DNA of 64,000 nucleotides from positions 1,488,001-1,552,000 of the forward strand of contig NZ_CP071405.1 of assembly GCF_022647325.1 (NCBI RefSeq), in the 5' to 3' direction. Source of the DNA: Pantoea deleyi. GTDB taxonomy: Bacteria > Pseudomonadota > Gammaproteobacteria > Enterobacterales > Enterobacteriaceae. This document shows positions 1 to 64,000 of this stretch, one piece after another. Position numbers and translations under genes: made by a program. The notes under the pieces were generated by a model that was given only the letters and a program-made list of their open reading frames with translations, was not told the DNA's origin and searched no databases. Within the stretch, counting starts at the first letter, position 1, and each line of letters opens with the position of its first letter.

Positions 1-1
1 G

Positions 2-631
2 ATTGGCGGTGTGATCTTTATCGCGGCATCCTATTTCCTGCAGCTCTATTTCCCGGACATCACCCGCTTCCAGCATCCGGACTCCTCACAGCCTGAAATC
101 ATGCTGTTTGTGGCCGGTAAAGCGCTGCAGGTCGGTATCCTGATCTTCTCGGTGGTCACGGTACTGGCATCCGGTATGGCGGCGCACGCGGGCGTATCGC
201 GTCTGATGTATGTGATGGGCCGCGATGGTGTATTCCCGGAGCGTTTCTTCGGTTATGTTCATCCGAAATGGCGGACCCCGTCGCTCAATGTCCTGCTGGT
301 CGGCGCGATTGCCCTGATGGCGATCAATTTCGACCTGGTAACCGCCACGGCGCTGATTAACTTTGGTGCACTGGTCGCGTTTACCTTTGTTAACCTGTCC
401 GTCATTGCGCAGTTCTGGATCCGTGAGAAGCGTAACCGCACGCTGAAAGATCACGTTCAGTATCTGCTGCTGCCTCTGCTGGGCGCGCTGACGGTGGGTG
501 CACTGTGGGTGAATCTGGAAGAGAGCTCCATGGAACTGGGCCTGATCTGGGCCGCCATCGGCGTGATCTATCTGGCCTTCGTCACCCGCAGCTTCCGTAA
601 TCCGGTGCCGCAGTTCAGCGAAGAAGTCTGA
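2..631 (+). CDS. plaP: Putrescine/amino-acid permease PlaP (YeeF), 3' part only
   Basis: This is the C-terminal part of an APC-superfamily inner-membrane permease; the reading frame is open to the window edge, so the start lies outside. About 210 residues remain, with several hydrophobic segments and the phrases [20 protein letters not shown] and [12 protein letters not shown], which closely match the C-terminal half of E. coli PlaP, a low-affinity putrescine importer. The tail ([11 protein letters not shown]) also resembles PlaP. The identity is supported by the downstream sbcB-dacD-yeeA-tmaR order, the same neighbourhood as in E. coli. Substrate is inferred from orthology only. Confidence 0.88.
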
Positions 632-641
632 TTGCGTTAAC

Positions 642-675
642 GTTGCCGCCTTCCTGATGCCGGGAGGGCGGCGAC
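642..675. terminator. Hairpin between convergent plaP and DeoR-type gene
   Basis: An imperfect GC-rich inverted repeat, GTTGCCGCCTTCC paired with GGGAGGGCGGCGAC, lies between two convergent genes. There is no strong T-run on either side, so it is at best a bidirectional transcription barrier. Confidence 0.4.
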
Positions 676-725
676 AGTCTCACCGCCGCACCGGCTTTCT
701 GCCGCGTGCCACGCCGGCAGCAAAT

Positions 726-1487
726 CTAACCCGCCAGCACCAGCTCCCAGCTTCCCGCACTCAACTGCGCCAGCGCCGCCTCGCCCAGTTTTTTATCGGT
801 CACCACCTGATCAAACGTCTCCATCGGCAGCGCCAGAAACGTCGCAATCCTGTTGTACTTCGAACTGTCACTCAGCAGCACCCGCTTACTGCTGACGTCG
901 CTGACGGCCTGCTTGACCATCACTTTATCTTCATCCGGCGTAAACAGGCCGCGCGGCCCCCAGCAGGAGGCGGAGATAAACGCAATATCGATGGCCAGAT
1001 GCCGCAGGCTGCGCGCCGCCGACTCCCCGACGCAGGAGCGGTTCTCGCGACATACGGTTCCGCCCGTATGGATCACCCGGCACTGACTCGCCTCCATCAG
1101 CAGATTCGCCACCATAAAATCGTTGGTCACCACCAGCAGATCGTCGCGATCCACCAGCTCCCTCGCCAGAGCCAGGGTGGTGGTGCCCGCATCCAGATAG
1201 ATGCAGCTGTTACGGGGAATATGCCGTGCGGCGGTGCGGCCGATCGCACGTTTCTCATCGTTGAACAGGGCGCTCTTTGTCAGGTGAGAGGGTTCAGCCG
1301 CCAGGCGATCGGCAGAGCGCACGCCGCCGGACACCGACAGCACGGCACCCTGTTCCTCCAGCTTCTGCACGTCGCGGCGGATGGTCATATGTGACACGCC
1401 CAGCCGCTCCGTAAGTTCGGCAATACTGACCACGCCGCGATCGGCCACCAGCGCAAGAATCTGTTGATGACGTTCAACCGGAATCAT
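726..1487 (-). CDS. ygbI: DeoR-family transcriptional regulator of the tetronate operon (YgbI-like)
   Basis: A 253-residue regulator with an N-terminal DeoR-type winged helix (residues about 3-57, including ELTERLGVSHMTIRRDVQKL) and a C-terminal DeoR sensor domain with the typical YLDAGTTTLALA phosphosugar-binding loop. The ATG is preceded by AGGGAG. It is transcribed away from ltnD-otnKCI-ygbN across a 266-bp intergenic region, the arrangement of ygbI beside ygbJKLMN in E. coli. By family behaviour it is probably a repressor relieved by a phosphorylated sugar-acid intermediate; the inducer is not visible from sequence. Confidence 0.85.
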   Translation of the reverse strand: MIPVERHQQILALVADRGVVSIAELTERLGVSHMTIRRDVQKLEEQGAVLSVSGGVRSADRLAAEPSHLTKSALFNDEKRAIGRTAARHIPRNSCIYLDAGTTTLALARELVDRDDLLVVTNDFMVANLLMEASQCRVIHTGGTVCRENRSCVGESAARSLRHLAIDIAFISASCWGPRGLFTPDEDKVMVKQAVSDVSSKRVLLSDSSKYNRIATFLALPMETFDQVVTDKKLGEAALAQLSAGSWELVLAG

Positions 1488-1663
1488 ATCTGCTCCCTGA
1501 CAATTACCATTTTTTCACATTGTAAGGGATCTGCGGCCCAACCAGAACAGAAAATAACAGCCAGCGTCAGGCTCCACGTTACGGAAAGGCCAGCCAGGCA
1601 GGCAGGGTGCGGCGGAAATGGCGATGTTAAAAATTGTTCCGCTTCACATCGATGATGATTTTT

Positions 1664-1679
1664 TGTGAGGCGAGACACG
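1664..1679 (+). promoter_or_regulatory. Possible CRP-type site upstream of ltnD
   Basis: TGTGA-N6-ACACG lies about 75 bp before the ltnD start. The left half is a perfect CRP half-site and the right half agrees at three of five positions with TCACA. Catabolite control would make sense for a sugar-acid operon, but the match is partial. Confidence 0.3.
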
Positions 1680-1753
1680 TTTTTACCGGCAGGAAGCTGG
1701 CAGGATTAACACTAACAAACAAATAATCACTTAATTTAACAGTGGGGGCTGAG

Positions 1754-2659
1754 ATGCCAGCTGAAAATATCTGTGTTATCGGGTTGGGCTCTATGGGTAT
1801 GGGGGCTGCGCAATCCTGTCTGCGCGCCGGGCTGAACACCTGGGGCGTGGATCTCAATCCCGCCGCGCTGGAGACCCTGCGCCAGGCTGGAGCGCGCGAT
1901 GCGCAATCCTCGGCGTCCGCGTTTGCTGACCAGCTCGACGCCGTTTTGCTGCTGGTGGTCAACGCGCAGCAGGTCAACGCGATCCTGTTCGGCGAGGATG
2001 GCCTGGCAGCAAAACTTCGTCCCGGCACGGTTGTGATGGTCTCCTCTACGCTTTCCGCTCAGGATGCGCAGCAGATTGAACAGCAGCTGGCGCACTATCA
2101 GCTGCTGATGCTGGATGCACCGGTGTCGGGCGGCGCGGCCAAAGCCGCCAGCGGAGAGATGACGGTGATGGCCTCCGGCAGTGACGCCGCGTTCGCAAAA
2201 CTTCAGCGCGTGCTGGATGCGGTTGCGGCCAGCGTCTACCGCATCGGCAGTGAGATCGGCCTCGGCTCGACGGTGAAAATCATACATCAGCTGCTGGCGG
2301 GCGTGCATATTGCCGTCGGCGCAGAAGCGATGGCGCTGGCCTCACGTGCCGGTATTCCGCTGGAAACCATGTATGAAGTGGTAACCCATGCGGCGGGCAA
2401 TTCGTGGATGTTCGAAAACCGTATGAAGCACGTTGTCGACGGCGACTACAGCCCGAAATCGGCCGTCGATATCTTCGTGAAAGATCTGAACCTGGTTGCC
2501 GATACCGCGAAGTCGCTGCACTTCCCGCTGCCGCTGGCCTCTGCCGCGCTCAACATGTTTACCGAAGCCAGCAACGCCGGTTACGGACGCGAAGATGACA
2601 GTGCGGTCATTAAAATTTTCAGCGGTATCACGCTGCCGCAGGCCGGGGAGAAAAAGTGA
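1754..2659 (+). CDS. ltnD: L-threonate dehydrogenase (LtnD/YgbJ)
   Basis: A 3-hydroxyisobutyrate-dehydrogenase-family NAD-dependent oxidoreductase of about 301 residues. It has an N-terminal Rossmann motif (VIGLGSMGMG), the substrate-binding loop DAPVSGGAAKAASG, and the catalytic-lysine region STVKIIHQL. In the known tetronate pathway LtnD oxidises L-threonate at C2 to 2-oxo-tetronate in the cytoplasm. The ATG at 1754 is preferred over a GTG 12 bp upstream, because the protein then begins just before the Rossmann strand. First gene of a tightly packed operon: its stop overlaps the otnK start. Confidence 0.88.
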   Translation: MPAENICVIGLGSMGMGAAQSCLRAGLNTWGVDLNPAALETLRQAGARDAQSSASAFADQLDAVLLLVVNAQQVNAILFGEDGLAAKLRPGTVVMVSSTLSAQDAQQIEQQLAHYQLLMLDAPVSGGAAKAASGEMTVMASGSDAAFAKLQRVLDAVAASVYRIGSEIGLGSTVKIIHQLLAGVHIAVGAEAMALASRAGIPLETMYEVVTHAAGNSWMFENRMKHVVDGDYSPKSAVDIFVKDLNLVADTAKSLHFPLPLASAALNMFTEASNAGYGREDDSAVIKIFSGITLPQAGEKK

Positions 2660-3921
2660 TGCGTCTTGGTGTGATAGCAGACGATTTTACCGGGGCAACG
2701 GATATCGCCAGTTTCCTGGTGCAGAACGGCCTGAGTACGATTCAGTTTAACGGCATCCCCGGCGGGGAAACAATCACGGAAGCGCAGGCGATTGTGGTCA
2801 GCCTGAAGAGCCGCTCCTGCCCGCCGGAACAGGCTGTTGAGCAGTCGCTGGCCGCGCTGGCGTGGCTGCAGCAGCAGGGCTGCCAGCGTTTCTACTTTAA
2901 ATATTGCTCGACCTTTGACAGCACCGCGCAGGGCAATATCGGTCCGGTGACCGACGCGCTGTTAAAGGCCCTGGGTGAGACGCAGACGGTGATCTGCCCG
3001 GCGCTGCCGGTGAACGGACGCACCGTCTATCAGGGCTATCTGTTCGTCGGCAACCAGCTGCTGTCGGAGTCAGGTATGCGGCACCATCCGGTGACGCCGA
3101 TGCATGACAGCAACCTGCTGCGCGTGATGAGCGCGCAGGCCAGTGGCAACGCGGGCCTGATTGCAGCATCGCAGGTCGATCAGGGCGCCGCCGCGGTTCG
3201 TGAGGCGCTGGATCGGCTCGCCGAGCAGGGCGTCAGTTACGTGGTTACGGACGCGTTGCATCAGGAACATCTGCTGACGCTGGGTGAGGCCGTGCGGGAT
3301 CTGCGGCTGGTGACCGGCGGCTCCGGGCTGGCGATCGGACTGGCACGGCAGTGGGCGGGCGCACAAACGGATACCGGCGCTGAACAGGCGGGCCGTCCGC
3401 AGGGCGAGCGCGCCGTGGTGCTGTCCGGATCCTGCTCTCAGATGACCAACCGTCAGGTCGCCGCCTACCGCCAGCTGGCACCCGCCTGTGAAGTGGAGAT
3501 TACGCCCTGCCTGGAGGATGCAGAGGGCTATGCCCGCCGGCTGTGCGACTGGGTGGAGGCTAACCATCATCAGACGCTGGCGCCGCTGCTGTTTGCCACC
3601 GCGGATGCGCAGCAGTTGCAGGCAATCCAGCAGCGCTATGGTGCTGCGCGCAGCAGCGAGGCAGTTGAACAGCTGTTTGCCGCCGTCACCCGCGAGCTGA
3701 AACGGCGGGGCTGGCAGCGCTTTATCGTGGCGGGCGGTGAAACCTCGGGCGTGGTGGCGCAGAGTCTGGGCGTGACGGCCTTCCACATCGGGCCGACGAT
3801 CTCTCCCGGCGTACCCTGGGTTCGCGACATTCATCAGCCGCTCTCACTGGCGCTGAAATCGGGCAATTTTGGCGACGAAGATTTCTTCCGCCGGGCGCAA
3901 ACGGAGTTTACTTATGTCTGA
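2659..3921 (+). CDS. otnK: 3-oxo-tetronate kinase (OtnK/YgbK, four-carbon acid sugar kinase)
   Basis: About 420 residues with the two-domain architecture of four-carbon acid-sugar kinases: an N-terminal domain beginning MRLGVIADDFTGATD, the family hallmark, and a C-terminal nucleotide-binding domain with VVLSGSCSQMTNRQ and the glycine-rich FIVAGGETSGVVAQSLG. It phosphorylates 3-oxo-tetronate at O4 in the threonate/erythronate pathway. The ATG overlaps the ltnD stop as TGATG; an in-frame GTG three bases upstream is possible but unnecessary. The 3' end overlaps otnC by 8 bp, consistent with translational coupling. Confidence 0.88.
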   Translation: MRLGVIADDFTGATDIASFLVQNGLSTIQFNGIPGGETITEAQAIVVSLKSRSCPPEQAVEQSLAALAWLQQQGCQRFYFKYCSTFDSTAQGNIGPVTDALLKALGETQTVICPALPVNGRTVYQGYLFVGNQLLSESGMRHHPVTPMHDSNLLRVMSAQASGNAGLIAASQVDQGAAAVREALDRLAEQGVSYVVTDALHQEHLLTLGEAVRDLRLVTGGSGLAIGLARQWAGAQTDTGAEQAGRPQGERAVVLSGSCSQMTNRQVAAYRQLAPACEVEITPCLEDAEGYARRLCDWVEANHHQTLAPLLFATADAQQLQAIQQRYGAARSSEAVEQLFAAVTRELKRRGWQRFIVAGGETSGVVAQSLGVTAFHIGPTISPGVPWVRDIHQPLSLALKSGNFGDEDFFRRAQTEFTYV

Positions 3922-4558
3922 ATCAATCTCTTCCGCTGAGCAGCGGGCGCGCGACGAGATGGTGCGTCTGGGTGCCTCTTTCTTTCAGCGCGGCTACGCC
4001 ACCGGCTCGGCGGGCAATCTCTCGATGTTGCTGGAGGATGGCAATCTGCTGGCGACCCCGACCGGCTCCTGTCTGGGAGAACTGCAGGGCGACCGTCTGT
4101 CGAAGGTCACGCCACAGGGGGAGTGGCTGTCGGGTGATAAGCCCTCCAAGGAGATCGCGTTTCACCGCGCGCTCTATCTGAATAATCCCGACTGCCGGGC
4201 GGTGGTACATCTGCACAGCCACTACCTGACGGCGCTCTCCTGCCTGGAGGGGCTGGACACCACAAACTGCATTCGTCCCTTTACCCCCTACGTGGTGATG
4301 CGGGTCGGCGACGTGCCGGTGGTGCCTTACTACAAGCCGGGCGATGAACGACTGGCGGCGGATCTGGCCGCGCTGGCGCCGCACTACCGCGCCTTCCTGC
4401 TGGCGAACCATGGCCCGGTGGTCGTGGGGAAATCCCTGCGGGAAGCGGCCGACAATACGGAAGAGCTGGAAGAGACGGCCCGTCTGATATTCACCCTGGG
4501 CGACCGTCCGATCCGTTATCTCAACGAAGCCGAAGTGGCTGAGTTAAGGAGCCGATAA
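3914..4558 (+). CDS. otnC: 3-oxo-tetronate 4-phosphate decarboxylase (OtnC/YgbL, class II aldolase fold)
   Basis: A 214-residue class II aldolase/adducin-fold protein. The metal-binding histidines are visible in [16 protein letters not shown] and the later [14 protein letters not shown], and GSAGNLSM is the family N-terminal loop. It removes CO2 from 3-oxo-tetronate 4-phosphate to give dihydroxyacetone phosphate, feeding glycolysis. The ATG at 3914 lies inside the end of otnK; a longer frame starting at 3869 would add residues unrelated to the family. Its stop shares one base with the otnI start (TAATG). Confidence 0.87.
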
Positions 4559-5343
4559 TGCCAAAGTTTGCTGCTAACCTCTCAACGCAGTTCACCGAGC
4601 TGCCCTTTGCTGAACGCTTTGCGGCGGCGGCGGAAGCCGGTTTTACGGCGGTCGAGTTCCTGTTTCCCTATGACTATCCCGCCACGCAGATCAAAGCGTG
4701 GCTGGATGAAAATCAGCTGCAACTGGTGCTGTTCAATACCGCACCCGGAAACGTCGCGGCGGGAGAGTGGGGCGTGTCGGCCATCCCCGGACGGGAAGCG
4801 GAAGCCAGGGCGGATATCGATCGCGCCCTGAGTTACGCGCTGGCGCTGAACTGCCCGCAGGTGCACATCATGGCGGCGACGGTGCCGCCCGGCGCCGACC
4901 GTCAGTGTTACGTCGACACCTTTATCGCCAACATGCGCTATGCGGCTGAACGCTTTGCGCCGCACGGCATTCATCTGCTGATCGAGGCGCTTAATCCGGT
5001 CACTAAACCCGATTACCTCTACGCCAGTCAGTATCAGACGCTGGAGATGGTCGATCGGATCGATCGGCCCAACGTCTTCACCCAGCTCGACCTGTTCCAC
5101 GCACAGCGGGTGGATGGCAACCTCAGCCACCTGATCCGCCACTATGCCGGACGCTACCGCCACGTACAGATCGCCTCGGCCCCGGATCGCCATGAGCCGG
5201 ATGAGGGCGAAGTTAACTATCCCTGGCTCTTTGCGCTGCTGGATGAGGTCGGCTATGCCGGCTGGGTAGGCTGCGAATATGTTCCGCGCACCACGACCAC
5301 GGCGGGCCTGGGCTGGTTCGCCCCCTGGCGCACACGCCACTGA
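4558..5343 (+). CDS. otnI: 2-oxo-tetronate isomerase (OtnI/YgbM, Hyi family)
   Basis: A 261-residue xylose-isomerase-like TIM-barrel protein of the hydroxypyruvate isomerase family. It starts [17 protein letters not shown], typical of Hyi/OtnI, and retains the acidic and histidine metal ligands in [24 protein letters not shown] and the C-terminal GCEYVPR. In the pathway it interconverts 2-oxo- and 3-oxo-tetronate, linking LtnD to OtnK. It is coupled to otnC by a one-base overlap. A large hairpin follows before the transporter gene. Confidence 0.87.
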
Positions 5344-5350
5344 TCACCCG

Positions 5351-5394
5351 CAGCGATGCCCCCCCGTTTGTCCGCCGGACGGGGTGAATCGCTG
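5351..5394 (+). terminator. Intercistronic hairpin between otnI and ygbN
   Basis: CAGCGAT pairs with ATCGCTG, enclosing a second inverted repeat (CCCCGT with ACGGGG). There is no T-run, so this is more likely a processing or attenuation hairpin that lowers transporter expression relative to the enzymes than a full terminator. Confidence 0.5.
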
Positions 5395-5469
5395 CAGCTT
5401 AATGACACCAGTGCTGAATTAACAAAAAACATAACTTACTGAAAATTATAATTAATCAGAGGTCTTCCG

Positions 5470-6828
5470 ATGTCCACTACGCTGCTGTTATCCATCGCGC
5501 TGGTCAGCGTGATTCTGCTGTTGTTGCTGGTGATCAAAGCCAAAGTCCATCCCTTTATTGCTCTGCTGATTGCCAGCCTGTTTGTGGCCATCACCACCGG
5601 TATTCCGGCCGAAAACATCATGAAAGTGATTCTGGGCGGGATGGGAAGCCTGCTCGGCAGTATTGCCGCCATTATCGTGCTGGGCGCGATACTGGGTGCG
5701 ATCATTGAGACATCGGGCGGTGCGGATCGGCTGGCGAACCGCTTTGCCCGGCTCTGCGGGCCACAGCGCATGGTCGCTGCGCTGACGACCGTCGCCTTCA
5801 TCCTGGGGCTGCCGGTATTTTTTGACGTCGGATTTATCATCGTGGTGCCGCTGATTTACGGTTTTACCAAAGTGATGCGCGTCTCGCCGCTGAAATTCGG
5901 CTTACCGATGGCGGGGATGATGCTGATGGTGCATGTGACGGTGCCTACCCATCCGGGCCCGGCAGCGGCGGCGGGCCTGCTGAATGCGGATCTTGGCTGG
6001 CTGATGATGACCGGTATCGCCCTGTCGATCCCCACGGGCATTGTCGGTTACTTCGTAGCGAAAGTGTTAAACCGCAAAAAATATCACCTCTCCGTTCAGG
6101 TGCTGGAGCAGCTGCAGCTGACGGAACCCTCCGGCCAGACGACGCCGGACAGCAACAAAGAGGCGCCGGGCGCGCTGCTGATTTCGGGCTTAATCGTTCT
6201 GCCGATCCTGCTGATTATGCTCGGGACCCTGCTGCCGCCGCATCTGACCCCAGGCAGCCTGCCATTGCAGATCCTGACGCTTGTCGGGTCACCGGCGGTC
6301 GCGCTGCTGATCACGCTGGCGCTCGCCGCCTGGCTGCTGGGACTGCGTCGCGGCTGGACGACAGAAAAGCTGGAGACGCTGTCGAACAACGCTATCTCCA
6401 CCGCGGCGGGCGTGATTTTAGTGTCAGGAGCCGGGGGCGCGTTTGGTAAGGTGCTGGTGGAGTCGGGCGTCGGCAAAGCGCTGGCCGGTTCCCTGCAGAC
6501 CATTCATCTGCCCCTCATCCCGGCGGCGTTTATTCTCTCTCTGGCGCTGCGCGCCTCGCAGGGCTCGGCAACGGTCGCGATTGTGACAACCTGCGGACTG
6601 CTCAGCACCGCCGTCACCGGACTGGGCGAGATGCAGCTGGTGCTGGTCGCGCTCTCCGCCTGTTTCGGTGCGCTGGGGCTGTCACACGTCAATGATTCCG
6701 GTTTCTGGGTGGTTACCCGCTATCTCGGGCTGTCGGTCGCTGACGGGCTGCGCAGCTGGACGGTACTGACGACATTGATGGGACTGTGTGGTTTTGCGCT
6801 GACCTGGGGGGTGTGGACGCTGCTGTAA
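5470..6828 (+). CDS. ygbN: GntP-family sugar-acid transporter (YgbN)
   Basis: A 452-residue inner-membrane permease of the GntP (gluconate:H+ symporter) family with about a dozen hydrophobic segments. Family signatures include GLPVFFDVGFIIVVPLIYG and MVHVTVPTHPGPAAAAG near the middle, and the C-terminal LSHVNDSGFWVVTRYLGLS. It is the last gene of the operon and probably imports threonate or a related C4 sugar acid. The 126-bp gap to otnI contains a hairpin and an AT-rich stretch just before the gene that could hold a secondary promoter. Confidence 0.87.
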   Translation: MSTTLLLSIALVSVILLLLLVIKAKVHPFIALLIASLFVAITTGIPAENIMKVILGGMGSLLGSIAAIIVLGAILGAIIETSGGADRLANRFARLCGPQRMVAALTTVAFILGLPVFFDVGFIIVVPLIYGFTKVMRVSPLKFGLPMAGMMLMVHVTVPTHPGPAAAAGLLNADLGWLMMTGIALSIPTGIVGYFVAKVLNRKKYHLSVQVLEQLQLTEPSGQTTPDSNKEAPGALLISGLIVLPILLIMLGTLLPPHLTPGSLPLQILTLVGSPAVALLITLALAAWLLGLRRGWTTEKLETLSNNAISTAAGVILVSGAGGAFGKVLVESGVGKALAGSLQTIHLPLIPAAFILSLALRASQGSATVAIVTTCGLLSTAVTGLGEMQLVLVALSACFGALGLSHVNDSGFWVVTRYLGLSVADGLRSWTVLTTLMGLCGFALTWGVWTLL

Positions 6829-6856
6829 TTCGCGCTGTTTTAACAGAGAGAAGTCT

Positions 6857-6879
6857 GACCCGGCACAGGTGGCCGGGTC
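6857..6879. terminator. Hairpin between convergent ygbN and sbcB
   Basis: A perfect 8-bp inverted repeat, GACCCGGC / GCCGGGTC with a 7-base loop, lies in the 66-bp gap between convergent genes. No T-run follows on either strand. Confidence 0.45.
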
Positions 6880-6894
6880 GATGCGTTCCGGGGC

Positions 6895-8322
6895 TCAGGA
6901 AACCAGCTCCTGAGCATAAAGATAGAGAGCCTTCAGCAGCCCCAGCTTCCCGGCATCCCCCTCATGCAGGTTAGCCAGACTCTCCAGCTCCTGCATAAAG
7001 GCCTGTACCCGATCGCCGTTAAGCACTTCACGGCGATGCTGCAGCCAGCGCTGCTGCTCGGCATCATCCAGCGTGCCGGGGAAGTTACGCGCGCGATAGC
7101 GGAACAGCAGCTTCGCCACCCGTGCACTCTCAAAACTCAGATCCAGCGCAGGCAGGTTAGCCGGGGCGGTCTGCCGGATGATGTTCATTCCGGCGCGGTC
7201 GGCATCACTGAAGAAACCATCATAAAGCTGGGTGTCCACGTCGTCTGACGGCGTAAAAGGTTCGGCCTCGGCAAACAGCGTAACCAGTTTTTCCCGCACT
7301 TCGGGCTGCTGACGCAGCAGGGCCAGATTATCCAGGCAGTGCTGACGATCGATATTTAACCGGGCCGCATCCTCCGGCCGCAGCGTACTGGCAGGGGCCA
7401 GCACCGGGCACTTGTTGATGTGCACCAGTTTTACCGGCACCGCAGGCAGATCGCCGAGGTCATTTTTCGGCGTATAAAGCCGCTCACGCAGCGTGTCGGC
7501 ATCCAGCTGCAGCAGCGGCGACATGTCACCGGCCAGATCGACCACGATCAGCGCATTACGGTTATCGGGATGCCAGGCCAGCGGCACAATCCAGCTGGTG
7601 TTGCCGCGCGCCGCGCCGAACATGCCGGAGACGTGAACCAGCGGTTTCATCTGCGGAATATCGATCAGGTTCATCAGCTTGTTTTTGTTTCGATGGGTAA
7701 ACAGAAACGAAAACAGCTTCGGCTGCTTCTCTTTAACCAGCTTCGCCATCGCCAGCGTGGCATAGACATCGGACATCGCATCGTGCGCATTTTCATGCGC
7801 CACACCGTTGGCTTTGGTCAGATGTTCCAGCCGGAAGCTGGGAAAACCCTCCTCGTTTTCCGGCCAGTTGATGCCTTCCGGACGCAGTGCATAGCAGGCA
7901 CGCATAACGTCGAGCAGATCCCAGCGTGAGTTGCCGTTTTGCCAGCTCCAGCCATAGGGATCGAAGAAGTTGCGATAGAAGATATTACGCGTTACTTCGT
8001 CATCGAAACGGACATTGTTGTAGCCCACCACACAGGTCTGCCCGGTGGTGAACAGGGTATGAATACGCTCAGCAAATTCTGCTTCACTGACGCCGCGGCT
8101 CATCGCTACCTGCGGCGTAATGCCGGTGATCATGACCGCTTCAGGCTGGGGCAGGTAGTCATCAGGCGGACGGCAGTAGAAGACCTCGGGTTCGCCCACC
8201 GGATTGAACTCGCTGTCGGTGCGCAGGCCAGCAAACTGAGCGGGCCGATCCCGCGACGGGCTGGTGCCAAAGGTCTCATAATCGTGGAAGAGGAAAGTAG
8301 GCTCTACGCGGTCGTTATTCAA
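6895..8322 (-). CDS. sbcB: Exodeoxyribonuclease I (SbcB), TTG start
   Basis: A 475-residue DnaQ-like 3'-5' exonuclease degrading single-stranded DNA. The N-terminal ExoI motif FLFHDYETFGTSPSRDRPAQ carries the catalytic Asp and Glu, and later motifs include GYNNVRFDDEVTRNIFYRNF and HENAHDAMSDV with its catalytic Asp. SH3-like and C-terminal regions (HVSGMFGAARGNTSW, KLVHINKCPVLAP) follow E. coli SbcB along the whole length. The only in-frame start that fits the family N-terminus is TTG at 8322; a nearby ATG is out of frame. It acts in recombination and mismatch repair. Confidence 0.95.
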   Translation of the reverse strand: MNNDRVEPTFLFHDYETFGTSPSRDRPAQFAGLRTDSEFNPVGEPEVFYCRPPDDYLPQPEAVMITGITPQVAMSRGVSEAEFAERIHTLFTTGQTCVVGYNNVRFDDEVTRNIFYRNFFDPYGWSWQNGNSRWDLLDVMRACYALRPEGINWPENEEGFPSFRLEHLTKANGVAHENAHDAMSDVYATLAMAKLVKEKQPKLFSFLFTHRNKNKLMNLIDIPQMKPLVHVSGMFGAARGNTSWIVPLAWHPDNRNALIVVDLAGDMSPLLQLDADTLRERLYTPKNDLGDLPAVPVKLVHINKCPVLAPASTLRPEDAARLNIDRQHCLDNLALLRQQPEVREKLVTLFAEAEPFTPSDDVDTQLYDGFFSDADRAGMNIIRQTAPANLPALDLSFESARVAKLLFRYRARNFPGTLDDAEQQRWLQHRREVLNGDRVQAFMQELESLANLHEGDAGKLGLLKALYLYAQELVS

Positions 8323-8945
8323 ATTTCATATCCGTTCATTGCGTTCACTGACTTAATGAACAGCGCGCGATAAAACGGCGCGCTGTTCGCTCTGTATCGG
8401 GTTGCCCGCCGCTGGGTGAGTGAATGTCGTTATCTGACGAAAGCTTCCGTTGTGCAGTGCCAGTATAGCGGCCCGGGCGGCGTCTGAGGCTATCCCTGTA
8501 TGGTAAACCATATTGCGGCGTGACAGAAACGCCAGCCAGGTTGGCAGACGTCGGTGCTCATCCCGGCCCCGGCTGTCTGGCTTCTGCGCCTGCCTGAGCG
8601 GCGATTTTTTGCTGATTCTGAAGCGGCCACGCCTGAGGCAACGAAGCAGTCCGGGGGCAGGGTAGTGACCTCCTTCTGAGTACCGGGGTTAAGCCTGTGC
8701 GAGGGAAGGTATCCGGTCACACCACTGACAGGCAGAGGGGAATAATGCGTTAAAACGGCCGCAGACGCGCAAGCAACGTGCTTCAGCGCCAAAATAAGAA
8801 CCCGCCAGACATCACCTGCAATCGGCCAGACCAGTTCATACTTTTTTTCAATTTAATCAAACCTTCACAACGCTTTTGCCGTAAAACGTGCGGCTGTTTC
8901 CGTTTCGATTTAGAAATTTTCTCCCGTGCAATTAAGGATGAAGTG
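8323..8945. other. Intergenic region between divergent sbcB and dacD
   Basis: No convincing gene in 623 bp. It contains a perfect 10-bp inverted repeat GAACAGCGCG / CGCGCTGTTC (8358-8388) just upstream of sbcB and a perfect palindrome TATGGT-AA-ACCATA (8499-8512). The last 130 bp before dacD are AT-rich and probably hold its promoter. Confidence 0.5.
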
Positions 8946-10109
8946 TTGAAAAGGCGTCTGCTGTTCACCGTTACCGCTACTGTTTTCTGGACCTCGCTGG
9001 CACAAGCTGATGCGATTCCCTTTCCTGTTACGCCTCCGGCGATTGATGCGGCGTCCTGGGTCCTGATGGACGCCACGACCGGCCAGGTTCTGACCGCGGG
9101 CAATCCTGATGAACGCCGTAATCCCGCCAGCCTGACCAAACTGATGACCGGCTATGTGGTGGATCGCGCTATCGACCAGAAGAAAATCAGCCGTGATGAT
9201 ATGGTCACCGTCGGGAAAGATGCCTGGGCGGCGGGTAACCCGGTATTCAAAGGCTCCTCGCTGATGTTCCTGAAGCCCGGCGACAAGCTCAGCGTCCGGG
9301 ACTTAAGCCGCGGCGTGATCATCGATTCCGGTAATGACGCCTGTGTTGCGCTGGCTGACTACGTGGCGGGCAGCGAGGCAAACTTTGTCGGCATGATGAA
9401 CCACTATGTCGAAAAACTTGGCCTGCAGAACACCCATTTTGAAACGGTGCATGGTCTGGATGCACCGGGCCAGTACTCCAGCGCGCTTGATATGGCGAAA
9501 CTGTCACGCGCCATTATCGATGGTGAGCCTGACTTTTATGCCATGTACAGCGAGAAGACCCTGAGCTGGAACGGCATCACCCAGAACAACCGCAACGGCC
9601 TGTTGTGGGACAACAATCTGCATGTTGACGGGCTGAAAACCGGTCATACCGAGACCGCGGGCTTTAACATCATCGCCTCAAACGTGGTGGGCAAGCATCG
9701 CCTGATCGCCGTTGTCATGGGCGGCAAAAGCCCGAAAGGTCGCGAAGAGCAGGCGCGTAAGCTGCTGGTCTGGGGTCAGAACACCTTTGACACCGTTCAG
9801 CTGTTCCACGCCGGTAAGAAAATCGGCAGTGAAAACGTCTGGTACGGCAATCCGCATCAGGTCGATGTGGGCACCGCAGACGATGTTTATCTCTCTCTGC
9901 CGCGCAGCGAAGTGCAGAACGTGAAGGCGAAATATGTCATCGACCGCAAAGATCTGGAAGCCCCGCTGAAGGCCAATGAGGTCATCGGTGAAATCCAGGT
10001 GATGGATAAGGATCAGGAGATTGCGCACTATCCGCTGGTGGCGCTGAGCGCGGTCGAACCGGCAGGCGTGATCACCCGTCTCACAGACTATCTGAAGCAG
10101 AAGTTCTGA
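8946..10109 (+). CDS. dacD: D-alanyl-D-alanine carboxypeptidase DacD (PBP6b), TTG start
   Basis: A 387-residue periplasmic low-molecular-weight penicillin-binding protein. It has a signal peptide (MKRRLLFTVTATVFW, cut after SLAQA), the active-site tetrad NPASLTKLMTGY with the nucleophilic Ser, the SGN motif (IIDSGNDACVAL) and the KTG motif (DGLKTGHT), then the C-terminal beta domain and an amphipathic anchor ending DYLKQKF. It trims the terminal D-Ala from peptidoglycan pentapeptides. TTG at 8946, 7 nt after AAGGA, aligns with the E. coli DacD start; GTG at 8943 is an alternative. E. coli has sbmC next to dacD; it is absent here. Confidence 0.93.
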   Translation: MKRRLLFTVTATVFWTSLAQADAIPFPVTPPAIDAASWVLMDATTGQVLTAGNPDERRNPASLTKLMTGYVVDRAIDQKKISRDDMVTVGKDAWAAGNPVFKGSSLMFLKPGDKLSVRDLSRGVIIDSGNDACVALADYVAGSEANFVGMMNHYVEKLGLQNTHFETVHGLDAPGQYSSALDMAKLSRAIIDGEPDFYAMYSEKTLSWNGITQNNRNGLLWDNNLHVDGLKTGHTETAGFNIIASNVVGKHRLIAVVMGGKSPKGREEQARKLLVWGQNTFDTVQLFHAGKKIGSENVWYGNPHQVDVGTADDVYLSLPRSEVQNVKAKYVIDRKDLEAPLKANEVIGEIQVMDKDQEIAHYPLVALSAVEPAGVITRLTDYLKQKF

Positions 10110-10131
10110 TCAGCCGGTTACCGGTTTATCA

Positions 10132-10158
10132 ACGGGCAGCCTGCAGGCTGCCCGTTTT
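10132..10158 (+). terminator. Rho-independent terminator after dacD
   Basis: A perfect 10-bp stem ACGGGCAGCC / GGCTGCCCGT with a TGCA loop, followed by TTTT. Confidence 0.8.
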
Positions 10159-10373
10159 ACGTTCTGCCACATGAGCTGTGCCTGTTACCAGCAGCCAACA
10201 AAGGTTAAAAAACCTGGTTGCGTTGTTTTTATCTTGCGGCCAGTGATGTGAGGTGAATGTTGATAATTGTAAGGGAACGTCAAAACCGATTTGAAACCGC
10301 AGGGCGATGCTGAGTCTGCGCCTGATTCAGGGTTAAGATAGCCGCATCATCATCCCGCAACCGGAAAGTCACT

Positions 10374-11432
10374 TTGCGTTCTGACAAGCCTATCTCAAAA
10401 CTGGAGTTCTGGTTTTATCGCCACTATCGCTCCGTCCACGGCGTGCGCATTGCCATCGCCTTTATACTCTGCTTTATCTTTGTCCGGGCGACCGGGATCC
10501 CGGAAGGCACCTGGCCGCTGATTACGCTGGTGGTGGTGATGGGGCCTATCTCGACCTGGGGAAATGTCTTTCCGCGCGCGCTGCAGCGCATCAGCGGCAC
10601 GGTGGCGGGCTCCATCTCCGGCCTGATTGCCCTCAAGCTGGAGCTAATCTCCATGCCGGTGATGCTGGCCTGGTGCGGTCTTATCATGGTGATCAGTGGC
10701 TACCTGACGCTGGGCAAACATCCCTATATGGCGCTGTTAATCGGCATCACCCTGAGCGTGGTGGTGGGGGCACCGACCGGTGATTTCACCGTCGCCCTGT
10801 GGCGCGGCGGCGATGTCATTCTGGGATCGCTGATGGCGCTTTTGTTTACCGCGATCTGGGCGCAGCGTGCCTACACCCACTGGCGCATTCAGCTCTCCGA
10901 CACCCTGGCGGCCATGGCGAAAATCTATCACGCCGGTTTTTCGCCTAACCTGGTTGAAAAGCCGCGCCTCAATAAGCCGCTGGGCAAACTGCTGAGCAGC
11001 GTCATCAAAATGCGGGCGCTGCTGGAGCCCTCCAGCAAAGAGACGCGTATCCCGAAGTCGGTGCTTGAAGCCATTCAGACCATAAACCGTAATATGGTTT
11101 ACACCATTGAGATGCAGATTAATGCCTGGTGGGCCTCACGCGAGAGCCATCTGATCATGCTTAACGCGCCCGCGCTTCGCCGTATGCAGCAGATGACCGA
11201 GAACACGCTGCGGGCGCTGTCGGTGATGGCAACAGAGGGCGTTACGGATGAGGTGGTGGCGAACAGTCATGAGCTCACCGAAATCAGCGCTGAGCTGCGG
11301 CGGCTGATCGCCGATGCGCGTAACGACGGACTGGAGGAGACGCCCATTTACGGTTACGTCTGGCTGACGCTGGAACTGGCGAAACAGCTGGAGCGGATGA
11401 CAGACCTGATGCGCATGGCGCTGCGCAAATAA
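10374..11432 (+). CDS. yeeA: FUSC-family inner-membrane protein YeeA, TTG start
   Basis: A 352-residue protein matching E. coli YeeA throughout. The N-terminal half has about six hydrophobic segments (VRIAIAFILCFIFVRATGIP and following) with the phrases TWPLITLVVVMGPISTWGN and PTGDFTVALWRGGDVILGSL. The C-terminal half is a soluble helical domain containing KETRIPKSVLEAIQTINRN and ending ETPIYGYVWLTLELAKQLE. It belongs to the fusaric acid resistance/AaeB-like superfamily, but YeeA has no proven substrate. TTG at 10374 gives MRSDKP, which lines up with the E. coli N-terminus MRADKS. Confidence 0.88.
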   Translation: MRSDKPISKLEFWFYRHYRSVHGVRIAIAFILCFIFVRATGIPEGTWPLITLVVVMGPISTWGNVFPRALQRISGTVAGSISGLIALKLELISMPVMLAWCGLIMVISGYLTLGKHPYMALLIGITLSVVVGAPTGDFTVALWRGGDVILGSLMALLFTAIWAQRAYTHWRIQLSDTLAAMAKIYHAGFSPNLVEKPRLNKPLGKLLSSVIKMRALLEPSSKETRIPKSVLEAIQTINRNMVYTIEMQINAWWASRESHLIMLNAPALRRMQQMTENTLRALSVMATEGVTDEVVANSHELTEISAELRRLIADARNDGLEETPIYGYVWLTLELAKQLERMTDLMRMALRK

Positions 11433-11592
11433 TCACCTCAGACAATGACTTAATGTGAAACCGGGTTTCTTTGCGCTAAGATAAGAGCCAGTCTGAATTT
11501 AGCTGTGAAAATTGCTTACCTGGCGGGCTAGCCGCTAAGCTGATCGTTTTGACTCTCTCCCTGCGTCAGCAGGCTCAAAGAAAGGTGCCATC

Positions 11593-11919
11593 ATGGAAAA
11601 TGCCAAGCAATCATTTCAGGACGTACTGGAGTTCGTTCGTATGTTCCGCCGCAAAAACAAGCTGCAGCGTGAAATTGTCGACAACGAGAAGAAAATCCGC
11701 GACAACCAGAAGCGCGTACTGCTGCTGGACAACCTGAGCGAATATATCAAGCCGGGCATGAGCGTAGAGGCGATTCAGGAAATCATCGCCAGCATGCGTG
11801 TTGACTATGAAGATCGCGTGGATGAGTACATCATCAAGAACGCCGACCTGTCGAAAGAGCGCCGCGAGCTGTCGAAAAAAATCAAAGCGATGGGCGTGGG
11901 CGAACACCCAAAAGCCTGA
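11593..11919 (+). CDS. tmaR: TmaR (YeeX), pole-targeting regulator of PTS enzyme I
   Basis: A 108-residue, highly charged, largely helical protein predicted to form a coiled coil ([20 protein letters not shown], then a heptad-like stretch to residue 100). It matches E. coli YeeX/TmaR closely. In E. coli TmaR clusters at one cell pole and sequesters PTS enzyme I, modulating sugar uptake. The ATG is preceded by AAAGGTG, and the gene lies 160 bp behind yeeA as in E. coli. A strong terminator follows. Confidence 0.92.
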
Positions 11920-11960
11920 TGTCAGCCGGTTGCGCCTGAAAGCGCGATCGGTCTGAGGCG

Positions 11961-11993
11961 AACCCGCATCCACTCTGGTGATGCGGGTTTTTT
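11961..11993 (+). terminator. Rho-independent terminator after tmaR
   Basis: AACCCGCATC and GATGCGGGTT form a 10-bp stem around a short loop, followed by a run of T. Confidence 0.85.
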
Positions 11994-12013
11994 GTTGCCT
12001 GTCACCCGGCGGT

Positions 12014-13075
12014 TTACTCGCCTGCCAGCCTGCGGGCAATCTCCTGCAGCTGCTGCGACAGCGCCGCGAAATCGGCCCGCTTATCACCCGGCGCCGCCGT
12101 GGTCTCACGGATCACCAGCGTGGGTTTCAGCGCATCGTTTTCCGGCTCTCTGCCCTGCAGCCGGGCCAGCATCCGCTCAACGCTTTGTGCGCCCAGCGCG
12201 TGCAGATCCTGCCGAACCGTGGTCAGCGGCGGCTGATACCAGGCGCTTTCGGCCGTATCGTCATAGCCAATCACCGAGATCTCACCCGGAATCGCCACGC
12301 CATACTGATGCAGCGCGCGCATCGCACCCAGCGCCATCTGGTCGTTGGCCACCAGCAGCGCCTGCGGCAGGTTCGCGGGGAGCTGCGCCATCAGCGCCTG
12401 ATAGCCGGACTGTGCGCTCCAGTCACCGCGCAGCGAACAGTGCGGTGTTAACTGATGTCCGGCCAGCGCCTCACGCCAGGCGTTCTCACGCTGGCGGGCC
12501 GAGACCGACCGCTGCGGCCCGTTCAGCAGGCCGATCTGACGATGACCCAGCGCCACCAGATGCTCAACGGCGGCACGCGCACCAGCGTCGTTCGGATACT
12601 GACACTGCGCCACGGCGGCGTGAGGTTCCACATCCAGAAACAGCACCGGCTTGCTGCCACACAGGCGCTGAATCTGCTGCGCCGCCTCCGCCTCCAGCGG
12701 CAGGTTGATCAGCAGCCCATCGACGCGCTGTGCCAGCAGTTCATTGACGGTAGCGGCCGCATCGTTGCCGCTGTCCATCGCAATCACCAGATGATACCCG
12801 GCGCTGGCGGCACGCTGCTGAATCGCTGAGGCGATCTGCGCCGGGGCCATCAGGGCCAGGTCGCTGGTGGCGAGACCCAGGGTGCGCGTTGCTTTGCCTG
12901 CCAGCTGCTGCGCCACACGATTCGGCACATAATTGAGCTGCTGCATCGCCGCCTCAACCTTTTCCCGCGTGCGGAGAGAGACCTGTTGCGATCGATTTAA
13001 AACACGTGAAACGGTCTGGTATGAGACGCCAGCCAGTTGAGCGACATCATCGAGGGTCACAGAGCGGGAAGTCAT
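12014..13075 (-). CDS. lacI: LacI orthologue-like repressor without lacZY
   Basis: A 353-residue LacI/GalR repressor strikingly like E. coli LacI. The HTH reads VTLDDVAQLAGVSYQTVSRV, keeping the Tyr-Gln-Thr recognition residues of LacI; the hinge NYVPNRVAQQLAGK and core phrases VEHLVALGH, GDWSAQSG and LLVANDQMALGAMRA also match. A C-terminal amphipathic tail (SQQLQEIARRLAGE) resembles the LacI tetramerisation helix. ATG at 13075 follows GGAGAG; longer upstream frames are not supported. No beta-galactosidase or permease gene is adjacent, so its target is elsewhere or lost. Confidence 0.85.
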   Translation of the reverse strand: MTSRSVTLDDVAQLAGVSYQTVSRVLNRSQQVSLRTREKVEAAMQQLNYVPNRVAQQLAGKATRTLGLATSDLALMAPAQIASAIQQRAASAGYHLVIAMDSGNDAAATVNELLAQRVDGLLINLPLEAEAAQQIQRLCGSKPVLFLDVEPHAAVAQCQYPNDAGARAAVEHLVALGHRQIGLLNGPQRSVSARQRENAWREALAGHQLTPHCSLRGDWSAQSGYQALMAQLPANLPQALLVANDQMALGAMRALHQYGVAIPGEISVIGYDDTAESAWYQPPLTTVRQDLHALGAQSVERMLARLQGREPENDALKPTLVIRETTAAPGDKRADFAALSQQLQEIARRLAGE

Positions 13076-13156
13076 TGAACTCTCCATAAAATAGAGCGAT
13101 GAGTGTAGCAAATTTTCCCGCTGTGCTGCTGCTGTACGCCACACTTTCACCGCCAC

Positions 13157-13188
13157 GCGGGCCGGATGCACTGCGGCATCCGGCCCGC
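13157..13188. repeat. Long GC-rich hairpin, REP-like, downstream of PanE-like gene
   Basis: A perfect 13-bp inverted repeat GCGGGCCGGATGC / GCATCCGGCCCGC with a 6-base loop. The GCCGGATGC core resembles enterobacterial REP elements. It lies 3' of the minus-strand PanE-like gene and may terminate it or stabilise its mRNA. Confidence 0.6.
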
Positions 13189-13209
13189 GCAGTCATGCAG
13201 CCCGGGAGA

Positions 13210-14124
13210 TTATCGCTGCTGCAGATAGACCTGCAGGTTCACATCCACGGCATTCAGCAGGGGCGTGACGAGGCTGTGGCGTTTTGCCCGCAGCAACAGG
13301 TCGCCAATCACCTGATCGGCCTCAATATCATAGCCCTGGGTCAGATCGCGGTACATGGAGGAGGTCATCGGCGTCGCCGGGTTGTTCAGCAGTTCATAAA
13401 TCCGGGCGGTCGCTGCCGGACGCGGCTGATAACCTTCGGCGGTGATGACGCTCAGGATCTCGGCAAAAACGGCCTGTAACAGGGCTTCGCCACCGCGCGA
13501 GGTGAGGATCTGCCGGGTGTCCCCGCGCGCCAGGCAGCAGACTGCGCCGAGCGTACTGAGCAGCAGCCACTTCTCCCACAGCTCATCCATAATGTTATCG
13601 CTGAAGCGGGTATCGACCCGGGCCCCGCGCAGCGCCGCATCAACCCGCTGCAGCCGCTCATCGTTATGGCCATCCAGCGCGCCATAGTAGATCTGATGCA
13701 GCGGCGTCATCTGGATCACTTCGCCATTGTCACCCAGCGTGGCGTTGATTTTGCACAGGCCGCCGATCACCTTATCCTCGCCAAAACGCTGTTGCAGCGT
13801 GGCGATATGCCGCATTCCGTTGAGAATCGGCATGATCAGCGTCTCCGGCCCGACTGCAGGCGCAATGTCATCCATCACCTGCGCAAGGCCAAAACTTTTT
13901 ACCGTCACGATAATCAGGTCATAGTGGCCCGTCAGGGTGCTGGCCTGAGCCAGCTGCGGCTGCAGCGTCTCCGTGCCCTGCGGCGTATTTAACACCAGCC
14001 CATGCTCACGAAGCTGCTGATACCGCCGCTCGCGTACCAGAAACGTAACGTCCTGGCCCGCCTGCGCCAGTCGGCCACCGAAATATCCGCCGGTCGCGCC
14101 AGCCCCTGCCATCAGAATGCGCAT
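13210..14124 (-). CDS. 2-dehydropantoate 2-reductase-family protein (PanE-like)
   Basis: A 304-residue ketopantoate-reductase-family NADPH enzyme. The N-terminus holds the nucleotide-binding motif MAGAGATGGYFGGRLAQAG, followed by DLIIVTVKSF, the NGM motif (ILNGMRHIATL) and the C-terminal helical domain with DELWEKWLLLSTLGAVCCL. True PanE makes pantoate for coenzyme A, but many bacteria have paralogues with other 2-oxo-acid substrates. It is not in a pantothenate gene context here, so I leave the substrate open. The ATG follows GGGAGAG. Confidence 0.75.
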   Translation of the reverse strand: MRILMAGAGATGGYFGGRLAQAGQDVTFLVRERRYQQLREHGLVLNTPQGTETLQPQLAQASTLTGHYDLIIVTVKSFGLAQVMDDIAPAVGPETLIMPILNGMRHIATLQQRFGEDKVIGGLCKINATLGDNGEVIQMTPLHQIYYGALDGHNDERLQRVDAALRGARVDTRFSDNIMDELWEKWLLLSTLGAVCCLARGDTRQILTSRGGEALLQAVFAEILSVITAEGYQPRPAATARIYELLNNPATPMTSSMYRDLTQGYDIEADQVIGDLLLRAKRHSLVTPLLNAVDVNLQVYLQQR

Positions 14125-14228
14125 TTCACTCTCCCTCTGCTGAAAACCTCTACCTTAGAACGGTGTGACCGGGCTTGCCAGCGTTTAGCGCGACAGGGCG
14201 GCGGCGGGGGAGAGATCCGTCACGCAGG

Positions 14229-15002
14229 TCAGAGCCGGGTGATGCCCCGCGCGGCGGCCTGCTCTTCCCATGCCTGTACGATCTGATAGTCGTGACGCTG
14301 CACCGGGCTGAATCCGCTTATCAGGCTGGCGTCGCAGACGCGCCGCCAGACGGGATCGCTGACCAGCTGATGCAGAACCGCACGTAATATGCTCAGCCGA
14401 TCCGCAGAGGTCGTGGCGGCCGTGATCAGCGGTAATCCGGGCGCGGCCGGCGTTTCACCGATGATATGCAGACCGCGCAGTTCGTCCGGCGCATAGCGTG
14501 CCAGCAGCGCCCAGCTCACGCAGTCGATCGCCGCTATATCGGCCCGCGCCTCCCGTATCGCCGCCAGCGACAGACGGTGGCCGCCGCTCAGCAGCAGCCG
14601 GGAAAAGGTTATGCCCTGACGCGCTGCCATCCAGCGCAACGCATTGTAGCCGGAGTGTGAATCCAGGCTGTTCGCCACCGCCCGCTGGCCGTGAAAGTCA
14701 GCCAGCGTTGCCTGCGGATCCCGCGCGACCAGCCAGCTGCGATAATCCCGCCCGCTGCAGCCCGGTGCCTGATAGTGAAACGTGCCGACCACGCCGACCG
14801 CAGGAAGCTGGTTCATCAGCGGATACCCGCAGGTCTGACTCAGCAGCAGGCGGTCATCCCGCCAGTGCGTCAGCAGATCTTCGGGCCAGACGGGTTGCGC
14901 CTCTGTTCCGTGCTGCGCCAGCAGGCTGACTATCGCCTGCATCAGAGAGTGCGTGGCGGGGGGATGAATCGCGTACATCGGTAACGCGAGCAGGTGATGC
15001 AT
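14229..15002 (-). CDS. PhnD-like periplasmic-binding-fold protein without signal peptide
   Basis: A 257-residue protein with features of phosphate/phosphonate-type (PhnD/type II) solute-binding proteins: a conserved SQTCGYPLMNQL segment, GQRAVANSLDSHSGYNALRW in the ligand-binding loop region, and ADIAAIDCVSWALL. The ATG at 15002 follows GGGAG and gives MHHLLALPMYAIHPPATH, with no signal peptide or lipobox, so the protein should be cytoplasmic. No ABC permease or ATPase is adjacent. It is divergent from a flavin-dependent oxidoreductase gene 286 bp away. It may be a ligand sensor or a stray binding domain; function unknown. Confidence 0.65.
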   Translation of the reverse strand: MHHLLALPMYAIHPPATHSLMQAIVSLLAQHGTEAQPVWPEDLLTHWRDDRLLLSQTCGYPLMNQLPAVGVVGTFHYQAPGCSGRDYRSWLVARDPQATLADFHGQRAVANSLDSHSGYNALRWMAARQGITFSRLLLSGGHRLSLAAIREARADIAAIDCVSWALLARYAPDELRGLHIIGETPAAPGLPLITAATTSADRLSILRAVLHQLVSDPVWRRVCDASLISGFSPVQRHDYQIVQAWEEQAAARGITRL

Positions 15003-15288
15003 CGCTGTTCTCCCGTGGCGGGTATCGGCCATCTATCGCCACCTCAGATCGTGGCCATCAACAGCATAAAGCCCGCCGCAGAGTTCCTGACGCGGGACAT
15101 GGATCAGAGGGTAGCGCAGATTCAGCGACGAAACAGGCGAAGCTGACACCGCAGCGTCGCTATGTCGAAAATCCTGAATATGGCGCTGAAAGATATTGAC
15201 TATCAGTAGCGGCGCAGAGGGCGTAACCTTTGCACATCAGAAATCGCCTCTGTTCACGGGCATGTCAGGCCCGTCAGGAGAAACACAG

Positions 15289-16311
15289 ATGAAAAATATT
15301 GGCTTCTTATCTTTTGGTCACTGGACGCCGTCGTCGCAGTCCGCCACGCGCACCGCGCAGGATGTGCTGTTGCAGTCGATCGACTTAGCGGTAGCCGCCG
15401 AAGAGCTGGGCGCAGATGGTGCCTACTTCCGCGTTCACCATTTTGCCCGTCAGCTCAGCTCGCCGTTTCCGCTGCTGGCCGCTGTGGCGGCACGCACCAA
15501 AAAAATTGAAATCGGCACCGGCGTGATCGACATGCGCTACGAGAACCCGCTCTATATGGTCGAGGATGCCAGCGCGGCAGATCTCATCTCCAACGGTCGT
15601 CTGCAGCTGGGGCTGAGCCGCGGTTCCCCCGAGCAGGTGATCGATGGCTGGCGCTATTTTGGCTTCGAGCCGAAAGCGGGTGAGAGCGATGCGGACATGG
15701 GCCGCCGTCACACCGAAGCGTTTCTGGAGGTCCTGCGCGGTGAAGGTTTTGCTAAACCGAATCCACAGCCGATGTTCCCGAATCCACCGGGACTGCTGCG
15801 CCCTGAGCCGCTCTCTGAAGGACTGCGCGACCGCATCTGGTGGGGCTCCGGCTCCAATGCCACCGCAGAATGGGCGGCAAAAATGGGGATGAACCTGCAA
15901 AGTTCGACCCTGAAAGATGACGAAACCGGTGAGCCGTTCCACATTCAGCAGGCGAAGCAGATCCGCGCCTACCGTGAAGCCTGGAAAGCGGCGGGGCATC
16001 AGCATACGCCCCGGGTTTCCGTCAGCCGCAGCATCTTTGCGCTGGTGAATGATATGGACCGCGCCTACTTTGGCCGCAGTGGCAACGATCGGGATTCCGT
16101 GGGCTTCCTCGATGAGAAAACCCGCGCCATCTTCGGGCGCAGCTACGCCGCTGAACCTGAGGTGCTGATCAAGCAACTGGCGCAGGATGAGGCGATTGCC
16201 GAAGCCGATACGCTGCTGCTCACCGTGCCAAACCAGCTCGGCGTGGCCTACAACGCCCATGTGATCGAGGCGATTCTGAAGTACGTCGCCCCGGAACTCG
16301 GCTGGCGTTAA
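15289..16311 (+). CDS. LLM-class (luciferase-like) flavin-dependent oxidoreductase
   Basis: A 340-residue bacterial-luciferase-like TIM-barrel protein. Family markers are the N-terminal MKNIGFLSFGHWTP, GADGAYFRVHHFARQLSSPF, IEIGTGVIDMRYENPLYM and GRLQLGLSRGSPEQVIDGW. These enzymes use FMNH2 or F420 to oxygenate or oxidise small organic substrates. ATG at 15289 has a good ribosome site (CAGGAG). It is monocistronic, followed by a hairpin, and divergent from the PhnD-like gene. The substrate cannot be read from the sequence; it is a different subfamily from the larger monooxygenase at 38056. Confidence 0.75.
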   Translation: MKNIGFLSFGHWTPSSQSATRTAQDVLLQSIDLAVAAEELGADGAYFRVHHFARQLSSPFPLLAAVAARTKKIEIGTGVIDMRYENPLYMVEDASAADLISNGRLQLGLSRGSPEQVIDGWRYFGFEPKAGESDADMGRRHTEAFLEVLRGEGFAKPNPQPMFPNPPGLLRPEPLSEGLRDRIWWGSGSNATAEWAAKMGMNLQSSTLKDDETGEPFHIQQAKQIRAYREAWKAAGHQHTPRVSVSRSIFALVNDMDRAYFGRSGNDRDSVGFLDEKTRAIFGRSYAAEPEVLIKQLAQDEAIAEADTLLLTVPNQLGVAYNAHVIEAILKYVAPELGWR

Positions 16312-16321
16312 GGCTCTGACA

Positions 16322-16349
16322 GCGTGCCCGCGACCGTCGGGCGCGCTTT
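16322..16349 (+). terminator. Hairpin after LLM oxidoreductase gene
   Basis: GCGTGCCCG and CGGGCGCGC form a 9-bp stem with one G-T pair and a 7-base loop, followed by a short TTTA. Confidence 0.55.
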
Positions 16350-16615
16350 ATTTGCCTCTTTTTTCACGAATTTTCCGCATCGCCCTCTCTCTTTTTCTCC
16401 TGTTCAGCTGCATCCCGGTCGGCCTCTGGCGCTCCGCTGACACCCGTCTGCGTGACTGTGACAGAGTCAGCGAATTGTGATCCTGGCAATCATCAGCGGG
16501 TTGTGAAACCGCGACGGTCAGAATAGTCTCAGGGGGCGGCTGCCGCTTCGCTGTCCTCGTGAGCGCTGCGATCGGCGTCGGTTCATTGTTTTCAGCTTTT
16601 GAAGAAGGCGTATAA
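16350..16615. other. Intergenic region upstream of katG
   Basis: No supportable gene lies in this stretch. It precedes the OxyR-type site and katG; nothing else structured was recognised. Confidence 0.4.
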
Positions 16616-18932
<2,317 letters not shown>

Positions 18933-18965
18933 TCGCTCTGAAGGCTGAAACCGTGTGACCGACCA

Positions 18966-19012
18966 CTGCACCCCAAACGCTGGCATGCCAGCTGAGTAGG
19001 GTGCAGTTTTTT
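18966..19012 (+). terminator. Terminator after katG
   Basis: Outer stem CTGCACCC / GGGTGCAG followed by six T; within it sits a perfect palindrome GCTGGCATGCCAGC. Confidence 0.8.
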
Positions 19013-19191
19013 ATTCTCTTCTTTCCGTCAGCCCGCACTCTGTCATCAGCATGTGAATGCGTGGCACTCCTTTTATCCGTCTGACATCACCCTCCGGCCC
19101 GACACTAGCCAGAAGCGTTCGTTAATGGCGTAAAGGACTGGCCACAGGCCATTCTGAAGTGAGTCTCTGAAAGGGGGAAACGCGAGCCAAT

Positions 19192-19224
19192 AAAAAACCC
19201 GCTCAGGTTTCCCTGAGCGGGTTT
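19192..19224 (-). terminator. Terminator of the first tRNA-Asn gene
   Basis: On the minus strand AACCCGCTCAGG / CCTGAGCGGGTT form a stem followed by a T-run, directly downstream of the tRNA. The same hairpin occurs behind the second tRNA-Asn copy. Confidence 0.85.
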
Positions 19225-19232
19225 CTCGAATC

Positions 19233-19308
19233 TGGCTCCTCTGACTGGACTCGAACCAGTGACATACGGATTAACAGTCCGCCGTTCTACCGACTGAACT
19301 ACAGAGGA
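19233..19308 (-). tRNA. asn tRNA: tRNA-Asn (GTT), first copy
   Basis: A 76-nt cloverleaf on the minus strand: acceptor TCCTCTG pairs with CAGAGGA, the anticodon stem-loop contains CTGTTAATC (anticodon GTT), the T-loop is GGTTCGAGTCC, and CCA is encoded. It matches enterobacterial tRNA-Asn, which is multicopy near nac/cbl in E. coli. Confidence 0.97.
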
Positions 19309-19638
19309 ATCGTTTGAACGGGGCGCATAGTAACGGCCCCGCCTGGTCATGTCAAAGCTCTTTTTCATAAATCTTTCTGACTGCTGAAATAGTCGCCACT
19401 TCGGCGCGCAAAGCCCGCAAAGTGCGCCTCAGCCGGCTGATAAAACTGCCGGAACCGGCGGAAAAACTGAGGTGTTTATGAGGTGTTCTGACGCGGCACG
19501 ACGCTTGTCAGACGGCATCAGGCGTGATTTTAACGGATACTTTTTTACTGCCGTCACAAACTGCTGTTTCCGGCTTTGTCAGCCGCAGAGACGAAACGTA
19601 GATTTCATTTCAACCTGAACTGAATTCCCGGAGTTGAA
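19309..19638. other. Intergenic region, divergent tRNA-Asn and Gfo/Idh gene
   Basis: The first 60 bp should hold the tRNA promoter and resemble the upstream flank of the second tRNA-Asn copy (AATCGTTTGAACGGGGCG against AATCGCTTGAACGGGGCG). The remainder has no supportable gene. Confidence 0.5.
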
Positions 19639-20760
19639 ATGAACAGAGTCAGAATCGGCATGATCGGTAGCGGCTACATCGGGCGCTGCCACGCGATAGC
19701 CTATGCACAGGCCCCGACCGTGTTTGCGCTGAAAGGCGAAATCGTGCGGGAGATGCTGGCCGAGGTGAATCCTGAGCTGGCGGCCCGCCAGGCCGCAACC
19801 TTTGGCTTTGCCCGCTCGACGGGCGACTGGCGCGCGCTGGTCAGCGACCCGGCCATTGACGTGGTGGACATCTGCGCACCGAACTTCCTGCACAAAGAGA
19901 TGGCGCTGGAGGCGATACGGCACGGTAAGCATGTCTATTCAGAGAAGCCGCTCTCCCTGAGCGTGGCGGATGCGCAGGAGATGGTGGCGGCCGCGCAGGC
20001 CGCCGGGGTCAAAACCCTGGTCGGCTTTAACTACATGAAAAACCCGACCAGCCAGCTGGCAAAAGAGATTATCGCGGGGGGCGAGATCGGTGAGGTGGTG
20101 CATTTCTACGGCACCCATAATGAAGATTACCTTGCCCGCGCGGAAACGCCGCTCGACTGGCACTGCCAGAAAGCGCTGGCGGGACTGGGCGCGCTGGGCG
20201 ACCTTGCGGCGCATATCGTTAACATGGCGCACTATCTGGTGGGCGAGATTGCAGAGGTCAGCGGCGACATGATGACCGTCATTACCTCAAGGCCGGATCC
20301 GAAAGCGCCAGGAGAGCGGCTGCCGGTAGAGAACGAGGATCAGGCCAGCGCGCTGCTGCGGTTCAGCAACGGGGCGCACGGGGTGATTGAAACCTCACGT
20401 ATCGCCTGCGGGGCAAAAATGGGACTGACCTATGTTGTTACCGGCACCAAAGGCACGCTGCGCTATACGCAGGAACGCATGGCCGAACTGGAACTCTATC
20501 TGCATGATGAGCCTGCGGGGCGACAGGGGTTTAAAACGCTGCTGACCGGGCCTGCTCATCCGGACTACGCCAGTTTCTGCGTCTCCGCCGGACATGGCAT
20601 CGGCTTTAACGATCAGAAAACGGTAGAGATCCGCGACCTGATCAACGGCATCGCGGCGGGTGATCGGATGTGGCCTGACTTTGCGGAGGGTTTACAGGTT
20701 CAGAAAGTGCTGGAAGCCATTGCGCAGTCTGCGGAGCAGCGCCGCTGGACCAGCGTGTAA
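19639..20760 (+). CDS. Gfo/Idh/MocA-family sugar dehydrogenase
   Basis: A 373-residue NAD(P)-dependent oxidoreductase with an N-terminal Rossmann domain (RIGMIGSGYIGRCHAIAY), the family EKP motif in HGKHVYSEKPLSLS, and a C-terminal substrate-binding sheet domain carrying DWHCQKALAGLGALGDLAAH, which includes the family's catalytic Asp/His region. Such enzymes oxidise or reduce sugars, inositols or amino sugars. It is a single gene, ATG with GGAG-type ribosome site, between the tRNA and a convergent glycosyltransferase gene. Family members cannot be assigned a substrate by motif alone. Confidence 0.82.
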   Translation: MNRVRIGMIGSGYIGRCHAIAYAQAPTVFALKGEIVREMLAEVNPELAARQAATFGFARSTGDWRALVSDPAIDVVDICAPNFLHKEMALEAIRHGKHVYSEKPLSLSVADAQEMVAAAQAAGVKTLVGFNYMKNPTSQLAKEIIAGGEIGEVVHFYGTHNEDYLARAETPLDWHCQKALAGLGALGDLAAHIVNMAHYLVGEIAEVSGDMMTVITSRPDPKAPGERLPVENEDQASALLRFSNGAHGVIETSRIACGAKMGLTYVVTGTKGTLRYTQERMAELELYLHDEPAGRQGFKTLLTGPAHPDYASFCVSAGHGIGFNDQKTVEIRDLINGIAAGDRMWPDFAEGLQVQKVLEAIAQSAEQRRWTSV

Positions 20761-20831
20761 CAGCCGGCACGAAAAAGCAAAAGGGGATTCAGGCGGGCAG
20801 GGCGGGAAACCGGGGTCTCCCGCCGTGTGCA

Positions 20832-21662
20832 TCAGATCAGGCCGCTTTTTTCCCACCAGAGTCTGTCGAGCGCATAAAAGCGGTCACGCTCAGTTTCGGG
20901 CTGGTTGAGATCGCGTTTCCACGGCTTGGCCAGAATATAGTGCAGGTTCTTCACCTGATTATCCTGCCAGAGACCGCTGTGCTGGAACGGCAGCGTTTTC
21001 AGGGCGTTGTAGATATAAGAGAGCGGTTTCCAGCGTTCGGCAAAGACTTCATTCAGCAGATCCTGCTCGGAGAAGGGATAGGCGCTGAGATCGTCAATGT
21101 CGGCAATACGCTTTTCCAGCTCATCGAACACCGCATTATCCGGTTCAAGCACCAGAAAACCGCCATTCAGATAGACGTCCAGCTCCGCAGGGGCCGTTTC
21201 GCCGCGCGCCTGCCAGGTATAATGGCACTGCTCGGGCTGCCACTCTGGCGGATAAGAGGCGATCTTATTCGGATTGCAGCGGCAGGCATGGCAGGCAGCC
21301 AGCGCATTCTCTCCGAGATCCAGACTAAACAGCTCATCCATGTTTTTCAGCACCAGCATGTCGGCATCCAGAAATACCACGCGCTGATAATCGGTGAGCT
21401 GCCAGGCGCGCAGTTTGGTCCAGACTTCACCGAACTGCGCCGACGCGTAATGCTGCGCCAGGTCGTCACGCGGGTAGAGCGGCTCGACCGGTTTAATCAC
21501 ACAGCCCGCATCCTGCAGGATCTGACAGTCAGCCTCAGAAATCGCAGGCGTGGTCATCACCACCAGCGGCCACGCGCTCTGGCTCTGTTGCAGCGAACGG
21601 TGCAGCGCTTTGACGCCCACCAGATAATCGGGTTGTGTTAACAGCGTTACCCAGGCAAACAT
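20832..21662 (-). CDS. GT8-family (glycogenin/galactinol-synthase-like) glycosyltransferase
   Basis: A 276-residue retaining glycosyltransferase of family 8. The N-terminus FAWVTLLTQPDYLVGVKALH is glycogenin-like, the metal-binding DxD lies in VVFLDADMLVLKNMDELF, and YLNGGFLVLEPDN and the late LHYILAKPWKR motif (second metal-histidine region) follow. There is no signal peptide or membrane segment, so it should act in the cytoplasm. It is 12 bp behind a sugar-lactone oxidase gene, with GAGGAA before the ATG, so the two are almost certainly co-transcribed. Acceptor unknown; a glycoside or a surface polymer is possible. Confidence 0.8.
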   Translation of the reverse strand: MFAWVTLLTQPDYLVGVKALHRSLQQSQSAWPLVVMTTPAISEADCQILQDAGCVIKPVEPLYPRDDLAQHYASAQFGEVWTKLRAWQLTDYQRVVFLDADMLVLKNMDELFSLDLGENALAACHACRCNPNKIASYPPEWQPEQCHYTWQARGETAPAELDVYLNGGFLVLEPDNAVFDELEKRIADIDDLSAYPFSEQDLLNEVFAERWKPLSYIYNALKTLPFQHSGLWQDNQVKNLHYILAKPWKRDLNQPETERDRFYALDRLWWEKSGLI

Positions 21663-21674
21663 AGTGTTCCTCAG

Positions 21675-23057
21675 TCAGTCAAAAAGTGGCGTGATGTAGT
21701 CATTGCCCAGCCGACCCTGAGGATCGAGCTGGCTGCGCAGGGCGCGGAAGGCGTCCCACTGCGGATAGAGCTCACGCCAGTTATAGTGCTTTTCATCGTA
21801 ATATTTGCCCCAGTGCGGGCGGCCACCCTCTTCGGCCAGCAGTTTTTCCACTTCGGTCAGGAAGTGCAGCCCCTCCTGCGACAGCGAACCGTCGTCGGCG
21901 TAATAGACCACAAAGCCAAAGAAGCAGGTGGGCTGATCCGCCGCCGGGCTGAGCCATGCGGATGACGCGCCGGTGCAGCGCAGGATAATCGGGTAGTGCA
22001 TGTGCGGACGATTCTCCGCATACCACGCCTTGATCCGGCGGATAATGGCGGGCGTTTTCGCCAGCGGCACGCCGATTTCCACGTTGATCTGCGGCACCGC
22101 AATCCCGCGGCAGAAGAGCTGGTAGATATCCCCGGTTACATCAGTGAAGTCGCGGAAACGGGTGACGGTGCGAAACTGCTTGCCGCCCTTGCCCTGAATC
22201 TGCGTATCGCGGTGCATGTGCGCCAGCGTCTGATCGATGGTGTCATTGAGGCTTTCGTCGACCTCACCCTCATGTTCCACCACCTGACGGCCCTGTTCTT
22301 CGTAGCGCTGACGCTCTTCATCACTGGCTTCGTGCGCGTTCCAGACGTGCATCAGGTTGTCGTCCACAAACCACCAGGCTTTGCTCAGCATGTAGTCGTC
22401 GTTCCAGCGCAGCAGATCCTCTTCCAGCGTATCGGCAGAAACGGCATTTTTGTGGCAGGTGAAGATGCGGAACGGCTGCGTGCGCAGCGTCACCGCCGTC
22501 ACGATCCCCAGCGCGCCCAGCGACACCTGCGCCGCCGGAAAATCGGCCTCGCCGCGCACAAACTCGCGTACGCTGCCGTCGGCCAGCACCATCCGTATGG
22601 AGAGCGCCTCATCGGCTATCGAACTCTGCTGCAAACCCTGCCCGTGGGTGCCGGTTGCCATCGCACCGGCCAGCGTCTGAATCGCAATGACGCCTGGTGA
22701 CGACGCCAGCATGCGATTCATGTCGGTCAGGCGGCGATAAACCTGCTCCAGCGGCGTCGCGCCCGCAAAGGTGACGCTGTGGTCGTCACTGGCAATCAGG
22801 CCGCGCAATGCGCTGAGATCAAGCAGCAAATCGTCTTTGCCGACGTTCAGCATGCGGCCCGGCGAAAGCTTGCTGCCAATCACCCGAATCTGACCGCGTG
22901 ACGACTGGATTAACTTCTGTAACTCCGCTTCGCTGGCGGGGCGGCGGACCTGGTTGCGTGTGCCGATTTGCGCATTCTGCGCCCAGTTCCACAGCGCATC
23001 ATCGTCGGGTTCAACATGGGTCTGGCGAAGCGGATAGAGGCGTGCGTCTCTGCTCAC
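21675..23057 (-). CDS. FAD-linked sugar-lactone oxidase (ALO/L-gulonolactone oxidase family), GTG start
   Basis: A 460-residue flavoprotein with an N-terminal PCMH-type FAD domain (RRPASEAELQKLIQ, the GSKLSPGRM loop, LASSPGVIAIQTLAGAMATG, then GTHGQGLQQSS) and a C-terminal D-arabinono-1,4-lactone oxidase domain, including PHWGKYYDEKHYNWREL and the closing DPQGRLGNDYI. Family members oxidise aldonolactones such as gulono- or arabinono-lactone, or sugar alcohols. GTG at 23057, 8 nt after AGGA, gives MSRDARLYP. It forms a probable operon with the GT8 gene and lies 82 bp behind a TetR gene on the same strand. Confidence 0.8.
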   Translation of the reverse strand: MSRDARLYPLRQTHVEPDDDALWNWAQNAQIGTRNQVRRPASEAELQKLIQSSRGQIRVIGSKLSPGRMLNVGKDDLLLDLSALRGLIASDDHSVTFAGATPLEQVYRRLTDMNRMLASSPGVIAIQTLAGAMATGTHGQGLQQSSIADEALSIRMVLADGSVREFVRGEADFPAAQVSLGALGIVTAVTLRTQPFRIFTCHKNAVSADTLEEDLLRWNDDYMLSKAWWFVDDNLMHVWNAHEASDEERQRYEEQGRQVVEHEGEVDESLNDTIDQTLAHMHRDTQIQGKGGKQFRTVTRFRDFTDVTGDIYQLFCRGIAVPQINVEIGVPLAKTPAIIRRIKAWYAENRPHMHYPIILRCTGASSAWLSPAADQPTCFFGFVVYYADDGSLSQEGLHFLTEVEKLLAEEGGRPHWGKYYDEKHYNWRELYPQWDAFRALRSQLDPQGRLGNDYITPLFD

Positions 23058-23139
23058 AACAGCGTTCCTTTTACATGGTTTAATGACATAGATTTACTAA
23101 GCGTAGACCATGAGTAAGCGGAGCCCGGGCCGCGCACTA

Positions 23140-23772
23140 TTATTTGCGGATATAGCGGAGTGTGGCAGTGACAGCCAGCTGACGATTGCGCCGGATACTC
23201 TCCTCTTCGCTGTTGTCCGGCGTGAAGAGGGCGCTGAAGGTATAGCGGTTTGAGACATGATGCACACAGATGCTGCTGATCAGGCGATGAACATCGAGAG
23301 TTTCGACGTCGGTCGTGAAGATCCCCTGCTGCTGGCCGCGCGACAGGATGTCATCCAGCAGATCGAGCGCGCTGCGGTTAACGGTTTTAATCTGCGGCGA
23401 CTGGGTGATGTAGCGGCCGCGCAGCAGGTTCTCGCTGCAGACCAGCCGGATAAAATCGGGATGGGCGACGTGATAATCGAAACTCGCCTCGACCAGGCGC
23501 GTCATCGCCAGCTCCGGCTCCATCGCCGCCAGATTGAGACCCGTTTCATGCTGGCGAATCTGCTGATAAACCTGTTCCAGCACCTCAATGTAGAGCTGTT
23601 CCTTGCTGCCAAAGTGATACACCACCATGCGTTTGGTGGTCTGCGCATGTTCGGCAATCTGCTCCAGCCTGGCGCCCTGCATCCCGAACTCCGCGAAGGT
23701 TTTCAGTGCGCCGGCAATGATGCGTTTCTTCAGCCCTTCAGGGTCATTTTTACGTTTTGTTAATTCAGACAT
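23140..23772 (-). CDS. TetR/AcrR-family regulator
   Basis: A 210-residue TetR-family repressor. The N-terminal HTH (LKKRIIAGALKTFAEFGMQG, then RLEQIAEHAQTTKRMVVYHF) is typical, and the C-terminal half with FDYHVAHPDFIRLVCSENL resembles the RutR-type ligand domain. ATG at 23772 is preferred over an upstream TTG. It lies just upstream of, and on the same strand as, the lactone-oxidase/GT8 pair, so it probably regulates them and itself. A spaced inverted repeat CATGGT / ACCATG (23074-23112) in the intervening gap could be part of an operator. Ligand unknown. Confidence 0.78.
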   Translation of the reverse strand: MSELTKRKNDPEGLKKRIIAGALKTFAEFGMQGARLEQIAEHAQTTKRMVVYHFGSKEQLYIEVLEQVYQQIRQHETGLNLAAMEPELAMTRLVEASFDYHVAHPDFIRLVCSENLLRGRYITQSPQIKTVNRSALDLLDDILSRGQQQGIFTTDVETLDVHRLISSICVHHVSNRYTFSALFTPDNSEEESIRRNRQLAVTATLRYIRK

Positions 23773-23923
23773 GGTGCTCAACAGGATAATTTTGACCGGG
23801 GAATGGTAGCACAGTGTGCAGGGGGAACCCGCTATCGCCGGGGCCGTAAATGCGGGAGCCTGGTACAGTCCGGACGATTACGGGTATAATCCGGGGAATA
23901 ATTTCACAGGTTCAGAGACGACA

Positions 23924-24463
23924 ATGACAAAACTCACCTTGCAGGAGCAGATGCTGAAAGCGGGACTGGTATCCAGCAAAAAGATGGATAAGGTTAAGCG
24001 GACCGCGAAAAAATCCAGGGTTCAGGCCCGCGAAGCCCGGGCGGCGGTGGAAGATAACAAAAAGGCCCAGCTTGAGCGGGATAAGCAGCTGAATGAGCAG
24101 CAGAAGCTGGCGGTGCTCTCGAAAGAGTACCGGGCGCAGATCAAACAGCTGATCGAAATGAACAGAATCGAGGTTTCGCGCGGCACCATCAGCTTTAACT
24201 TCACCGACAACAACCTGATCAAAAAGATCATGGTCGATAAGCCGACGCAGACTCAGCTGATCAATGGCCGTCTCGCCATCGCCCGTCTGGCGGGGGAGAA
24301 AGAGGGTGAAAACCCGTACGCTATTATCCCGGCCAGCGTGGCGGACAAAATCGCCCAGCGTGATGCCAGCGCCATCGTCTTAAACAGCGCACTGAGTGAA
24401 GAGGCTGAGGACGAAGATGATCCCTATGCGGACTTCAAAGTTCCGGACGATTTGATGTGGTAA
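23924..24463 (+). CDS. yaiL: DUF2058-family protein YaiL
   Basis: A 179-residue nucleoprotein/polynucleotide-associated-type protein (DUF2058) like E. coli YaiL. It opens MTKLTLQEQMLKAGLVSSKK, continues as a long lysine/arginine-rich helix (about residues 25-70), then RGTISFNFTDNNLIKKIMV and NGRLAIARLAG, and ends in an acidic tail (EEAEDEDDPYADFKVPDDL). Function is not established. ATG at 23924 is chosen because the family begins MTKLT; a TATAAT -10 box lies at 23885-23890 with a weak -35 (TGGTAC), so a longer upstream frame is unlikely. Confidence 0.85.
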   Translation: MTKLTLQEQMLKAGLVSSKKMDKVKRTAKKSRVQAREARAAVEDNKKAQLERDKQLNEQQKLAVLSKEYRAQIKQLIEMNRIEVSRGTISFNFTDNNLIKKIMVDKPTQTQLINGRLAIARLAGEKEGENPYAIIPASVADKIAQRDASAIVLNSALSEEAEDEDDPYADFKVPDDLMW

Positions 24464-24475
24464 GGCCCGGGCGGG

Positions 24476-25174
24476 TCAGAACGGACTGGGCGCGGAGAAC
24501 GTCATGCGTTCGCCGCTGACCGGATGCGTCAGCGTCAGTTCGCTGGCGTGCAGCATCAGCCGCGCTGCCTGCTCTGCACCCGGCGGTAACCTGCCGCCAT
24601 AGAGATCGCAGCCCAGAATCGGATGGCCCAGTTGCTGGCAATGAATGCGCAGCTGATGGGTGCGTCCGGTTTCCGGCGTCAGCACAACCCGTGTCACCGG
24701 CAATTCCCCGTTGCCATTCCCCGGAAAAAATCCCCGCTCCATGACCCGATAGCGTGAACGCGCGGGTTTACCTGCGACTGCACAAATCACCATTCTGGGA
24801 AACTGCGCCGGATCTTTCGCTATCGCGGCCTCAATCACCCCATCATCATCGGCCAGATGGCCGCACAGCAGGGCCTGATAGCTTTTGCTGACGCCACGCT
24901 GGCTGAACTGCTGGCAGAGCGCTGCGTTAATCGCCTTATTGCGTGCCACCACCATCAGCCCGGACGTGCCAAAGTCGAGCCGGTGAACCAGCGTACAGCC
25001 GGGAAAACGTGCCACCAGCCGGTGATGCACGGAGTCGAGATTAAGCGGATTTTTACCGGACAGGCTCAGCAGCCCGCTGGGTTTATTGATAACCAGCAGA
25101 TGCGCATCCTCAAAAATCAGGGTAATCGCCGCATCACAGGGCGGGGCAATGAACGTATCGTTAATGGCAGACAT
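24476..25174 (-). CDS. RluA-family RNA pseudouridine synthase
   Basis: A 232-residue pseudouridine synthase of the RluA family. The N-terminal strand VINKPSGLLSLSGK and the catalytic motif TLVHRLDFGTSGLMVVA, whose Asp is the nucleophile, are present, followed by KSYQALLCG, ETGRTHQLRIHCQQLGHPIL and LMLHASELTLTHP. It modifies uridines in rRNA or tRNA. It is RluA-sized but differs enough from E. coli RluA that it may be a paralogue. ATG at 25174 is used; an upstream frame start adds a non-family extension. It converges with yaiL, 12 bp apart. Confidence 0.85.
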   Translation of the reverse strand: MSAINDTFIAPPCDAAITLIFEDAHLLVINKPSGLLSLSGKNPLNLDSVHHRLVARFPGCTLVHRLDFGTSGLMVVARNKAINAALCQQFSQRGVSKSYQALLCGHLADDDGVIEAAIAKDPAQFPRMVICAVAGKPARSRYRVMERGFFPGNGNGELPVTRVVLTPETGRTHQLRIHCQQLGHPILGCDLYGGRLPPGAEQAARLMLHASELTLTHPVSGERMTFSAPSPF

Positions 25175-25255
25175 CGGGCAACCAGCAGGAAAAGGGCAGC
25201 GGATCATACCCGATTGCCGGGCCCATGACGATGCCGTCAGGCCGTGACGCTCCGA

Positions 25256-25378
25256 TCAGGATCCGTCGCTTTCGGTTACCACGGAGACGCTCACGGGCTG
25301 CGAGGCAAGGTGGCCATAAGCTGTCACAACGGAGCAGACCGTCGCCGCCAGCAGCGTGAGAAGAACAGAAAGTTTCAT
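25256..25378 (-). CDS. Possible small exported or membrane protein, 40 aa
   Basis: A 40-codon frame beginning MKLSVLLTLLAATVCSVVTA looks like a signal peptide or single membrane helix followed by a short polar tail. The upstream region has no clear ribosome site, so coding status is uncertain. I do not recognise the product. Confidence 0.3.
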   Translation of the reverse strand: MKLSVLLTLLAATVCSVVTAYGHLASQPVSVSVVTESDGS

Positions 25379-25578
25379 GGGGGTGCCCGCAAGCTGGAGA
25401 ATCAGCAAGTCTGACAGGCAGAGCGGAGCGCGACAAACAGAACAATCCGGAAAAAACATTAAGTACATTTGTTCAGCAGGTTACGCGATTATTAGTGATT
25501 TATTCGGGCAGTTCTTCTTTTTACGACTACAGTCTCTGGTGAGGTTGTCATCAATTCGTACCTAATGGAGGATTTTCT

Positions 25579-25839
25579 GTGTTAATTCAAAACGACGAGA
25601 AAGGCCACGTCATTATTGGTGAAGCGGCACTTAGCCTTGCCCTGGGTGAAAAAGAAATCAGTATCGCAACACTCTTTACTCAGCTGGGTTACATGGCGAA
25701 ATCTGAAAGCAACCCGTCTCGGCTGGCGCAAATCTCCGAGGCCAGAAGCTGGCTGAGTAGTTTTAAGTCACCGACGGTTGCTCAACAGCAGGTGCCGTAC
25801 CTGCAGACACTTGCAGGCCTGAACGACGAACTGAACTAG
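25579..25839 (+). CDS. Small helical protein, possibly YmgB/AriR-like, GTG start
   Basis: An 86-residue soluble protein starting with GTG, 6 nt after an excellent GGAGGA ribosome site. The central segment (IGEAALSLALGEKEISIATL, then LAQISEARSWLSSF) shows the hydrophobic spacing of the YmgB/AriR biofilm and acid-resistance family, which has a conserved G-x-A-x3-L-x-L opening and a second helix with Ala and Leu. Pairwise resemblance is weak and judged by eye, so the family call is tentative. It stands alone between intergenic regions; the promoter is probably in the AT-rich 100 bp upstream. Confidence 0.6.
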   Translation: MLIQNDEKGHVIIGEAALSLALGEKEISIATLFTQLGYMAKSESNPSRLAQISEARSWLSSFKSPTVAQQQVPYLQTLAGLNDELN

Positions 25840-26187
25840 CAGCAACTGAACTGACGCCAGTGGACGTAGTCCGGCTCCGGCCGGAAAACGACGAAGCGGA
25901 CGACCTCATCGGTTGCGCGAGAGCGTATACCGGCCGGAGAAACTGTCAGGGACGACACTCCTCCAGCCACACTGCCTTTTCTTACCTGAGCCTGGCCCCT
26001 CACAGAACCTCTTCAGACGCTGGCCAGACGGTTTCAGCTCTCACCAACAACCATTACGTTCACTTCAACTGCATCTTCGCAGACGTGCCTGTTCATCAGA
26101 GACGTGTCAGGCGGGGAAGCGATCCCGGCCAGCCGCATTTCTGCAGGGCTGGCGGGCGGCTGATGCAAAAAGCGGCCTGACCTGCCG
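25840..26187. other. Intergenic region between small protein and chemoreceptor gene
   Basis: No supportable gene, terminator or repeat was recognised in these 348 bp between convergent genes. Confidence 0.4.
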
Positions 26188-28113
26188 TCAGAAGCTTTCC
26201 CAGCCGGCATCTGACGAGGCTTTAGCTGCCGGCATGGCGGGCACCAGGCGTGGCGTTACGACTGGCGCAGCCCGGCTGATGCTGTGCTGCACCGCCGAGA
26301 GGCGGAATACCGCGACCGTTTTTTCCAGCTCATCGGCCTGAGATTCCAGAGACGTGGCGGCTGCGGATGACTCCTCCACCAGCGCAGCGTTCTGCTGAGT
26401 CGTGGAATCCATCTCCGCCATGGCGGTGGCGATCTGGGAAATACCGCGGTTCTGCTCATCCGAAGCCGCAGCAATCTCACCCATAATATCCTTAACCTGA
26501 CTGACCGAACGCACGATGTCATTCATGGTCGTTCCGGCGCGTTCCACATAGTCAGAACCATCATGCACCCGATCGAGTGACTCGCGGATCAGCGTTTCGA
26601 TCTCTTTCGCAGCCAGCGAACTGCGCTGGGCAAGGTTACGCACTTCTCCGGCCACTACCGCAAAACCGCGGCCCTGTTCACCGGCACGTGCGGCTTCAAC
26701 AGCGGCGTTCAGCGCCAGGATGTTGGTCTGGAAAGAGATGCCGTTGATGACGTTAATGATCTCGCCGATTTTGCCTGAGCTCTGACTGATGTTGTTCATG
26801 GTGGTGATCACGTCGCGGATAATTTCCCCGCCGCGTCCGGCATTAACCGACGCGTCCGTCGCCAGCTGGCTGGCATGATGGGCGTTTTCCGCATTCTGCT
26901 TCACGGTAGAGGAGAGCTCTTCCATGCTGGCTGCCGTCTGCACCACGGCGGCAGACTGCTGTTCGGTGCGGGAGGAGAGGTCGGTATTGCCTGCCGCAAT
27001 TTCGGCTGAGGCGCGTGCCACGCTGCTGACGCCATCCCGTACTTTGGTAATGATGGTCTGCAGGCTGGTGCTCATATCATCGACGGCCTGCATCAGCTGG
27101 CCCAACTCATCTCCCCGCGAGCTGTTGAGCGAGGTGGTTAAATCCCCTTCGGCAATGCGCTGGGCCACATTCAGTGTCTCTTTGATTGGACGTGTAATGC
27201 TGCGGGTAATCAGCCACGCAATCAGCAGACTCATCACGACACAAATCAGTGACGCAAAACCAATGCGCCACTGGGCCAGCTTGATAAAGGCGGCGGAAGA
27301 GTGGGACTGGAAGGCAAAGATATCGGATACCGCGGCGTTAAGTCGCTCTGCGCTGGTGGTCAGTTCTGCGGAGTCGCTTTTTTCTTTCTCTGCAGCTGCG
27401 AGGTAGAGCGTAACCGGCTGGCGCTGCTGGGCCAGCATGGTAAGGACGGCGCGGGTGAGATCGTTGATCGCCGGCTGGTTGAAGCCGTTCAGCTGCTCAC
27501 TCAGGGTGGTGATGACAGTATATTTGTCGATGACCGCGTCACGGCCCGCCTCGGAGGGTTGTGCCAGAAACGTTTTTTCCGTATTCACCACGTCGAATAA
27601 CGCAGCGGCCAGGCGGAAAACCGGGAGCGCGGCATCAGGCGTCTGAGCCAGATCCAGCGATTCGAGCTGATGCGCCACGGCACTCAGCTGGTCGGTTTTA
27701 ATTAATTCCAGATCGCGGTTGGTTGACTGAGCGGAGGCCACGAACTTCTCGCGCTGTTTCAGATACTGATCGAGCAGTTGCCCCATTGCGGTGACTTTCT
27801 GCTGGCCGGTTTCATCCCATTCAAAGGCAGAAAGACGTTTATAGAGGGTTTCCAGCTCGTTCAGCGCCTGAACGTTCAGCGCGGCAAACTTAGGATCTTT
27901 GGTGTACTGGAAAAGGGTGCGGTTCAGGCGCGCCTTGCTGAGGGTGTTGACCATCTCGACCGTCACCGTTCGCCGGGCGGAGTTGTCTTTGATACTGCGG
28001 AAACAGTCGAAAGCCATAAAGGTAATAGCAAGCGAAGCCGCGATGACGAGAATAAATCCGGCGCCCAGTTTTTTTCCGATTTTAATATCAGAGATGCGTT
28101 GAGAGAGGCCCAT
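26188..28113 (-). CDS. Methyl-accepting chemotaxis protein with large helical ligand domain
   Basis: A 641-residue transmembrane chemoreceptor. TM1 is about residues 17-35, a roughly 245-residue all-helical periplasmic domain (size of helical-bimodular-type sensors) follows, TM2 is about 283-303 ([15 protein letters not shown]), then a HAMP domain, methylation helices and the signalling hairpin with [20 protein letters not shown]. It ends GWESF, matching the NWETF-type CheR/CheB docking pentapeptide, so it should be fully adaptable. ATG at 28113 follows AAAGGT; upstream residues in the open frame are not family-like. The ligand is unknown; helical-bimodular receptors often sense organic acids. 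Confidence 0.88.
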
Positions 28114-28792
28114 AGGTTTTACCTTTAGTGATAAGCAGAGAACAGAAAAATGATTAAATTTAAGGCTGATCTTCTTATCGTCCGCTATCAAAAAACCTTT
28201 AAGTTTATTTACCTTTAAGCCGGTAAATTTATTAATGAGATCCCCAGGGTTTAACGGCGAGGTTAACTGTCTGCCAGTGGATCCATTCTTTATTTAAATT
28301 TATGATTTATAATAATTTATTTAAGGGTGGCACAGCTAAGTTAATACATTTTTAAGACCGTTTTAAAAACATTGATCATGATCAATTTAATCAACATTAA
28401 GTGTAAAAATGGAGCGCAGGGGATAAAAGATTTCAGCGATACTTATCAATATAATGATAAGGATCTTAATCTTTAGCCTTTTAATGCAGTGAACTCCCCA
28501 GCTCCGCACCCGTTATTGTTTCTTTTGATCTTTATTGCCGGGATCTGTGCCTTTATTTGCAGCCTGTCCGCTCCGCTTAAAACAGCGCCACCTCGCTATT
28601 ACCGGATTTCAGCAAAGGAGTGCCATTTTTAGCATTTGTGATCGCCGTCGGTCTTCACTGAGAATGACAATCGAAGGTTACGAGAATGATAAAAGTGCTG
28701 AATTCCTCGTTTAATCAAACTTTCAGCGCTGAACGGTCACGATCATTTTTCCCTCTGGGGGGAACAGTTTAACTATCAGGAGAAAGGTTCCA
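28114..28792. other. AT-rich divergent regulatory region, chemoreceptor / ABC operon
   Basis: A 679-bp gene-free stretch much richer in A and T than its surroundings. Besides the FNR-type site listed separately, it holds a palindrome CTTATCA-N6-TGATAAG (28442-28461) overlapping a TATAAT, which could be an operator. Promoters for both flanking divergent genes must lie here. Confidence 0.55.
28372..28385. promoter_or_regulatory. Perfect FNR-type box
   Basis: TTGAT-CATG-ATCAA matches the FNR consensus TTGAT-N4-ATCAA exactly. It is 259 bp from the chemoreceptor start and 408 bp from the ABC operon start, so either or neither may be the target. FNR regulates genes under oxygen limitation; a BisC-type reductase lies in the operon to the right. 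Confidence 0.6.
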
Positions 28793-29689
28793 GTGAAATT
28801 TATAAAAGGAATGTCCGTGTTAGCTCTGGCGCTCAGCGCACAGGCCAGCTTTGCCGCCGAACCCTCAGTGCCTGCGGAGAGCAGCGTGCATGTTAACGCG
28901 GATCCGGCGCTGAAGAGCCTGCTGCCTGCTGATATTCTCAAACGGGGTTACATCGTGGCAGGAACCAATCCCAACACACCGCCGACGACCTTCTATAAAG
29001 AAGATAATAAAACGCTGGCCGGTCGTGAAATTGACATCATGAATGCGGTAGGTGAGCGTCTGGGTATCGCCGTGCAGTGGCGCGACACCGGCGGCTTTGA
29101 CAATATTATTCCCGGTCTGAAAACCGGACGTTATGACGTCGCGCTGTCAAACATCAATGCCACGCCAGCCCGCCTGAAACAGATCGACTTCGTCGGTTAC
29201 TACAGCGCCAGTCTGCTGGGCATTATCTCCCGCAAAGATGCGGGTGTAACGCCTTTTAAATCCCTGAACGATGTGTGCGGCAAAGAGGTTGGCGCTGGCT
29301 CCGGCACTACCCAGGTGATGCGGCTGGAAGAGGCCAGCAAAGCCTGTGAGACAGCGGGTAAGCCACCGATCAGGGTCGCGATATTCCCGGATCGTCCGGC
29401 TGGCGTGCAGGCGGTGGTCAGCGGGCGGGTTCCATTCTTCCTCGGCCCTTATGAGGGGCTGCTGTGGCAGACCAAAGTGATCAAACCGCTGACCATGAGC
29501 GGCGAAATCACCGTCAGCGATGCACCGGTTTCTGTAGCGTTTCCAAAAGCCTCCCCGCTGGAACCAGCCGTGCAGGCGGCTCTGAATTCGTTAATCAAAG
29601 ATGGCAGTTACCGGAAAATCCTCGATAACTGGGGAATCGGATTCGGTGCCGTAACCGAAGCGCGGCGCAATGAAGAGATTTTTAAATGA
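28793..29689 (+). CDS. Amino-acid-type ABC transporter, periplasmic binding protein (YxeM-like), GTG start
   Basis: A 298-residue family 3 solute-binding protein. GTG follows AGGAGAAAGG, and the signal peptide MKFIKGMSVLALALSAQASF is cleaved after AQASFA. The mature protein has the PAAT-type phrases GREIDIMNAVGERLGIAVQW and NIIPGLKTGRYDVALSNINAT. It delivers a polar amino acid or derivative to the permease encoded next, which it overlaps by 4 bp. Context (N-acetyltransferase, monooxygenase, M20 deacetylase, MmgE/PrpD) is that of the B. subtilis yxe operon, whose transporter imports S-(2-succino)cysteine or similar compounds. Confidence 0.83.
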   Translation: MKFIKGMSVLALALSAQASFAAEPSVPAESSVHVNADPALKSLLPADILKRGYIVAGTNPNTPPTTFYKEDNKTLAGREIDIMNAVGERLGIAVQWRDTGGFDNIIPGLKTGRYDVALSNINATPARLKQIDFVGYYSASLLGIISRKDAGVTPFKSLNDVCGKEVGAGSGTTQVMRLEEASKACETAGKPPIRVAIFPDRPAGVQAVVSGRVPFFLGPYEGLLWQTKVIKPLTMSGEITVSDAPVSVAFPKASPLEPAVQAALNSLIKDGSYRKILDNWGIGFGAVTEARRNEEIFK

Positions 29690-30609
29690 GCGAGATTCCG
29701 GACCACACTGACGACCTGAAAATCGTGGGCAAACGCTACTACGGACGCTGGCTGAGTGCGCTGGTGGTGCTGTTCTGCGTGGTGGCGATGGCACATTCGA
29801 TGATTAACAACCCGCGTTTTGAGTGGGGGGTGATTGCGGAAAATTTTACGGCGCCCTCTATCCTGCAGGGTGTCATCATGACGCTGCAGCTCACCGTGAT
29901 ATCGGTGGTGCTGGGGTTCGCCTTTGGCACGGTGCTGGCGCTGATGCGCCTCTCCTCAAACCCTGTGCTGGCTGGGGTGAGCTGGGCTTACACCTGGTTC
30001 TTCCGGGGTGTGCCGATGCTGGTGCAGCTCTTTCTCTGGTACAACATTGCCGCCCTCTATCCCCGAATCGCGCTGTCCATTCCGGGGTGGGGGGAAATCT
30101 GGAGTGCGCAGTCTAATGCACTGGTCAGTCCGTTCAGTGCGGCGGTCATCGCGCTGGTGATGCATCAGTCTGCGTATGCCGCTGAAATTGTGCGTGCCGG
30201 TATCCAGAGCGTGGGCAACGGGCAGATTGAAGCCGCTCGCGCCCTGGGTTACCGCCCGGCGCAGATTTTCCGCCATACCGTCTTACCTCAGGCGATGCGC
30301 GCCATCCTGCCCCCGGCGGGCAATGAGATTATCGGCCAGCTGAAAACCACCGCCGTGGTCTCGGTCATCTCGCTGCAGGATGTACTGTTTTCGGCGCAGA
30401 TTATTTATCAGCGCACCTATGAAGTGATACCGCTGCTGCTGGTCGCCACGCTGTGGTATCTGCTGATGACTTCCGTACTCTCTGTCGGTCAGTATTATGT
30501 CGAACGCTACTTTGGTCGCGGTGTGACGCGACGGGAGAGGCGAAGCCTGTTTGCGTCATTAGCGCGTGCTCCACTTCCCAAAACCCAGAGGAGCGTGAGC
30601 AATGGCTGA
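29686..30609 (+). CDS. Amino-acid ABC transporter permease (YxeN-like)
   Basis: A 307-residue inner-membrane permease of the polar amino acid family. An N-terminal membrane segment (ALVVLFCVVAMAHSMI) precedes the conserved core with QGVIMTLQLTVISVVLGFAF and FFRGVPMLVQLFLWYN. The EAA loop for ATPase contact is QIEAARALGYRPAQIFRHTV. It is the only permease gene, so it probably works as a homodimer, as in the one-permease yxeMNO system. ATGA overlap with the binding-protein gene and an 8-bp overlap with the ATPase gene indicate an operon. Confidence 0.86.
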   Translation: MSEIPDHTDDLKIVGKRYYGRWLSALVVLFCVVAMAHSMINNPRFEWGVIAENFTAPSILQGVIMTLQLTVISVVLGFAFGTVLALMRLSSNPVLAGVSWAYTWFFRGVPMLVQLFLWYNIAALYPRIALSIPGWGEIWSAQSNALVSPFSAAVIALVMHQSAYAAEIVRAGIQSVGNGQIEAARALGYRPAQIFRHTVLPQAMRAILPPAGNEIIGQLKTTAVVSVISLQDVLFSAQIIYQRTYEVIPLLLVATLWYLLMTSVLSVGQYYVERYFGRGVTRRERRSLFASLARAPLPKTQRSVSNG

Positions 30610-31363
30610 AGCAATCGCACTGCGCAAAGTCACCAAACGCTTCTCCGGTGTCACCATTCTTGATGAGGTTAACCTCGATATCCCTGCCGGATCGGTCACG
30701 GTAATCCTGGGGCCATCCGGTTCCGGTAAATCGACGCTGCTGCGCTGTATCAATCATCTCGAAAAGCTGGATGGCGGAACAATCCGCATCGGTGGCCAGA
30801 TGGTGGGATACCGGCAAAAAGGTCAGGCGCTGCATGAACTCAGCAGCAGTGCGATTGCCCGTCAGCGTGCAGAAATTGGCATGGTGTTTCAGCAGTTCAA
30901 CCTGTTTCCCCACCGTACCGTCTTGCAGAACATCACTGATGCGCCGATGCGGGTGAAAAAGCAGAGTCGCCATCAGGCCACCACCAAAGCGCTGGCGCTG
31001 CTGAAGCAGGTGGGGCTCTCTGGCCGCGAAGATGAGTGGCCACAGAATCTCTCTGGTGGTCAGCAGCAGCGCGTGGCGATTGCCCGCGCACTGGCGATGG
31101 ATCCCGGCGTGATGCTGTTTGATGAGCCGACCTCCGCCCTTGATCCTGAGCTGGTGGGGGAGGTGCTGCAGGTCATTAAGCAACTGGCACATTCCGGTAT
31201 CACGATGGTAGTTGTCACCCATGAAATCGGCTTTGCCCGTGAGGTCGCCGACAACATTGTGTTTATGGAGAATGGCCGGATTGTGGCAGCCGGCCCGACG
31301 CAGCAGGTTCTCGACGATCCAGACAACGGACGGGTCAGAAACTTCATTGCAACGGTGCGCTGA
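30602..31363 (+). CDS. Amino-acid ABC transporter ATP-binding protein (YxeO-like)
   Basis: A 253-residue ABC ATPase of the GlnQ/HisP type: Walker A GPSGSGKST, Q-loop GMVFQQFNLFPHRTV, signature LSGGQQQRVAIARALA, Walker B VMLFDEPTSALD and the H-loop in VVTHEIGFA. It powers the permease encoded just upstream, on the cytoplasmic face. The start lies within the permease gene. It is followed after 31 bp by the molybdenum oxidoreductase gene on the same strand, so all four genes are likely one transcript. Confidence 0.88.
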   Translation: MAEAIALRKVTKRFSGVTILDEVNLDIPAGSVTVILGPSGSGKSTLLRCINHLEKLDGGTIRIGGQMVGYRQKGQALHELSSSAIARQRAEIGMVFQQFNLFPHRTVLQNITDAPMRVKKQSRHQATTKALALLKQVGLSGREDEWPQNLSGGQQQRVAIARALAMDPGVMLFDEPTSALDPELVGEVLQVIKQLAHSGITMVVVTHEIGFAREVADNIVFMENGRIVAAGPTQQVLDDPDNGRVRNFIATVR

Positions 31364-31394
31364 GCACCGTCTTTCAGGGTAATCAGGAATCAGC

Positions 31395-33680
31395 ATGACG
31401 CAGAAACCGGTAATGCACAGCGCTCACTGGGGCGCTTTTCACGTCCAGAACAGTGACGATCAACTGCTGATTGAACCCTTTCGTGGCGATCCCGATCCCA
31501 GTCCGCTATTGCAGAACTTTCGTCAGGCACTGAATCATCCGGCTCGCGTCGCGCAGCCGATGATACGCCGTGGCTGGCTGGAAAACGGGCCAGGTCCGGA
31601 TGAGCGTCGCGGAGCGGACGAATATGTCGCAGTGAGCTGGGAAGAGGCCAGTCAGCGGGTGGCACAGGAGCTTCAGCGGGTCGGAGAGTCTTATGGTCCG
31701 GAAGGCATTTTTGGTGGATCTTACGGCTGGTCAAGCGCAGGCCGCTTTCATCACGCACAAAGCCAGGTGCACCGTTTCCTGAATACGGTGATGGGGGGAT
31801 ATGTCCGTTCGGTCAACAGTTACAGTTCCGGTGCGGCCTCGGTCCTGCTGCCGCATATTATCGGTGACATGAACGAGATCGCACGACGTGGCGTCAGCTG
31901 GGAAGAGATTGCCAGGCACAGTGAAGTCGTTCTGGCGTTTGGCGGTCTGGCGCTGAAGAATTCGCAGGTCGCCAGCGGCGGCCTGAGTGAGCATACCGAG
32001 CGCGGTTTTATAGAGCGTGCCGCCCAGCGCGGAACCCGTTTTATCTCAGTGAGTCCGCTGAAAAGCGATCTGCCTGATGAGGCGCAGGGCGAGTGGCTGG
32101 CACTGCGGCCCGGCACGGATGCGGCATTTATGCTCGGACTGCTGGCCGTGCTGATTGCGGAATCGCTGACTGATGAGGCGTTTCTGGCGCGTTACTGTGT
32201 CGGCTGGCCGCAGATGGTCGCTTACCTTCGCGGTGAGGAGGATGGCATCGTCCGTGACGCGCAGTGGGCGGCCGCGATCTGTGGCGTCAGCAGTGACATC
32301 ATCAGTCAGTTTGCGCGGCAGCTTCACGGCAAGCGCGTTCTCATCACCGTAGCTCATGCGTTGCAACGTGCTGAGCATGGTGAACAGCCAGTATGGCTTG
32401 GCCTGGTGCTGGCGGCAGCGCTCGGACAACCGGGACTGCCCGGTGGTGGATACACCTATGCCTTAGGGGCGCTCGGCCACTATGGCAAGCATCACAATCT
32501 GGTCAGTTTTCCAGCCCTGCCGCAGGGTAAAAATGGCATCGACCGCTTTATTCCGGTGGCCCGTATCGCCGACATGCTACTCCATCCCGGTACCCGATTT
32601 CACTACAACGGTCGTCAGCTTACCTATCCCCATGTCCGGCTGGCCTACTGGGCAGGTGGCAATCCGTTTCACCATCATCAGGATCTGGCGCGGCTGCGCC
32701 AGGCATTCTGCCAGCTGGACACGCTGATCGTTCACGAGAGCGCCTGGACTGCCACGGCACGCCATGCGGATATCGTTCTGCCTGCCACCATGACGCTGGA
32801 GCGCGAGGATATCGGTGGTGCGCCGACCGATCGCCATTTAGTCGCCATGCAACCCGTGGCCGCGCCCTATGCCGAAGCCCGGGATGATTATACGATTTTC
32901 CGTGACCTGGCCCGGCGTCTGGGCAGGGAATCGGCGTTCAGCGAAGGGCGCGATGCGCGTGACTGGCTACAGCATCTCTACGGTCAGCTGCAGGAAAAAC
33001 TGGCGGCTCATGCGATACAGACGCCCGACTTCAGCCAGTTCTGGCAGCAGGGCGTGCTGGAGCTACCGCAGGTAAAGGATGGTGGCCGCATGATGAGGGC
33101 GTTTCGTGACGACCCCGACGCCGCGCCGCTGCCAACGCCAGACGGAAAAATTGAGATCTTTTCCGCGGTAATCGCCAGCTTTGGATATCACGACTGTCCC
33201 GGTCATCCCGTATGGCGCGAGCCGCAGCAAAAGCCCAGTGCCAGCTATCCTTTCTGGCTGATTGCTAACCAGCCTGCTTCACGGCTGCACAGTCAGCTCG
33301 ATTTTGGCGATTACAGCCAGAGCACCAAGCGGAGCGGTCGTGAAGTCTGCACTCTGAACCGGGCCGATGCGGTCGCGCAGGCGATCGCGGAGGGGGACAT
33401 CATCGAACTCTTTAACGATCGGGGTCATGTGCTCGCCAGCGCCCGTCTCACCGACACCATTATGCCCGGTGTGGTTCAGCTGCCCACCGGCGCCTGGTAC
33501 GACCCGGTGGATCCCACCGCGGCCCGCCCGCTATGCCGTCACGGAAATCCTAATGTGCTGACGATGGATATCGCTACCTCCTCGCTCACACAGGGATGCA
33601 GCGGACAGATTACCGTCGTCCAGGTGAGAAAGTTCGCCGGGGAGATTACGCCCGTTCAGGCGTTCACGCCCCCGCAATAG
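31395..33680 (+). CDS. BisC/TorZ-type molybdopterin sulfoxide reductase, cytoplasmic
   Basis: A 761-residue DMSO-reductase-family enzyme closest in appearance to biotin sulfoxide reductase. It has FGGSYGWSSAGRFHHAQSQV and NSYSSGAASVLLPHI, where a Ser ligates molybdenum in this family, QVASGG, and the C-terminal cofactor-binding phrases RLHSQLDFGDYSQSTKR and LPTGAWYDP. There is no Tat signal and no Fe-S cysteine cluster at the N-terminus, so it is a soluble cytoplasmic reductase. It probably reduces S-oxides or N-oxides. Its place between an amino-acid transporter and an N-acyl-cysteine-type catabolic set suggests a cysteine-thioether sulfoxide substrate; this is inference. Confidence 0.85.
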   Translation: MTQKPVMHSAHWGAFHVQNSDDQLLIEPFRGDPDPSPLLQNFRQALNHPARVAQPMIRRGWLENGPGPDERRGADEYVAVSWEEASQRVAQELQRVGESYGPEGIFGGSYGWSSAGRFHHAQSQVHRFLNTVMGGYVRSVNSYSSGAASVLLPHIIGDMNEIARRGVSWEEIARHSEVVLAFGGLALKNSQVASGGLSEHTERGFIERAAQRGTRFISVSPLKSDLPDEAQGEWLALRPGTDAAFMLGLLAVLIAESLTDEAFLARYCVGWPQMVAYLRGEEDGIVRDAQWAAAICGVSSDIISQFARQLHGKRVLITVAHALQRAEHGEQPVWLGLVLAAALGQPGLPGGGYTYALGALGHYGKHHNLVSFPALPQGKNGIDRFIPVARIADMLLHPGTRFHYNGRQLTYPHVRLAYWAGGNPFHHHQDLARLRQAFCQLDTLIVHESAWTATARHADIVLPATMTLEREDIGGAPTDRHLVAMQPVAAPYAEARDDYTIFRDLARRLGRESAFSEGRDARDWLQHLYGQLQEKLAAHAIQTPDFSQFWQQGVLELPQVKDGGRMMRAFRDDPDAAPLPTPDGKIEIFSAVIASFGYHDCPGHPVWREPQQKPSASYPFWLIANQPASRLHSQLDFGDYSQSTKRSGREVCTLNRADAVAQAIAEGDIIELFNDRGHVLASARLTDTIMPGVVQLPTGAWYDPVDPTAARPLCRHGNPNVLTMDIATSSLTQGCSGQITVVQVRKFAGEITPVQAFTPPQ

Positions 33681-33684
33681 CAGA

Positions 33685-34992
33685 CTAGCGGTTCAGTGCT
33701 CCGGTCAGCGTCTGCAGGTCGGCTGCTGACCGCAGGGCACTGACAGCAGCAAGGAGTTCGGGCGGCGCGTCATCCAGCGCCCGGTGGAGCTTGCTGTTGA
33801 CATCCACGCCTTCCGCCAGCGATGCCTGTCGCGTCCGCCGCTGATGCCGCGTTGTGCCATCCGAAAGCCTCAGCGTGACCACATGAAAGCGCAGGGCAGG
33901 ATTAAGGGCATCCGGCGGCGCAGTCTCATCCGGCGTCCGCCGTACGCGGCTGGCCAGCGGCATCACCTGCTGATTGAGATTGCCTTCGGCGAAATCCTCC
34001 AGGCGCAGGTCGCCATAAATCAGCATGGCGGCGATCACATATTCCAGGCTGAATCGCGCTTCAATGCCGTTAGCCGGCGTCCGGATTGAGGCGGCAATAT
34101 CACCGCCCGGTGGAAAGGCAACGGTGATCTCAACGATCTGGCTGAGCAGGGCATCCAGAGATTTGCCCGCCGCCAGCCACTGCTGACGCAGAATGCGGGC
34201 GGCTTCTGCCGCGCTATGGGTGCCCGCGCAGGTCGGGAAGGGTTTGAACTCCAGTCCTGGCGTAATGATTCGCCAGGGGCTGCCCCAGTTTTCAATTACC
34301 GTCTCCGGCTGCGCCTGACCTGCGCTACTGGCGGCAAGGAAGGCTTCAATAACTCCCTGCTGGCGGCCATCGAATCCGGCCAGGGTAAGCTGAGCCGCCG
34401 TTACGGCACGTTCAGCGGCGAAGCCTGCATGAAGCGGTTTTACCGCCGATCCAAACTGCGCCCGTAAACCGCTGGCCTGGGTCGCCGCAATGCCGAGCAG
34501 GGTGGCCGTAGCCTCTCTCTCCATCTCCAGCAGGCGTGCCAGCGCCGCCGCCGCGGCAAGGGTGCCCAGCGTTGCTGTATTGTGATACCCCTGTGCATAG
34601 TGCTGCTGAGTGGCGGCCAGCCCAAGACGACCGGCCATCTCCACACCGGTAACGTAGGCATCCAGAAACTGCTCAGGGCGTTTGGGCTGATACTGCTGCC
34701 AGGCAAAGAGCGCAGGCAGGATCACTACGCTGGGATGACCGCGGAAATCAGCATGAAAGTCGTCGTAGTCCAGCGCATGTCCCGCATAGCCCAGCAGCAG
34801 CGCCTGCGAACGCAAACTACGATCCTGCCAGAGGTGACGAAGAGCCGGTAAGCCACTATCCGGCACCTTGCCCTGGAGTACCGGCCAGCTCACTGCCAGA
34901 AAATCCCGGATGCCTTCGCGTGCATGCTCGTGCGCGGCGGCATCCGGCTGACCGTCGAGGATCGCGGCAGCCAGCGCCGCAGTCAGGTTCAT
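33685..34992 (-). CDS. MmgE/PrpD-family protein (YxeQ-like)
   Basis: A 435-residue MmgE/PrpD-fold protein. Hallmarks are LLGYAGHALDYDDFHADFRG, where the Asp-Asp-His region is catalytic in PrpD relatives, HPSVVILPALFA, GYHNTATLGTLAAAAALARL and LHAGFAAERAVTAAQLTLAG, then GLEFKPFPTCAGTH. Relatives are methylcitrate and related dehydratases and epimerases. B. subtilis YxeQ, of this family, sits in the S-(2-succino)cysteine operon with no settled role. The gene is last in a three-gene minus-strand unit and overlaps the M20 gene by 4 bp; it converges with the BisC-like gene. Confidence 0.8.
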   Translation of the reverse strand: MNLTAALAAAILDGQPDAAAHEHAREGIRDFLAVSWPVLQGKVPDSGLPALRHLWQDRSLRSQALLLGYAGHALDYDDFHADFRGHPSVVILPALFAWQQYQPKRPEQFLDAYVTGVEMAGRLGLAATQQHYAQGYHNTATLGTLAAAAALARLLEMEREATATLLGIAATQASGLRAQFGSAVKPLHAGFAAERAVTAAQLTLAGFDGRQQGVIEAFLAASSAGQAQPETVIENWGSPWRIITPGLEFKPFPTCAGTHSAAEAARILRQQWLAAGKSLDALLSQIVEITVAFPPGGDIAASIRTPANGIEARFSLEYVIAAMLIYGDLRLEDFAEGNLNQQVMPLASRVRRTPDETAPPDALNPALRFHVVTLRLSDGTTRHQRRTRQASLAEGVDVNSKLHRALDDAPPELLAAVSALRSAADLQTLTGALNR

Positions 34993-36143
34993 TGGGGACG
35001 CCCCGCTGAGCTGAGTGCCGCCCGCGCAAGGTTGGCCAGATAGCGCGCCGTGGGGATCAGCACCTCATCATTAACCCGGAAAGCAGGGTGATGCAGCGCA
35101 TAGGGTTCACCGGTACCCACCATCATAAAAGCGCCTGGCAGCCGCTGCTGGTAGAAGGCAAAATCTTCTCCAATCGGACTCGCCTCAACCACGCGTGCTT
35201 CAAATCCACTGCGCTCCGCCTGCTGTAAAGCCACGTCCACCCAGTGCGCATCGTTGACCACCGAAGGTGGCCCGGCGTGCCAGTTAAAACTGATCTGTGC
35301 ATCAAAGGCGGCCCCGATGCCCGCCACAATCGTCCGGAAGCGTTGCTCAAGGCGCTGCCGGGTTGATTGTGAAAATGTCCGAACGGTGCCCTCCAGCCAG
35401 GCGCTGTCCGGGATGACGTTCCAGGTGCTGCCGCTGTGGATCTGGGTGACAGAGACCACGGCGTTGTCAGCAGAAGGGGCATTGCGGCTGATCAGCGTCT
35501 GCGCAGCAGCAACAATCTGGGCCGCAATAACGATGGGATCATTACCCTGATCCGGCTTAGCGGCATGACTGCCAGTGCCGCTAATCGCAATCTCAAAGCG
35601 GTCGACGGCGGCGGTCAGCGGCCCGGCTTTTGAGCCAATGACGCCAGCGGGCAGGGACGGATCGTTATGAATACCGAAAATCGCCAGCGCATCGTTTAAT
35701 GCCCCGCTGGCAATCACCTCCGGCGCACCCTGGCCCGTCTCCTCCGCGGCCTGAAAGAGGATCCGTACCCGACCGGGCAGATTCTCTTCCTCTTGCTTTA
35801 ACAGGATCGCCGCGCCCAGTGCCGCCGCGCTGTGAAAATCGTGTCCGCAGGCGTGCATCACGCCAGGACGCTGTGAGCGATAGCTGACGCCAGATTGCTC
35901 TTCAACAGGCAGCGCGTCGATATCGGCCCGCAGAACAATCAGCGGGCCTGCTGACGCGCCAATCTCTGCGACCAGGCCGGTTTTCAGCGGCAGACTGAGA
36001 ATACGTATCTGATGCTTTTCCAGCTGCGCGCGCAGGCGGGCTGTGGTGTCGAACTCCTGATTCGATAATTCCGGAAACTGATGCAGTTCATGACGGAATG
36101 CGATTAGCTGATCGTCTAATGTGGCGGAAATAGTGATGCTCAT
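34989..36143 (-). CDS. M20-family amidohydrolase / N-acyl-cysteine deacetylase (YxeP/SndB-like)
   Basis: A 384-residue M20D-type peptidase-fold hydrolase. Metal ligands lie in MHACGHDFHSAAALGAA and FQAAEETGQGAPEVI, with the substrate domain region SGTGSHAAKPDQGNDPI between and the C-terminal EASPIGEDFAFYQQ. Family members hydrolyse N-acyl amino acids; the YxeP/SndB group removes the acetyl group from N-acetylcysteine derivatives. Coupling by 4-bp overlaps to a GNAT acetyltransferase upstream and an MmgE/PrpD gene downstream supports an acetylate-then-deacetylate pathway. Exact substrate is inferred from context. Confidence 0.83.
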   Translation of the reverse strand: MSITISATLDDQLIAFRHELHQFPELSNQEFDTTARLRAQLEKHQIRILSLPLKTGLVAEIGASAGPLIVLRADIDALPVEEQSGVSYRSQRPGVMHACGHDFHSAAALGAAILLKQEEENLPGRVRILFQAAEETGQGAPEVIASGALNDALAIFGIHNDPSLPAGVIGSKAGPLTAAVDRFEIAISGTGSHAAKPDQGNDPIVIAAQIVAAAQTLISRNAPSADNAVVSVTQIHSGSTWNVIPDSAWLEGTVRTFSQSTRQRLEQRFRTIVAGIGAAFDAQISFNWHAGPPSVVNDAHWVDVALQQAERSGFEARVVEASPIGEDFAFYQQRLPGAFMMVGTGEPYALHHPAFRVNDEVLIPTARYLANLARAALSSAGRPQ

Positions 36144-36685
36144 GGTGCGCTCCCTTGTTCTGCTGTCTGACGGCGTAACCAGACATCATGTGCCGCCGGA
36201 TCCAGAATTTTTTTCATATAGAGGGTGATATGGCCTTTGCCAAGATCGCGGGTATGCATCGGCTGGAAACCGCGCTTCAGGTACATCGCCTGCAGCCACG
36301 GATGGCTGGTGGCCGTGCCCAGAGAGACTGCCGGGGCGCGCAGCTGACCCGTCAGAATCTCCTGTTCGATCCACTCCAGCACCTGGCGACCAAAGTGCTG
36401 GCCGGGATAGTCAGGATGCGCGCCAAACCAGCCAATATGTGGCAGGCCAAAGGGGCCAGGCAGCGGTCCCCAGGGATAGCGAACGGTGGCTGAAGAGACC
36501 ATCTTCTCGTCTGCATAGAGCGCATACACGCCATGACTCTGCAGATGGTGTAGTGCCATCGCGCGGTCAGCGGTGGCGGCATCAAATTTAATGCCCAGCG
36601 CTTTAACGGGCGCATAAGCAGCATGCATCAGAGCCAGATAAACATCGGCTTCATCCTCTCTGACCTGGCGAAAATCGAGTTGCAT
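36140..36685 (-). CDS. GNAT N-acetyltransferase (SnaB/YxeL-like)
   Basis: A 181-residue single-domain GNAT protein. It starts MQLDFRQVREDEADVYLALM, has the acetyl-CoA-binding region GWFGAHPDYPGQHFGRQVLE and the late ATSHPWLQAMYLKRGFQP. In the B. subtilis yxe/sna systems the corresponding enzyme N-acetylates S-substituted cysteines so that the monooxygenase can act. First gene of the minus-strand unit, overlapping the deacetylase gene by 4 bp. It is divergent from the alcohol-dehydrogenase gene across about 250 bp of AT-rich sequence. Confidence 0.75.
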   Translation of the reverse strand: MQLDFRQVREDEADVYLALMHAAYAPVKALGIKFDAATADRAMALHHLQSHGVYALYADEKMVSSATVRYPWGPLPGPFGLPHIGWFGAHPDYPGQHFGRQVLEWIEQEILTGQLRAPAVSLGTATSHPWLQAMYLKRGFQPMHTRDLGKGHITLYMKKILDPAAHDVWLRRQTAEQGSAP

Positions 36686-36939
36686 GTTATTTTCCGAAAA
36701 TTGCGCTGCGTAGAGTGAATTAATTCAGCCGGAGGAGAAGAGTAACAGTAAAGCGTCAGACTGCTATATGTGAAAAATAACTAACCTCATGCAGATTTGT
36801 GAATAAAGAATGGCGGGTTTTCAATTGCTTAAATGAGTGATTACCGTACTATTTAAATAAGAAGTAACTCTATTTTCAGTCAGCAACTTAATGTATTTGA
36901 ATCCCTTTTTGGCCTAATTTTTATAATCAGGATACCGCT

Positions 36940-38019
36940 GTGTTAGCAATTACCTCTCCGCGAGCCTATGCACATGAGGCGGGCCTGCGTGCACGCGTCG
37001 GTGAGTTTATAAAGCCTTATTCCCGCCATATCCGGATAGTAACGTCGCCGCGCGCGTGGCAGGCGGTTAACCCCGAATTAAGCCAGAGTCTGGCGGCGTC
37101 TGATATTCGCTGGCAGCTGGACTTTTTAACGAGTGAATGTACTGAAGCGGCTATTGCCCATGTCAGAGAGCAAACCGAACAGCAGGGTGCAGAGTTGCTG
37201 CTGGCGATTGGTGGTGGACGGGTACTGGATACCGCCAAAGCCGCTGCCAGCCAGCTACCGGGGCTGACGCTAATCAACTTCGCCACTCAAGCCGCCACCT
37301 GCGCGGCATGGTCACCGCTTGCGATTATTTACGACGAGACGGGCGGGCATCTGCGCAGTCAGCCGCTGGAAAAAATGCCAGAGCAGGTGCTGGTGGACAG
37401 TGAGGTGATCGCCAGGAGCGATGTGCGCTTTCTGAAAGCGGGTATTGTGGATGCGCTGGCAAAATATTATGAATTCCGGCCTTACCAGAAGCATAACCCG
37501 AACGATCTGGCGCTGGATTTGAAGGTAATGACAGCGCGACAGGCCCTGGACGCTTTCAGGCGCTATGGCGAAGCCGCGATCGCCGCCTGTCAGCAGCAGC
37601 AGGTTACGCCTGAGCTGGTAAAAGTTATTGATGCCTCAATCGTGCTGGCCGGTCTGGCAAACAGCGTGCGTGATGCGCTGCCGACGCCGGGGCTGGCGCA
37701 TGCCATCCATAATCGCCTGACACATCAGCCAGAACTGCATCACTGGCTGCATGGTGAAAAAGTAGGGTTCAGCCTGCTGGTGCAGTCGCTGCTGGAACAG
37801 GCGGAAGAACCCGATGCAGAACTGCTTACGCTTCTGCGCTATTACGACATGCCATTAGTGCTGCCTGCGCTGTCGGGCGATCGGCAGGCCGCACTGCGCA
37901 ATATTGCACAGCAGGTCAGATTCCCCAAAGCCAGTGCAGAACGCCTGCCTTTTAACGTCTCCGCCAGCGCAATCGAGCAGGCTCTGCGGGCAACAGACAC
38001 CCTTTTACAGGCGCGCTGA
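36940..38019 (+). CDS. Iron-containing alcohol dehydrogenase-type protein (HcxA/YbdH-like), GTG start
   Basis: A 359-residue glycerol-dehydrogenase-fold oxidoreductase. The NAD-binding LLAIGGGRVLDTAKAAAS, INFATQAATCAAWSPLAIIY, the metal-ligand region AGIVDALAKYYEFRP and the His-containing LAHAIHNRL and HWLHGEKVGF are present. It resembles E. coli YbdH/HcxA, which reduces 2-oxo acids to 2-hydroxy acids. GTG at 36940 follows AGGA. It lies 36 bp upstream of the FMN monooxygenase gene, so the two are probably an operon; it could reduce the oxo-acid released by the monooxygenase. That role is inferred. Confidence 0.75.
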   Translation: MLAITSPRAYAHEAGLRARVGEFIKPYSRHIRIVTSPRAWQAVNPELSQSLAASDIRWQLDFLTSECTEAAIAHVREQTEQQGAELLLAIGGGRVLDTAKAAASQLPGLTLINFATQAATCAAWSPLAIIYDETGGHLRSQPLEKMPEQVLVDSEVIARSDVRFLKAGIVDALAKYYEFRPYQKHNPNDLALDLKVMTARQALDAFRRYGEAAIAACQQQQVTPELVKVIDASIVLAGLANSVRDALPTPGLAHAIHNRLTHQPELHHWLHGEKVGFSLLVQSLLEQAEEPDAELLTLLRYYDMPLVLPALSGDRQAALRNIAQQVRFPKASAERLPFNVSASAIEQALRATDTLLQAR

Positions 38020-38055
38020 GGCGTGCTTTTTCACTTTTCATATCAGGAATAACAT

Positions 38056-39357
38056 ATGCATGCTGCCACTTCACCCCGTCACCTGCGCCTCGGCCTGTTT
38101 GTTCAACCTGTGGGCCAGCACGTCAGCGGCTGGCGCCTGACGGAACAGCTGGGCGATCCCACCGACATCGACTGGCTGATCACCCTGGCGAAAAAAGCCG
38201 AAGCAGGGAAATTCGACCTCTTCTTTGTCGGTGATGCGCTGGCAACCAGCATGTATCGTCTGCCATCGACCATGGCGCGTCTAGAACCACTGACGATGCT
38301 GGCGGCGCTGGCGGTCAATACCCGGCATATCGGCCTGGCCGCGACCGCCTCTACTACTTTCAGCGATCCCTTTACGCTGGCGCGCAGCTTCTCATCGCTG
38401 GATCACATCAGCCGGGGTCGTGCCGCGTGGAACGTCGTCACCTCGTTTTCCGCCGACGTTGCACGTAACTTCAGCCGCAGCGATATGCCCGATCATGCTG
38501 CACGCTACGCTCGTGCGCGTGAGTTTCTCGACGTAACGAATAAACTGTGGGAGGGCTGGGAAGAGGGCGCCTTGCAGCCAGACAAGGCGACCGGGCGCTA
38601 TTTCGTCGATGAGAAGATTAAGCCAATTCATCATCAGGGTGAACATTTTCAGGTTCAGGGTCCGCTGAATATCACCCGTTCGCCGCAGGGCCGACCGGTA
38701 ATTATCGAAGCAGGTTCTTCTGCTGATGGTCAGAAGCTTGCAGCGGAGACGGCGGAAGTGATCTTTACCGCATCTGCCAGCCTGGAAGAGGCGCAGGCCT
38801 TCTATCGTGCGCAAAAAGCGCAGGTAGCGGCGGCGGGGCGCAGCCCGGACCAGGTGGTGATCATGCCGGGCGTCATGCCGATTATTGGTCACACGCGTGA
38901 AGAAGCGAAGGCACTCTGGAAAGAGCTGAACACGCTGGTGGATATTGAGAATGGGCTGAGCCAGCTCTCACTGCGGTTCAGCATGGATCTCAGTCACTAT
39001 CCGCTGGATGGCCCGGTGCCGGAGGTGCCACTGGGCGAGGGGAACCAGAGCCGTGTCAGACTGATGACCGATATGGCAAAACGCGAAAACCTGACGCTGC
39101 GCGAGCTGGCCGCCGTTGCCGCCGGTTCACGCGGACACCGCGTGATTGTCGGCACGGCTGAAGATATCGCCGATGACTTCCAGCTATGGCTGGAGCAGGG
39201 CGGTGCAGATGGTTTTAACATCATGCCCGCCATCATGCCGGAACAGCTCGATCTGTTTGTGGAACAGGTGATCCCGGAACTGCGCCGTCGCGGACTGTTT
39301 CGCGAGGAGTATGCGTTTGCGACCCTGCGTGAGAATCTGGGGCTGCCGCCGGTGTAA
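38056..39357 (+). CDS. FMNH2-dependent monooxygenase, NtaA/SnaA/DszA family (YxeK-like)
   Basis: A 433-residue luciferase-like monooxygenase of the NtaA/SnaA/DszA group, about 100 residues longer than simple LLM enzymes. Signatures are LRLGLFVQPVGQHVSGWR, KFDLFFVGDALA, TASTTFSDPFTLARSFSSLD, GRAAWNVVTSFS, the insertion HHQGEHFQVQGPLN and GRPVIIEAGSSADGQ. Such enzymes need an external flavin reductase. B. subtilis YxeK, of this family, oxygenates N-acetyl-S-(2-succino)cysteine to release N-acetylcysteine and oxaloacetate. The ATG follows AGGAATAACAT. The right-hand end of the organosulfur-type cluster; no flavin reductase gene is present in it. Confidence 0.84.
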   Translation: MHAATSPRHLRLGLFVQPVGQHVSGWRLTEQLGDPTDIDWLITLAKKAEAGKFDLFFVGDALATSMYRLPSTMARLEPLTMLAALAVNTRHIGLAATASTTFSDPFTLARSFSSLDHISRGRAAWNVVTSFSADVARNFSRSDMPDHAARYARAREFLDVTNKLWEGWEEGALQPDKATGRYFVDEKIKPIHHQGEHFQVQGPLNITRSPQGRPVIIEAGSSADGQKLAAETAEVIFTASASLEEAQAFYRAQKAQVAAAGRSPDQVVIMPGVMPIIGHTREEAKALWKELNTLVDIENGLSQLSLRFSMDLSHYPLDGPVPEVPLGEGNQSRVRLMTDMAKRENLTLRELAAVAAGSRGHRVIVGTAEDIADDFQLWLEQGGADGFNIMPAIMPEQLDLFVEQVIPELRRRGLFREEYAFATLRENLGLPPV

Positions 39358-39450
39358 AAGGGCCCTGCTGGCTGCCGCAGTGGATAATTACCAAAAAAGA
39401 TAGCGGGTCGCTATAGTGGTGATCTCCCCTACGGACGATGAGGACAGGCG

Positions 39451-39726
39451 ATGTCAGACCACTGCTTTTTTACCAGAGGCAAAGAGACCGTTGTGCTGCG
39501 AAGCTCAGAACGGAAGCGTGCTGCAGAGCTGGCGGAGCAGGGTTACGTGAGAGAGCCTGAAGAGATTGATGCGACCGATGAAAAGCAGGCGCTTGCCCGA
39601 CTGAACGACATACGGAAAGAACAGGCTATCGATCAGCATAACTTCCTTTCCGGTGCGTTTGCGATGCCACTCATCGGTGTGCTGACCGCGCTTGCGGCCT
39701 GTCTGTTCTGGCGAAAAAAGCGATAA
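39451..39726 (+). CDS. Small C-tail-anchored membrane protein, unknown
   Basis: A 91-residue protein: a soluble, charged N-terminal part (about residues 1-66), then one hydrophobic helix (AFAMPLIGVLTALAACLFW) and a basic end RKKR, suggesting a single C-terminal membrane anchor with the tail in the cytoplasm. The ATG at 39451 has GAGGACAGG upstream. I do not recognise the family. It is followed by a good terminator, which supports a real monocistronic gene. Confidence 0.6.
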   Translation: MSDHCFFTRGKETVVLRSSERKRAAELAEQGYVREPEEIDATDEKQALARLNDIRKEQAIDQHNFLSGAFAMPLIGVLTALAACLFWRKKR

Positions 39727-39827
39727 CGTCAGCCTGAATGGCGGCACGCTCATTAGCCTCCGGCATGTCAGGAACATTGCTGACATTTACGACCGCTATG
39801 CATTACGGCGGCCCCATCTTCTTCATC

Positions 39828-39859
39828 AGCCCGCTCTGTAATGCCTGAGCGGGCTTTTT
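39828..39859 (+). terminator. Rho-independent terminator after small membrane protein
   Basis: AGCCCGCTC / GAGCGGGCT stem with a 10-base loop followed by TTTTT. Confidence 0.85.
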
Positions 39860-40060
39860 GTTGCAGCACGCCGGTTCACCCGCGCTCCGTTCACTGCACC
39901 CTTGCTCGCAAAACAGTGACGTCCTGATGTAATCACGCCGAAAAGGCCGGGCACCTCTTTTCGTTTCTGTTCATCGCACAGGCATCCGGTGAGGCGTTGC
40001 TGCACACTCGATTATCGCTGTGCAGCTACATAGCTCCTGACCTGTATCAGAGGATGTCCT

Positions 40061-40451
40061 GTGTGGACGATTAAAACGACGGAGCGATTTAACCGCGGGT
40101 TTTCTCTGCCTGATGACAGCGACCGTACTGCGTGCTGGCAACATTGATGATGTGGCGGGAGTAGGGGCCGGTCTTTCCAGGCCGTGTGCGGATTCGCTCA
40201 GAGGCTCCGTTTATCTGAACATATAAGAGTTACGCATCCAGAGCGGTGGCAAGCCGATCAGCGCGTTCTTTGCATTTGACCCACAGCGAACGGCGATCCT
40301 GCTTTGGGCCGGAAATAAGGCGGGCAATGAACAGCGTTGCTATCAGGAGAGGATTCTGGTCGCCGATCGGGAACGCACACACTGGCTGAAGACGCTTAAA
40401 CACCAGGAGTCAGGTGATGGGCAGAACGCTGGAACCGCTTGTTGCCGATGA
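40061..40451 (+). pseudogene. Decayed HigB/RelE-type toxin gene
   Basis: Reading across frames recovers a toxin of the HigB (Gp49-like) family. It starts GTG with AGAGGA upstream as MWTIKTTERFNRGF; after a frame change it continues VLATLMMWRE, a TAG stop and GP; after another it reads GLSRPCADSLRGSVYLNI, then a TAA stop at 40224, then ELRIQSGGKPISAFFAFDPQ and LVADRERTHWLKTLK. The order matches the family's known layout, but two frameshifts and two stops make it non-functional. Its 3' end overlaps the start of the intact antitoxin gene, the normal toxin-first organisation. Confidence 0.75.
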
Positions 40452-40719
40452 AAACCCGGAGGTCGTTGCCGACGGGCAGGCTATGGCGACAAACATCCTG
40501 CTCAATATGCACTTCGCTGAACTGCGTGAAAAAGTGAAGAAGAGGCTGGCAGAAATGGCGGGAGCGCGGGGTATCACGCAGCCTGCCGTGGCGGGCATGG
40601 AAAAGCCGGGACGAGCCCTGAAACTTTCCACGCTGAAACGCTATGTCGATGCGGCAGGGGGGAAGCTGAAACGGGCGGCAGAACGGCCAGATGGTTCGCA
40701 CGACGGTTTCCGGGTGTAA
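40417..40719 (+). CDS. HigA-type antitoxin (XRE HTH), orphan
   Basis: A 100-residue antitoxin of the HigA2/XRE group. It starts MGRTLEPLVADENPEVVADG, a common opening in this family, continues LLNMHFAELREKVKK, has the HTH segment around GARGITQPAVAGMEKPGR, and ends GKLKRAAERPDGSHDGF, all in family order. The ATG at 40417 is preferred over a GTG three bases upstream; AGGAG lies 8-12 nt before. It would repress its own operon and neutralise the toxin, but the toxin gene is broken. It may survive as a regulator or as protection against a related toxin. Confidence 0.8.
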   Translation: MGRTLEPLVADENPEVVADGQAMATNILLNMHFAELREKVKKRLAEMAGARGITQPAVAGMEKPGRALKLSTLKRYVDAAGGKLKRAAERPDGSHDGFRV

Positions 40720-40752
40720 TCACAGGGGCGCAGACCCCGGACGCGCAAAAGC

Positions 40753-40786
40753 AAAAAGCCCGCTCAGGTTTCCCTGAGCGGGCTTT
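40753..40786. terminator. Bidirectional terminator, antitoxin and second tRNA-Asn
   Basis: AAGCCCGCTCAGG / CCTGAGCGGGCTT stem with A-run on the left and TTTT on the right. It can end both the plus-strand antitoxin transcript and the minus-strand tRNA. Nearly identical to the hairpin behind the first tRNA-Asn. Confidence 0.85.
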
Positions 40787-40794
40787 TCTAATTC

Positions 40795-40870
40795 TGGCTC
40801 CTCTGACTGGACTCGAACCAGTGACATACGGATTAACAGTCCGCCGTTCTACCGACTGAACTACAGAGGA
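40795..40870 (-). tRNA. asn tRNA: tRNA-Asn (GTT), second copy
   Basis: Identical over the 76 nt to the copy at 19233-19308, with the same anticodon GTT and encoded CCA. Flanks on both sides are also similar, showing a duplication that includes terminator and part of the promoter. Confidence 0.97.
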
Positions 40871-41373
40871 ATCGCTTGAACGGGGCGAATATTAGCGGCA
40901 CGGATCCCGCTTGTCAAAGCCCTGTTTACTGAATTGCGTTCAGATGCTCGTAAAAGCAGCGGATTGGTGATTTTTCCCCAAATCTGCTGGCTTTTCAAAC
41001 TGCCAACAGGATCTCACTTTGCGGGCATTTCTCCGCAGATGTTAGAGGCATGTCAAAGTTTTGCTGTTTGCCGATGTTAAAACAACCATTTCAGTGCTTT
41101 TATGATAAAAATTTCAAAACGACTTTAGATGGAACAAATAAACTGCTTATCATCACGGTCGTCACTATCGGCCATAACTGAAACAGCATTCTGAAATTAA
41201 CTGTCTGTAGATCAAGTGATTGTGAAAAGGAGCGGTCGATCACAAAAATAGTCAGAACCTGAAGTCTTACCTCAAATTTCCCGAAACAGACGCCAGTCAG
41301 ACTGGATGAATGTAAAAGATATTTTTCATTCTCATAGCGCTGCTGAGCAAGTTAACAAATAAGAAGGGTACCT
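40871..41373. other. Intergenic region, second tRNA-Asn / sugar ABC operon
   Basis: The first 40 bp hold the tRNA upstream flank. The rest is AT-rich and should contain the promoter of the sugar ABC operon; I see no gene and no operator I can name. Confidence 0.45.
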
Positions 41374-42297
41374 ATGAACATCAAAAAAACGATTGTCGCC
41401 TCACTGTTAGCCTGCATGTTACCTGCCGCGGTTATGGCAAAAGATATTTCGGTGGGTGTCTCGATGGCGCTGTTTGACGACAACTTCCTGACCATTCTGC
41501 GCAACTCAATGCAGAAAGAGATGCAGAAAGATAACGTCAAAGGGCAGGTTGAAGATGCGAAGGGTGACGTTTCACAGCAGCTGCAGCAGGTACAGAACTT
41601 TATCGGCCAGGGCGTAGATGCCCTGATCGTCAACCCGGTCGACACCAATGCGGTGAAACCGATTATGGATCAGGCGAGCAAAGCAGGCATCCCGCTGGTC
41701 TTTGTTAACCGCCGTCCGCAGGCGGAACTGACCGGCAAAATGGCCTATGTCGGCTCCGACTCTGAACTGGCCGGACGCTTACAGATGGAAGCGCTGGCCA
41801 AGGCGATGAACGGAAAAGGTAACGTCGCCATCCTGATGGGGGATCTGGCGAACGAAGCGACCCGCGACCGTACCAAAGGTGTCGAGCAGGTTGCGGCGAA
41901 ATTCCCTGGCATCAAGATCGTGCAGAAGCAGACCGCCAAATTTACCCGTAACGACGCGGTAGATGTGGTGAGCAACTGGTTAACGGCGGGCGATCAGATC
42001 AACGCCATCGCCTCTAATAACGATGAAATGGCGATTGGTGCGCTGCAGGCGCTGGGTAAAAACCCGGATAAAATCCTGATCGCCGGGGTGGATGGTACGC
42101 CTGATGCACTGCAGATGCTGAAGCAGGGCAAGATGGTCGCGACGGTCTTCCAGGATGCGAAGGGTCAGGGTGAGGGTGCCGTACAGACGGCCATCAAACT
42201 GGTAAAAGGCGAACAGGTTCAGAAAGTGATCAATATCCCTTACCAGCTGATTACCAAAGAGAACATGGAACAGTTTACCAATCGTAACCTGAAATAA
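41374..42297 (+). CDS. Sugar ABC transporter, periplasmic binding protein (inositol/ribose type)
   Basis: A 307-residue RbsB-like (periplasmic-binding type I) protein. Signal peptide MNIKKTIVASLLACMLPAAV is cut after AVMA; the mature part has ISVGVSMALFDDNFLTILRN, the VDALIVNPVDTNAV and IPLVFVNRRP segments and the hinge/ligand region ASNNDEMAIGALQALG. The overall look is closest to rhizopine/myo-inositol-type binders, but hexose or pentose ligands are possible. ATG follows AAGAAGGG. It heads a three-gene operon with ATPase and permease. No catabolic genes adjoin, so the sugar is not fixed by context. Confidence 0.83.
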   Translation: MNIKKTIVASLLACMLPAAVMAKDISVGVSMALFDDNFLTILRNSMQKEMQKDNVKGQVEDAKGDVSQQLQQVQNFIGQGVDALIVNPVDTNAVKPIMDQASKAGIPLVFVNRRPQAELTGKMAYVGSDSELAGRLQMEALAKAMNGKGNVAILMGDLANEATRDRTKGVEQVAAKFPGIKIVQKQTAKFTRNDAVDVVSNWLTAGDQINAIASNNDEMAIGALQALGKNPDKILIAGVDGTPDALQMLKQGKMVATVFQDAKGQGEGAVQTAIKLVKGEQVQKVINIPYQLITKENMEQFTNRNLK

Positions 42298-42329
42298 TCG
42301 TTCCCGACCCAGCTGTACGGAGGTGATAA

Positions 42330-43814
42330 ATGAACGCGTTTGCGCTTGAAGCCGAAGGCATCAGCAAGTTCTTCCCCGGCGTTAAAGCCCTCGACAACGT
42401 GTCGTTGCGGGTGCGTCCGGGAACGGTACATGCCTTGATGGGCGAAAATGGCGCGGGCAAATCCACTTTAATGAAGTGCCTTATCGGGATGTATCGTCCC
42501 GATAAGGGCACCATCAGAATTAAAGGGGAGCCGGTGCAGTTTCAGGACACCATGGACGCGTTGCGTTCCGGCATTTCGATGATCCACCAGGAGCTTAACC
42601 TGGTGCCCTACATGACCGTCGCTGAGAATATCTGGCTGGGCCGCGAACCGATGAAATTCGGCTTCGTCGACCACGCCCGACTGAATCAGGTCACACAGGA
42701 ACTGCTGAACCGCCTCAATATCCGGCTCAAAGCCGAACGGATGGTGGGAGAACTGAGCATTGCGTCGCAGCAGATGGTCGAGATTGCCAAAGCGGTCTCC
42801 TGGGACTCTGACATTGTCATTATGGATGAGCCAACCTCCGCACTGACGGAAACCGAAGTGGCGCATCTGTTTACCATCATTCGCGACCTGCGCGAGCAGG
42901 GCAAAGCGATCATCTATATCAGCCATAAGATGGATGAGATTTTTACCATCACCGACGAGGTCAGCATCTTCCGCGACGGCAGCTGGATCGCCAGCGACCA
43001 GACGGCGAAGTATACCCGCCAGTCGCTGATCACCCAGATGGTGGGACGCGAACTGACCCAGCTGTTCCCGAAATTCAACAGTGCGATCGGCGATGAGGTG
43101 CTGACGGTGCGCAATCTCAGCTGTCGCGATCGTTTTACCGACGTCAGTTTCAGTGTGCGGCGGGGAGAAATCCTCGGCGTCGCCGGGCTGGTGGGCGCGG
43201 GACGCAGCGAGGTGATGGAGAGCCTGTTCGGGATGGAGAGCTTCGACAGCGGCGAGATCTTAATTGATGGCGTGCCGGTGACGATCGACTCGCCCTCCAC
43301 CGCGATCGAGAAGGGCATGGCCTTTCTCACCGAAGATCGTAAAAAGTCCGGACTGTTTCTGGTGCTGTCGGTGATGGAAAACATGAGCATCGTCAATATG
43401 CCCGAATACAGCGGCAAGAGTGGCTTTGTCAGTCATGTGAAGATGGCGCAGGACTGTATGGATCAGATTCGCCGTCTCAATATCAAAACCCCGACCATGG
43501 ATCAGATCATCAACAACCTCAGTGGCGGTAATCAGCAGAAGGTGCTGATTGCCCGCTGGCTGCTGGCACAACCGAAGATCCTGATTCTGGATGAACCAAC
43601 GCGCGGCATCGACGTTGGTGCAAAAGCAGAAATCTACCGTTTAATTAGTGAACTGGCCAACCGTGGCGTCGCAATCATCATGGTCTCATCTGAACTGCCG
43701 GAAATTCTCGGCATGAGTGACCGGGTGATGGTCATGCACGGCGGGCGTATAACCGGCATCCTCGATAAAGAAGACGCCGATCAGGAAACCATTCTGTCGT
43801 TGGCATCCGAATGA
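42330..43814 (+). CDS. Sugar ABC transporter ATPase, tandem ABC domains (MglA/RbsA type)
   Basis: A 494-residue protein with two ABC domains. The first has Walker [30 protein letters not shown] and Walker [12 protein letters not shown]; the second has the degenerate [16 protein letters not shown] and a strong signature [17 protein letters not shown] with [15 protein letters not shown]. This asymmetry is normal for MglA/RbsA. It follows the binding-protein gene by 32 bp with a GGAGGTG ribosome site and overlaps the permease gene by 4 bp. Confidence 0.9.
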
Positions 43815-44863
43815 GGCGCGAGACCACTATGAGCAATATGAAAGCTACTGCCACGCCGGCAGCCCCGCAGCAACCCTCTTTTTTTGCCAGCCTGCGTCAT
43901 AAATTGCCGAAAGATACCGGCATTTTCGTGGTGATGGTCGGGATTGCCCTGATTTTTGAAATGTTTGGCTGGTACGTACGCGACCAGTCTTTCCTGCTCA
44001 ACACCAACCGTCTGATCCTGATTGTGCTGCAGGTGGCGATTATCGGGATCATCGCCGTCGGGGTGACTCAGGTCATTATCACCACCGGTATCGATCTCTC
44101 CTCGGGGTCTGTGATTGCCCTGGCGGCGGTCGTGGCCGCGAGCCTGGCGCAGACCTCTGACAGCCTCTCGCCGATGTATCCATCGCTGGTGAATATGCCT
44201 GCGGTTATCCCGATCGCGGCCGGTATCGGCGTCGGCCTGCTGGCCGGGGTGGTCAACGGGGTATTGATCACCCGCACCGGGATTCCACCCTTTATCGCCA
44301 CGCTCGGCATGATGGTGTCGGCTCGCGGTCTGGCGCAGTACTACACGCAGGGCAATCCCATCAGCTTCCTGTCCGATGGCTTTACCGCAATCGGCCAGGG
44401 TGCCATGCCGGTGGTGATTTTCCTGGTGGTGGCGCTGTTATTCCACATCGCCCTGAAACATACCCGCTACGGCAAATATGTCTACGCCATCGGCGGCAAC
44501 ATGACCTCGGCGAAGGTCTCCGGTATCAACGTTAATAAGTATCTGATTATCGTCTACACCATTGCCGGCGCGCTCTCTGGCCTGGCGGGTGTGGTGCTGG
44601 CGGCGCGCGTCAGCAGCGGCCAGTCGAGCATGGGGATGTCTTACGAGCTGGACGCGATTGCCGCAGCCGTCATCGGCGGCAGCAGCCTGATGGGTGGCGT
44701 AGGCCGGATCACCGGCACCTTAATCGGTGCGGTCATTCTCGGGCTGATTAAAAGCGGATTCACCTTCGTCGGCGTCGATGCCTACATTCAGGACATCATC
44801 AAAGGCATCATCATCGTGGCAGCGGTTTCTATCGACATGCATCGTAACCGCAAAAAACGTTAA
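43811..44863 (+). CDS. Sugar ABC transporter permease (RbsC/MglC type)
   Basis: A 350-residue polytopic permease with about 8-10 hydrophobic segments. Family phrases include [23 protein letters not shown] (given in part), [40 protein letters not shown] and [15 protein letters not shown]. The ATG at 43811 overlaps the ATPase stop as ATGA; a second ATG at 43829 is also possible. It forms the membrane channel with the preceding ATPase. Last gene of the operon, followed by a hairpin. Confidence 0.88.
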
Positions 44864-44875
44864 CCGGCAGGCGTT

Positions 44876-44901
44876 GCCCTCTTCAGCACCGGGAAGAGGG
44901 C
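44876..44901 (+). terminator. Hairpin after sugar ABC operon
   Basis: GCCCTCTTC / GAAGAGGGC stem with an 8-base loop; the following T-run is poor. Confidence 0.5.
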
Positions 44902-44908
44902 AGCGTTT

Positions 44909-45084
44909 GCTCTTATCAGTTCCCGTCAGTAATAAGTAATCGCGCTGATAGCGCTTACACTCTTTTCCCTGCTGTCATCCCTCTTTTCAGGCCTGGCAGG
45001 CTCCGGCCGCAGGTGCAACCTTTGCACTGCCCGGAAAGTGATGATTTCCGTCATCACTTTTCTGCACGTCTGACTCGCAGCGTC
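44909..45084. other. Distal upstream region of nac
   Basis: No gene. It contains GGTGCA (45012-45017) and TGCACT (45023-45028) close together, resembling imperfect NtrC half-sites beyond the better site at 45085. Confidence 0.35.
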
Positions 45085-45100
45085 TGCACTGTGACAGTGC
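45085..45100 (+). promoter_or_regulatory. NtrC-type enhancer site upstream of nac
   Basis: TGCACT-GTGA-CAGTGC contains GCAC-N7-GTGC, the core of the NtrC recognition palindrome TGCACC-N5-GGTGCA. Its centre lies about 160 bp before the start site predicted from the sigma-54 promoter, the usual enhancer distance for nac. Confidence 0.6.
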
Positions 45101-45230
45101 GTTCCATTGCTTTCCCCGCGGCAATGCGCTATCGACGATCCTTATTAACCCATAGGAGGTAATCAGAAACGCTTATTTTCCGGGCCGTTAGAAAACATCC
45201 TCGCCCTGCACGCATGACGATGTTTAAACC

Positions 45231-45245
45231 TGGCCTGCATCTTGC
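45231..45245 (+). promoter_or_regulatory. Sigma-54 promoter of nac
   Basis: TGGCCTGCATCTTGC has GG and GC exactly 10 bp apart, as in the -24/-12 consensus TGGCAC-N5-TTGC. The predicted transcription start is near 45257, leaving a leader of about 57 nt before the nac ATG. Confidence 0.72.
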
Positions 45246-45313
45246 AAAATCTCTGTTATCAGGGCGAAGGGCTAAGACCTTTTTCGCTATTCGGGGTGAG
45301 TGACGGAGGCAAG

Positions 45314-46231
45314 ATGAATTTAAGACGACTGAAGTACTTTGTGAAAATCGTCGATATCGGCAGTCTGACGCAGGCAGCAGAAGTGCTGCATATCGCCCAG
45401 CCTGCACTCAGTCAGCAGGTGGCAACGCTGGAGAGTGAGCTGGACCAGCAGCTGCTGATCCGCACCAAGCGTGGTGTGACGCCGACCGAGGCAGGCAAAA
45501 TTCTTTATGGTCACGCGCGGACGATTCTGCGCCAGTGTGAGCAGGCGCAGACGGCGGTCATCAACGCCGGGCAGGTGCTGAGCGGTCAGGTGTCGATTGG
45601 TCTGGCACCGGGTACGGCGGCATCATCGCTGACCATGCCGCTGTTACAGACGGTTCGCGATCAGTTCCCGGAAGTGCTGGTCTACCTGCATGAAAACAGC
45701 GGCAGCGTGCTGAACGAGAAAGTGATGAACGGTCAGCTGGATATGGCGGTCCTGTACGATCGCGCGCCGACGGCAGGAATCAGCAGCATGCCGCTGATGA
45801 AAGAAGATCTCTATCTGGTGGGCGCGACCGACTATCCGGGCGCCAGCGTTGACCTGGCCGATGTGGCGCAGATGAGCCTGTTTTTACCGCGCGACTACAG
45901 CGCGGTGCGCAAGCGGGTCGATGAGGCATTTTCACTGCGCCGCCTGAGTGCGCGTATTATCGGCGAGATCGAATCGATCTCTACGCTGACCGCCGCCATT
46001 TCGAGCGGGATGGGCGTAACGGTATTGCCGGAATCGGCCGCCCGCGCGCTGGTGGGCTCAGCCGATGCCTGGATGTCGCGCATCAACAGTCCATCGCTGA
46101 GTCTGCCGCTTTCGCTGAATATCTCCGCCCGTTTGCCACTGTCGCCTTCTGCGCAGGCCGTGAAAAATATTCTGCTGTCGCTACTCAATAAGCCGCTGAG
46201 TGAAGAGCGTGAGTTGATGTTAGTGGGGTAA
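45314..46231 (+). CDS. nac: Nitrogen assimilation control protein Nac (LysR family)
   Basis: A 305-residue LysR-type regulator nearly identical in its N-terminal half to E. coli Nac: MNLRRLKYFVKIVDIGSLTQ, AAEVLHIAQPALSQQVATLE and QQLLIRTKRGVTPTEAGKIL. The effector-domain phrases LAPGTAASSLTMPLLQ, HENSGSVLNEK and VDEAFSLRRL also match. Nac adjusts sigma-70 genes to nitrogen limitation in response to NtrC. ATG at 45314 follows GGAGG; a longer open frame upstream would run through the sigma-54 promoter. Neighbour to cbl, as in E. coli. Confidence 0.95.
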   Translation: MNLRRLKYFVKIVDIGSLTQAAEVLHIAQPALSQQVATLESELDQQLLIRTKRGVTPTEAGKILYGHARTILRQCEQAQTAVINAGQVLSGQVSIGLAPGTAASSLTMPLLQTVRDQFPEVLVYLHENSGSVLNEKVMNGQLDMAVLYDRAPTAGISSMPLMKEDLYLVGATDYPGASVDLADVAQMSLFLPRDYSAVRKRVDEAFSLRRLSARIIGEIESISTLTAAISSGMGVTVLPESAARALVGSADAWMSRINSPSLSLPLSLNISARLPLSPSAQAVKNILLSLLNKPLSEERELMLVG

Positions 46232-46684
46232 GGGCGTTGTGTTGAGGGCAGGCGTGGCGGGGGTTCACAGAAAAGCCGTTGAGCGTTGCGGGAGAACTTC
46301 ACTACGGCTTTGCACTGAGCGGGCTTCGTCCGCCAGGCAGCGGGGCCTTTCAGGTTGCCCGAGCGGGCGGGCGCCTCCTGACAATTCCGGCCTCTGGTTC
46401 TCTTCGCGCCCCGCTTTGCGGGGTTACTTCTCTGCCCTGTGGCTCACGATCCGGCTCTTTGCCGATCTTCTGTCGGCTCCTTATACCTCCGGTTTTTTCC
46501 CTGGCGCTGCGAAAACTTCTCTCACGCCCCTACACCTGTAAGTTCTTTTGTTTTTTGCGATGCAGTGTTGTCTGCTGGCCCTGAAGCCAGAGCCAGCCCG
46601 TTAACTTAAAGCGATATAGCATCTAACACAGAAAGAAGACGTTACAGCGGGAAGGGAGGCCGTCAGAGCCGCTGAGCGTATGAG
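46232..46684. other. Intergenic region, proximal half of the nac-cbl gap
   Basis: No supportable gene. It is locally GC-rich, with a hairpin CCCCGC-TTT-GCGGGG around 46420-46434 and several open frames without family resemblance. It may hold remnants of an older gene. Confidence 0.4.
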
Positions 46685-46860
46685 GGATTTCAGGACGAGC
46701 GACAGGGATGTCGCGTCCCGCCGGTCCGTGAGAAATCCGGAATAAGCGAAGGGACCGCGAAGCGGCGGTAATGCAGGCCGGAGCCGGGGGCGCGGCGACT
46801 GGCGCTCCCTTGTCGGTCGCCAGCAAAGGCGGCCTGAAACTGCCTGGCCTGCCAGGCGAA
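46685..46860. repeat. Structured GC-rich element of nested inverted repeats
   Basis: Within about 175 bp lie a nested stem (outer GGATTTC / GAAATCC, inner GCGACA / TGTCGC, 46685-46738), a second stem GGCGAC / GTCGCC (46794-46821) and a third GCCTGGC / GCCAGGC (46842-46857). The dense complementarity suggests a non-coding repeat unit or a structured RNA rather than coding sequence; the short open frames here have no family resemblance. Repeat status needs a genome-wide copy search. Confidence 0.45.
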
Positions 46861-47057
46861 CGAAATCCGCTCGGTGTCGTTTCACGCATCAATGCCGTAT
46901 CTCCACCGGCAAGCAGAACTGACTGAACCTCTTACAGGACTACCTTATTCCTCCCGTTATTCCCTAAATTCATAAAGGTAAATTTTTTAGTATTTCCTGT
47001 TATCAATAATAGTTCTTACCATCAGGGAATCAGATTATGTAAAGGGAGGTAAATACC
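46861..47057. promoter_or_regulatory. cbl upstream region
   Basis: The last 130 bp before cbl turn AT-rich and should contain its promoter; GGGAGG at 47044-47049 is the ribosome site. In E. coli the cbl promoter responds to Nac and CysB; I did not find a clean Nac consensus here. Confidence 0.4.
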
Positions 47058-48017
47058 GTGAATTTCCAGCAACTTAAAATCATCCGCGAGGCGGCCCGCT
47101 GTGAGTTTAACTTAACGGAAGTCGCTAACACGCTATTTACGTCCCAGTCAGGCGTCAGTCGTCACATCCGCGATCTGGAAGATGAACTGGGCGTTGAGAT
47201 CTTTATCCGTCGCGGCAAGCGTCTGCTGGGCATGACGGAACCGGGCAAAGCGCTGCTGACGATTGCCGAGCGCATCCTGGACGAAGCGGGAAAAGTGCGA
47301 CGGCTGGCCGATGTCTTTACCAATGAAACCAGCGGTATCCTGACCATTGCCACCACCCATACCCAGGCGCGCTACAGCCTGCCGAAAGTGATTAAAGCCT
47401 TCCGCCAGCTCTATCCCAACGTCCGGCTCGAACTCAACCAGGGTTCACCGCAGGAAATCGTCACCATGCTGCTGGCGGGAGAGGCGGATATCGGTATCGC
47501 CAGTGAAATGCTGGTCAACAACAGCAGCCTGGCGGCGTTTCCCTGGTTCAGCTGGCATCACGCGCTGCTGGTGCCCGCCGGGCATGAGCTGGTGCAGAAT
47601 CAGCCGGTGTCACTCAGCACGCTCAGCCGCTATCCACTCATTACCTATCGCCAGGGGATCACCGGCCGGTCGCGCGTCGATCGGGCCTTCCAGTCGGCGG
47701 GGCTGAAGCCGGATATCGTGCTCAGCGCCCAGGACTCCGACGTGGTCAAAACCTACGTTAAGCTGGGATTGGGCGTCGGGATACTGGCGGATCAGGCGTG
47801 TGAAACCGAAGAGAGCGAAGAGCTGGTCCGCATTGACGCCACGCACCTGTTCGACCCCAGCACGGTCTGGCTTGGCCTCAAGCGCGGCCAGCTGCAAAGA
47901 AACTATGTCTGGCAGTTCCTCGAACTCTGCAATGCTAACCTCTCGCTGGAGGAGATTAAACGTCAGGCGCTCTCCTACAGCAGCGACGATGAACCGGTTA
48001 TCGACTTCCAGATCTGA
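47058..48017 (+). CDS. cbl: Cbl, LysR-type regulator of organosulfur utilisation, GTG start
   Basis: A 319-residue CysB-like LysR regulator matching E. coli Cbl from MNFQQLKIIREAARCEFNLT through VANTLFTSQSGVSRHIRDLE, TTHTQARYSLPKVIKAF and LITYRQGITGRSRVDRAF to WLGLKRGQLQRNYVWQFLEL. In E. coli Cbl activates sulfonate/sulfate-ester genes (ssu, tau) under sulfur starvation. GTG at 47058 follows GGGAGG. It follows nac on the same strand, as in E. coli nac/cbl. No ssu or tau genes occur in the window. Confidence 0.95.
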   Translation: MNFQQLKIIREAARCEFNLTEVANTLFTSQSGVSRHIRDLEDELGVEIFIRRGKRLLGMTEPGKALLTIAERILDEAGKVRRLADVFTNETSGILTIATTHTQARYSLPKVIKAFRQLYPNVRLELNQGSPQEIVTMLLAGEADIGIASEMLVNNSSLAAFPWFSWHHALLVPAGHELVQNQPVSLSTLSRYPLITYRQGITGRSRVDRAFQSAGLKPDIVLSAQDSDVVKTYVKLGLGVGILADQACETEESEELVRIDATHLFDPSTVWLGLKRGQLQRNYVWQFLELCNANLSLEEIKRQALSYSSDDEPVIDFQI

Positions 48018-48174
48018 TTTCAGTCGCACCCGGCAGAGCCGCCGGGTGCCTGCACGGCATAAAATTTCAAATCCGGGCCAAAAACTCGCTGGCCCGCCTT
48101 TCTGACCCGGCACAACAACATCCTGCACGCATCAGGCGCGATAAAGTGGAATTTGCTTACCACAAGGGGATGTT

Positions 48175-49632
48175 ATGTCGCGACTACAACTCAACGACAG
48201 CGATCTGCTGCGCCAGCAGGCGCTGTTTGCCGGACGCTGGCAGGATGGCCATCAGGGCGCCACGCTGCCGGTCAACGATCCGTCGACGGGCGAAACCCTG
48301 GCCACGATCCCGGCCCTGGGCGGGGCAGAGACGGAGCAGGCGATAGCCTGCGCGGAATCCGTGCGCATCAGCTGGGGCAGAACGACGCATGCCAGCCGCG
48401 CCGCGCTGCTGGAAAAATGGCACCAGCTGATGCTGGATCATGCTGATGACCTGGCGATGATCATGACCGCCGAGCAGGGTAAACCGCTGGCAGAAGCCCG
48501 GGGCGAGGTTCTCTACGGCGCCAGTTTCGTAAAATGGTTCGCGGAGGAGGCCCGCCGCATCTACGGTGACACCATTCCCGCGCCCAGCGACGATCGCCGC
48601 ATTCTGGTCCTGAAACAGCCGGTCGGGGTCGCTGCCGCCATCACGCCGTGGAACTTCCCGATAGCGATGATCACCCGCAAGGTCGCGCCCGCGCTGGCGG
48701 CAGGCTGTCCGATTATTGTAAAGCCTTCTGAGTTAACGCCGCTCTCGGCGCTGGCGCTGGCAGTGCTGGCGGAGCGTGCCGGTTTCCCGCCGGGCGTGCT
48801 GCAGATGCTCACCGGCCTGCCTGAGGAAATTGGTGAGACGCTGACCCGCAGCCAGACGGTGCGCAAAATCTCCTTTACCGGCTCGACCCGTATCGGGCAG
48901 TTACTGATGCAGCAGAGCGCCAACAGCCTCAAGCGTCTGAGCCTGGAGCTGGGGGGCAACGCGCCGATGATCGTCTTCGATGATGCCGATATTGAGATTG
49001 CGGTTGCGGGCGTCATGCTCAGCAAGTTCCGCAACGCCGGACAGACCTGTGTCTGCGCCAACCGCATTCTGGTCCAGCGCAACATCTATCCCCGCTTCAC
49101 CGAACGGCTGCTGGAGGCGGTCGCCACCCTGAAAGTGGGGGATGGCTTTGCGCCTGGCAGTACGATTGGGCCGCTGATCAATGCCCGTGCAGTGGAAAAA
49201 GTGAAGGGTCACATTGACGATGCGCTCAGCCAGGGTGCGACGCTGCTGACGGGCGGCATCAGCCAGGAGAGGGGAACTTTCGTTCAGCCCACCGTGCTCG
49301 GTGATGTTACGGTGAAGATGCGCATCGCCCACGAAGAGACCTTTGGCCCGGTCGCACCCTTGTTTATCTTTGATGAGGAAGAGGAGGCGATCGCCATGGC
49401 GAATGACACCCCGTACGGCCTGGCGGCCTATTTCTTTACCGAGAATATCCGCCGGGGGTGGCGGGTGGCGGAAGCGCTGGAGGCGGGCATGGTAGGCTTT
49501 AACACCGGCGCGGTCTCTCTGGAAGTGGCGCCCTTTGGTGGCGTGAAACACTCGGGTCTGGGTCGCGAAGGTTCCCGTTACGGAATAGAGGAATATCTGG
49601 AGCTGAAAACCTTTCATATTGGCAGCCTTTAA
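48175..49632 (+). CDS. gabD: NAD(P)-dependent succinate-semialdehyde dehydrogenase, GabD-like
   Basis: A 485-residue aldehyde dehydrogenase: cofactor site AAITPWNFPIAMITRKVAPA, catalytic Glu in LSLELGGNAP, nucleophilic Cys in FRNAGQTCVCANRILVQ, and the GabD-like C-terminus PFGGVKHSGLGREGSRYGIE. It oxidises succinate semialdehyde to succinate, the last step of GABA breakdown, and would complement the GABA-aminotransferase-like gene at 63233. It is monocistronic between cbl and a strong terminator. A different semialdehyde substrate is possible. Confidence 0.83.
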   Translation: MSRLQLNDSDLLRQQALFAGRWQDGHQGATLPVNDPSTGETLATIPALGGAETEQAIACAESVRISWGRTTHASRAALLEKWHQLMLDHADDLAMIMTAEQGKPLAEARGEVLYGASFVKWFAEEARRIYGDTIPAPSDDRRILVLKQPVGVAAAITPWNFPIAMITRKVAPALAAGCPIIVKPSELTPLSALALAVLAERAGFPPGVLQMLTGLPEEIGETLTRSQTVRKISFTGSTRIGQLLMQQSANSLKRLSLELGGNAPMIVFDDADIEIAVAGVMLSKFRNAGQTCVCANRILVQRNIYPRFTERLLEAVATLKVGDGFAPGSTIGPLINARAVEKVKGHIDDALSQGATLLTGGISQERGTFVQPTVLGDVTVKMRIAHEETFGPVAPLFIFDEEEEAIAMANDTPYGLAAYFFTENIRRGWRVAEALEAGMVGFNTGAVSLEVAPFGGVKHSGLGREGSRYGIEEYLELKTFHIGSL

Positions 49633-49649
49633 TAAAAAAATAATAGCGC

Positions 49650-49682
49650 GCCAGCCGGTCAATCCGGCTGGCTTTTTTTTTG
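49650..49682 (+). terminator. Rho-independent terminator after gabD-like gene
   Basis: Perfect 9-bp stem GCCAGCCGG / CCGGCTGGC, 5-base loop, then nine T or more. Confidence 0.92.
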
Positions 49683-49842
49683 CCGGTAGGAAAGCAGAAA
49701 TTCCCCGGCGTCAAATAGTCTTTTTTAAAAAAGTAAAAAAATTATCAGAGGTGTGAATCGGGTCAGTAAATCGCCGCGTGTCGTGCGATGGAATGAGCCG
49801 TCTTCGCCGGAATATCCGCTTTGGTGCAATTTCCGTGCAGGT

Positions 49843-49859
49843 TGCACCCGCAGGGTGCA
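49843..49859 (+). promoter_or_regulatory. Symmetric NtrC-type binding site
   Basis: TGCACC-CGCAG-GGTGCA matches the NtrC palindrome TGCACC-N5-GGTGCA exactly. A further GGTGCA half-site lies at 49823-49828. Its centre is about 150 bp upstream of the start predicted from the sigma-54 promoter at 49979. Confidence 0.78.
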
Positions 49860-49978
49860 TAAATTTTGTGAAGTAAATCATCTGTTTAATGGTTCGGCAA
49901 TTCCGCAAAAAATCCCGGGACAATACGGCAGAAAATTTTTTTGCGCTGTTTTAAACGCATTTTTATTTTTTGTCCGGC

Positions 49979-49993
49979 TGGCATACTTTCTGC
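49979..49993 (+). promoter_or_regulatory. Sigma-54 promoter of the 50-kb catabolic operon
   Basis: TGGCATACTTTCTGC has GG and GC exactly 10 bp apart as required for sigma-54. The expected start is about 50005, 75 nt before the aldehyde dehydrogenase ATG. With the upstream NtrC-type site this predicts nitrogen-limitation control. Confidence 0.72.
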
Positions 49994-50079
49994 ATTAGTT
50001 AATTAACAGCGCAGAAATGGGTGGTCATAAAAAGTGATAACCCGGCCACTGATGGGTGTAACAAATAAGGAATGCTTCC

Positions 50080-51549
50080 ATGTTAAGTTTCGACCCTGAA
50101 AAAGTTTCTCTTCCCGTCGGCCATTATATTGGCGGTCAGCACTGTCAGTGTCAGGGCGCCACTTTCCAGGTAAAGCGGCCTTCTGATGGCCGGGTCTATG
50201 CCACGCTGCAGGACGCCACGCCGCAGGATGTCGATCGTGCGGTGACCGATGCCCATCAGGCGCTGAAAACCAGTGGCTGGTCCGGTTGCGCGCCCCGCGA
50301 ACGCGGCCGGGTATTGCGGCGCTGGGCCGATCTGATTGAGCAGGATCCCCTGCTGGCCCGGCTGGAAGCGCTGGGTTCGACCCGGCCGATCAGCGACGTG
50401 GTGCTGCATGAAATTCCCTTTACCGCTGAAGCGATTCGCTTCTATGCCGAATGCGCCGACAAATACAGCGGCGACCTTTTTCCGACCCGCGACAGCAGCC
50501 TCGGCATGCTGATTGCTGAACCTTATGGCGTCATCGCCGCCATTACCCCGTGGAATTTTCCGCTGTCGATGGCGTCGTGGAAATGCGGCCCGGCGCTGGC
50601 GGCGGGCAACGCGGTGGTGCTGAAACCCTCTGAACTGACGCCGTTCTCAACGGTGCGCATGGCGGAGCTGGCGATTCAGGCGGGCCTGCCAGCGGGCGTG
50701 CTGAATATTGTCCAGGGCAGCGGTGCCGTCACCGGCAGCGCGCTGGTGACCCATCCGCTGGTGCGCAAAGTCTCCTTTACCGGATCGACCCTGACCGGCG
50801 CACGCATCATGAGCGATGCCGCGCAGCACGGCATGAAGCCGGTCACGCTGGAGCTGGGCGGTAAAAGTCCGCAGCTGGTATTTGATGATGCGGGCGACCC
50901 GGACATTCTGGCCCAGCGGATCCTGCGCGGCTTCACGGCCAACGGCGGCCAGGCCTGTGTGGCAGGCACCCGGCTTATCGTGCAGCGCAATATGGCTGAG
51001 CCGCTGATCGCGCGGCTGATACAACTCTGTCGGGACGTCAAACCGGGCGTGACCTGGCAGGAGGAGAGCCGCTACGCGCCGTTAATCGACGAGCGTCAGG
51101 GCCGGAAAGTCAGCTCGGTGATCGAGGCGGCGAAAGCGCAGGGCGCTGAAGTGCTGGTGGGCGGAGAACGTTTTGCCGGCACCGACGAAGGCTGGTTCTG
51201 GCAGCCGACCCTGCTGAGCCAGCTCACCCAGGATAATCCGGCCGTGCAGCAGGAGATTTTTGGTCCGGTGCTGACGGTGCAGACGTTTGATGAAGAGGAG
51301 CAGGGCCTGGCGATGGCGGCACACGACACCTATGGCCTCTGCGCCGGTGTCCACACCCTGAGCCTGCCGCGGGCATTGCGTGCAATGCGCGCCATCGAGG
51401 CGGGCACCGTCTGGATCAACCGCTATGGCCGCTCCGGCGACTTTATCATTCCGACCGGCGGGTTTCTCGGCTCGGGCATTGGTAAAGATCTGGGCCGTCA
51501 GGCATTTCAGGCCTGCCAGCGGCAGAAGAGTGTACTCATCGATTTCTAA
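50080..51549 (+). CDS. Aldehyde dehydrogenase (PuuC-like)
   Basis: A 489-residue NAD(P)-dependent aldehyde dehydrogenase: AAITPWNFPLSMASWKCGPA cofactor loop, catalytic Glu in TLELGGKSPQLVFDDA and Cys in GFTANGGQACVAGTRLIVQ. It resembles the PuuC/betaine-aldehyde-type group that oxidises aminoaldehydes made by amine oxidases. The ATG follows AAGGAATGC. First gene of a long co-directional locus and 75 nt behind a predicted sigma-54 start; the flavin amine oxidase two genes downstream is a plausible source of its aldehyde substrate. Confidence 0.82.
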   Translation: MLSFDPEKVSLPVGHYIGGQHCQCQGATFQVKRPSDGRVYATLQDATPQDVDRAVTDAHQALKTSGWSGCAPRERGRVLRRWADLIEQDPLLARLEALGSTRPISDVVLHEIPFTAEAIRFYAECADKYSGDLFPTRDSSLGMLIAEPYGVIAAITPWNFPLSMASWKCGPALAAGNAVVLKPSELTPFSTVRMAELAIQAGLPAGVLNIVQGSGAVTGSALVTHPLVRKVSFTGSTLTGARIMSDAAQHGMKPVTLELGGKSPQLVFDDAGDPDILAQRILRGFTANGGQACVAGTRLIVQRNMAEPLIARLIQLCRDVKPGVTWQEESRYAPLIDERQGRKVSSVIEAAKAQGAEVLVGGERFAGTDEGWFWQPTLLSQLTQDNPAVQQEIFGPVLTVQTFDEEEQGLAMAAHDTYGLCAGVHTLSLPRALRAMRAIEAGTVWINRYGRSGDFIIPTGGFLGSGIGKDLGRQAFQACQRQKSVLIDF

Positions 51550-51576
51550 GCGCAACTGACAAGACGAGGGCGTTAC

Positions 51577-52245
51577 ATGGCACTGTTTAAACCGAAATTT
51601 ATCACGTTCGACTGTTACGGCACGCTGATTCGCTTCGACATGGCGGGCGCTGCGCAGCGCTGTTTTAGCGACCGCGTCGATCCGGACGACATGCACGCCT
51701 TTACCACCGATTTTTCCAGCTACCGTCTGGATGAGGTGCTGGGCGCGTGGAAGCCCTATTACGACGTGGTCAGCAATGCGATTCAGCGCACCTGCAAAAA
51801 GTGGGGTGTCCGCTGGGACAAAGCAGACAGTGACTTTATCTACACCGACTGCGCCAGCTGGGGACCGCATCCCGACGTGCCCGCCGGGCTGGCGAAGGTC
51901 GCCACGGCGTTTCCGCTGGTGCTGCTGACCAACTCGATGAAGGATCTTATCCCGCACCATATTCCTCGCCTGGGCGCACCGATCCACATGACCATCACGG
52001 CGGAAGAGGCGGGCGCCTACAAACCGCAGATGAAAGGCTTCGAGTACATGCTCGACAGACTCGGCTGCGGCCCGGAGGAGATCCTGCATGTTTCTTCCAG
52101 CTTCCGTTATGACCTGATGACCGCCCATGATCTCGGCATCAAAAACAAAGTCTGGGTCAATCGCGGTCATGAACCGGCCAATCCTTACTACCAGTACACC
52201 GAAATCAACGATATCGGCGGCCTGCCCGGCGTAGTCGGACTCTGA
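51577..52245 (+). CDS. HAD-superfamily type II haloacid-dehalogenase-like hydrolase
   Basis: A 222-residue HAD hydrolase. Motif I FITFDCYGTLIRFD has the nucleophilic Asp, motif II is VLLTNSMKDL, motif III Lys lies in AEEAGAYKPQMKGFEY, and the late motif HVSSSFRYDLMTAHDLGIK stands where the acidic motif IV should be. It is type II 2-haloacid dehalogenase-like, but many such proteins act on phosphorylated or unknown substrates. Ribosome site GAGGG; 27 bp after the aldehyde dehydrogenase gene, 10 bp before the flavoenzyme. Its role in the pathway is unclear. Confidence 0.78.
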   Translation: MALFKPKFITFDCYGTLIRFDMAGAAQRCFSDRVDPDDMHAFTTDFSSYRLDEVLGAWKPYYDVVSNAIQRTCKKWGVRWDKADSDFIYTDCASWGPHPDVPAGLAKVATAFPLVLLTNSMKDLIPHHIPRLGAPIHMTITAEEAGAYKPQMKGFEYMLDRLGCGPEEILHVSSSFRYDLMTAHDLGIKNKVWVNRGHEPANPYYQYTEINDIGGLPGVVGL

Positions 52246-52255
52246 GGAACTCCCC

Positions 52256-53533
52256 ATGAAACTGGAATCGTTCTGGCAGGCCACCGCCCCGGCGTTTACC
52301 GGCGCCGCCCGCGAACCGCTGCCCGCTCAGGCGGACGTGGTTGTGATCGGTGGCGGTTTCACCGGTATCTCGGCCGCGCTCAGTCTGGCGCGCAGCGGTA
52401 TCCGCGTGGTGGTGCTGGAGAGTGGCGACGTAATGAGCCAGGCGTCGGCGCGCAACGGCGGCCACTGCAATACCGGGGTGGCCCACAATTTCGCTTCGCT
52501 GGTGGCGAGCCAGGGTCTGGAGCAGGCCAGCCGCTTCTACCGGGCATTTGACGATGCGGTGAGCTATGTCTGGCAGCTGATTCAGGAGGAGCAGATCGAT
52601 TGTGACTTCCGGCTGTGCGGCAAGCTCAAACTTGCCAGCAAAGCGTCGCATATGGCCGGTCTGCGGGAAGCATATGAACTGATGCGTCGCACTGTGGATC
52701 CGCAGATCGAACTGCTCGACAAAACGGCGGTGCGCGACGAGATCGCCAGCGACGATTTCCACGGCGGCCTGCTGCAGAAGCGGGGCGGTCAGATGCACAT
52801 GGGGAAATTTGGCGTCGGCCTGGCGGAGGCGGCGGCCCGCAGCGGGGCGAAGATCTATCCGCACCACGCCGTGACGAAGCTGGAGCGCCTCAGGGGCTAT
52901 CAGCATCGGATTCACACCGCGCAGGGCACGATTCTGGCCGATAAAGTACTGATGGCGACGGGCTGCTCCAACGTCGGCCCGTTCCCCTGGTTTCAGCGCC
53001 GCATCGTGCCGGTCGGCAGCTTTATTGTCGTGACCGAAGCGCTCGACCCGGCGCTGCTGCGTCAGGTGCTGCCTCACGATCGGACCTACGTGACGTCGCT
53101 CAACATCGGCAACTATTTTCGCACCACCCGCGATCACCGGCTGGTTTTCGGCGGGCGGGCGCGGTTTGCGGTCAGCAATCCGACCTCCGATTCGCGCAGC
53201 GGCGAGATCCTGCATCACGCACTGACGCAGATGCTGCCACCGCTCCGCCAGGCGCGGGTGGACTACTGCTGGGGCGGCATGGTCGATATGACCGCCGACC
53301 GTCTGCCACACGCGGGAGAACAGGAGGGGATCTTCTATTCACTGGGCTACAGCGGACACGGCACACAGATGTCGGTCTGGATGGGGCGCGTGATGGCCGA
53401 TCTGCTGGCCGAAAAGCGCAACGAAAATCCCTGGCAGCGTGACTCATGGCCCGCGCTGCCCGGTTATCACGGCAAGCCATGGTTTTTACCGCTCGCAGGA
53501 CTCTATTACAAAGCAAAGGATCGCCTTTCTTAA
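52256..53533 (+). CDS. FAD-dependent amine/amino-acid oxidase (DAO family, PuuB-like)
   Basis: A 425-residue DAO-family flavoprotein. The FAD motif ADVVVIGGGFTGISAALSLA is at residues about 23-42, followed by QASARNGGHCNTGVAHN (PuuB-like), VLMATGCSNVG and the C-terminal FAD-contact GYSGHGTQMSVWMGRVMADL. Similar enzymes such as gamma-glutamylputrescine oxidase deaminate a primary or secondary amine to an aldehyde, releasing ammonia and H2O2. With the aldehyde dehydrogenase at 50080 it makes a Puu-like oxidase-dehydrogenase pair. No gamma-glutamylputrescine synthetase was found in the window. Confidence 0.82.
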   Translation: MKLESFWQATAPAFTGAAREPLPAQADVVVIGGGFTGISAALSLARSGIRVVVLESGDVMSQASARNGGHCNTGVAHNFASLVASQGLEQASRFYRAFDDAVSYVWQLIQEEQIDCDFRLCGKLKLASKASHMAGLREAYELMRRTVDPQIELLDKTAVRDEIASDDFHGGLLQKRGGQMHMGKFGVGLAEAAARSGAKIYPHHAVTKLERLRGYQHRIHTAQGTILADKVLMATGCSNVGPFPWFQRRIVPVGSFIVVTEALDPALLRQVLPHDRTYVTSLNIGNYFRTTRDHRLVFGGRARFAVSNPTSDSRSGEILHHALTQMLPPLRQARVDYCWGGMVDMTADRLPHAGEQEGIFYSLGYSGHGTQMSVWMGRVMADLLAEKRNENPWQRDSWPALPGYHGKPWFLPLAGLYYKAKDRLS

Positions 53534-53614
53534 CGTCCCGTCGGGTGCTGGTCGCCAGGTCATCAGCACCGCCAGACCCTGTTCCCGGTTCGCCTGACTA
53601 TTGAGGGTAGAGAG

Positions 53615-55222
53615 ATGAGTAAATTTGATAATAACGACGCTGATGCGGTAAATCCGGCACTGACGCGCATGATCACCGAGGGTTCCCTGTCCCGCCGCAG
53701 CCTGATGAAAATCCTCTCCGCCGGTGCGGTGATGAGCAGTGGCCTGGTCGGTTTTTCCGGGGCTGCACTGGCGGACGACAAGCCGGTCAGGGGCGGTAAA
53801 CTGCGCGCGGCGATGTCGAACGCCTCCGCCACCGATACGCTCGATCCGGCCAAGAGCAATAACAGCGCCGACTACACCCGCCAGTTTATGTTCTACAGCG
53901 GTCTGACCGAGCTGGATAAAAACCTGATGGCGCAACCGGCGCTGGCGGAATCGCTGGAGTCCAGCGACGGCATTACCTGGCACATTAAGCTGCGTAAAGG
54001 GGTTACCTTCCACGATGGCAAACCACTGACCGCCAGCGATGTCATCTTCTCGCTCAGCCGCCACAAAGATCCTGCCATCGCCTCTATCGCCTTTAAGCTG
54101 GCCGATCAGTTTAAAGCCTTCAGCGCCGTCAGCGACAGCGAGGTGCAGCTGGAGCTGAACAGTGCCAACTTCGATGTCCCTTACATGCTGGCGACGCCGC
54201 CGTTTTTAATCGTCAAAGAGGGCACGACCGATTTCAGTAAAGGCATCGGTACCGGGCCGTTTATCTGCAAAACCTTTATGCCGGGAACCCGCACCATCGG
54301 CACCCGGAACCCCAACTACTATAAGCCGGGACTGCCGCATCTGGATGAGGTGGAGCTGATTGGCGTCACCGACGGCGCGGCGCGCGTCAACGCCCTGATG
54401 TCGGGCGATCTGCAGATGGTGTCAACCCTCACCGCCGCCGACTGTAAGCGTCTCAAAGCCAGCGGGGAGTTTGGCGTACTGGAGAGTAAGTCAGGGATGT
54501 ACACCAACCTGATTATCCGCACCGACATGAAGCCGGGCAATAACGAAGATTTCGTGCTGGCGATGAAATATCTGCAGCCGCGTGAAATGCTGGTGAAAAC
54601 GGTCCTGCAGGGTTACGGCGACGTCAGTAATGACACCCCGGTGCCGCCGTGGCATCCACTCTATAACGCCGATCTCAAACCGCGTCCGCTGGATGTGGAA
54701 AAAGCGAAGTTTCATATCAAAAAAGCGGGCATGACCGGTTCCACCGTCGAGATCATTACCACCCCGAATATCGAAGGGGCGAACGAAGGCGGTCAGCTGA
54801 TCCAGCAGATGGCGCGCGGGGCGGGGCTGAATGTCAAAGTGCGACGCGTGCCGTATGACGGTTACTGGTCTTCGCACTGGATGAAAGATCCGCTGGGATA
54901 TGGCTCGATAAACCCGCGTCCGACGCTGGACATGCTCTTCTCGCAGTTTTATCTCTCAACCGCACCGAACAACGAATCGGGCTGGAAAAATCCCCGGTTC
55001 GATCAGCTGGTGGTCGCGGCGCGCGGCGAGCGCGATCAGGCCAGACGTAAGCAGATGTATGGCGACATGCAGACGCTGATTTATGACCACTGCGGCACCA
55101 TCATCCCGACCTTTATCAGCTCGACCGATGGTTACAGCAAAAAGGTCAAAGGCGTCGAGCCCTGGCCGTCAGGCATGATGATGGGCTATCGCTTCCATGA
55201 ATTTGCCTGGCTGTCCGCCTGA
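53615..55222 (+). CDS. Peptide-type ABC transporter binding protein (family 5) with Tat signal
   Basis: A 535-residue family 5 (DppA/OppA-type) solute-binding protein. Unusually it starts with a 26-residue polar segment, then a Tat-like signal: SRRSLMKILSAGAVMSSGLV with cleavage probably after AALA. The mature protein has LAESLESSDGITWHIKLRKG, KPLTASDVIFSLSRHKD and the family ending EPWPSGMMMG. It probably delivers a peptide or other large amide compound to the transporter encoded by the next three genes. The twin-Arg signal suggests folding or cofactor binding before export. Confidence 0.83.
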   Translation: MSKFDNNDADAVNPALTRMITEGSLSRRSLMKILSAGAVMSSGLVGFSGAALADDKPVRGGKLRAAMSNASATDTLDPAKSNNSADYTRQFMFYSGLTELDKNLMAQPALAESLESSDGITWHIKLRKGVTFHDGKPLTASDVIFSLSRHKDPAIASIAFKLADQFKAFSAVSDSEVQLELNSANFDVPYMLATPPFLIVKEGTTDFSKGIGTGPFICKTFMPGTRTIGTRNPNYYKPGLPHLDEVELIGVTDGAARVNALMSGDLQMVSTLTAADCKRLKASGEFGVLESKSGMYTNLIIRTDMKPGNNEDFVLAMKYLQPREMLVKTVLQGYGDVSNDTPVPPWHPLYNADLKPRPLDVEKAKFHIKKAGMTGSTVEIITTPNIEGANEGGQLIQQMARGAGLNVKVRRVPYDGYWSSHWMKDPLGYGSINPRPTLDMLFSQFYLSTAPNNESGWKNPRFDQLVVAARGERDQARRKQMYGDMQTLIYDHCGTIIPTFISSTDGYSKKVKGVEPWPSGMMMGYRFHEFAWLSA

Positions 55223-55263
55223 TCTCCGCCTGCTCCATCAGGCTACCTATAGGGAGTTCGCCG

Positions 55264-56220
55264 ATGAACCGATACATGCTGTTTCTGATTGCCCGGCGCA
55301 CGGGTGCCGGCATCCTGACGTTGCTTATCGTCTCGGCGGTGGTGTTTTTCATCACCAGCCTGCTGCCCGGTGACGCGGCGCAGATGATCCTGGGCCAGAA
55401 CGCCACGCCGGAAACGGTGGCGGCGTTACGGCAGCAACTGGGCCTCGACCAGCCGTTGCTGATGCGCTATCTCCACTGGCTGGCCGGGCTGGTGCAGGGT
55501 GATTTTGGCATCTCGTTTGCCAGTCATCTGCCGGTCTCGCAGCTGGTGGCGCAGCGCATCCCCGCGACCTTTGAACTGGCGGCTATCACCACGCTGATCT
55601 GCGTGCCGCTGGCGCTGCTGATCGGCATTCTGGCCGCGATGAATCGCGGCTCCCGGCTCGATCGTGCGCTGGTCATCGCGACGATGGCGACGGTGGCGGT
55701 GCCGGAGTTTCTGGTGGCGACGGTGGCGGTGCTGATCTTTGCCGTCCGGCTGCACTGGGTGTCGGCGATGTCATTCGGCAGCCCGGACAGCGACCTGCTG
55801 AGTTACCTCAAAGCGTACGCGCTGCCGGTGCTGACGCTCTGCTGCGTACTGGTGGCGCAGATGGCCCGTATGACACGCGCCGCCATTATCAATCAGCTCG
55901 ACAGCCCCTATCTGGAGATGGCGCAGCTGAAAGGGGTTTCGCCGCTCAGGGCCGTTCTGCGTCACGCGCTGCCTAACGCAGTCGGGCCGATTGCCAATGC
56001 CATCTCGCTCAGCCTCTCCTATCTGTTTGGCGGGGTCATCATCATCGAAACCATCTTCAGCTATCCCGGTCTGGCCAGCCAGCTGGTCGATGCGGTCAGC
56101 AACCGGGACCTGCCCGTGGTGCAGCTCTGCGTCATGCTGTTTGCCGCCTGTTACCTGGTGCTGCTGCTGCTGGCCGATATTCTGACTATCGCCTTTAACC
56201 CGAAATGGAGAAGCGCATGA
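55264..56220 (+). CDS. Peptide-type ABC transporter permease (DppB-like)
   Basis: A 318-residue inner-membrane permease: an N-terminal membrane segment (TGAGILTLLIVSAVVFFIT), FITSLLPGDAAQMILGQ, and the EAA-type loop LEMAQLKGVSPLRAVLRHAL. It has six expected membrane spans with the longer N-terminal periplasmic loop typical of DppB. ATG follows AGGGAG, 41 bp after the binding-protein gene. Overlaps the next permease gene by ATGA. Confidence 0.87.
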   Translation: MNRYMLFLIARRTGAGILTLLIVSAVVFFITSLLPGDAAQMILGQNATPETVAALRQQLGLDQPLLMRYLHWLAGLVQGDFGISFASHLPVSQLVAQRIPATFELAAITTLICVPLALLIGILAAMNRGSRLDRALVIATMATVAVPEFLVATVAVLIFAVRLHWVSAMSFGSPDSDLLSYLKAYALPVLTLCCVLVAQMARMTRAAIINQLDSPYLEMAQLKGVSPLRAVLRHALPNAVGPIANAISLSLSYLFGGVIIIETIFSYPGLASQLVDAVSNRDLPVVQLCVMLFAACYLVLLLLADILTIAFNPKWRSA

Positions 56221-57068
56221 ATACTCTCTTGTTGCCGTGGCGATTCCTGCAGTCGCTCTCCTGGTCAGGGCGGCTGGGGCTGCTGATGTCGCTGTTCTGG
56301 CTGCTGATGGCGCTGTTCGGCACCGCCCTGGCGCCGCACAGCATTGACGATATCGGCGGCGGTCCGCTGATGGGGGGCCTGACCACCGAGAACCTGCTGG
56401 GAACCGACTACCTGGGACGCGACATGCTGAGCCGCATTCTCTACGGTGCGAAGTTCTCCATCGGTCTGGCGCTGAGTGCCGCGCTGCTGGCCAGTCTGGT
56501 CGGCACGCTGCTGGCGTTGCTCGCCGCCGTAACCGGACGCTGGCTGGAAGAGCTGCTGGGCCGTATCAATGACGCGCTGCTGGTGCTGCCGGGCAAAGTG
56601 CTGTCGCTGATGATCGTGGCGGTGTTTGGCTCCTCGCTGCCGATGCTGGTTCTGACCGCCGTCTTTACCTACTGGCCAGGTGCCTTCCGCATCGCCTTTG
56701 CCATGGCCAGCTCGCTGCGCAGCATGGACTACGTGCGCGCCTCGCGGCTGCGCGGTGAAAGCCGCTGGTATATCGCAATCCACGATATTCTGCCCAACAT
56801 GGTGCACCCGATGCTGACTGACTTTGGCCTGCGCTTTGTCTACATCGTACTGCTGCTGAGCGGTCTGAGTTTCCTCGGGCTGGGTGTGCAGCCGCCCTAT
56901 GCCGACTGGGGCACGCTGGTACGTGAAAATATGCAGGGTCTGTTTGACGGCTCGCCTGCGGTGCTGATGCCTGCGCTGGCCATCGCCAGCCTGACTATCG
57001 GGGCCAATCTGTTTATCGACAGCCTGCAGGCGATGCGTCCGATGACTCTGGCGAAGGAGGGAGCATGA
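56217..57068 (+). CDS. Peptide-type ABC transporter permease (DppC-like)
   Basis: A 283-residue permease with an N-terminal membrane helix (GLLMSLFWLLMALFGTALAP), LLGTDYLGRDMLSRILYGAK (the DppC signature) and the EAA loop DYVRASRLRGESRWYIAIHD. ATG at 56217 overlaps the DppB-like stop; an in-frame ATG 12 bp upstream overlaps further but the GGAG just before 56217 favours this start. It pairs with the DppB-like protein. It also overlaps the ATPase gene by ATGA. Confidence 0.88.
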   Translation: MNTLLLPWRFLQSLSWSGRLGLLMSLFWLLMALFGTALAPHSIDDIGGGPLMGGLTTENLLGTDYLGRDMLSRILYGAKFSIGLALSAALLASLVGTLLALLAAVTGRWLEELLGRINDALLVLPGKVLSLMIVAVFGSSLPMLVLTAVFTYWPGAFRIAFAMASSLRSMDYVRASRLRGESRWYIAIHDILPNMVHPMLTDFGLRFVYIVLLLSGLSFLGLGVQPPYADWGTLVRENMQGLFDGSPAVLMPALAIASLTIGANLFIDSLQAMRPMTLAKEGA

Positions 57069-58729
57069 ACGTGACACCACATACTGCAATGCCCGTCATT
57101 TCCGTCGACAAACTGCGCGTGACGGCGCAGACCGATCGCGGTGAGGAGATTGACCTGGTTTCTGACATTCACTTTACGGTGCAGAAAGGGGAGGTACTGG
57201 CACTGATTGGTGAATCCGGTTCGGGTAAAACCACCATCGCAATGGCGTTGATGGGGTATGCCCGCAGCGGCTGCCGCATAGCCGAAGGGCATGTGCACGT
57301 AGCGGGCACCGACGTTAACAGCCTCACGCCGGGTCAGCTGCGCGCCTTTCGCGGCAACAAAGTCGCCTATATCGCGCAGAGTGCGGCGGCGTCGTTTAAC
57401 CCGGGCATGAAAATAATGGATCAGGTGATCGAGCCGGTCGTCATTCACGGCACGCTGACCCGCAGGGAGGCAAAAGCCAGGGCGATCGGCCTGTTCCGTG
57501 AGCTGGCGCTGCCGGATCCGGAGACTATTGGCGATCGCTATCCGCATCAGGTCTCGGGCGGCCAGTTACAGCGTCTGATGACGGCGATGGCGCTGATCGG
57601 TGAACCGGACGTGGTGATCCTGGACGAACCGACCACCGCGCTGGATGTGACGACGCAGGTGGAGGTACTGAAGGCGTTTCGCCGCGTGGTCCTGCAGCGT
57701 GGCGTCACTGCGATTTATGTCAGCCACGATCTGGCCGTGGTGGCGCAGATGGCTGACCGGATCCTGGTGCTGCTGCGGGGCAGAATGGCGGAGTATGGTT
57801 CGACCGCACACCTGATGGGCGCGCCGCAGGCGGACTACACCCGTCAGCTGATGGAGGCCGCACGGCAGAAAGAGCGGCCCAGCAACTGGTGCCCGGACTC
57901 GGCCGATATCCAGCCGTTGCTGGAAGTGCGCGACCTCAGTGCAGGATATGGCCCGCGAGGCAGCGACGGACAGCCAAAAATCCCTATTCTGGCGGGAATC
58001 AATCTTCAGCTGTGGAAAGGGCAGGCGATTGGCATTATTGGTGAGTCAGGCTCCGGCAAAACCACGCTGGCCCACGCCATCGCCGGGCTGAATGCGCCGA
58101 GTCAGGGACATATTCTGTTTAACGGCCATTACATCGCGGGCGATATGCAGAAACGCCCGGATAACGAGCTGCGGCGTATTCAGTATGTGTTTCAGATGGC
58201 AGACACGGCGCTGAACCCGGCCCACAGCGTGGAGCGGATCCTGTCGCGACCGCTGACGCTGTTTCACGGCCTGAGCGGGGCGGCCCGGCAGCAGCGGCTC
58301 TGGCAGCTGCTGGATCTGGTGCAGCTGCCGCGCAGCGTCCTGTGGCGGCGTCCCTGGGCGCTGTCGGGTGGACAGAAACAGCGTGTTAATCTGGCACGGG
58401 CGCTGGCGGCAGAGCCGGATCTGATCCTGTGCGATGAGGTTACCTCGGCGCTGGATACCGTGGTCGCCGCCGCGGTGCTCGACTTAATCAGTGAACTGCG
58501 CCGTGAGCTGGGGCTGGCCGTGATCTTCATCAGCCATGACATGCATGCGGTGCGTGCGGTATGCGATGAGATTGTGGTCATGAAGAGCGGCCGCATCGTC
58601 ACGCAGCTGGCACGCCAGGACTACGATAAACCGACCCGCGAGCTCTATTTCGAGCGGCTGAAGCGGGCGGTGCCGGAGCTGCGTCAGGGATGGCTCGACG
58701 AGCACGAAGAGATTTTAAAAGCGGAGTAA
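57065..58729 (+). CDS. Peptide-type ABC transporter ATPase, fused two-domain (GsiA/DppDF fusion)
   Basis: A 554-residue protein with two complete ABC domains, equivalent to DppD plus DppF. Domain 1 has GESGSGKTTIAMALMGYA, QVSGGQLQRLMTAMAL and VVILDEPTTALD; domain 2 has GESGSGKTTLAHAIAGL, ALSGGQKQRVNLARALA and LILCDEVTSALD. One Walker B reads CDEVTSALD, as is common in DppF-type domains. It energises the DppB/DppC-like pair. Ends the transporter unit; a 143-bp gap follows before the next gene. Confidence 0.88.
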   Translation: MNVTPHTAMPVISVDKLRVTAQTDRGEEIDLVSDIHFTVQKGEVLALIGESGSGKTTIAMALMGYARSGCRIAEGHVHVAGTDVNSLTPGQLRAFRGNKVAYIAQSAAASFNPGMKIMDQVIEPVVIHGTLTRREAKARAIGLFRELALPDPETIGDRYPHQVSGGQLQRLMTAMALIGEPDVVILDEPTTALDVTTQVEVLKAFRRVVLQRGVTAIYVSHDLAVVAQMADRILVLLRGRMAEYGSTAHLMGAPQADYTRQLMEAARQKERPSNWCPDSADIQPLLEVRDLSAGYGPRGSDGQPKIPILAGINLQLWKGQAIGIIGESGSGKTTLAHAIAGLNAPSQGHILFNGHYIAGDMQKRPDNELRRIQYVFQMADTALNPAHSVERILSRPLTLFHGLSGAARQQRLWQLLDLVQLPRSVLWRRPWALSGGQKQRVNLARALAAEPDLILCDEVTSALDTVVAAAVLDLISELRRELGLAVIFISHDMHAVRAVCDEIVVMKSGRIVTQLARQDYDKPTRELYFERLKRAVPELRQGWLDEHEEILKAE

Positions 58730-58872
58730 GCGGCACCCCTTCAGCAAGACTGAATGCGCCCACATTTACCCGTCTCTGCCGCCATTGCGGGCGGTGAGAC
58801 GCACGGGTCAGTTGCAATGCGGCAAGGTCGCCGCGCAGCCGATCGGTTACTGACAACAGAGGTCCTCTTTTT

Positions 58873-60204
58873 ATGCCTGCACCCCTTCGTTACGTACAGG
58901 ATAGTGTCAATTTTCCCGATTCCGCCGATGTGGTGGTCATTGGCGCCGGCATCGCCGGTGCTGCGGCCACCTTTGAGCTGGCGAAACAGGGCGTGAATGT
59001 CGTGCTCATCGAAAAAGGCCTGGTCGGGGCAGAGCAGTCGAGCCGTAACTGGGGCTGGTGTCGCCAGCAGAATCGCGATGAGCGTGAACTGCCGCTGATT
59101 ATGTATGCGCTGCAGCGCTGGGGCGAGCTTAATGAGGAGACGGGGGAGGAGCTGGGATTCCGTCGCAGCGGGCTGGTCTACGCGACACAGGAAGAGTCAG
59201 AGATTGCGGCCTGGGATAAATGGAACCAGATGGCAAAAGGCTACGGCATGCAGAGCGCTATCCTGACGGCGGAGCAGGCCAAAGCCATGACGCCCGGCAG
59301 CACCACCAACTGGCGGGGCGGCCTCTCCTCGCCGACCGACGGTCACGCCGAACCACGGCTGGCTGCGCCGGGGCTGGTGGCGGGGGCGCAGAAAAAAGGG
59401 GCGCTGCTGTTTCAGCAGTGCGCCGTACGCGGACTGGATATGGCTGCCGGACGGGTCAGCGGCGTCTGGACCGAGCGCGGGCTGATCAAAACCAGCCGGG
59501 TCATCTGTGCGGCGGGTGCCTGGACCTCCATGTTCTGTCGTCGCCACGGCATCGATCTGCCGCTGGGCAACGTGATCGGAACGGCCTTCCGTACGCAGCC
59601 TATCGAACAGGCGATCGCCATGCCGCTCTATACGCCCGGCTTCGCCTGCCGGCCCCAGCTGGATGGCAGTTACACCGTCTCGGTCTCCGGCCGGGGACGG
59701 CTGGAGCCAGGGGCGCAGGGGCTGCGCTATGCGCGTCAGTTCTATCCGACCTTTAAAAGTCGCCGGAAAAACCTCACGCTGAACCTCGGCCTGTCGCCGT
59801 TTTTCAATGGCCCGGAAGCGATGGGGCGCTGGGCTTTTGACCGCGAGTCGCCATTTGAACGTATGCGTATTCTCGATCCGGCCGCCGATACCGGGATTGT
59901 CGAAGAGGGGCTGGCGGCGATGCGACGGGAATATCCGGCGCTGGCCGGTCTCAGGCTGGCGCAGGCGTGGGGCGGCATGATTGACAGCACCCCGGATGCC
60001 ATTCCGGTGATCTCGGCGGTGGCAAAAGTGCCGGGACTGATACTCTCGGCGGGCTACAGCGCCCACGGCTTCGGCATCGGACCGGGCGCCGGACGACTGG
60101 CCGCCGATCTGGCAACCGAAGCCACACCGGTGGTGGATCCGACACCTTACCGCTACAGCCGTCTGGTTGACGGCAGCGGACTTGATACGCCAGGCATGAT
60201 GTAA
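58873..60204 (+). CDS. Second FAD-dependent oxidoreductase (DAO family)
   Basis: A 443-residue DAO-family flavoprotein: FAD motif ADVVVIGAGIAGAAATFELA, then GLVGAEQSSRNWGWCRQQNR, LSSPTDGHAEPRLAAPGL and the C-terminal GLILSAGYSAHGFGIGPGAG. It differs in sequence from the PuuB-like oxidase at 52256, so the two probably handle different amines or successive steps. The segment QSSRNWGWCRQQ is typical of a subgroup acting on D-amino acids or N-alkyl amino acids of unknown identity. GAGGT lies a little far (about 9-13 nt) from the ATG. Confidence 0.8.
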   Translation: MPAPLRYVQDSVNFPDSADVVVIGAGIAGAAATFELAKQGVNVVLIEKGLVGAEQSSRNWGWCRQQNRDERELPLIMYALQRWGELNEETGEELGFRRSGLVYATQEESEIAAWDKWNQMAKGYGMQSAILTAEQAKAMTPGSTTNWRGGLSSPTDGHAEPRLAAPGLVAGAQKKGALLFQQCAVRGLDMAAGRVSGVWTERGLIKTSRVICAAGAWTSMFCRRHGIDLPLGNVIGTAFRTQPIEQAIAMPLYTPGFACRPQLDGSYTVSVSGRGRLEPGAQGLRYARQFYPTFKSRRKNLTLNLGLSPFFNGPEAMGRWAFDRESPFERMRILDPAADTGIVEEGLAAMRREYPALAGLRLAQAWGGMIDSTPDAIPVISAVAKVPGLILSAGYSAHGFGIGPGAGRLAADLATEATPVVDPTPYRYSRLVDGSGLDTPGMM

Positions 60205-60215
60205 GGAGAACGCGA

Positions 60216-61058
60216 ATGAGCCTGACACTACGCGCAATGACACCCGATGATCTTGACGCCTGCTTCCAGATGACGCAGGTGCTGAAATGGCCCCACCGGC
60301 GGGAGGACTGGCAGCTGGCGCTGCAACTGGGTGAGGGGACGGTAATTGAAGAGCAGGGCCGGATCATCGGCAGCGCGATACTCTGGCGCTGGGGCGATCG
60401 CGCCGCCACGCTGGGGCTGGTGATTGTGGATAATCAGCAGCAGGGGCGCGGGCTGGGCAAACAGCTCATGCTGGCGCAACTGGAAAAAGTGCCCGACTGT
60501 CATGTCCGGCTGCACGCCACTGAAATGGGCAAGGGGTTGTATGAAAAGCTCGGTTTCGTCACCTGCGGCGAGATCCGCCAGCACCAGACCCGCGCCCTGA
60601 CCACGCTTCCGGCGGTGGCAATTCCGGCGGGGCTGCAACTGCGTCCGGCGACCCAGGCCGATCACGCCACGCTGGTGACGCTGGATCAGCAGGCAAACGG
60701 CATGTGCCGTCCGGCACTCTATGAACATTTACTGCGGGAGTGTCAGACGGTGCTGCTGGAGGATGCGGCACAACAGATTCAGGGCTTCGCCAGCCTGCGC
60801 CGTTTCGGCCACGGCTGGGCAATTGGCCCGGTGATCGCGGCGACGTTCCCGGTCGCGCAGGCGCTGGTCGCCACACTGATGCAGTCCCTTGAGGGGCAGT
60901 TTCTGCGTATCGACACCGATGCCAGCCTGCCGATGGCCAGCTGGCTTCATACCCTTGGGCTGGATCAGGTTGATGCTCCTGTCACGATGGTGCGCGGCAC
61001 GCCGTGGACGCCGCAGGGCATGCAGGCCTTCGGTCTCATGACTCAGGCGATGGCCTGA
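60216..61058 (+). CDS. GNAT-family N-acetyltransferase, two GNAT-like halves
   Basis: A 280-residue protein. The N-terminal GNAT domain (about residues 1-130) has LGLVIVDNQQQGRGLGKQLM, the acetyl-CoA loop Q-x-x-G-x-G, and HATEMGKGLYEKLGFV. The C-terminal half (RPATQADHATLVTLDQQANG onward) resembles a degenerate second GNAT domain. Ribosome site GGAGAA. Its gene overlaps the 2-hydroxyacid dehydrogenase gene by one base. It may acetylate an amine substrate or intermediate before the M20 hydrolase two genes on, but this is inference. Confidence 0.75.
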   Translation: MSLTLRAMTPDDLDACFQMTQVLKWPHRREDWQLALQLGEGTVIEEQGRIIGSAILWRWGDRAATLGLVIVDNQQQGRGLGKQLMLAQLEKVPDCHVRLHATEMGKGLYEKLGFVTCGEIRQHQTRALTTLPAVAIPAGLQLRPATQADHATLVTLDQQANGMCRPALYEHLLRECQTVLLEDAAQQIQGFASLRRFGHGWAIGPVIAATFPVAQALVATLMQSLEGQFLRIDTDASLPMASWLHTLGLDQVDAPVTMVRGTPWTPQGMQAFGLMTQAMA

Positions 61059-61984
61059 TGCATATCGTCTACAAATCCGAACCGGAACGCGGCCGCATCT
61101 GGCAACGCTGGCTGGCGGAACACGCACCCGATATTCAGTGGCATATCTGGCCCGAAACCGGCGATCCGGCGATGGTGGAGGCGCTGGTTGCCTGGCTGCC
61201 TCCGGCTGACATTCCGGCACGCTTTCCCCGGCTGAAGCTGCTGTTTTCAGTGGGAGCCGGCGCCGATCAGTTTGACCTGCATGCGCTGCCGCCCGACCTG
61301 CCGGTGATCAGAATGGTTGAGCCGGGGCTGACTCAGGGCATGGTCGAATATGTCACCTTCGCGGTGCTTGGCCTGCATCGCGACATGCCGCGCTATTTCC
61401 ATCAGCAACGTCAGCAGCAGTGGCTGGCCCACCGTGCAATCCCCGCCGCGCAGCGCCGGGTAGGGGTCATGGGGCTGGGTGAGCTGGGGCAGGCCGCGCT
61501 GGGGCAGCTGGTGGCGCTGGGCTTTGACTGCACAGGCTGGAGCCGCACGCCGCGCCACTGTCCCGGTGTTCGCTGCTGGCACGGCGACGATCAGCTGGCG
61601 GCGTTTCTGGCGCACAGCGAGATTCTGGTCTGCCTGCTGCCGCTGACCGAAACCACGCGGGGTCTGCTCAACCGGACGCTGTTCAGTCAGTTGCCACCGG
61701 GTGCGGCGCTGGTGCAGGTCGGGCGCGGCCCGCAACTGGCAGAGGACGATCTGCTGCAGGCGCTGGCAAGTGGTCAGCTGCGTGCCGCCGTGATTGACGT
61801 GACCGATCCGGAGCCGTTACCGCCCAACCATCCTTTCTGGCACCATCCCGCGATCTGGCTGACACCGCACATCGCCAGCCAGACACAGAATGAGAGTGCT
61901 ATTGCGGCCCTGCTGGAAAATCTGCGGCGCTATCAGCGAGGTGAGCCGCTGCACGGTGAAATCGACCGTTCGCGAGGATATTGA
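61058..61984 (+). CDS. D-2-hydroxyacid dehydrogenase (GhrA-like)
   Basis: A 308-residue NAD(P)-dependent dehydrogenase of the GhrA type. It has GVMGLGELGQAALGQLVALG as the Rossmann motif, LPLTETTRGLLNRTLFSQLP, then VQVGRGPQLAEDDLL with the substrate-orienting Arg, VTDPEPLPPNHPFWHHP carrying the family's Glu, and LTPHIASQT with the catalytic His. It probably reduces a 2-oxo acid such as glyoxylate, hydroxypyruvate or a pathway product. Starts at ATG 61058 (TGATG overlap with GNAT); longer upstream frames are shadows. Confidence 0.82.
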   Translation: MHIVYKSEPERGRIWQRWLAEHAPDIQWHIWPETGDPAMVEALVAWLPPADIPARFPRLKLLFSVGAGADQFDLHALPPDLPVIRMVEPGLTQGMVEYVTFAVLGLHRDMPRYFHQQRQQQWLAHRAIPAAQRRVGVMGLGELGQAALGQLVALGFDCTGWSRTPRHCPGVRCWHGDDQLAAFLAHSEILVCLLPLTETTRGLLNRTLFSQLPPGAALVQVGRGPQLAEDDLLQALASGQLRAAVIDVTDPEPLPPNHPFWHHPAIWLTPHIASQTQNESAIAALLENLRRYQRGEPLHGEIDRSRGY

Positions 61985-61985
61985 G

Positions 61986-63119
61986 ATGGAACACTTAGTG
62001 GCCCTGCGCCGCGATTTACATGCCCACCCGGAGCTGGGTTTTCAGGAGCAGCGCACCAGCGACATCGTGGCCCGTTTTCTGCAGGCGCTGGGCATTGAGG
62101 TGCATCGCGGTATCGGTAAAACCGGTGTCGTCGGGATACTGAAAAAGGGCAGCAGTCCGCGCATGATCGGCCTGCGGGCGGACATGGATGCGCTACCGAT
62201 GCGGGATCAGAGCGGCACGGCCTGGCAGAGCGGAACTGAGCCGGTGAGCCACGCCTGCGGCCATGACGGCCATACGGTGATGCTGCTGGGCGCTGCCGAA
62301 ACACTGGCGCGCGACGTCCATTTTGACGGCACGGTCTGCTTTATCTTTCAGCCGGCGGAAGAGGGGCTGGCGGGTGCACAGGCGATGATTGATGACGGCC
62401 TGTTCAGCCGGTTTCCCTGTGATGCCGTCTACGCCATTCATAACTGGCCGGAGCTGCCGCTCGGCCAGGTGCAGACCCGGCCCGGTCCCATTATGGCGGC
62501 GGCCGACCGGTTCGATATCCGCGTGCTGGGCGGCGGTGGCCATGCCGCGCAGCCTCATCTGACGGGCGATACCCTGCTGGCGATCAGCGAGCTGGTGGTA
62601 CAGCTCAATACGCTGGTTCCGCGCGCGCTCGATCCGTGCGAAACGGCGCTGCTGACCGTTACCCGGATGCAGGGGGGCTTTTCACACAACATGATCCCGT
62701 CAGAGGCGAGTATCACCGGCACGGTGCGCACCTTCAGCGCGGCCGCGCAGGACACGATTGAAGCCCGGCTGCGTCAGATGGCAGAGCACATCACCGCTGC
62801 CCATGGCCTTCGCGCCGAGGTCAGTTACCTGCGCTACTACCCGGCAACGCTGAACAGCGCGGCGGAGGCGCAGTTCTGTCTGAAGGCGCTGACAGCCGCA
62901 GGCCTCCGGGCGGACCTCGCCCCCCGGCCTGCGCTTACCTCCGAAGATTTTGCATTTATGCTGCAGGCGCGCCCCGGTGCCTATCTGTGGCTGGGTTCGG
63001 CACCCAGTAAGCCGCTGCACCACGCCGCGTATGACTTCAATGATGCGCTGATTCCATATGGCGTTGACGTTTTTGTCACGCTGATCCGCCAGGCGCTGGC
63101 GGAGAAATTTCCCTGCTGA
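61986..63119 (+). CDS. M20-family amidohydrolase (hippurate-hydrolase-like)
   Basis: A 377-residue M20D hydrolase: the Asp/Cys/His metal segment VSHACGHDGHTVMLLGA, the general-base Glu in FIFQPAEEGLAGAQAMI, the domain-swap His in GGGGHAAQPHLTGDTLL, and the C-terminal His in LHHAAYDFND. It cleaves N-acyl amino acids or amides. ATG at 61986 follows the dehydrogenase stop at once, so the pair is coupled. In this operon it would free an amine or amino acid from an amide-linked substrate for the oxidases or aminotransferase. It is not a close copy of the M20 gene at 34989. Confidence 0.83.
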   Translation: MEHLVALRRDLHAHPELGFQEQRTSDIVARFLQALGIEVHRGIGKTGVVGILKKGSSPRMIGLRADMDALPMRDQSGTAWQSGTEPVSHACGHDGHTVMLLGAAETLARDVHFDGTVCFIFQPAEEGLAGAQAMIDDGLFSRFPCDAVYAIHNWPELPLGQVQTRPGPIMAAADRFDIRVLGGGGHAAQPHLTGDTLLAISELVVQLNTLVPRALDPCETALLTVTRMQGGFSHNMIPSEASITGTVRTFSAAAQDTIEARLRQMAEHITAAHGLRAEVSYLRYYPATLNSAAEAQFCLKALTAAGLRADLAPRPALTSEDFAFMLQARPGAYLWLGSAPSKPLHHAAYDFNDALIPYGVDVFVTLIRQALAEKFPC

Positions 63120-63232
63120 ATGCTGCGGGATTTTGACAGGAAATGCCGCTGCATGGGGAATTACGGCAGCGTAATAAACCCGTGCATTGCGATACTTGAG
63201 CCAACCGAACGTTACGTGGATGAGGGTTTAGA

Positions 63233-64000
63233 ATGCAGAATGTCATGGCAGAACAGCAAGCATACTCCGATAACAGCCTGTTACTGGATGCACGTGAGCA
63301 GAACGTCCCGCGCGGAGTTGTGACCGCCCATCCGCTGGTGATCGAACGCGCCAGAGGCAGTGAAGTGTGGGACGTGGAGGGCAACCGCTATCTCGATTTT
63401 GTCGGTGGCATCGGCGTGCTGAATGTCGGCCACAATCACCCGGCGGTGGTCAATGCGGTCACCCGCCAGCTGGGCCTGGTCTCTCACGCCTGTTTTCAGG
63501 TGGTGGCCTATCCGGGCTACATCGAGCTGGCCCAGCGGCTGAACCAGCTGGTCGGCGGTGATGAGGCGTACAAAAGCGTCTTCTTCACCAGCGGCGCGGA
63601 AGCCGTGGAGAATGCGGTCAAGATTGCCCGCTCGCATACGCAGCGGCCTGGCATCATCGCGTTTGATGGGGCGTTTCATGGCCGGACTCTGCTGGGCGTC
63701 ACCCTGACCGGTATGTCCGCGCCTTACAAACAGAACTTTGGCCCGTTCCCCGGGGATATCTACCGGCTGCCTTTTCCGAATCCGCTGCACGGCATCACCG
63801 AAGCAGACTGCCTGAAGGCGCTGGAGCAGCTCTTTGCCGTGCAGATCCTGCCGGAGCGGGTCGCGGCGATCATCATTGAGCCGGTGCAGGGCGACGGCGG
63901 ATTCCTGCCTGCTGGCCCGGCCTTTATGCAGGCGCTGCGCCGGATCACCAGTCAGCACGGCATTCTGCTGATCTGCGATGAAGTGCAGTCCGGCTTCGGG
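63233..64000 (+). CDS. Class-III aminotransferase, 4-aminobutyrate-type (GabT/PuuE-like), 5' part
   Basis: The first 256 residues of a PLP-dependent class-III aminotransferase; the frame runs off the window. It has VTAHPLVIERARGSEVWDVE, YLDFVGGIGVLNVGHNHPAV, FTSGAEAVENAVKIARSHTQ, FDGAFHGRTLLGVTLTGM and IIEPVQGDGGFLP, ending at LLICDEVQSGFG with the PLP-contacting Asp; the PLP Lys lies beyond. It resembles GABA aminotransferases, and with the GabD-like gene at 48175 could convert GABA to succinate. Chosen start ATG 63233 has GAGGG upstream; an ATG at 63245 is also possible. Confidence 0.85.
   Translation, partial: MQNVMAEQQAYSDNSLLLDAREQNVPRGVVTAHPLVIERARGSEVWDVEGNRYLDFVGGIGVLNVGHNHPAVVNAVTRQLGLVSHACFQVVAYPGYIELAQRLNQLVGGDEAYKSVFFTSGAEAVENAVKIARSHTQRPGIIAFDGAFHGRTLLGVTLTGMSAPYKQNFGPFPGDIYRLPFPNPLHGITEADCLKALEQLFAVQILPERVAAIIIEPVQGDGGFLPAGPAFMQALRRITSQHGILLICDEVQSGFG

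Follow-up and report, generated by a model that had tools for sequence, protein, structure and literature searches.

Fumarate adds spontaneously to thiols and, as a matter of general chemistry, both diastereomers of its adduct with cysteine, S-(2-succino)cysteine (2SC), are therefore to be expected. Such succination is described as general chemical damage and as a disease biomarker (PMC9706529). The closest described systems are the yxe/scm loci, defined in the same study by at least three of five clustered components (YxeK, YxeL, YxeMNO, YxeP and YxeQ). According to the available parts of that study, 102 yxe loci have been surveyed and Gram-negative ones are already in print; the C-S bond is cut either by YxeK or by an S-(2-succino)lyase (2SL), these cutters give different products, oxaloacetate or fumarate, the retention of both is attributed to oxic versus anoxic conditions, and 11 loci have neither. 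The function of YxeQ is stated there to be unknown, and a BLAST table row in the available portion of PMC8752978 lists an 'Uncharacterized protein YxeQ'.

Here we describe a nine-gene locus of Pantoea deleyi, lying in a 64,000-nucleotide stretch of its genome (the window), that very likely serves, judging from its sequence, to recover cysteine from fumarate-damaged cysteine. On balance we lean towards reading the whole locus as 2SC salvage of the yxe/scm type, in which YxeQ would act as an epimerase and further enzymes as feeders. The MmgE/PrpD gene, encoding the YxeQ counterpart, is the new point and the most informative part of the locus.

Layout of the locus and its yxe/scm core

All nine open reading frames were confirmed at 28793-39357 of the window, and they form three co-directional blocks. 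The first, on the plus strand, encodes a family-3 solute-binding protein (SBP) of an amino-acid ABC transporter (28793..29689; PF00497, 98.5 bits), a single ABC permease that is not of the YxeN type (29686..30609; PF00528, BPD_transp_1), an ABC ATPase (30602..31363; PF00005) and, as an accessory enzyme, a BisC-type molybdopterin S/N-oxide reductase (31395..33680). The second, on the minus strand and with overlapping gene ends, encodes the YxeQ-clade MmgE/PrpD protein (33685..34992), a predicted M20 N-acetylcysteine deacetylase of the YxeP/ScmP type (34989..36143) and a YxeL-type GNAT acetyltransferase (36140..36685; PF00583). The third, again on the plus strand, comprises an accessory Fe-ADH-type dehydrogenase of an unnamed subfamily (36940..38019; PF00465) and a YxeK-clade flavin-dependent monooxygenase (LLM; 38056..39357). 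Between the two divergent blocks lies a possible regulatory region (36686..36939), in which about 85 bp are conserved in an alignment of 20 sequences, L057 having been dropped for its length. Family profile matches agree with an earlier note on this DNA in placing a one-permease ABC transporter, a GNAT enzyme, an NtaA-type monooxygenase, an M20 enzyme and an MmgE/PrpD protein in one locus; its three transcription units correspond to the three blocks given by gene orientation, and its claim that a dedicated regulator is lacking agrees with the absence of any regulator gene between the nine. A scan of promoters and terminators was uninformative (7 promoter-like sites versus 5.4 expected; 5 terminator-like sites versus 10.3 expected), and two small downstream reading frames of the window (39451-39726 and 40414-40719) had no match in Pfam.

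Orthologues of the LLM with at least 80% identity occur in 31 of 118 genomes, its own included, all of one genus and three of them with a broken gene. Gene order is conserved in most of the 20 loci fetched from the 30 relatives, and is kept also in Chimaeribacter, Winslowiella and Acerihabitans. Because the LLM orthologues recur and this order is conserved among relatives, the grouping of the nine genes exceeds chance.

Sequence comparisons support the assignment of the core as a yxe/scm-type locus for 2SC. Among the components that define such loci, counterparts of YxeK, YxeL, YxeP and YxeQ adjoin in the window (48.8%, 43.5%, 48.9% and 39.0% identical to the B. subtilis proteins, respectively), with YxeMNO replaced. 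In line with the yxe-type core proposed in the earlier note, LLM, GNAT and M20 each match the yxe-operon copy first in a stretch of Bacillus velezensis (452 versus 356, 163 versus 108 and 381 versus 241 bits, respectively, for the yxe copy and the other copy). The LLM belongs to the NtaA/DmoA family (TIGR03860, 546.8 bits; cut-off 279.7), and in a phylogenetic tree, whose sampling was seeded on loci bearing YxeQ, it clusters with YxeK rather than with the second LLM of B. velezensis and Pantoea's own ytn-like LLM; a 22-row YxeK group is supported at 94/97 and the other group at 98/96. The enterobacterial clade has a long stem of 0.78 changes per column, the support of 94/97 for the clade uniting it with YxeK is slightly below the strict mark, and the identity to YxeK, measured over 430 residues, misses the >50% rule of PMC9706529. 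The best solved match of the M20 protein is YxeP (1ysj, 385 bits; next 224 bits), but it is non-discriminating because it is equally close to Pantoea's own ytn-like M20 (368 bits) and to B. subtilis YxeP (367 bits). The earlier note saw in the locus a Gram-negative version of the pathway; since a Dickeya dadantii lyase and the surveyed yxe loci are already published, as the accessible text of PMC9706529 has it, such a core in a Gram-negative bacterium is ordinary.

If the core steps are those of the orthologous, experimentally tested B. subtilis enzymes, every substrate being predicted, the locus would import 2SC, dismantle it and return cysteine: the GNAT enzyme would acetylate 2SC to N-acetyl-2SC, the monooxygenase would cleave the C-S bond of the latter, and the M20 enzyme would deacetylate the resulting N-acetylcysteine to cysteine.

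Transporter, neighbouring cutters and substrate range

The full yxeKLMNOPQ gene set claimed in the earlier note breaks down at the ABC transporter, which belongs to another subfamily. The SBP is 27% identical to B. subtilis YxeM and 30% to the SBP of Pantoea's own ytn-like cluster, the permease shows 45% identity to its ytn-like counterpart versus 30% to YxeN, and the ATPase 62% versus 46% to YxeO; by this comparison none of the three is an orthologue of YxeMNO, while a Brenneria transporter retains 52-63% identity to YxeMNO. The replaced transporter, nearer to the ytn-like cluster, is one of several features that would suit an altered or broader range of cysteine S-conjugates, such as plant S-alkylcysteines and their sulfoxides, with BisC reducing the sulfoxides and the LLM having drifted away from N-acetyl-2SC. 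The long LLM stem and the BisC-type neighbour point in the same direction, as does the retention of the LLM in four relatives (L057, L067, L068 and L073) that carry an S-(2-succino)lyase-type gene inside the same cluster, a co-occurrence in which one of the two cutters may do something else. This lyase is a class-I enzyme that shares 74.4% identity with a homologue from Dickeya zeae, which is not the characterised D. dadantii enzyme. Yet YxeQ, GNAT and the lyase indicate a succinyl group, the LLM falls inside the YxeK clade, BisC is missing from L053, L057, L067 and L069, and two cutters are explicable by the oxic and anoxic conditions invoked in the part of PMC9706529 at hand. We thus regard the wider range as rather unlikely, though it is the alternative that fares best.

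YxeQ as a candidate epimerase

The structure 7BRA, solved as 'B. subtilis IRG1', is in fact YxeQ (97.4% identity over 387 residues to the 445-aa yxe-operon product). It is without an accepted function in the available text of PMC12290011, and was cited in 2026, in that of PMC13307414, as a hint of itaconate production by B. subtilis. Among solved structures it is the best match of the window MmgE/PrpD protein (238.6 bits), followed by iminodisuccinate (IDS) epimerase (151.3 bits), and a midpoint-rooted FastTree phylogeny without support values unites the window protein and B. subtilis YxeQ/7BRA in a single clade. The active-site residues of 7BRA are reported, in the consulted portion of PMC7347537, to be fully conserved with IDS epimerase. 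Ten of the ten checked active-site positions common to these two are present in the window protein, whose R84, H86 and Y132 align with R97, H99 and Y145 of IDS epimerase and are invariant across 16 diverse YxeQ proteins. Cluster loci, defined by a tblastn match anywhere to LLM (>340 bits), lyase (>300) or GNAT (>100), contribute 53 rows, of which 50 have the active-site arginine, versus 6 of 88 other rows; because it marks mostly one clade, and the 53 rows include many close Pantoea relatives, this contrast represents few independent events. A cluster-type locus, L076, has Gly instead, and the His and Tyr occur broadly across the family (70 of the 88 other rows have the Tyr). A class-wide search with the protein at E<=1e-50 recovered only its own genome (1 of 369), and the family was therefore traced in other ways.

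Judging from similarity and the active site, we reject the idea that this gene encodes PrpD or a cis-aconitate decarboxylase. In an alignment, cis-aconitate decarboxylase carries Met opposite Tyr132 of the window protein and, opposite its Cys255, a His that presumably corresponds to His277 of human IRG1; the window protein thus lacks this expected His.

The known substrates of the MmgE/PrpD family share a C4 1,4-dicarboxylate with reaction at C2, and one relative is a methylsuccinate isomerase, as set out in the accessible part of PMC12290011. YxeQ would accordingly be suited to epimerise 2SC or N-acetyl-2SC at the succinyl carbon, its His/Tyr pair taking off and returning the proton on the carbon beside the sulfur, and would turn the diastereomer unusable by the cutting enzyme into the usable one. 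The literature searched yielded no epimerase assignment for YxeQ, and the earlier note proposed no part for its counterpart here.

Lyase loci bear on the position of this step. Of 24 found, 18 were fetched; an MmgE/PrpD gene is present in 16 and an LLM in none, and two lyase clusters (L177 and L178) have no YxeQ within the stretch. Among 13 genomes examined for a YxeK-like LLM at E<=1e-60, eight gave no match, and each of these eight carries YxeQ, split in one; the other five do carry an LLM, at 43-51% identity. The P. deleyi genome has no lyase match at E<=1e-110, and its window has the oxygenase only. Retention of YxeQ where the lyase replaces the oxygenase implies that it should act upstream of C-S cleavage. 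We consider it unlikely that YxeQ instead works as a lyase, hydratase or decarboxylase, whether its substrate be 2SC or the C4 acid set free by cleavage. The family does include a dehydratase and decarboxylases (available text of PMC12290011), locus L082 has YxeQ, M20 and the transporter with neither LLM nor a close lyase within the stretch, and the 11 published loci without YxeK and 2SL would also fit. Against this, B. subtilis yxeK mutants fail to use 2SC with yxeQ intact, as the same partial text of PMC9706529 records, so that YxeQ does not by itself do the cutting; its presence beside oxaloacetate- and fumarate-yielding cutters fits a product-specific role poorly; and cis-aconitate decarboxylase differs at both positions given above.

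Epimerisation by YxeQ, if correct, has several consequences. Clearing an adduct formed as a diastereomer mixture would, like the degradation of iminodisuccinate, need an epimerase, and the structure of this one would already have been solved (7BRA). YxeQ homologues in such clusters should then not be annotated as PrpD or cis-aconitate decarboxylases. The identity of 7BRA with YxeQ offers a direct and cheap test of function.

Accessory enzymes and relation to known systems

The two extra enzymes listed in the earlier note, a BisC-type reductase and a dehydrogenase, are both present. BisC matches TIGR00509 at full length with 886.1 bits (curated cut-off 1017.55), and a second BisC-type gene, 46% identical, lies elsewhere in the genome. 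The label 'HcxA-like' for the dehydrogenase proved loose: PRK10586, presumably E. coli YbdH/HcxA, scores 163 bits (cut-off 429), below the 229 bits of the glycerol-dehydrogenase model, itself under its cut-off; a literature search gave no helpful paper on HcxA/YbdH. Within the order, 9 of 394 genomes, its own included, have the Fe-ADH at E<=1e-60, and both accessory enzymes turn up again in further genera and in further sulfur clusters. Speculatively, they would act as feeders, returning S-oxides and a hydroxy- or oxo-acid form to the pathway.

That the Fe-ADH, in some relatives with a transaminase, disposes of oxaloacetate or an aldehyde released by the LLM appears distinctly unlikely. It adjoins the LLM in 18 of 20 Pantoea loci, and 15 of the 47 sources, but not the window, carry an aspartate-transaminase-like gene (L058 and L066 among the 47 have contigs of equal length, 440,211, are probably one record counted twice, and are without rows in the residue comparison and the MmgE/PrpD tree). 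This is weakened by two Brenneria genomes, in which Fe-ADH is the first gene of lyase operons, and by Enterobacter BIGb0383, all retaining Fe-ADH without a YxeK-like LLM, and by Fe-ADH relatives that neighbour the D-cysteate sulfo-lyase CuyA, a YbiC-type dehydrogenase and a racemase. A ytn/sna-type S-alkylcysteine pathway is highly improbable, since a CmoJ identity of the LLM is rejected on the reciprocal scores and tree, which favour YxeK, and a distinct ytn-like cluster is present in Pantoea on C3, even though YtnJ/MoxC is the best solved match of the LLM (362 bits, in a list without a YxeK entry) and the transporter is nearer to the ytn-like cluster.

Returning to the epimerase reading, we tentatively suggest that from Bacillus to Pantoea YxeQ might supply the missing, IDS-epimerase-like stereochemical step in the repair of succinated cysteine, converting the diastereomers of 2SC or N-acetyl-2SC into each other and so making both available to either cutter, and that the Pantoea locus could be a funnel: in Pantoea and its kin BisC, Fe-ADH and sometimes a transaminase would return oxidised or deaminated forms to one entry point.

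The B. subtilis yxeKLMNOPQ (scm) system shares YxeK, YxeL, YxeP and YxeQ with the window; it is one operon, whereas the window has three blocks, another ABC transporter and the additional BisC and Fe-ADH. In Agrobacterium BY6, iminodisuccinate degradation reportedly employs IDS epimerase and a C-N lyase. As in our proposal, an MmgE/PrpD epimerase is coupled there with a stereoselective lyase, the substrate being a 2-substituted succinate, and its active-site residues match the window YxeQ; the BY6 substrate, in contrast, is an N-linked xenobiotic, and that of the window an S-linked metabolite for which the epimerase role is predicted. The yxe loci with S-(2-succino)lyase, of Dickeya and Enterococcus, follow the same logic of acetylation, cleavage and deacetylation, as far as the available sections of PMC9706529 describe them, but cut with the lyase rather than an oxygenase. 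The ytn/sna (CmoO/CmoJ) S-alkylcysteine pathway (PMC10863075) resembles the window in N-acetylation, flavin monooxygenation and deacetylation, but its YtnJ-like group excludes the window LLM. Finally, methylsuccinate isomerase belongs to the same MmgE/PrpD family, with a proposed His/Tyr two-base chemistry at C2 of a substituted succinate, but to a different pathway from that of the window YxeQ (consulted part of PMC12290011).

Gene content and distribution of the cluster

ORF and family searches recovered all nine genes claimed in the earlier note, with the families assigned there, and they lie in three co-directional groups. These comprise the solute-binding protein, permease, ATPase and BisC-type molybdopterin S/N-oxide reductase genes on the forward strand (28793-33680), the MmgE/PrpD, M20 and GNAT genes on the reverse strand (33685-36685), and the iron-type dehydrogenase (Fe-ADH) and YxeK-clade flavin-dependent monooxygenase (LLM) genes on the forward strand (36940-39357). 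In line with the lack of a dedicated regulator claimed in the note, zero regulator genes lie between the nine. The divergent spacer between GNAT and Fe-ADH (36686-36939), possibly a regulatory region, has a block of ~85 bp kept in 20 Pantoea-type sequences. The cluster falls inside a stretch flanked by a pair of like-oriented tRNA-Asn genes (19233-19308 and 40795-40870), and another luciferase-like monooxygenase match, one of 11 in the genome, lies at 15310-16056.

The best named matches of the LLM are mostly from Pantoea; orthologues of at least 80% identity occur in 31 of 118 genomes, its own included, all of the same genus, and are broken in three of these (G001, G003, G055). Among the 20 of 30 Pantoea relatives whose loci were fetched, Fe-ADH adjoins the LLM in 18, being missing in L053 and L054. 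BisC is intact in eight (L039-L044, L046, L055), broken in L058, truncated where the stretch stops in L049 and L050, absent between the ATPase and PrpD genes in L053 and L057, and unseen in the remaining seven, whose stretches may stop too early. In many relatives the cluster is on contigs of 0.5-0.9 Mb rather than the large contig. It looks decayed in L058 and L066 (Pantoea sp. Eser, a stink-bug symbiont), with several genes matching only piecewise. Some relatives, including L045 and L049, have a 1237-aa ORF inserted upstream of PrpD (~0.4-4.2 kb), which in L049, where it was tested, has glycosyltransferase and amine-oxidase-like domains. A named-genome scan seeded on the MmgE/PrpD protein gave at least 79 loci from the best 80 matches listed: the complete nine-gene set is present in Chimaeribacter, Winslowiella and Acerihabitans, the last two adding a class-I lyase of the S-(2-succino)lyase type, Klebsiella michiganensis has the lyase without BisC, and Enterobacter BIGb0383 has the lyase and Fe-ADH without the LLM.

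Relationship to the yxe pathway

The reference yxe operon came from a Bacillus genome of 4,215,606 bp, which we take to be B. subtilis 168. Identities to it are 48.8% for YxeK, 43.5% for YxeL, 48.9% for YxeP and 39.0% for YxeQ, and 46%, 30% and 27% for the transporter components YxeO, YxeN and YxeM. In searches of a B. velezensis genome, the top match of each of the three proteins on which the proposed yxe kinship hinged is the yxe-operon copy (LLM, 452 bits versus 356 for the next; GNAT, 163 versus 108; M20, 381 versus 241). In a 27-row tree the LLM groups with the YxeK set (support 94/97), apart from a group (98/96) that holds the ytn-like LLM of the same Pantoea genome and a further LLM of B. 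velezensis; sampling was seeded on YxeQ-bearing loci, the stem of the enterobacterial LLM clade is long (0.78) and some end branches are flagged long. Of the complete yxe gene set that had been proposed, the LLM and GNAT fit YxeK and YxeL, but the transporter differs: its permease and ATPase are nearer to those of Pantoea's own ytn-like cluster (45% and 62%) than to YxeN and YxeO, unlike the transporter of Brenneria, which keeps true YxeMNO (52-63%). The M20 protein is non-discriminating, since it scores 368 bits to the ytn-like M20 and 367 to YxeP. This ytn-like cluster (contig C3, ~215.7-223.4 kb; L060, 5811-13470) combines M20 and GNAT genes with a pair of luciferase-like monooxygenases and an ABC transporter of one permease; upstream lies a regulator that by eye is of the GntR type. 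The substrate of the window cluster is probably S-(2-succino)cysteine (2SC).

A yxe locus in a Gram-negative host is not in itself new, since passages of PMC9706529 define the yxe locus, count 102 such loci and report that the lyase takes the place of yxeK in some, Dickeya among them. The same passages list YxeQ with unknown function. Three N-acetylcysteine deacetylases are treated in PMC12757645, in whose examined passages YxeQ/ScmQ goes unmentioned, and CmoJ is described in PMC10863075.

YxeQ and the cutting enzymes: INDEPENDENCE from the cutting enzyme

The closest solved relative of the window MmgE/PrpD protein is 7BRA, labelled 'Bacillus subtilis IRG1' (239 bits), followed by iminodisuccinate (IDS) epimerase (151), cis-aconitate decarboxylases (at most 103) and 2-methylcitrate dehydratase (23). 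Over 387 residues the 7BRA chain (445 aa) shows 97.4% identity to the 445-aa product of the gene that immediately follows yxeP; hence 7BRA is the YxeQ of a B. subtilis strain, a name that the passages seen of PMC7347537 do not use for it. According to these passages, the active-site residues of 7BRA and IDS epimerase are completely conserved, although the side chains of R100 and Y146 are placed differently; the bases proposed for IDS epimerase are His99 and Tyr145; and human IRG1 residues His277 and Tyr318 lack conservation (PMC7347537). All ten checked positions common to 7BRA and IDS epimerase are present in the window protein, 7BRA R100 aligning with IDS R97 and window R84. In contrast, cis-aconitate decarboxylase has Met at window Tyr132 and His at window Cys255. 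A comparison of 16 diverse YxeQ proteins shows no variation at R84, H86 or Y132.

Across 141 MmgE/PrpD rows this Arg occurs in 50 of 53 from loci with an LLM, lyase or GNAT match versus six of 88 from other loci, although it marks mostly one clade and these counts are not many independent events. It alone discriminates in these rows, because the Tyr (70 of the 88 non-cluster rows) and likewise the His are widespread. Cluster rows without it are L076 (Gly), L193 (split gene, gap) and L194 (Ile). Non-cluster rows with it are L096, L114 and four falling inside the YxeQ clade: Brenneria L070 and L071, with a lyase at 74-75% elsewhere in the genome; Paenibacillus L080, whose genome has a 58% lyase beside GNAT and M20 on a 33,779-long contig, equal in size to L080's own; and L082, whose genome has a lyase relative only at 39%.

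The lyase search matched 24 of 394 genomes of the order (E<=1e-110). An MmgE/PrpD gene shares the stretch in 16 of the 18 lyase loci fetched (not L177 or L178), and the LLM is absent from the stretch in all 18. L194 (G608:C2, 8285-12187) has in a row a cystathionine-lyase-type gene, a class-I lyase (44% to the 2SC-lyase type) and a distant MmgE/PrpD gene (24%) without the Arg; it may be a different thing, perhaps a comparable pairing of lyase and PrpD that serves some other substrate. A genome-wide search for a YxeK-like LLM (E<=1e-60) found none in eight of 13 genomes, all eight holding an MmgE/PrpD gene (L179, L185, L184, L188, L193 (split), L069, L070, L071); the other five carry an LLM at 43-51% identity, a candidate YxeK counterpart.

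That YxeQ alone cuts 2SC is argued against by B. subtilis yxeK mutants, which cannot use 2SC though the operon has yxeQ (passages of PMC9706529). Cleavage gives oxaloacetate with the oxygenase and fumarate with the lyase (PMC9706529), so a protein retained alongside each of them would be expected to work on something common to the two. The simplest reading is that YxeQ would epimerise the succinyl carbon.

Accessory enzymes and the combined reading

Fe-ADH is rare, found in nine of 394 genomes of the order, its own included (E<=1e-60); in two genomes of Brenneria it is the first gene of the lyase operon. Relatives of ~50% identity (L216, L217) are clustered with the D-cysteate sulfo-lyase CuyA, which scores 563 and 559 bits against a cut-off of 450, and with an Ldh_2 dehydrogenase that in L216 exceeds the PRK10098 (YbiC) cut-off. 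An Asp/Glu racemase and an ABC transporter whose binding protein is of the NMT1 type complete these clusters, which may encode a route for cysteate or sulfolactate. In L221 (G033:C5, 6332-15652) a 61% relative accompanies a BisC-type gene (46.6% to the window BisC), two NlpA/MetQ-type lipoproteins that score under the MetQ cut-offs and a 2OG-Fe(II) oxygenase, in what looks like an organosulfur cluster. An aspartate-transaminase-like gene, which the window lacks, adjoins the LLM in 15 of the 47 sources, the L073 copy being cut by the end. Fe-ADH, BisC and the transaminase may serve as feeder enzymes that take up oxidised or hydroxy/oxo-acid forms.

The full reading, in which YxeQ would epimerise 2SC or N-acetyl-2SC whichever enzyme cuts and BisC, Fe-ADH and sometimes the transaminase would feed the pathway, we put just short of an even chance, because five of 13 genomes keep an LLM and the Arg contrast reflects mostly one clade. 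The main worth of the locus is a sharp prediction for YxeQ function; the locus itself is a variant of the known yxe/scm pathway.
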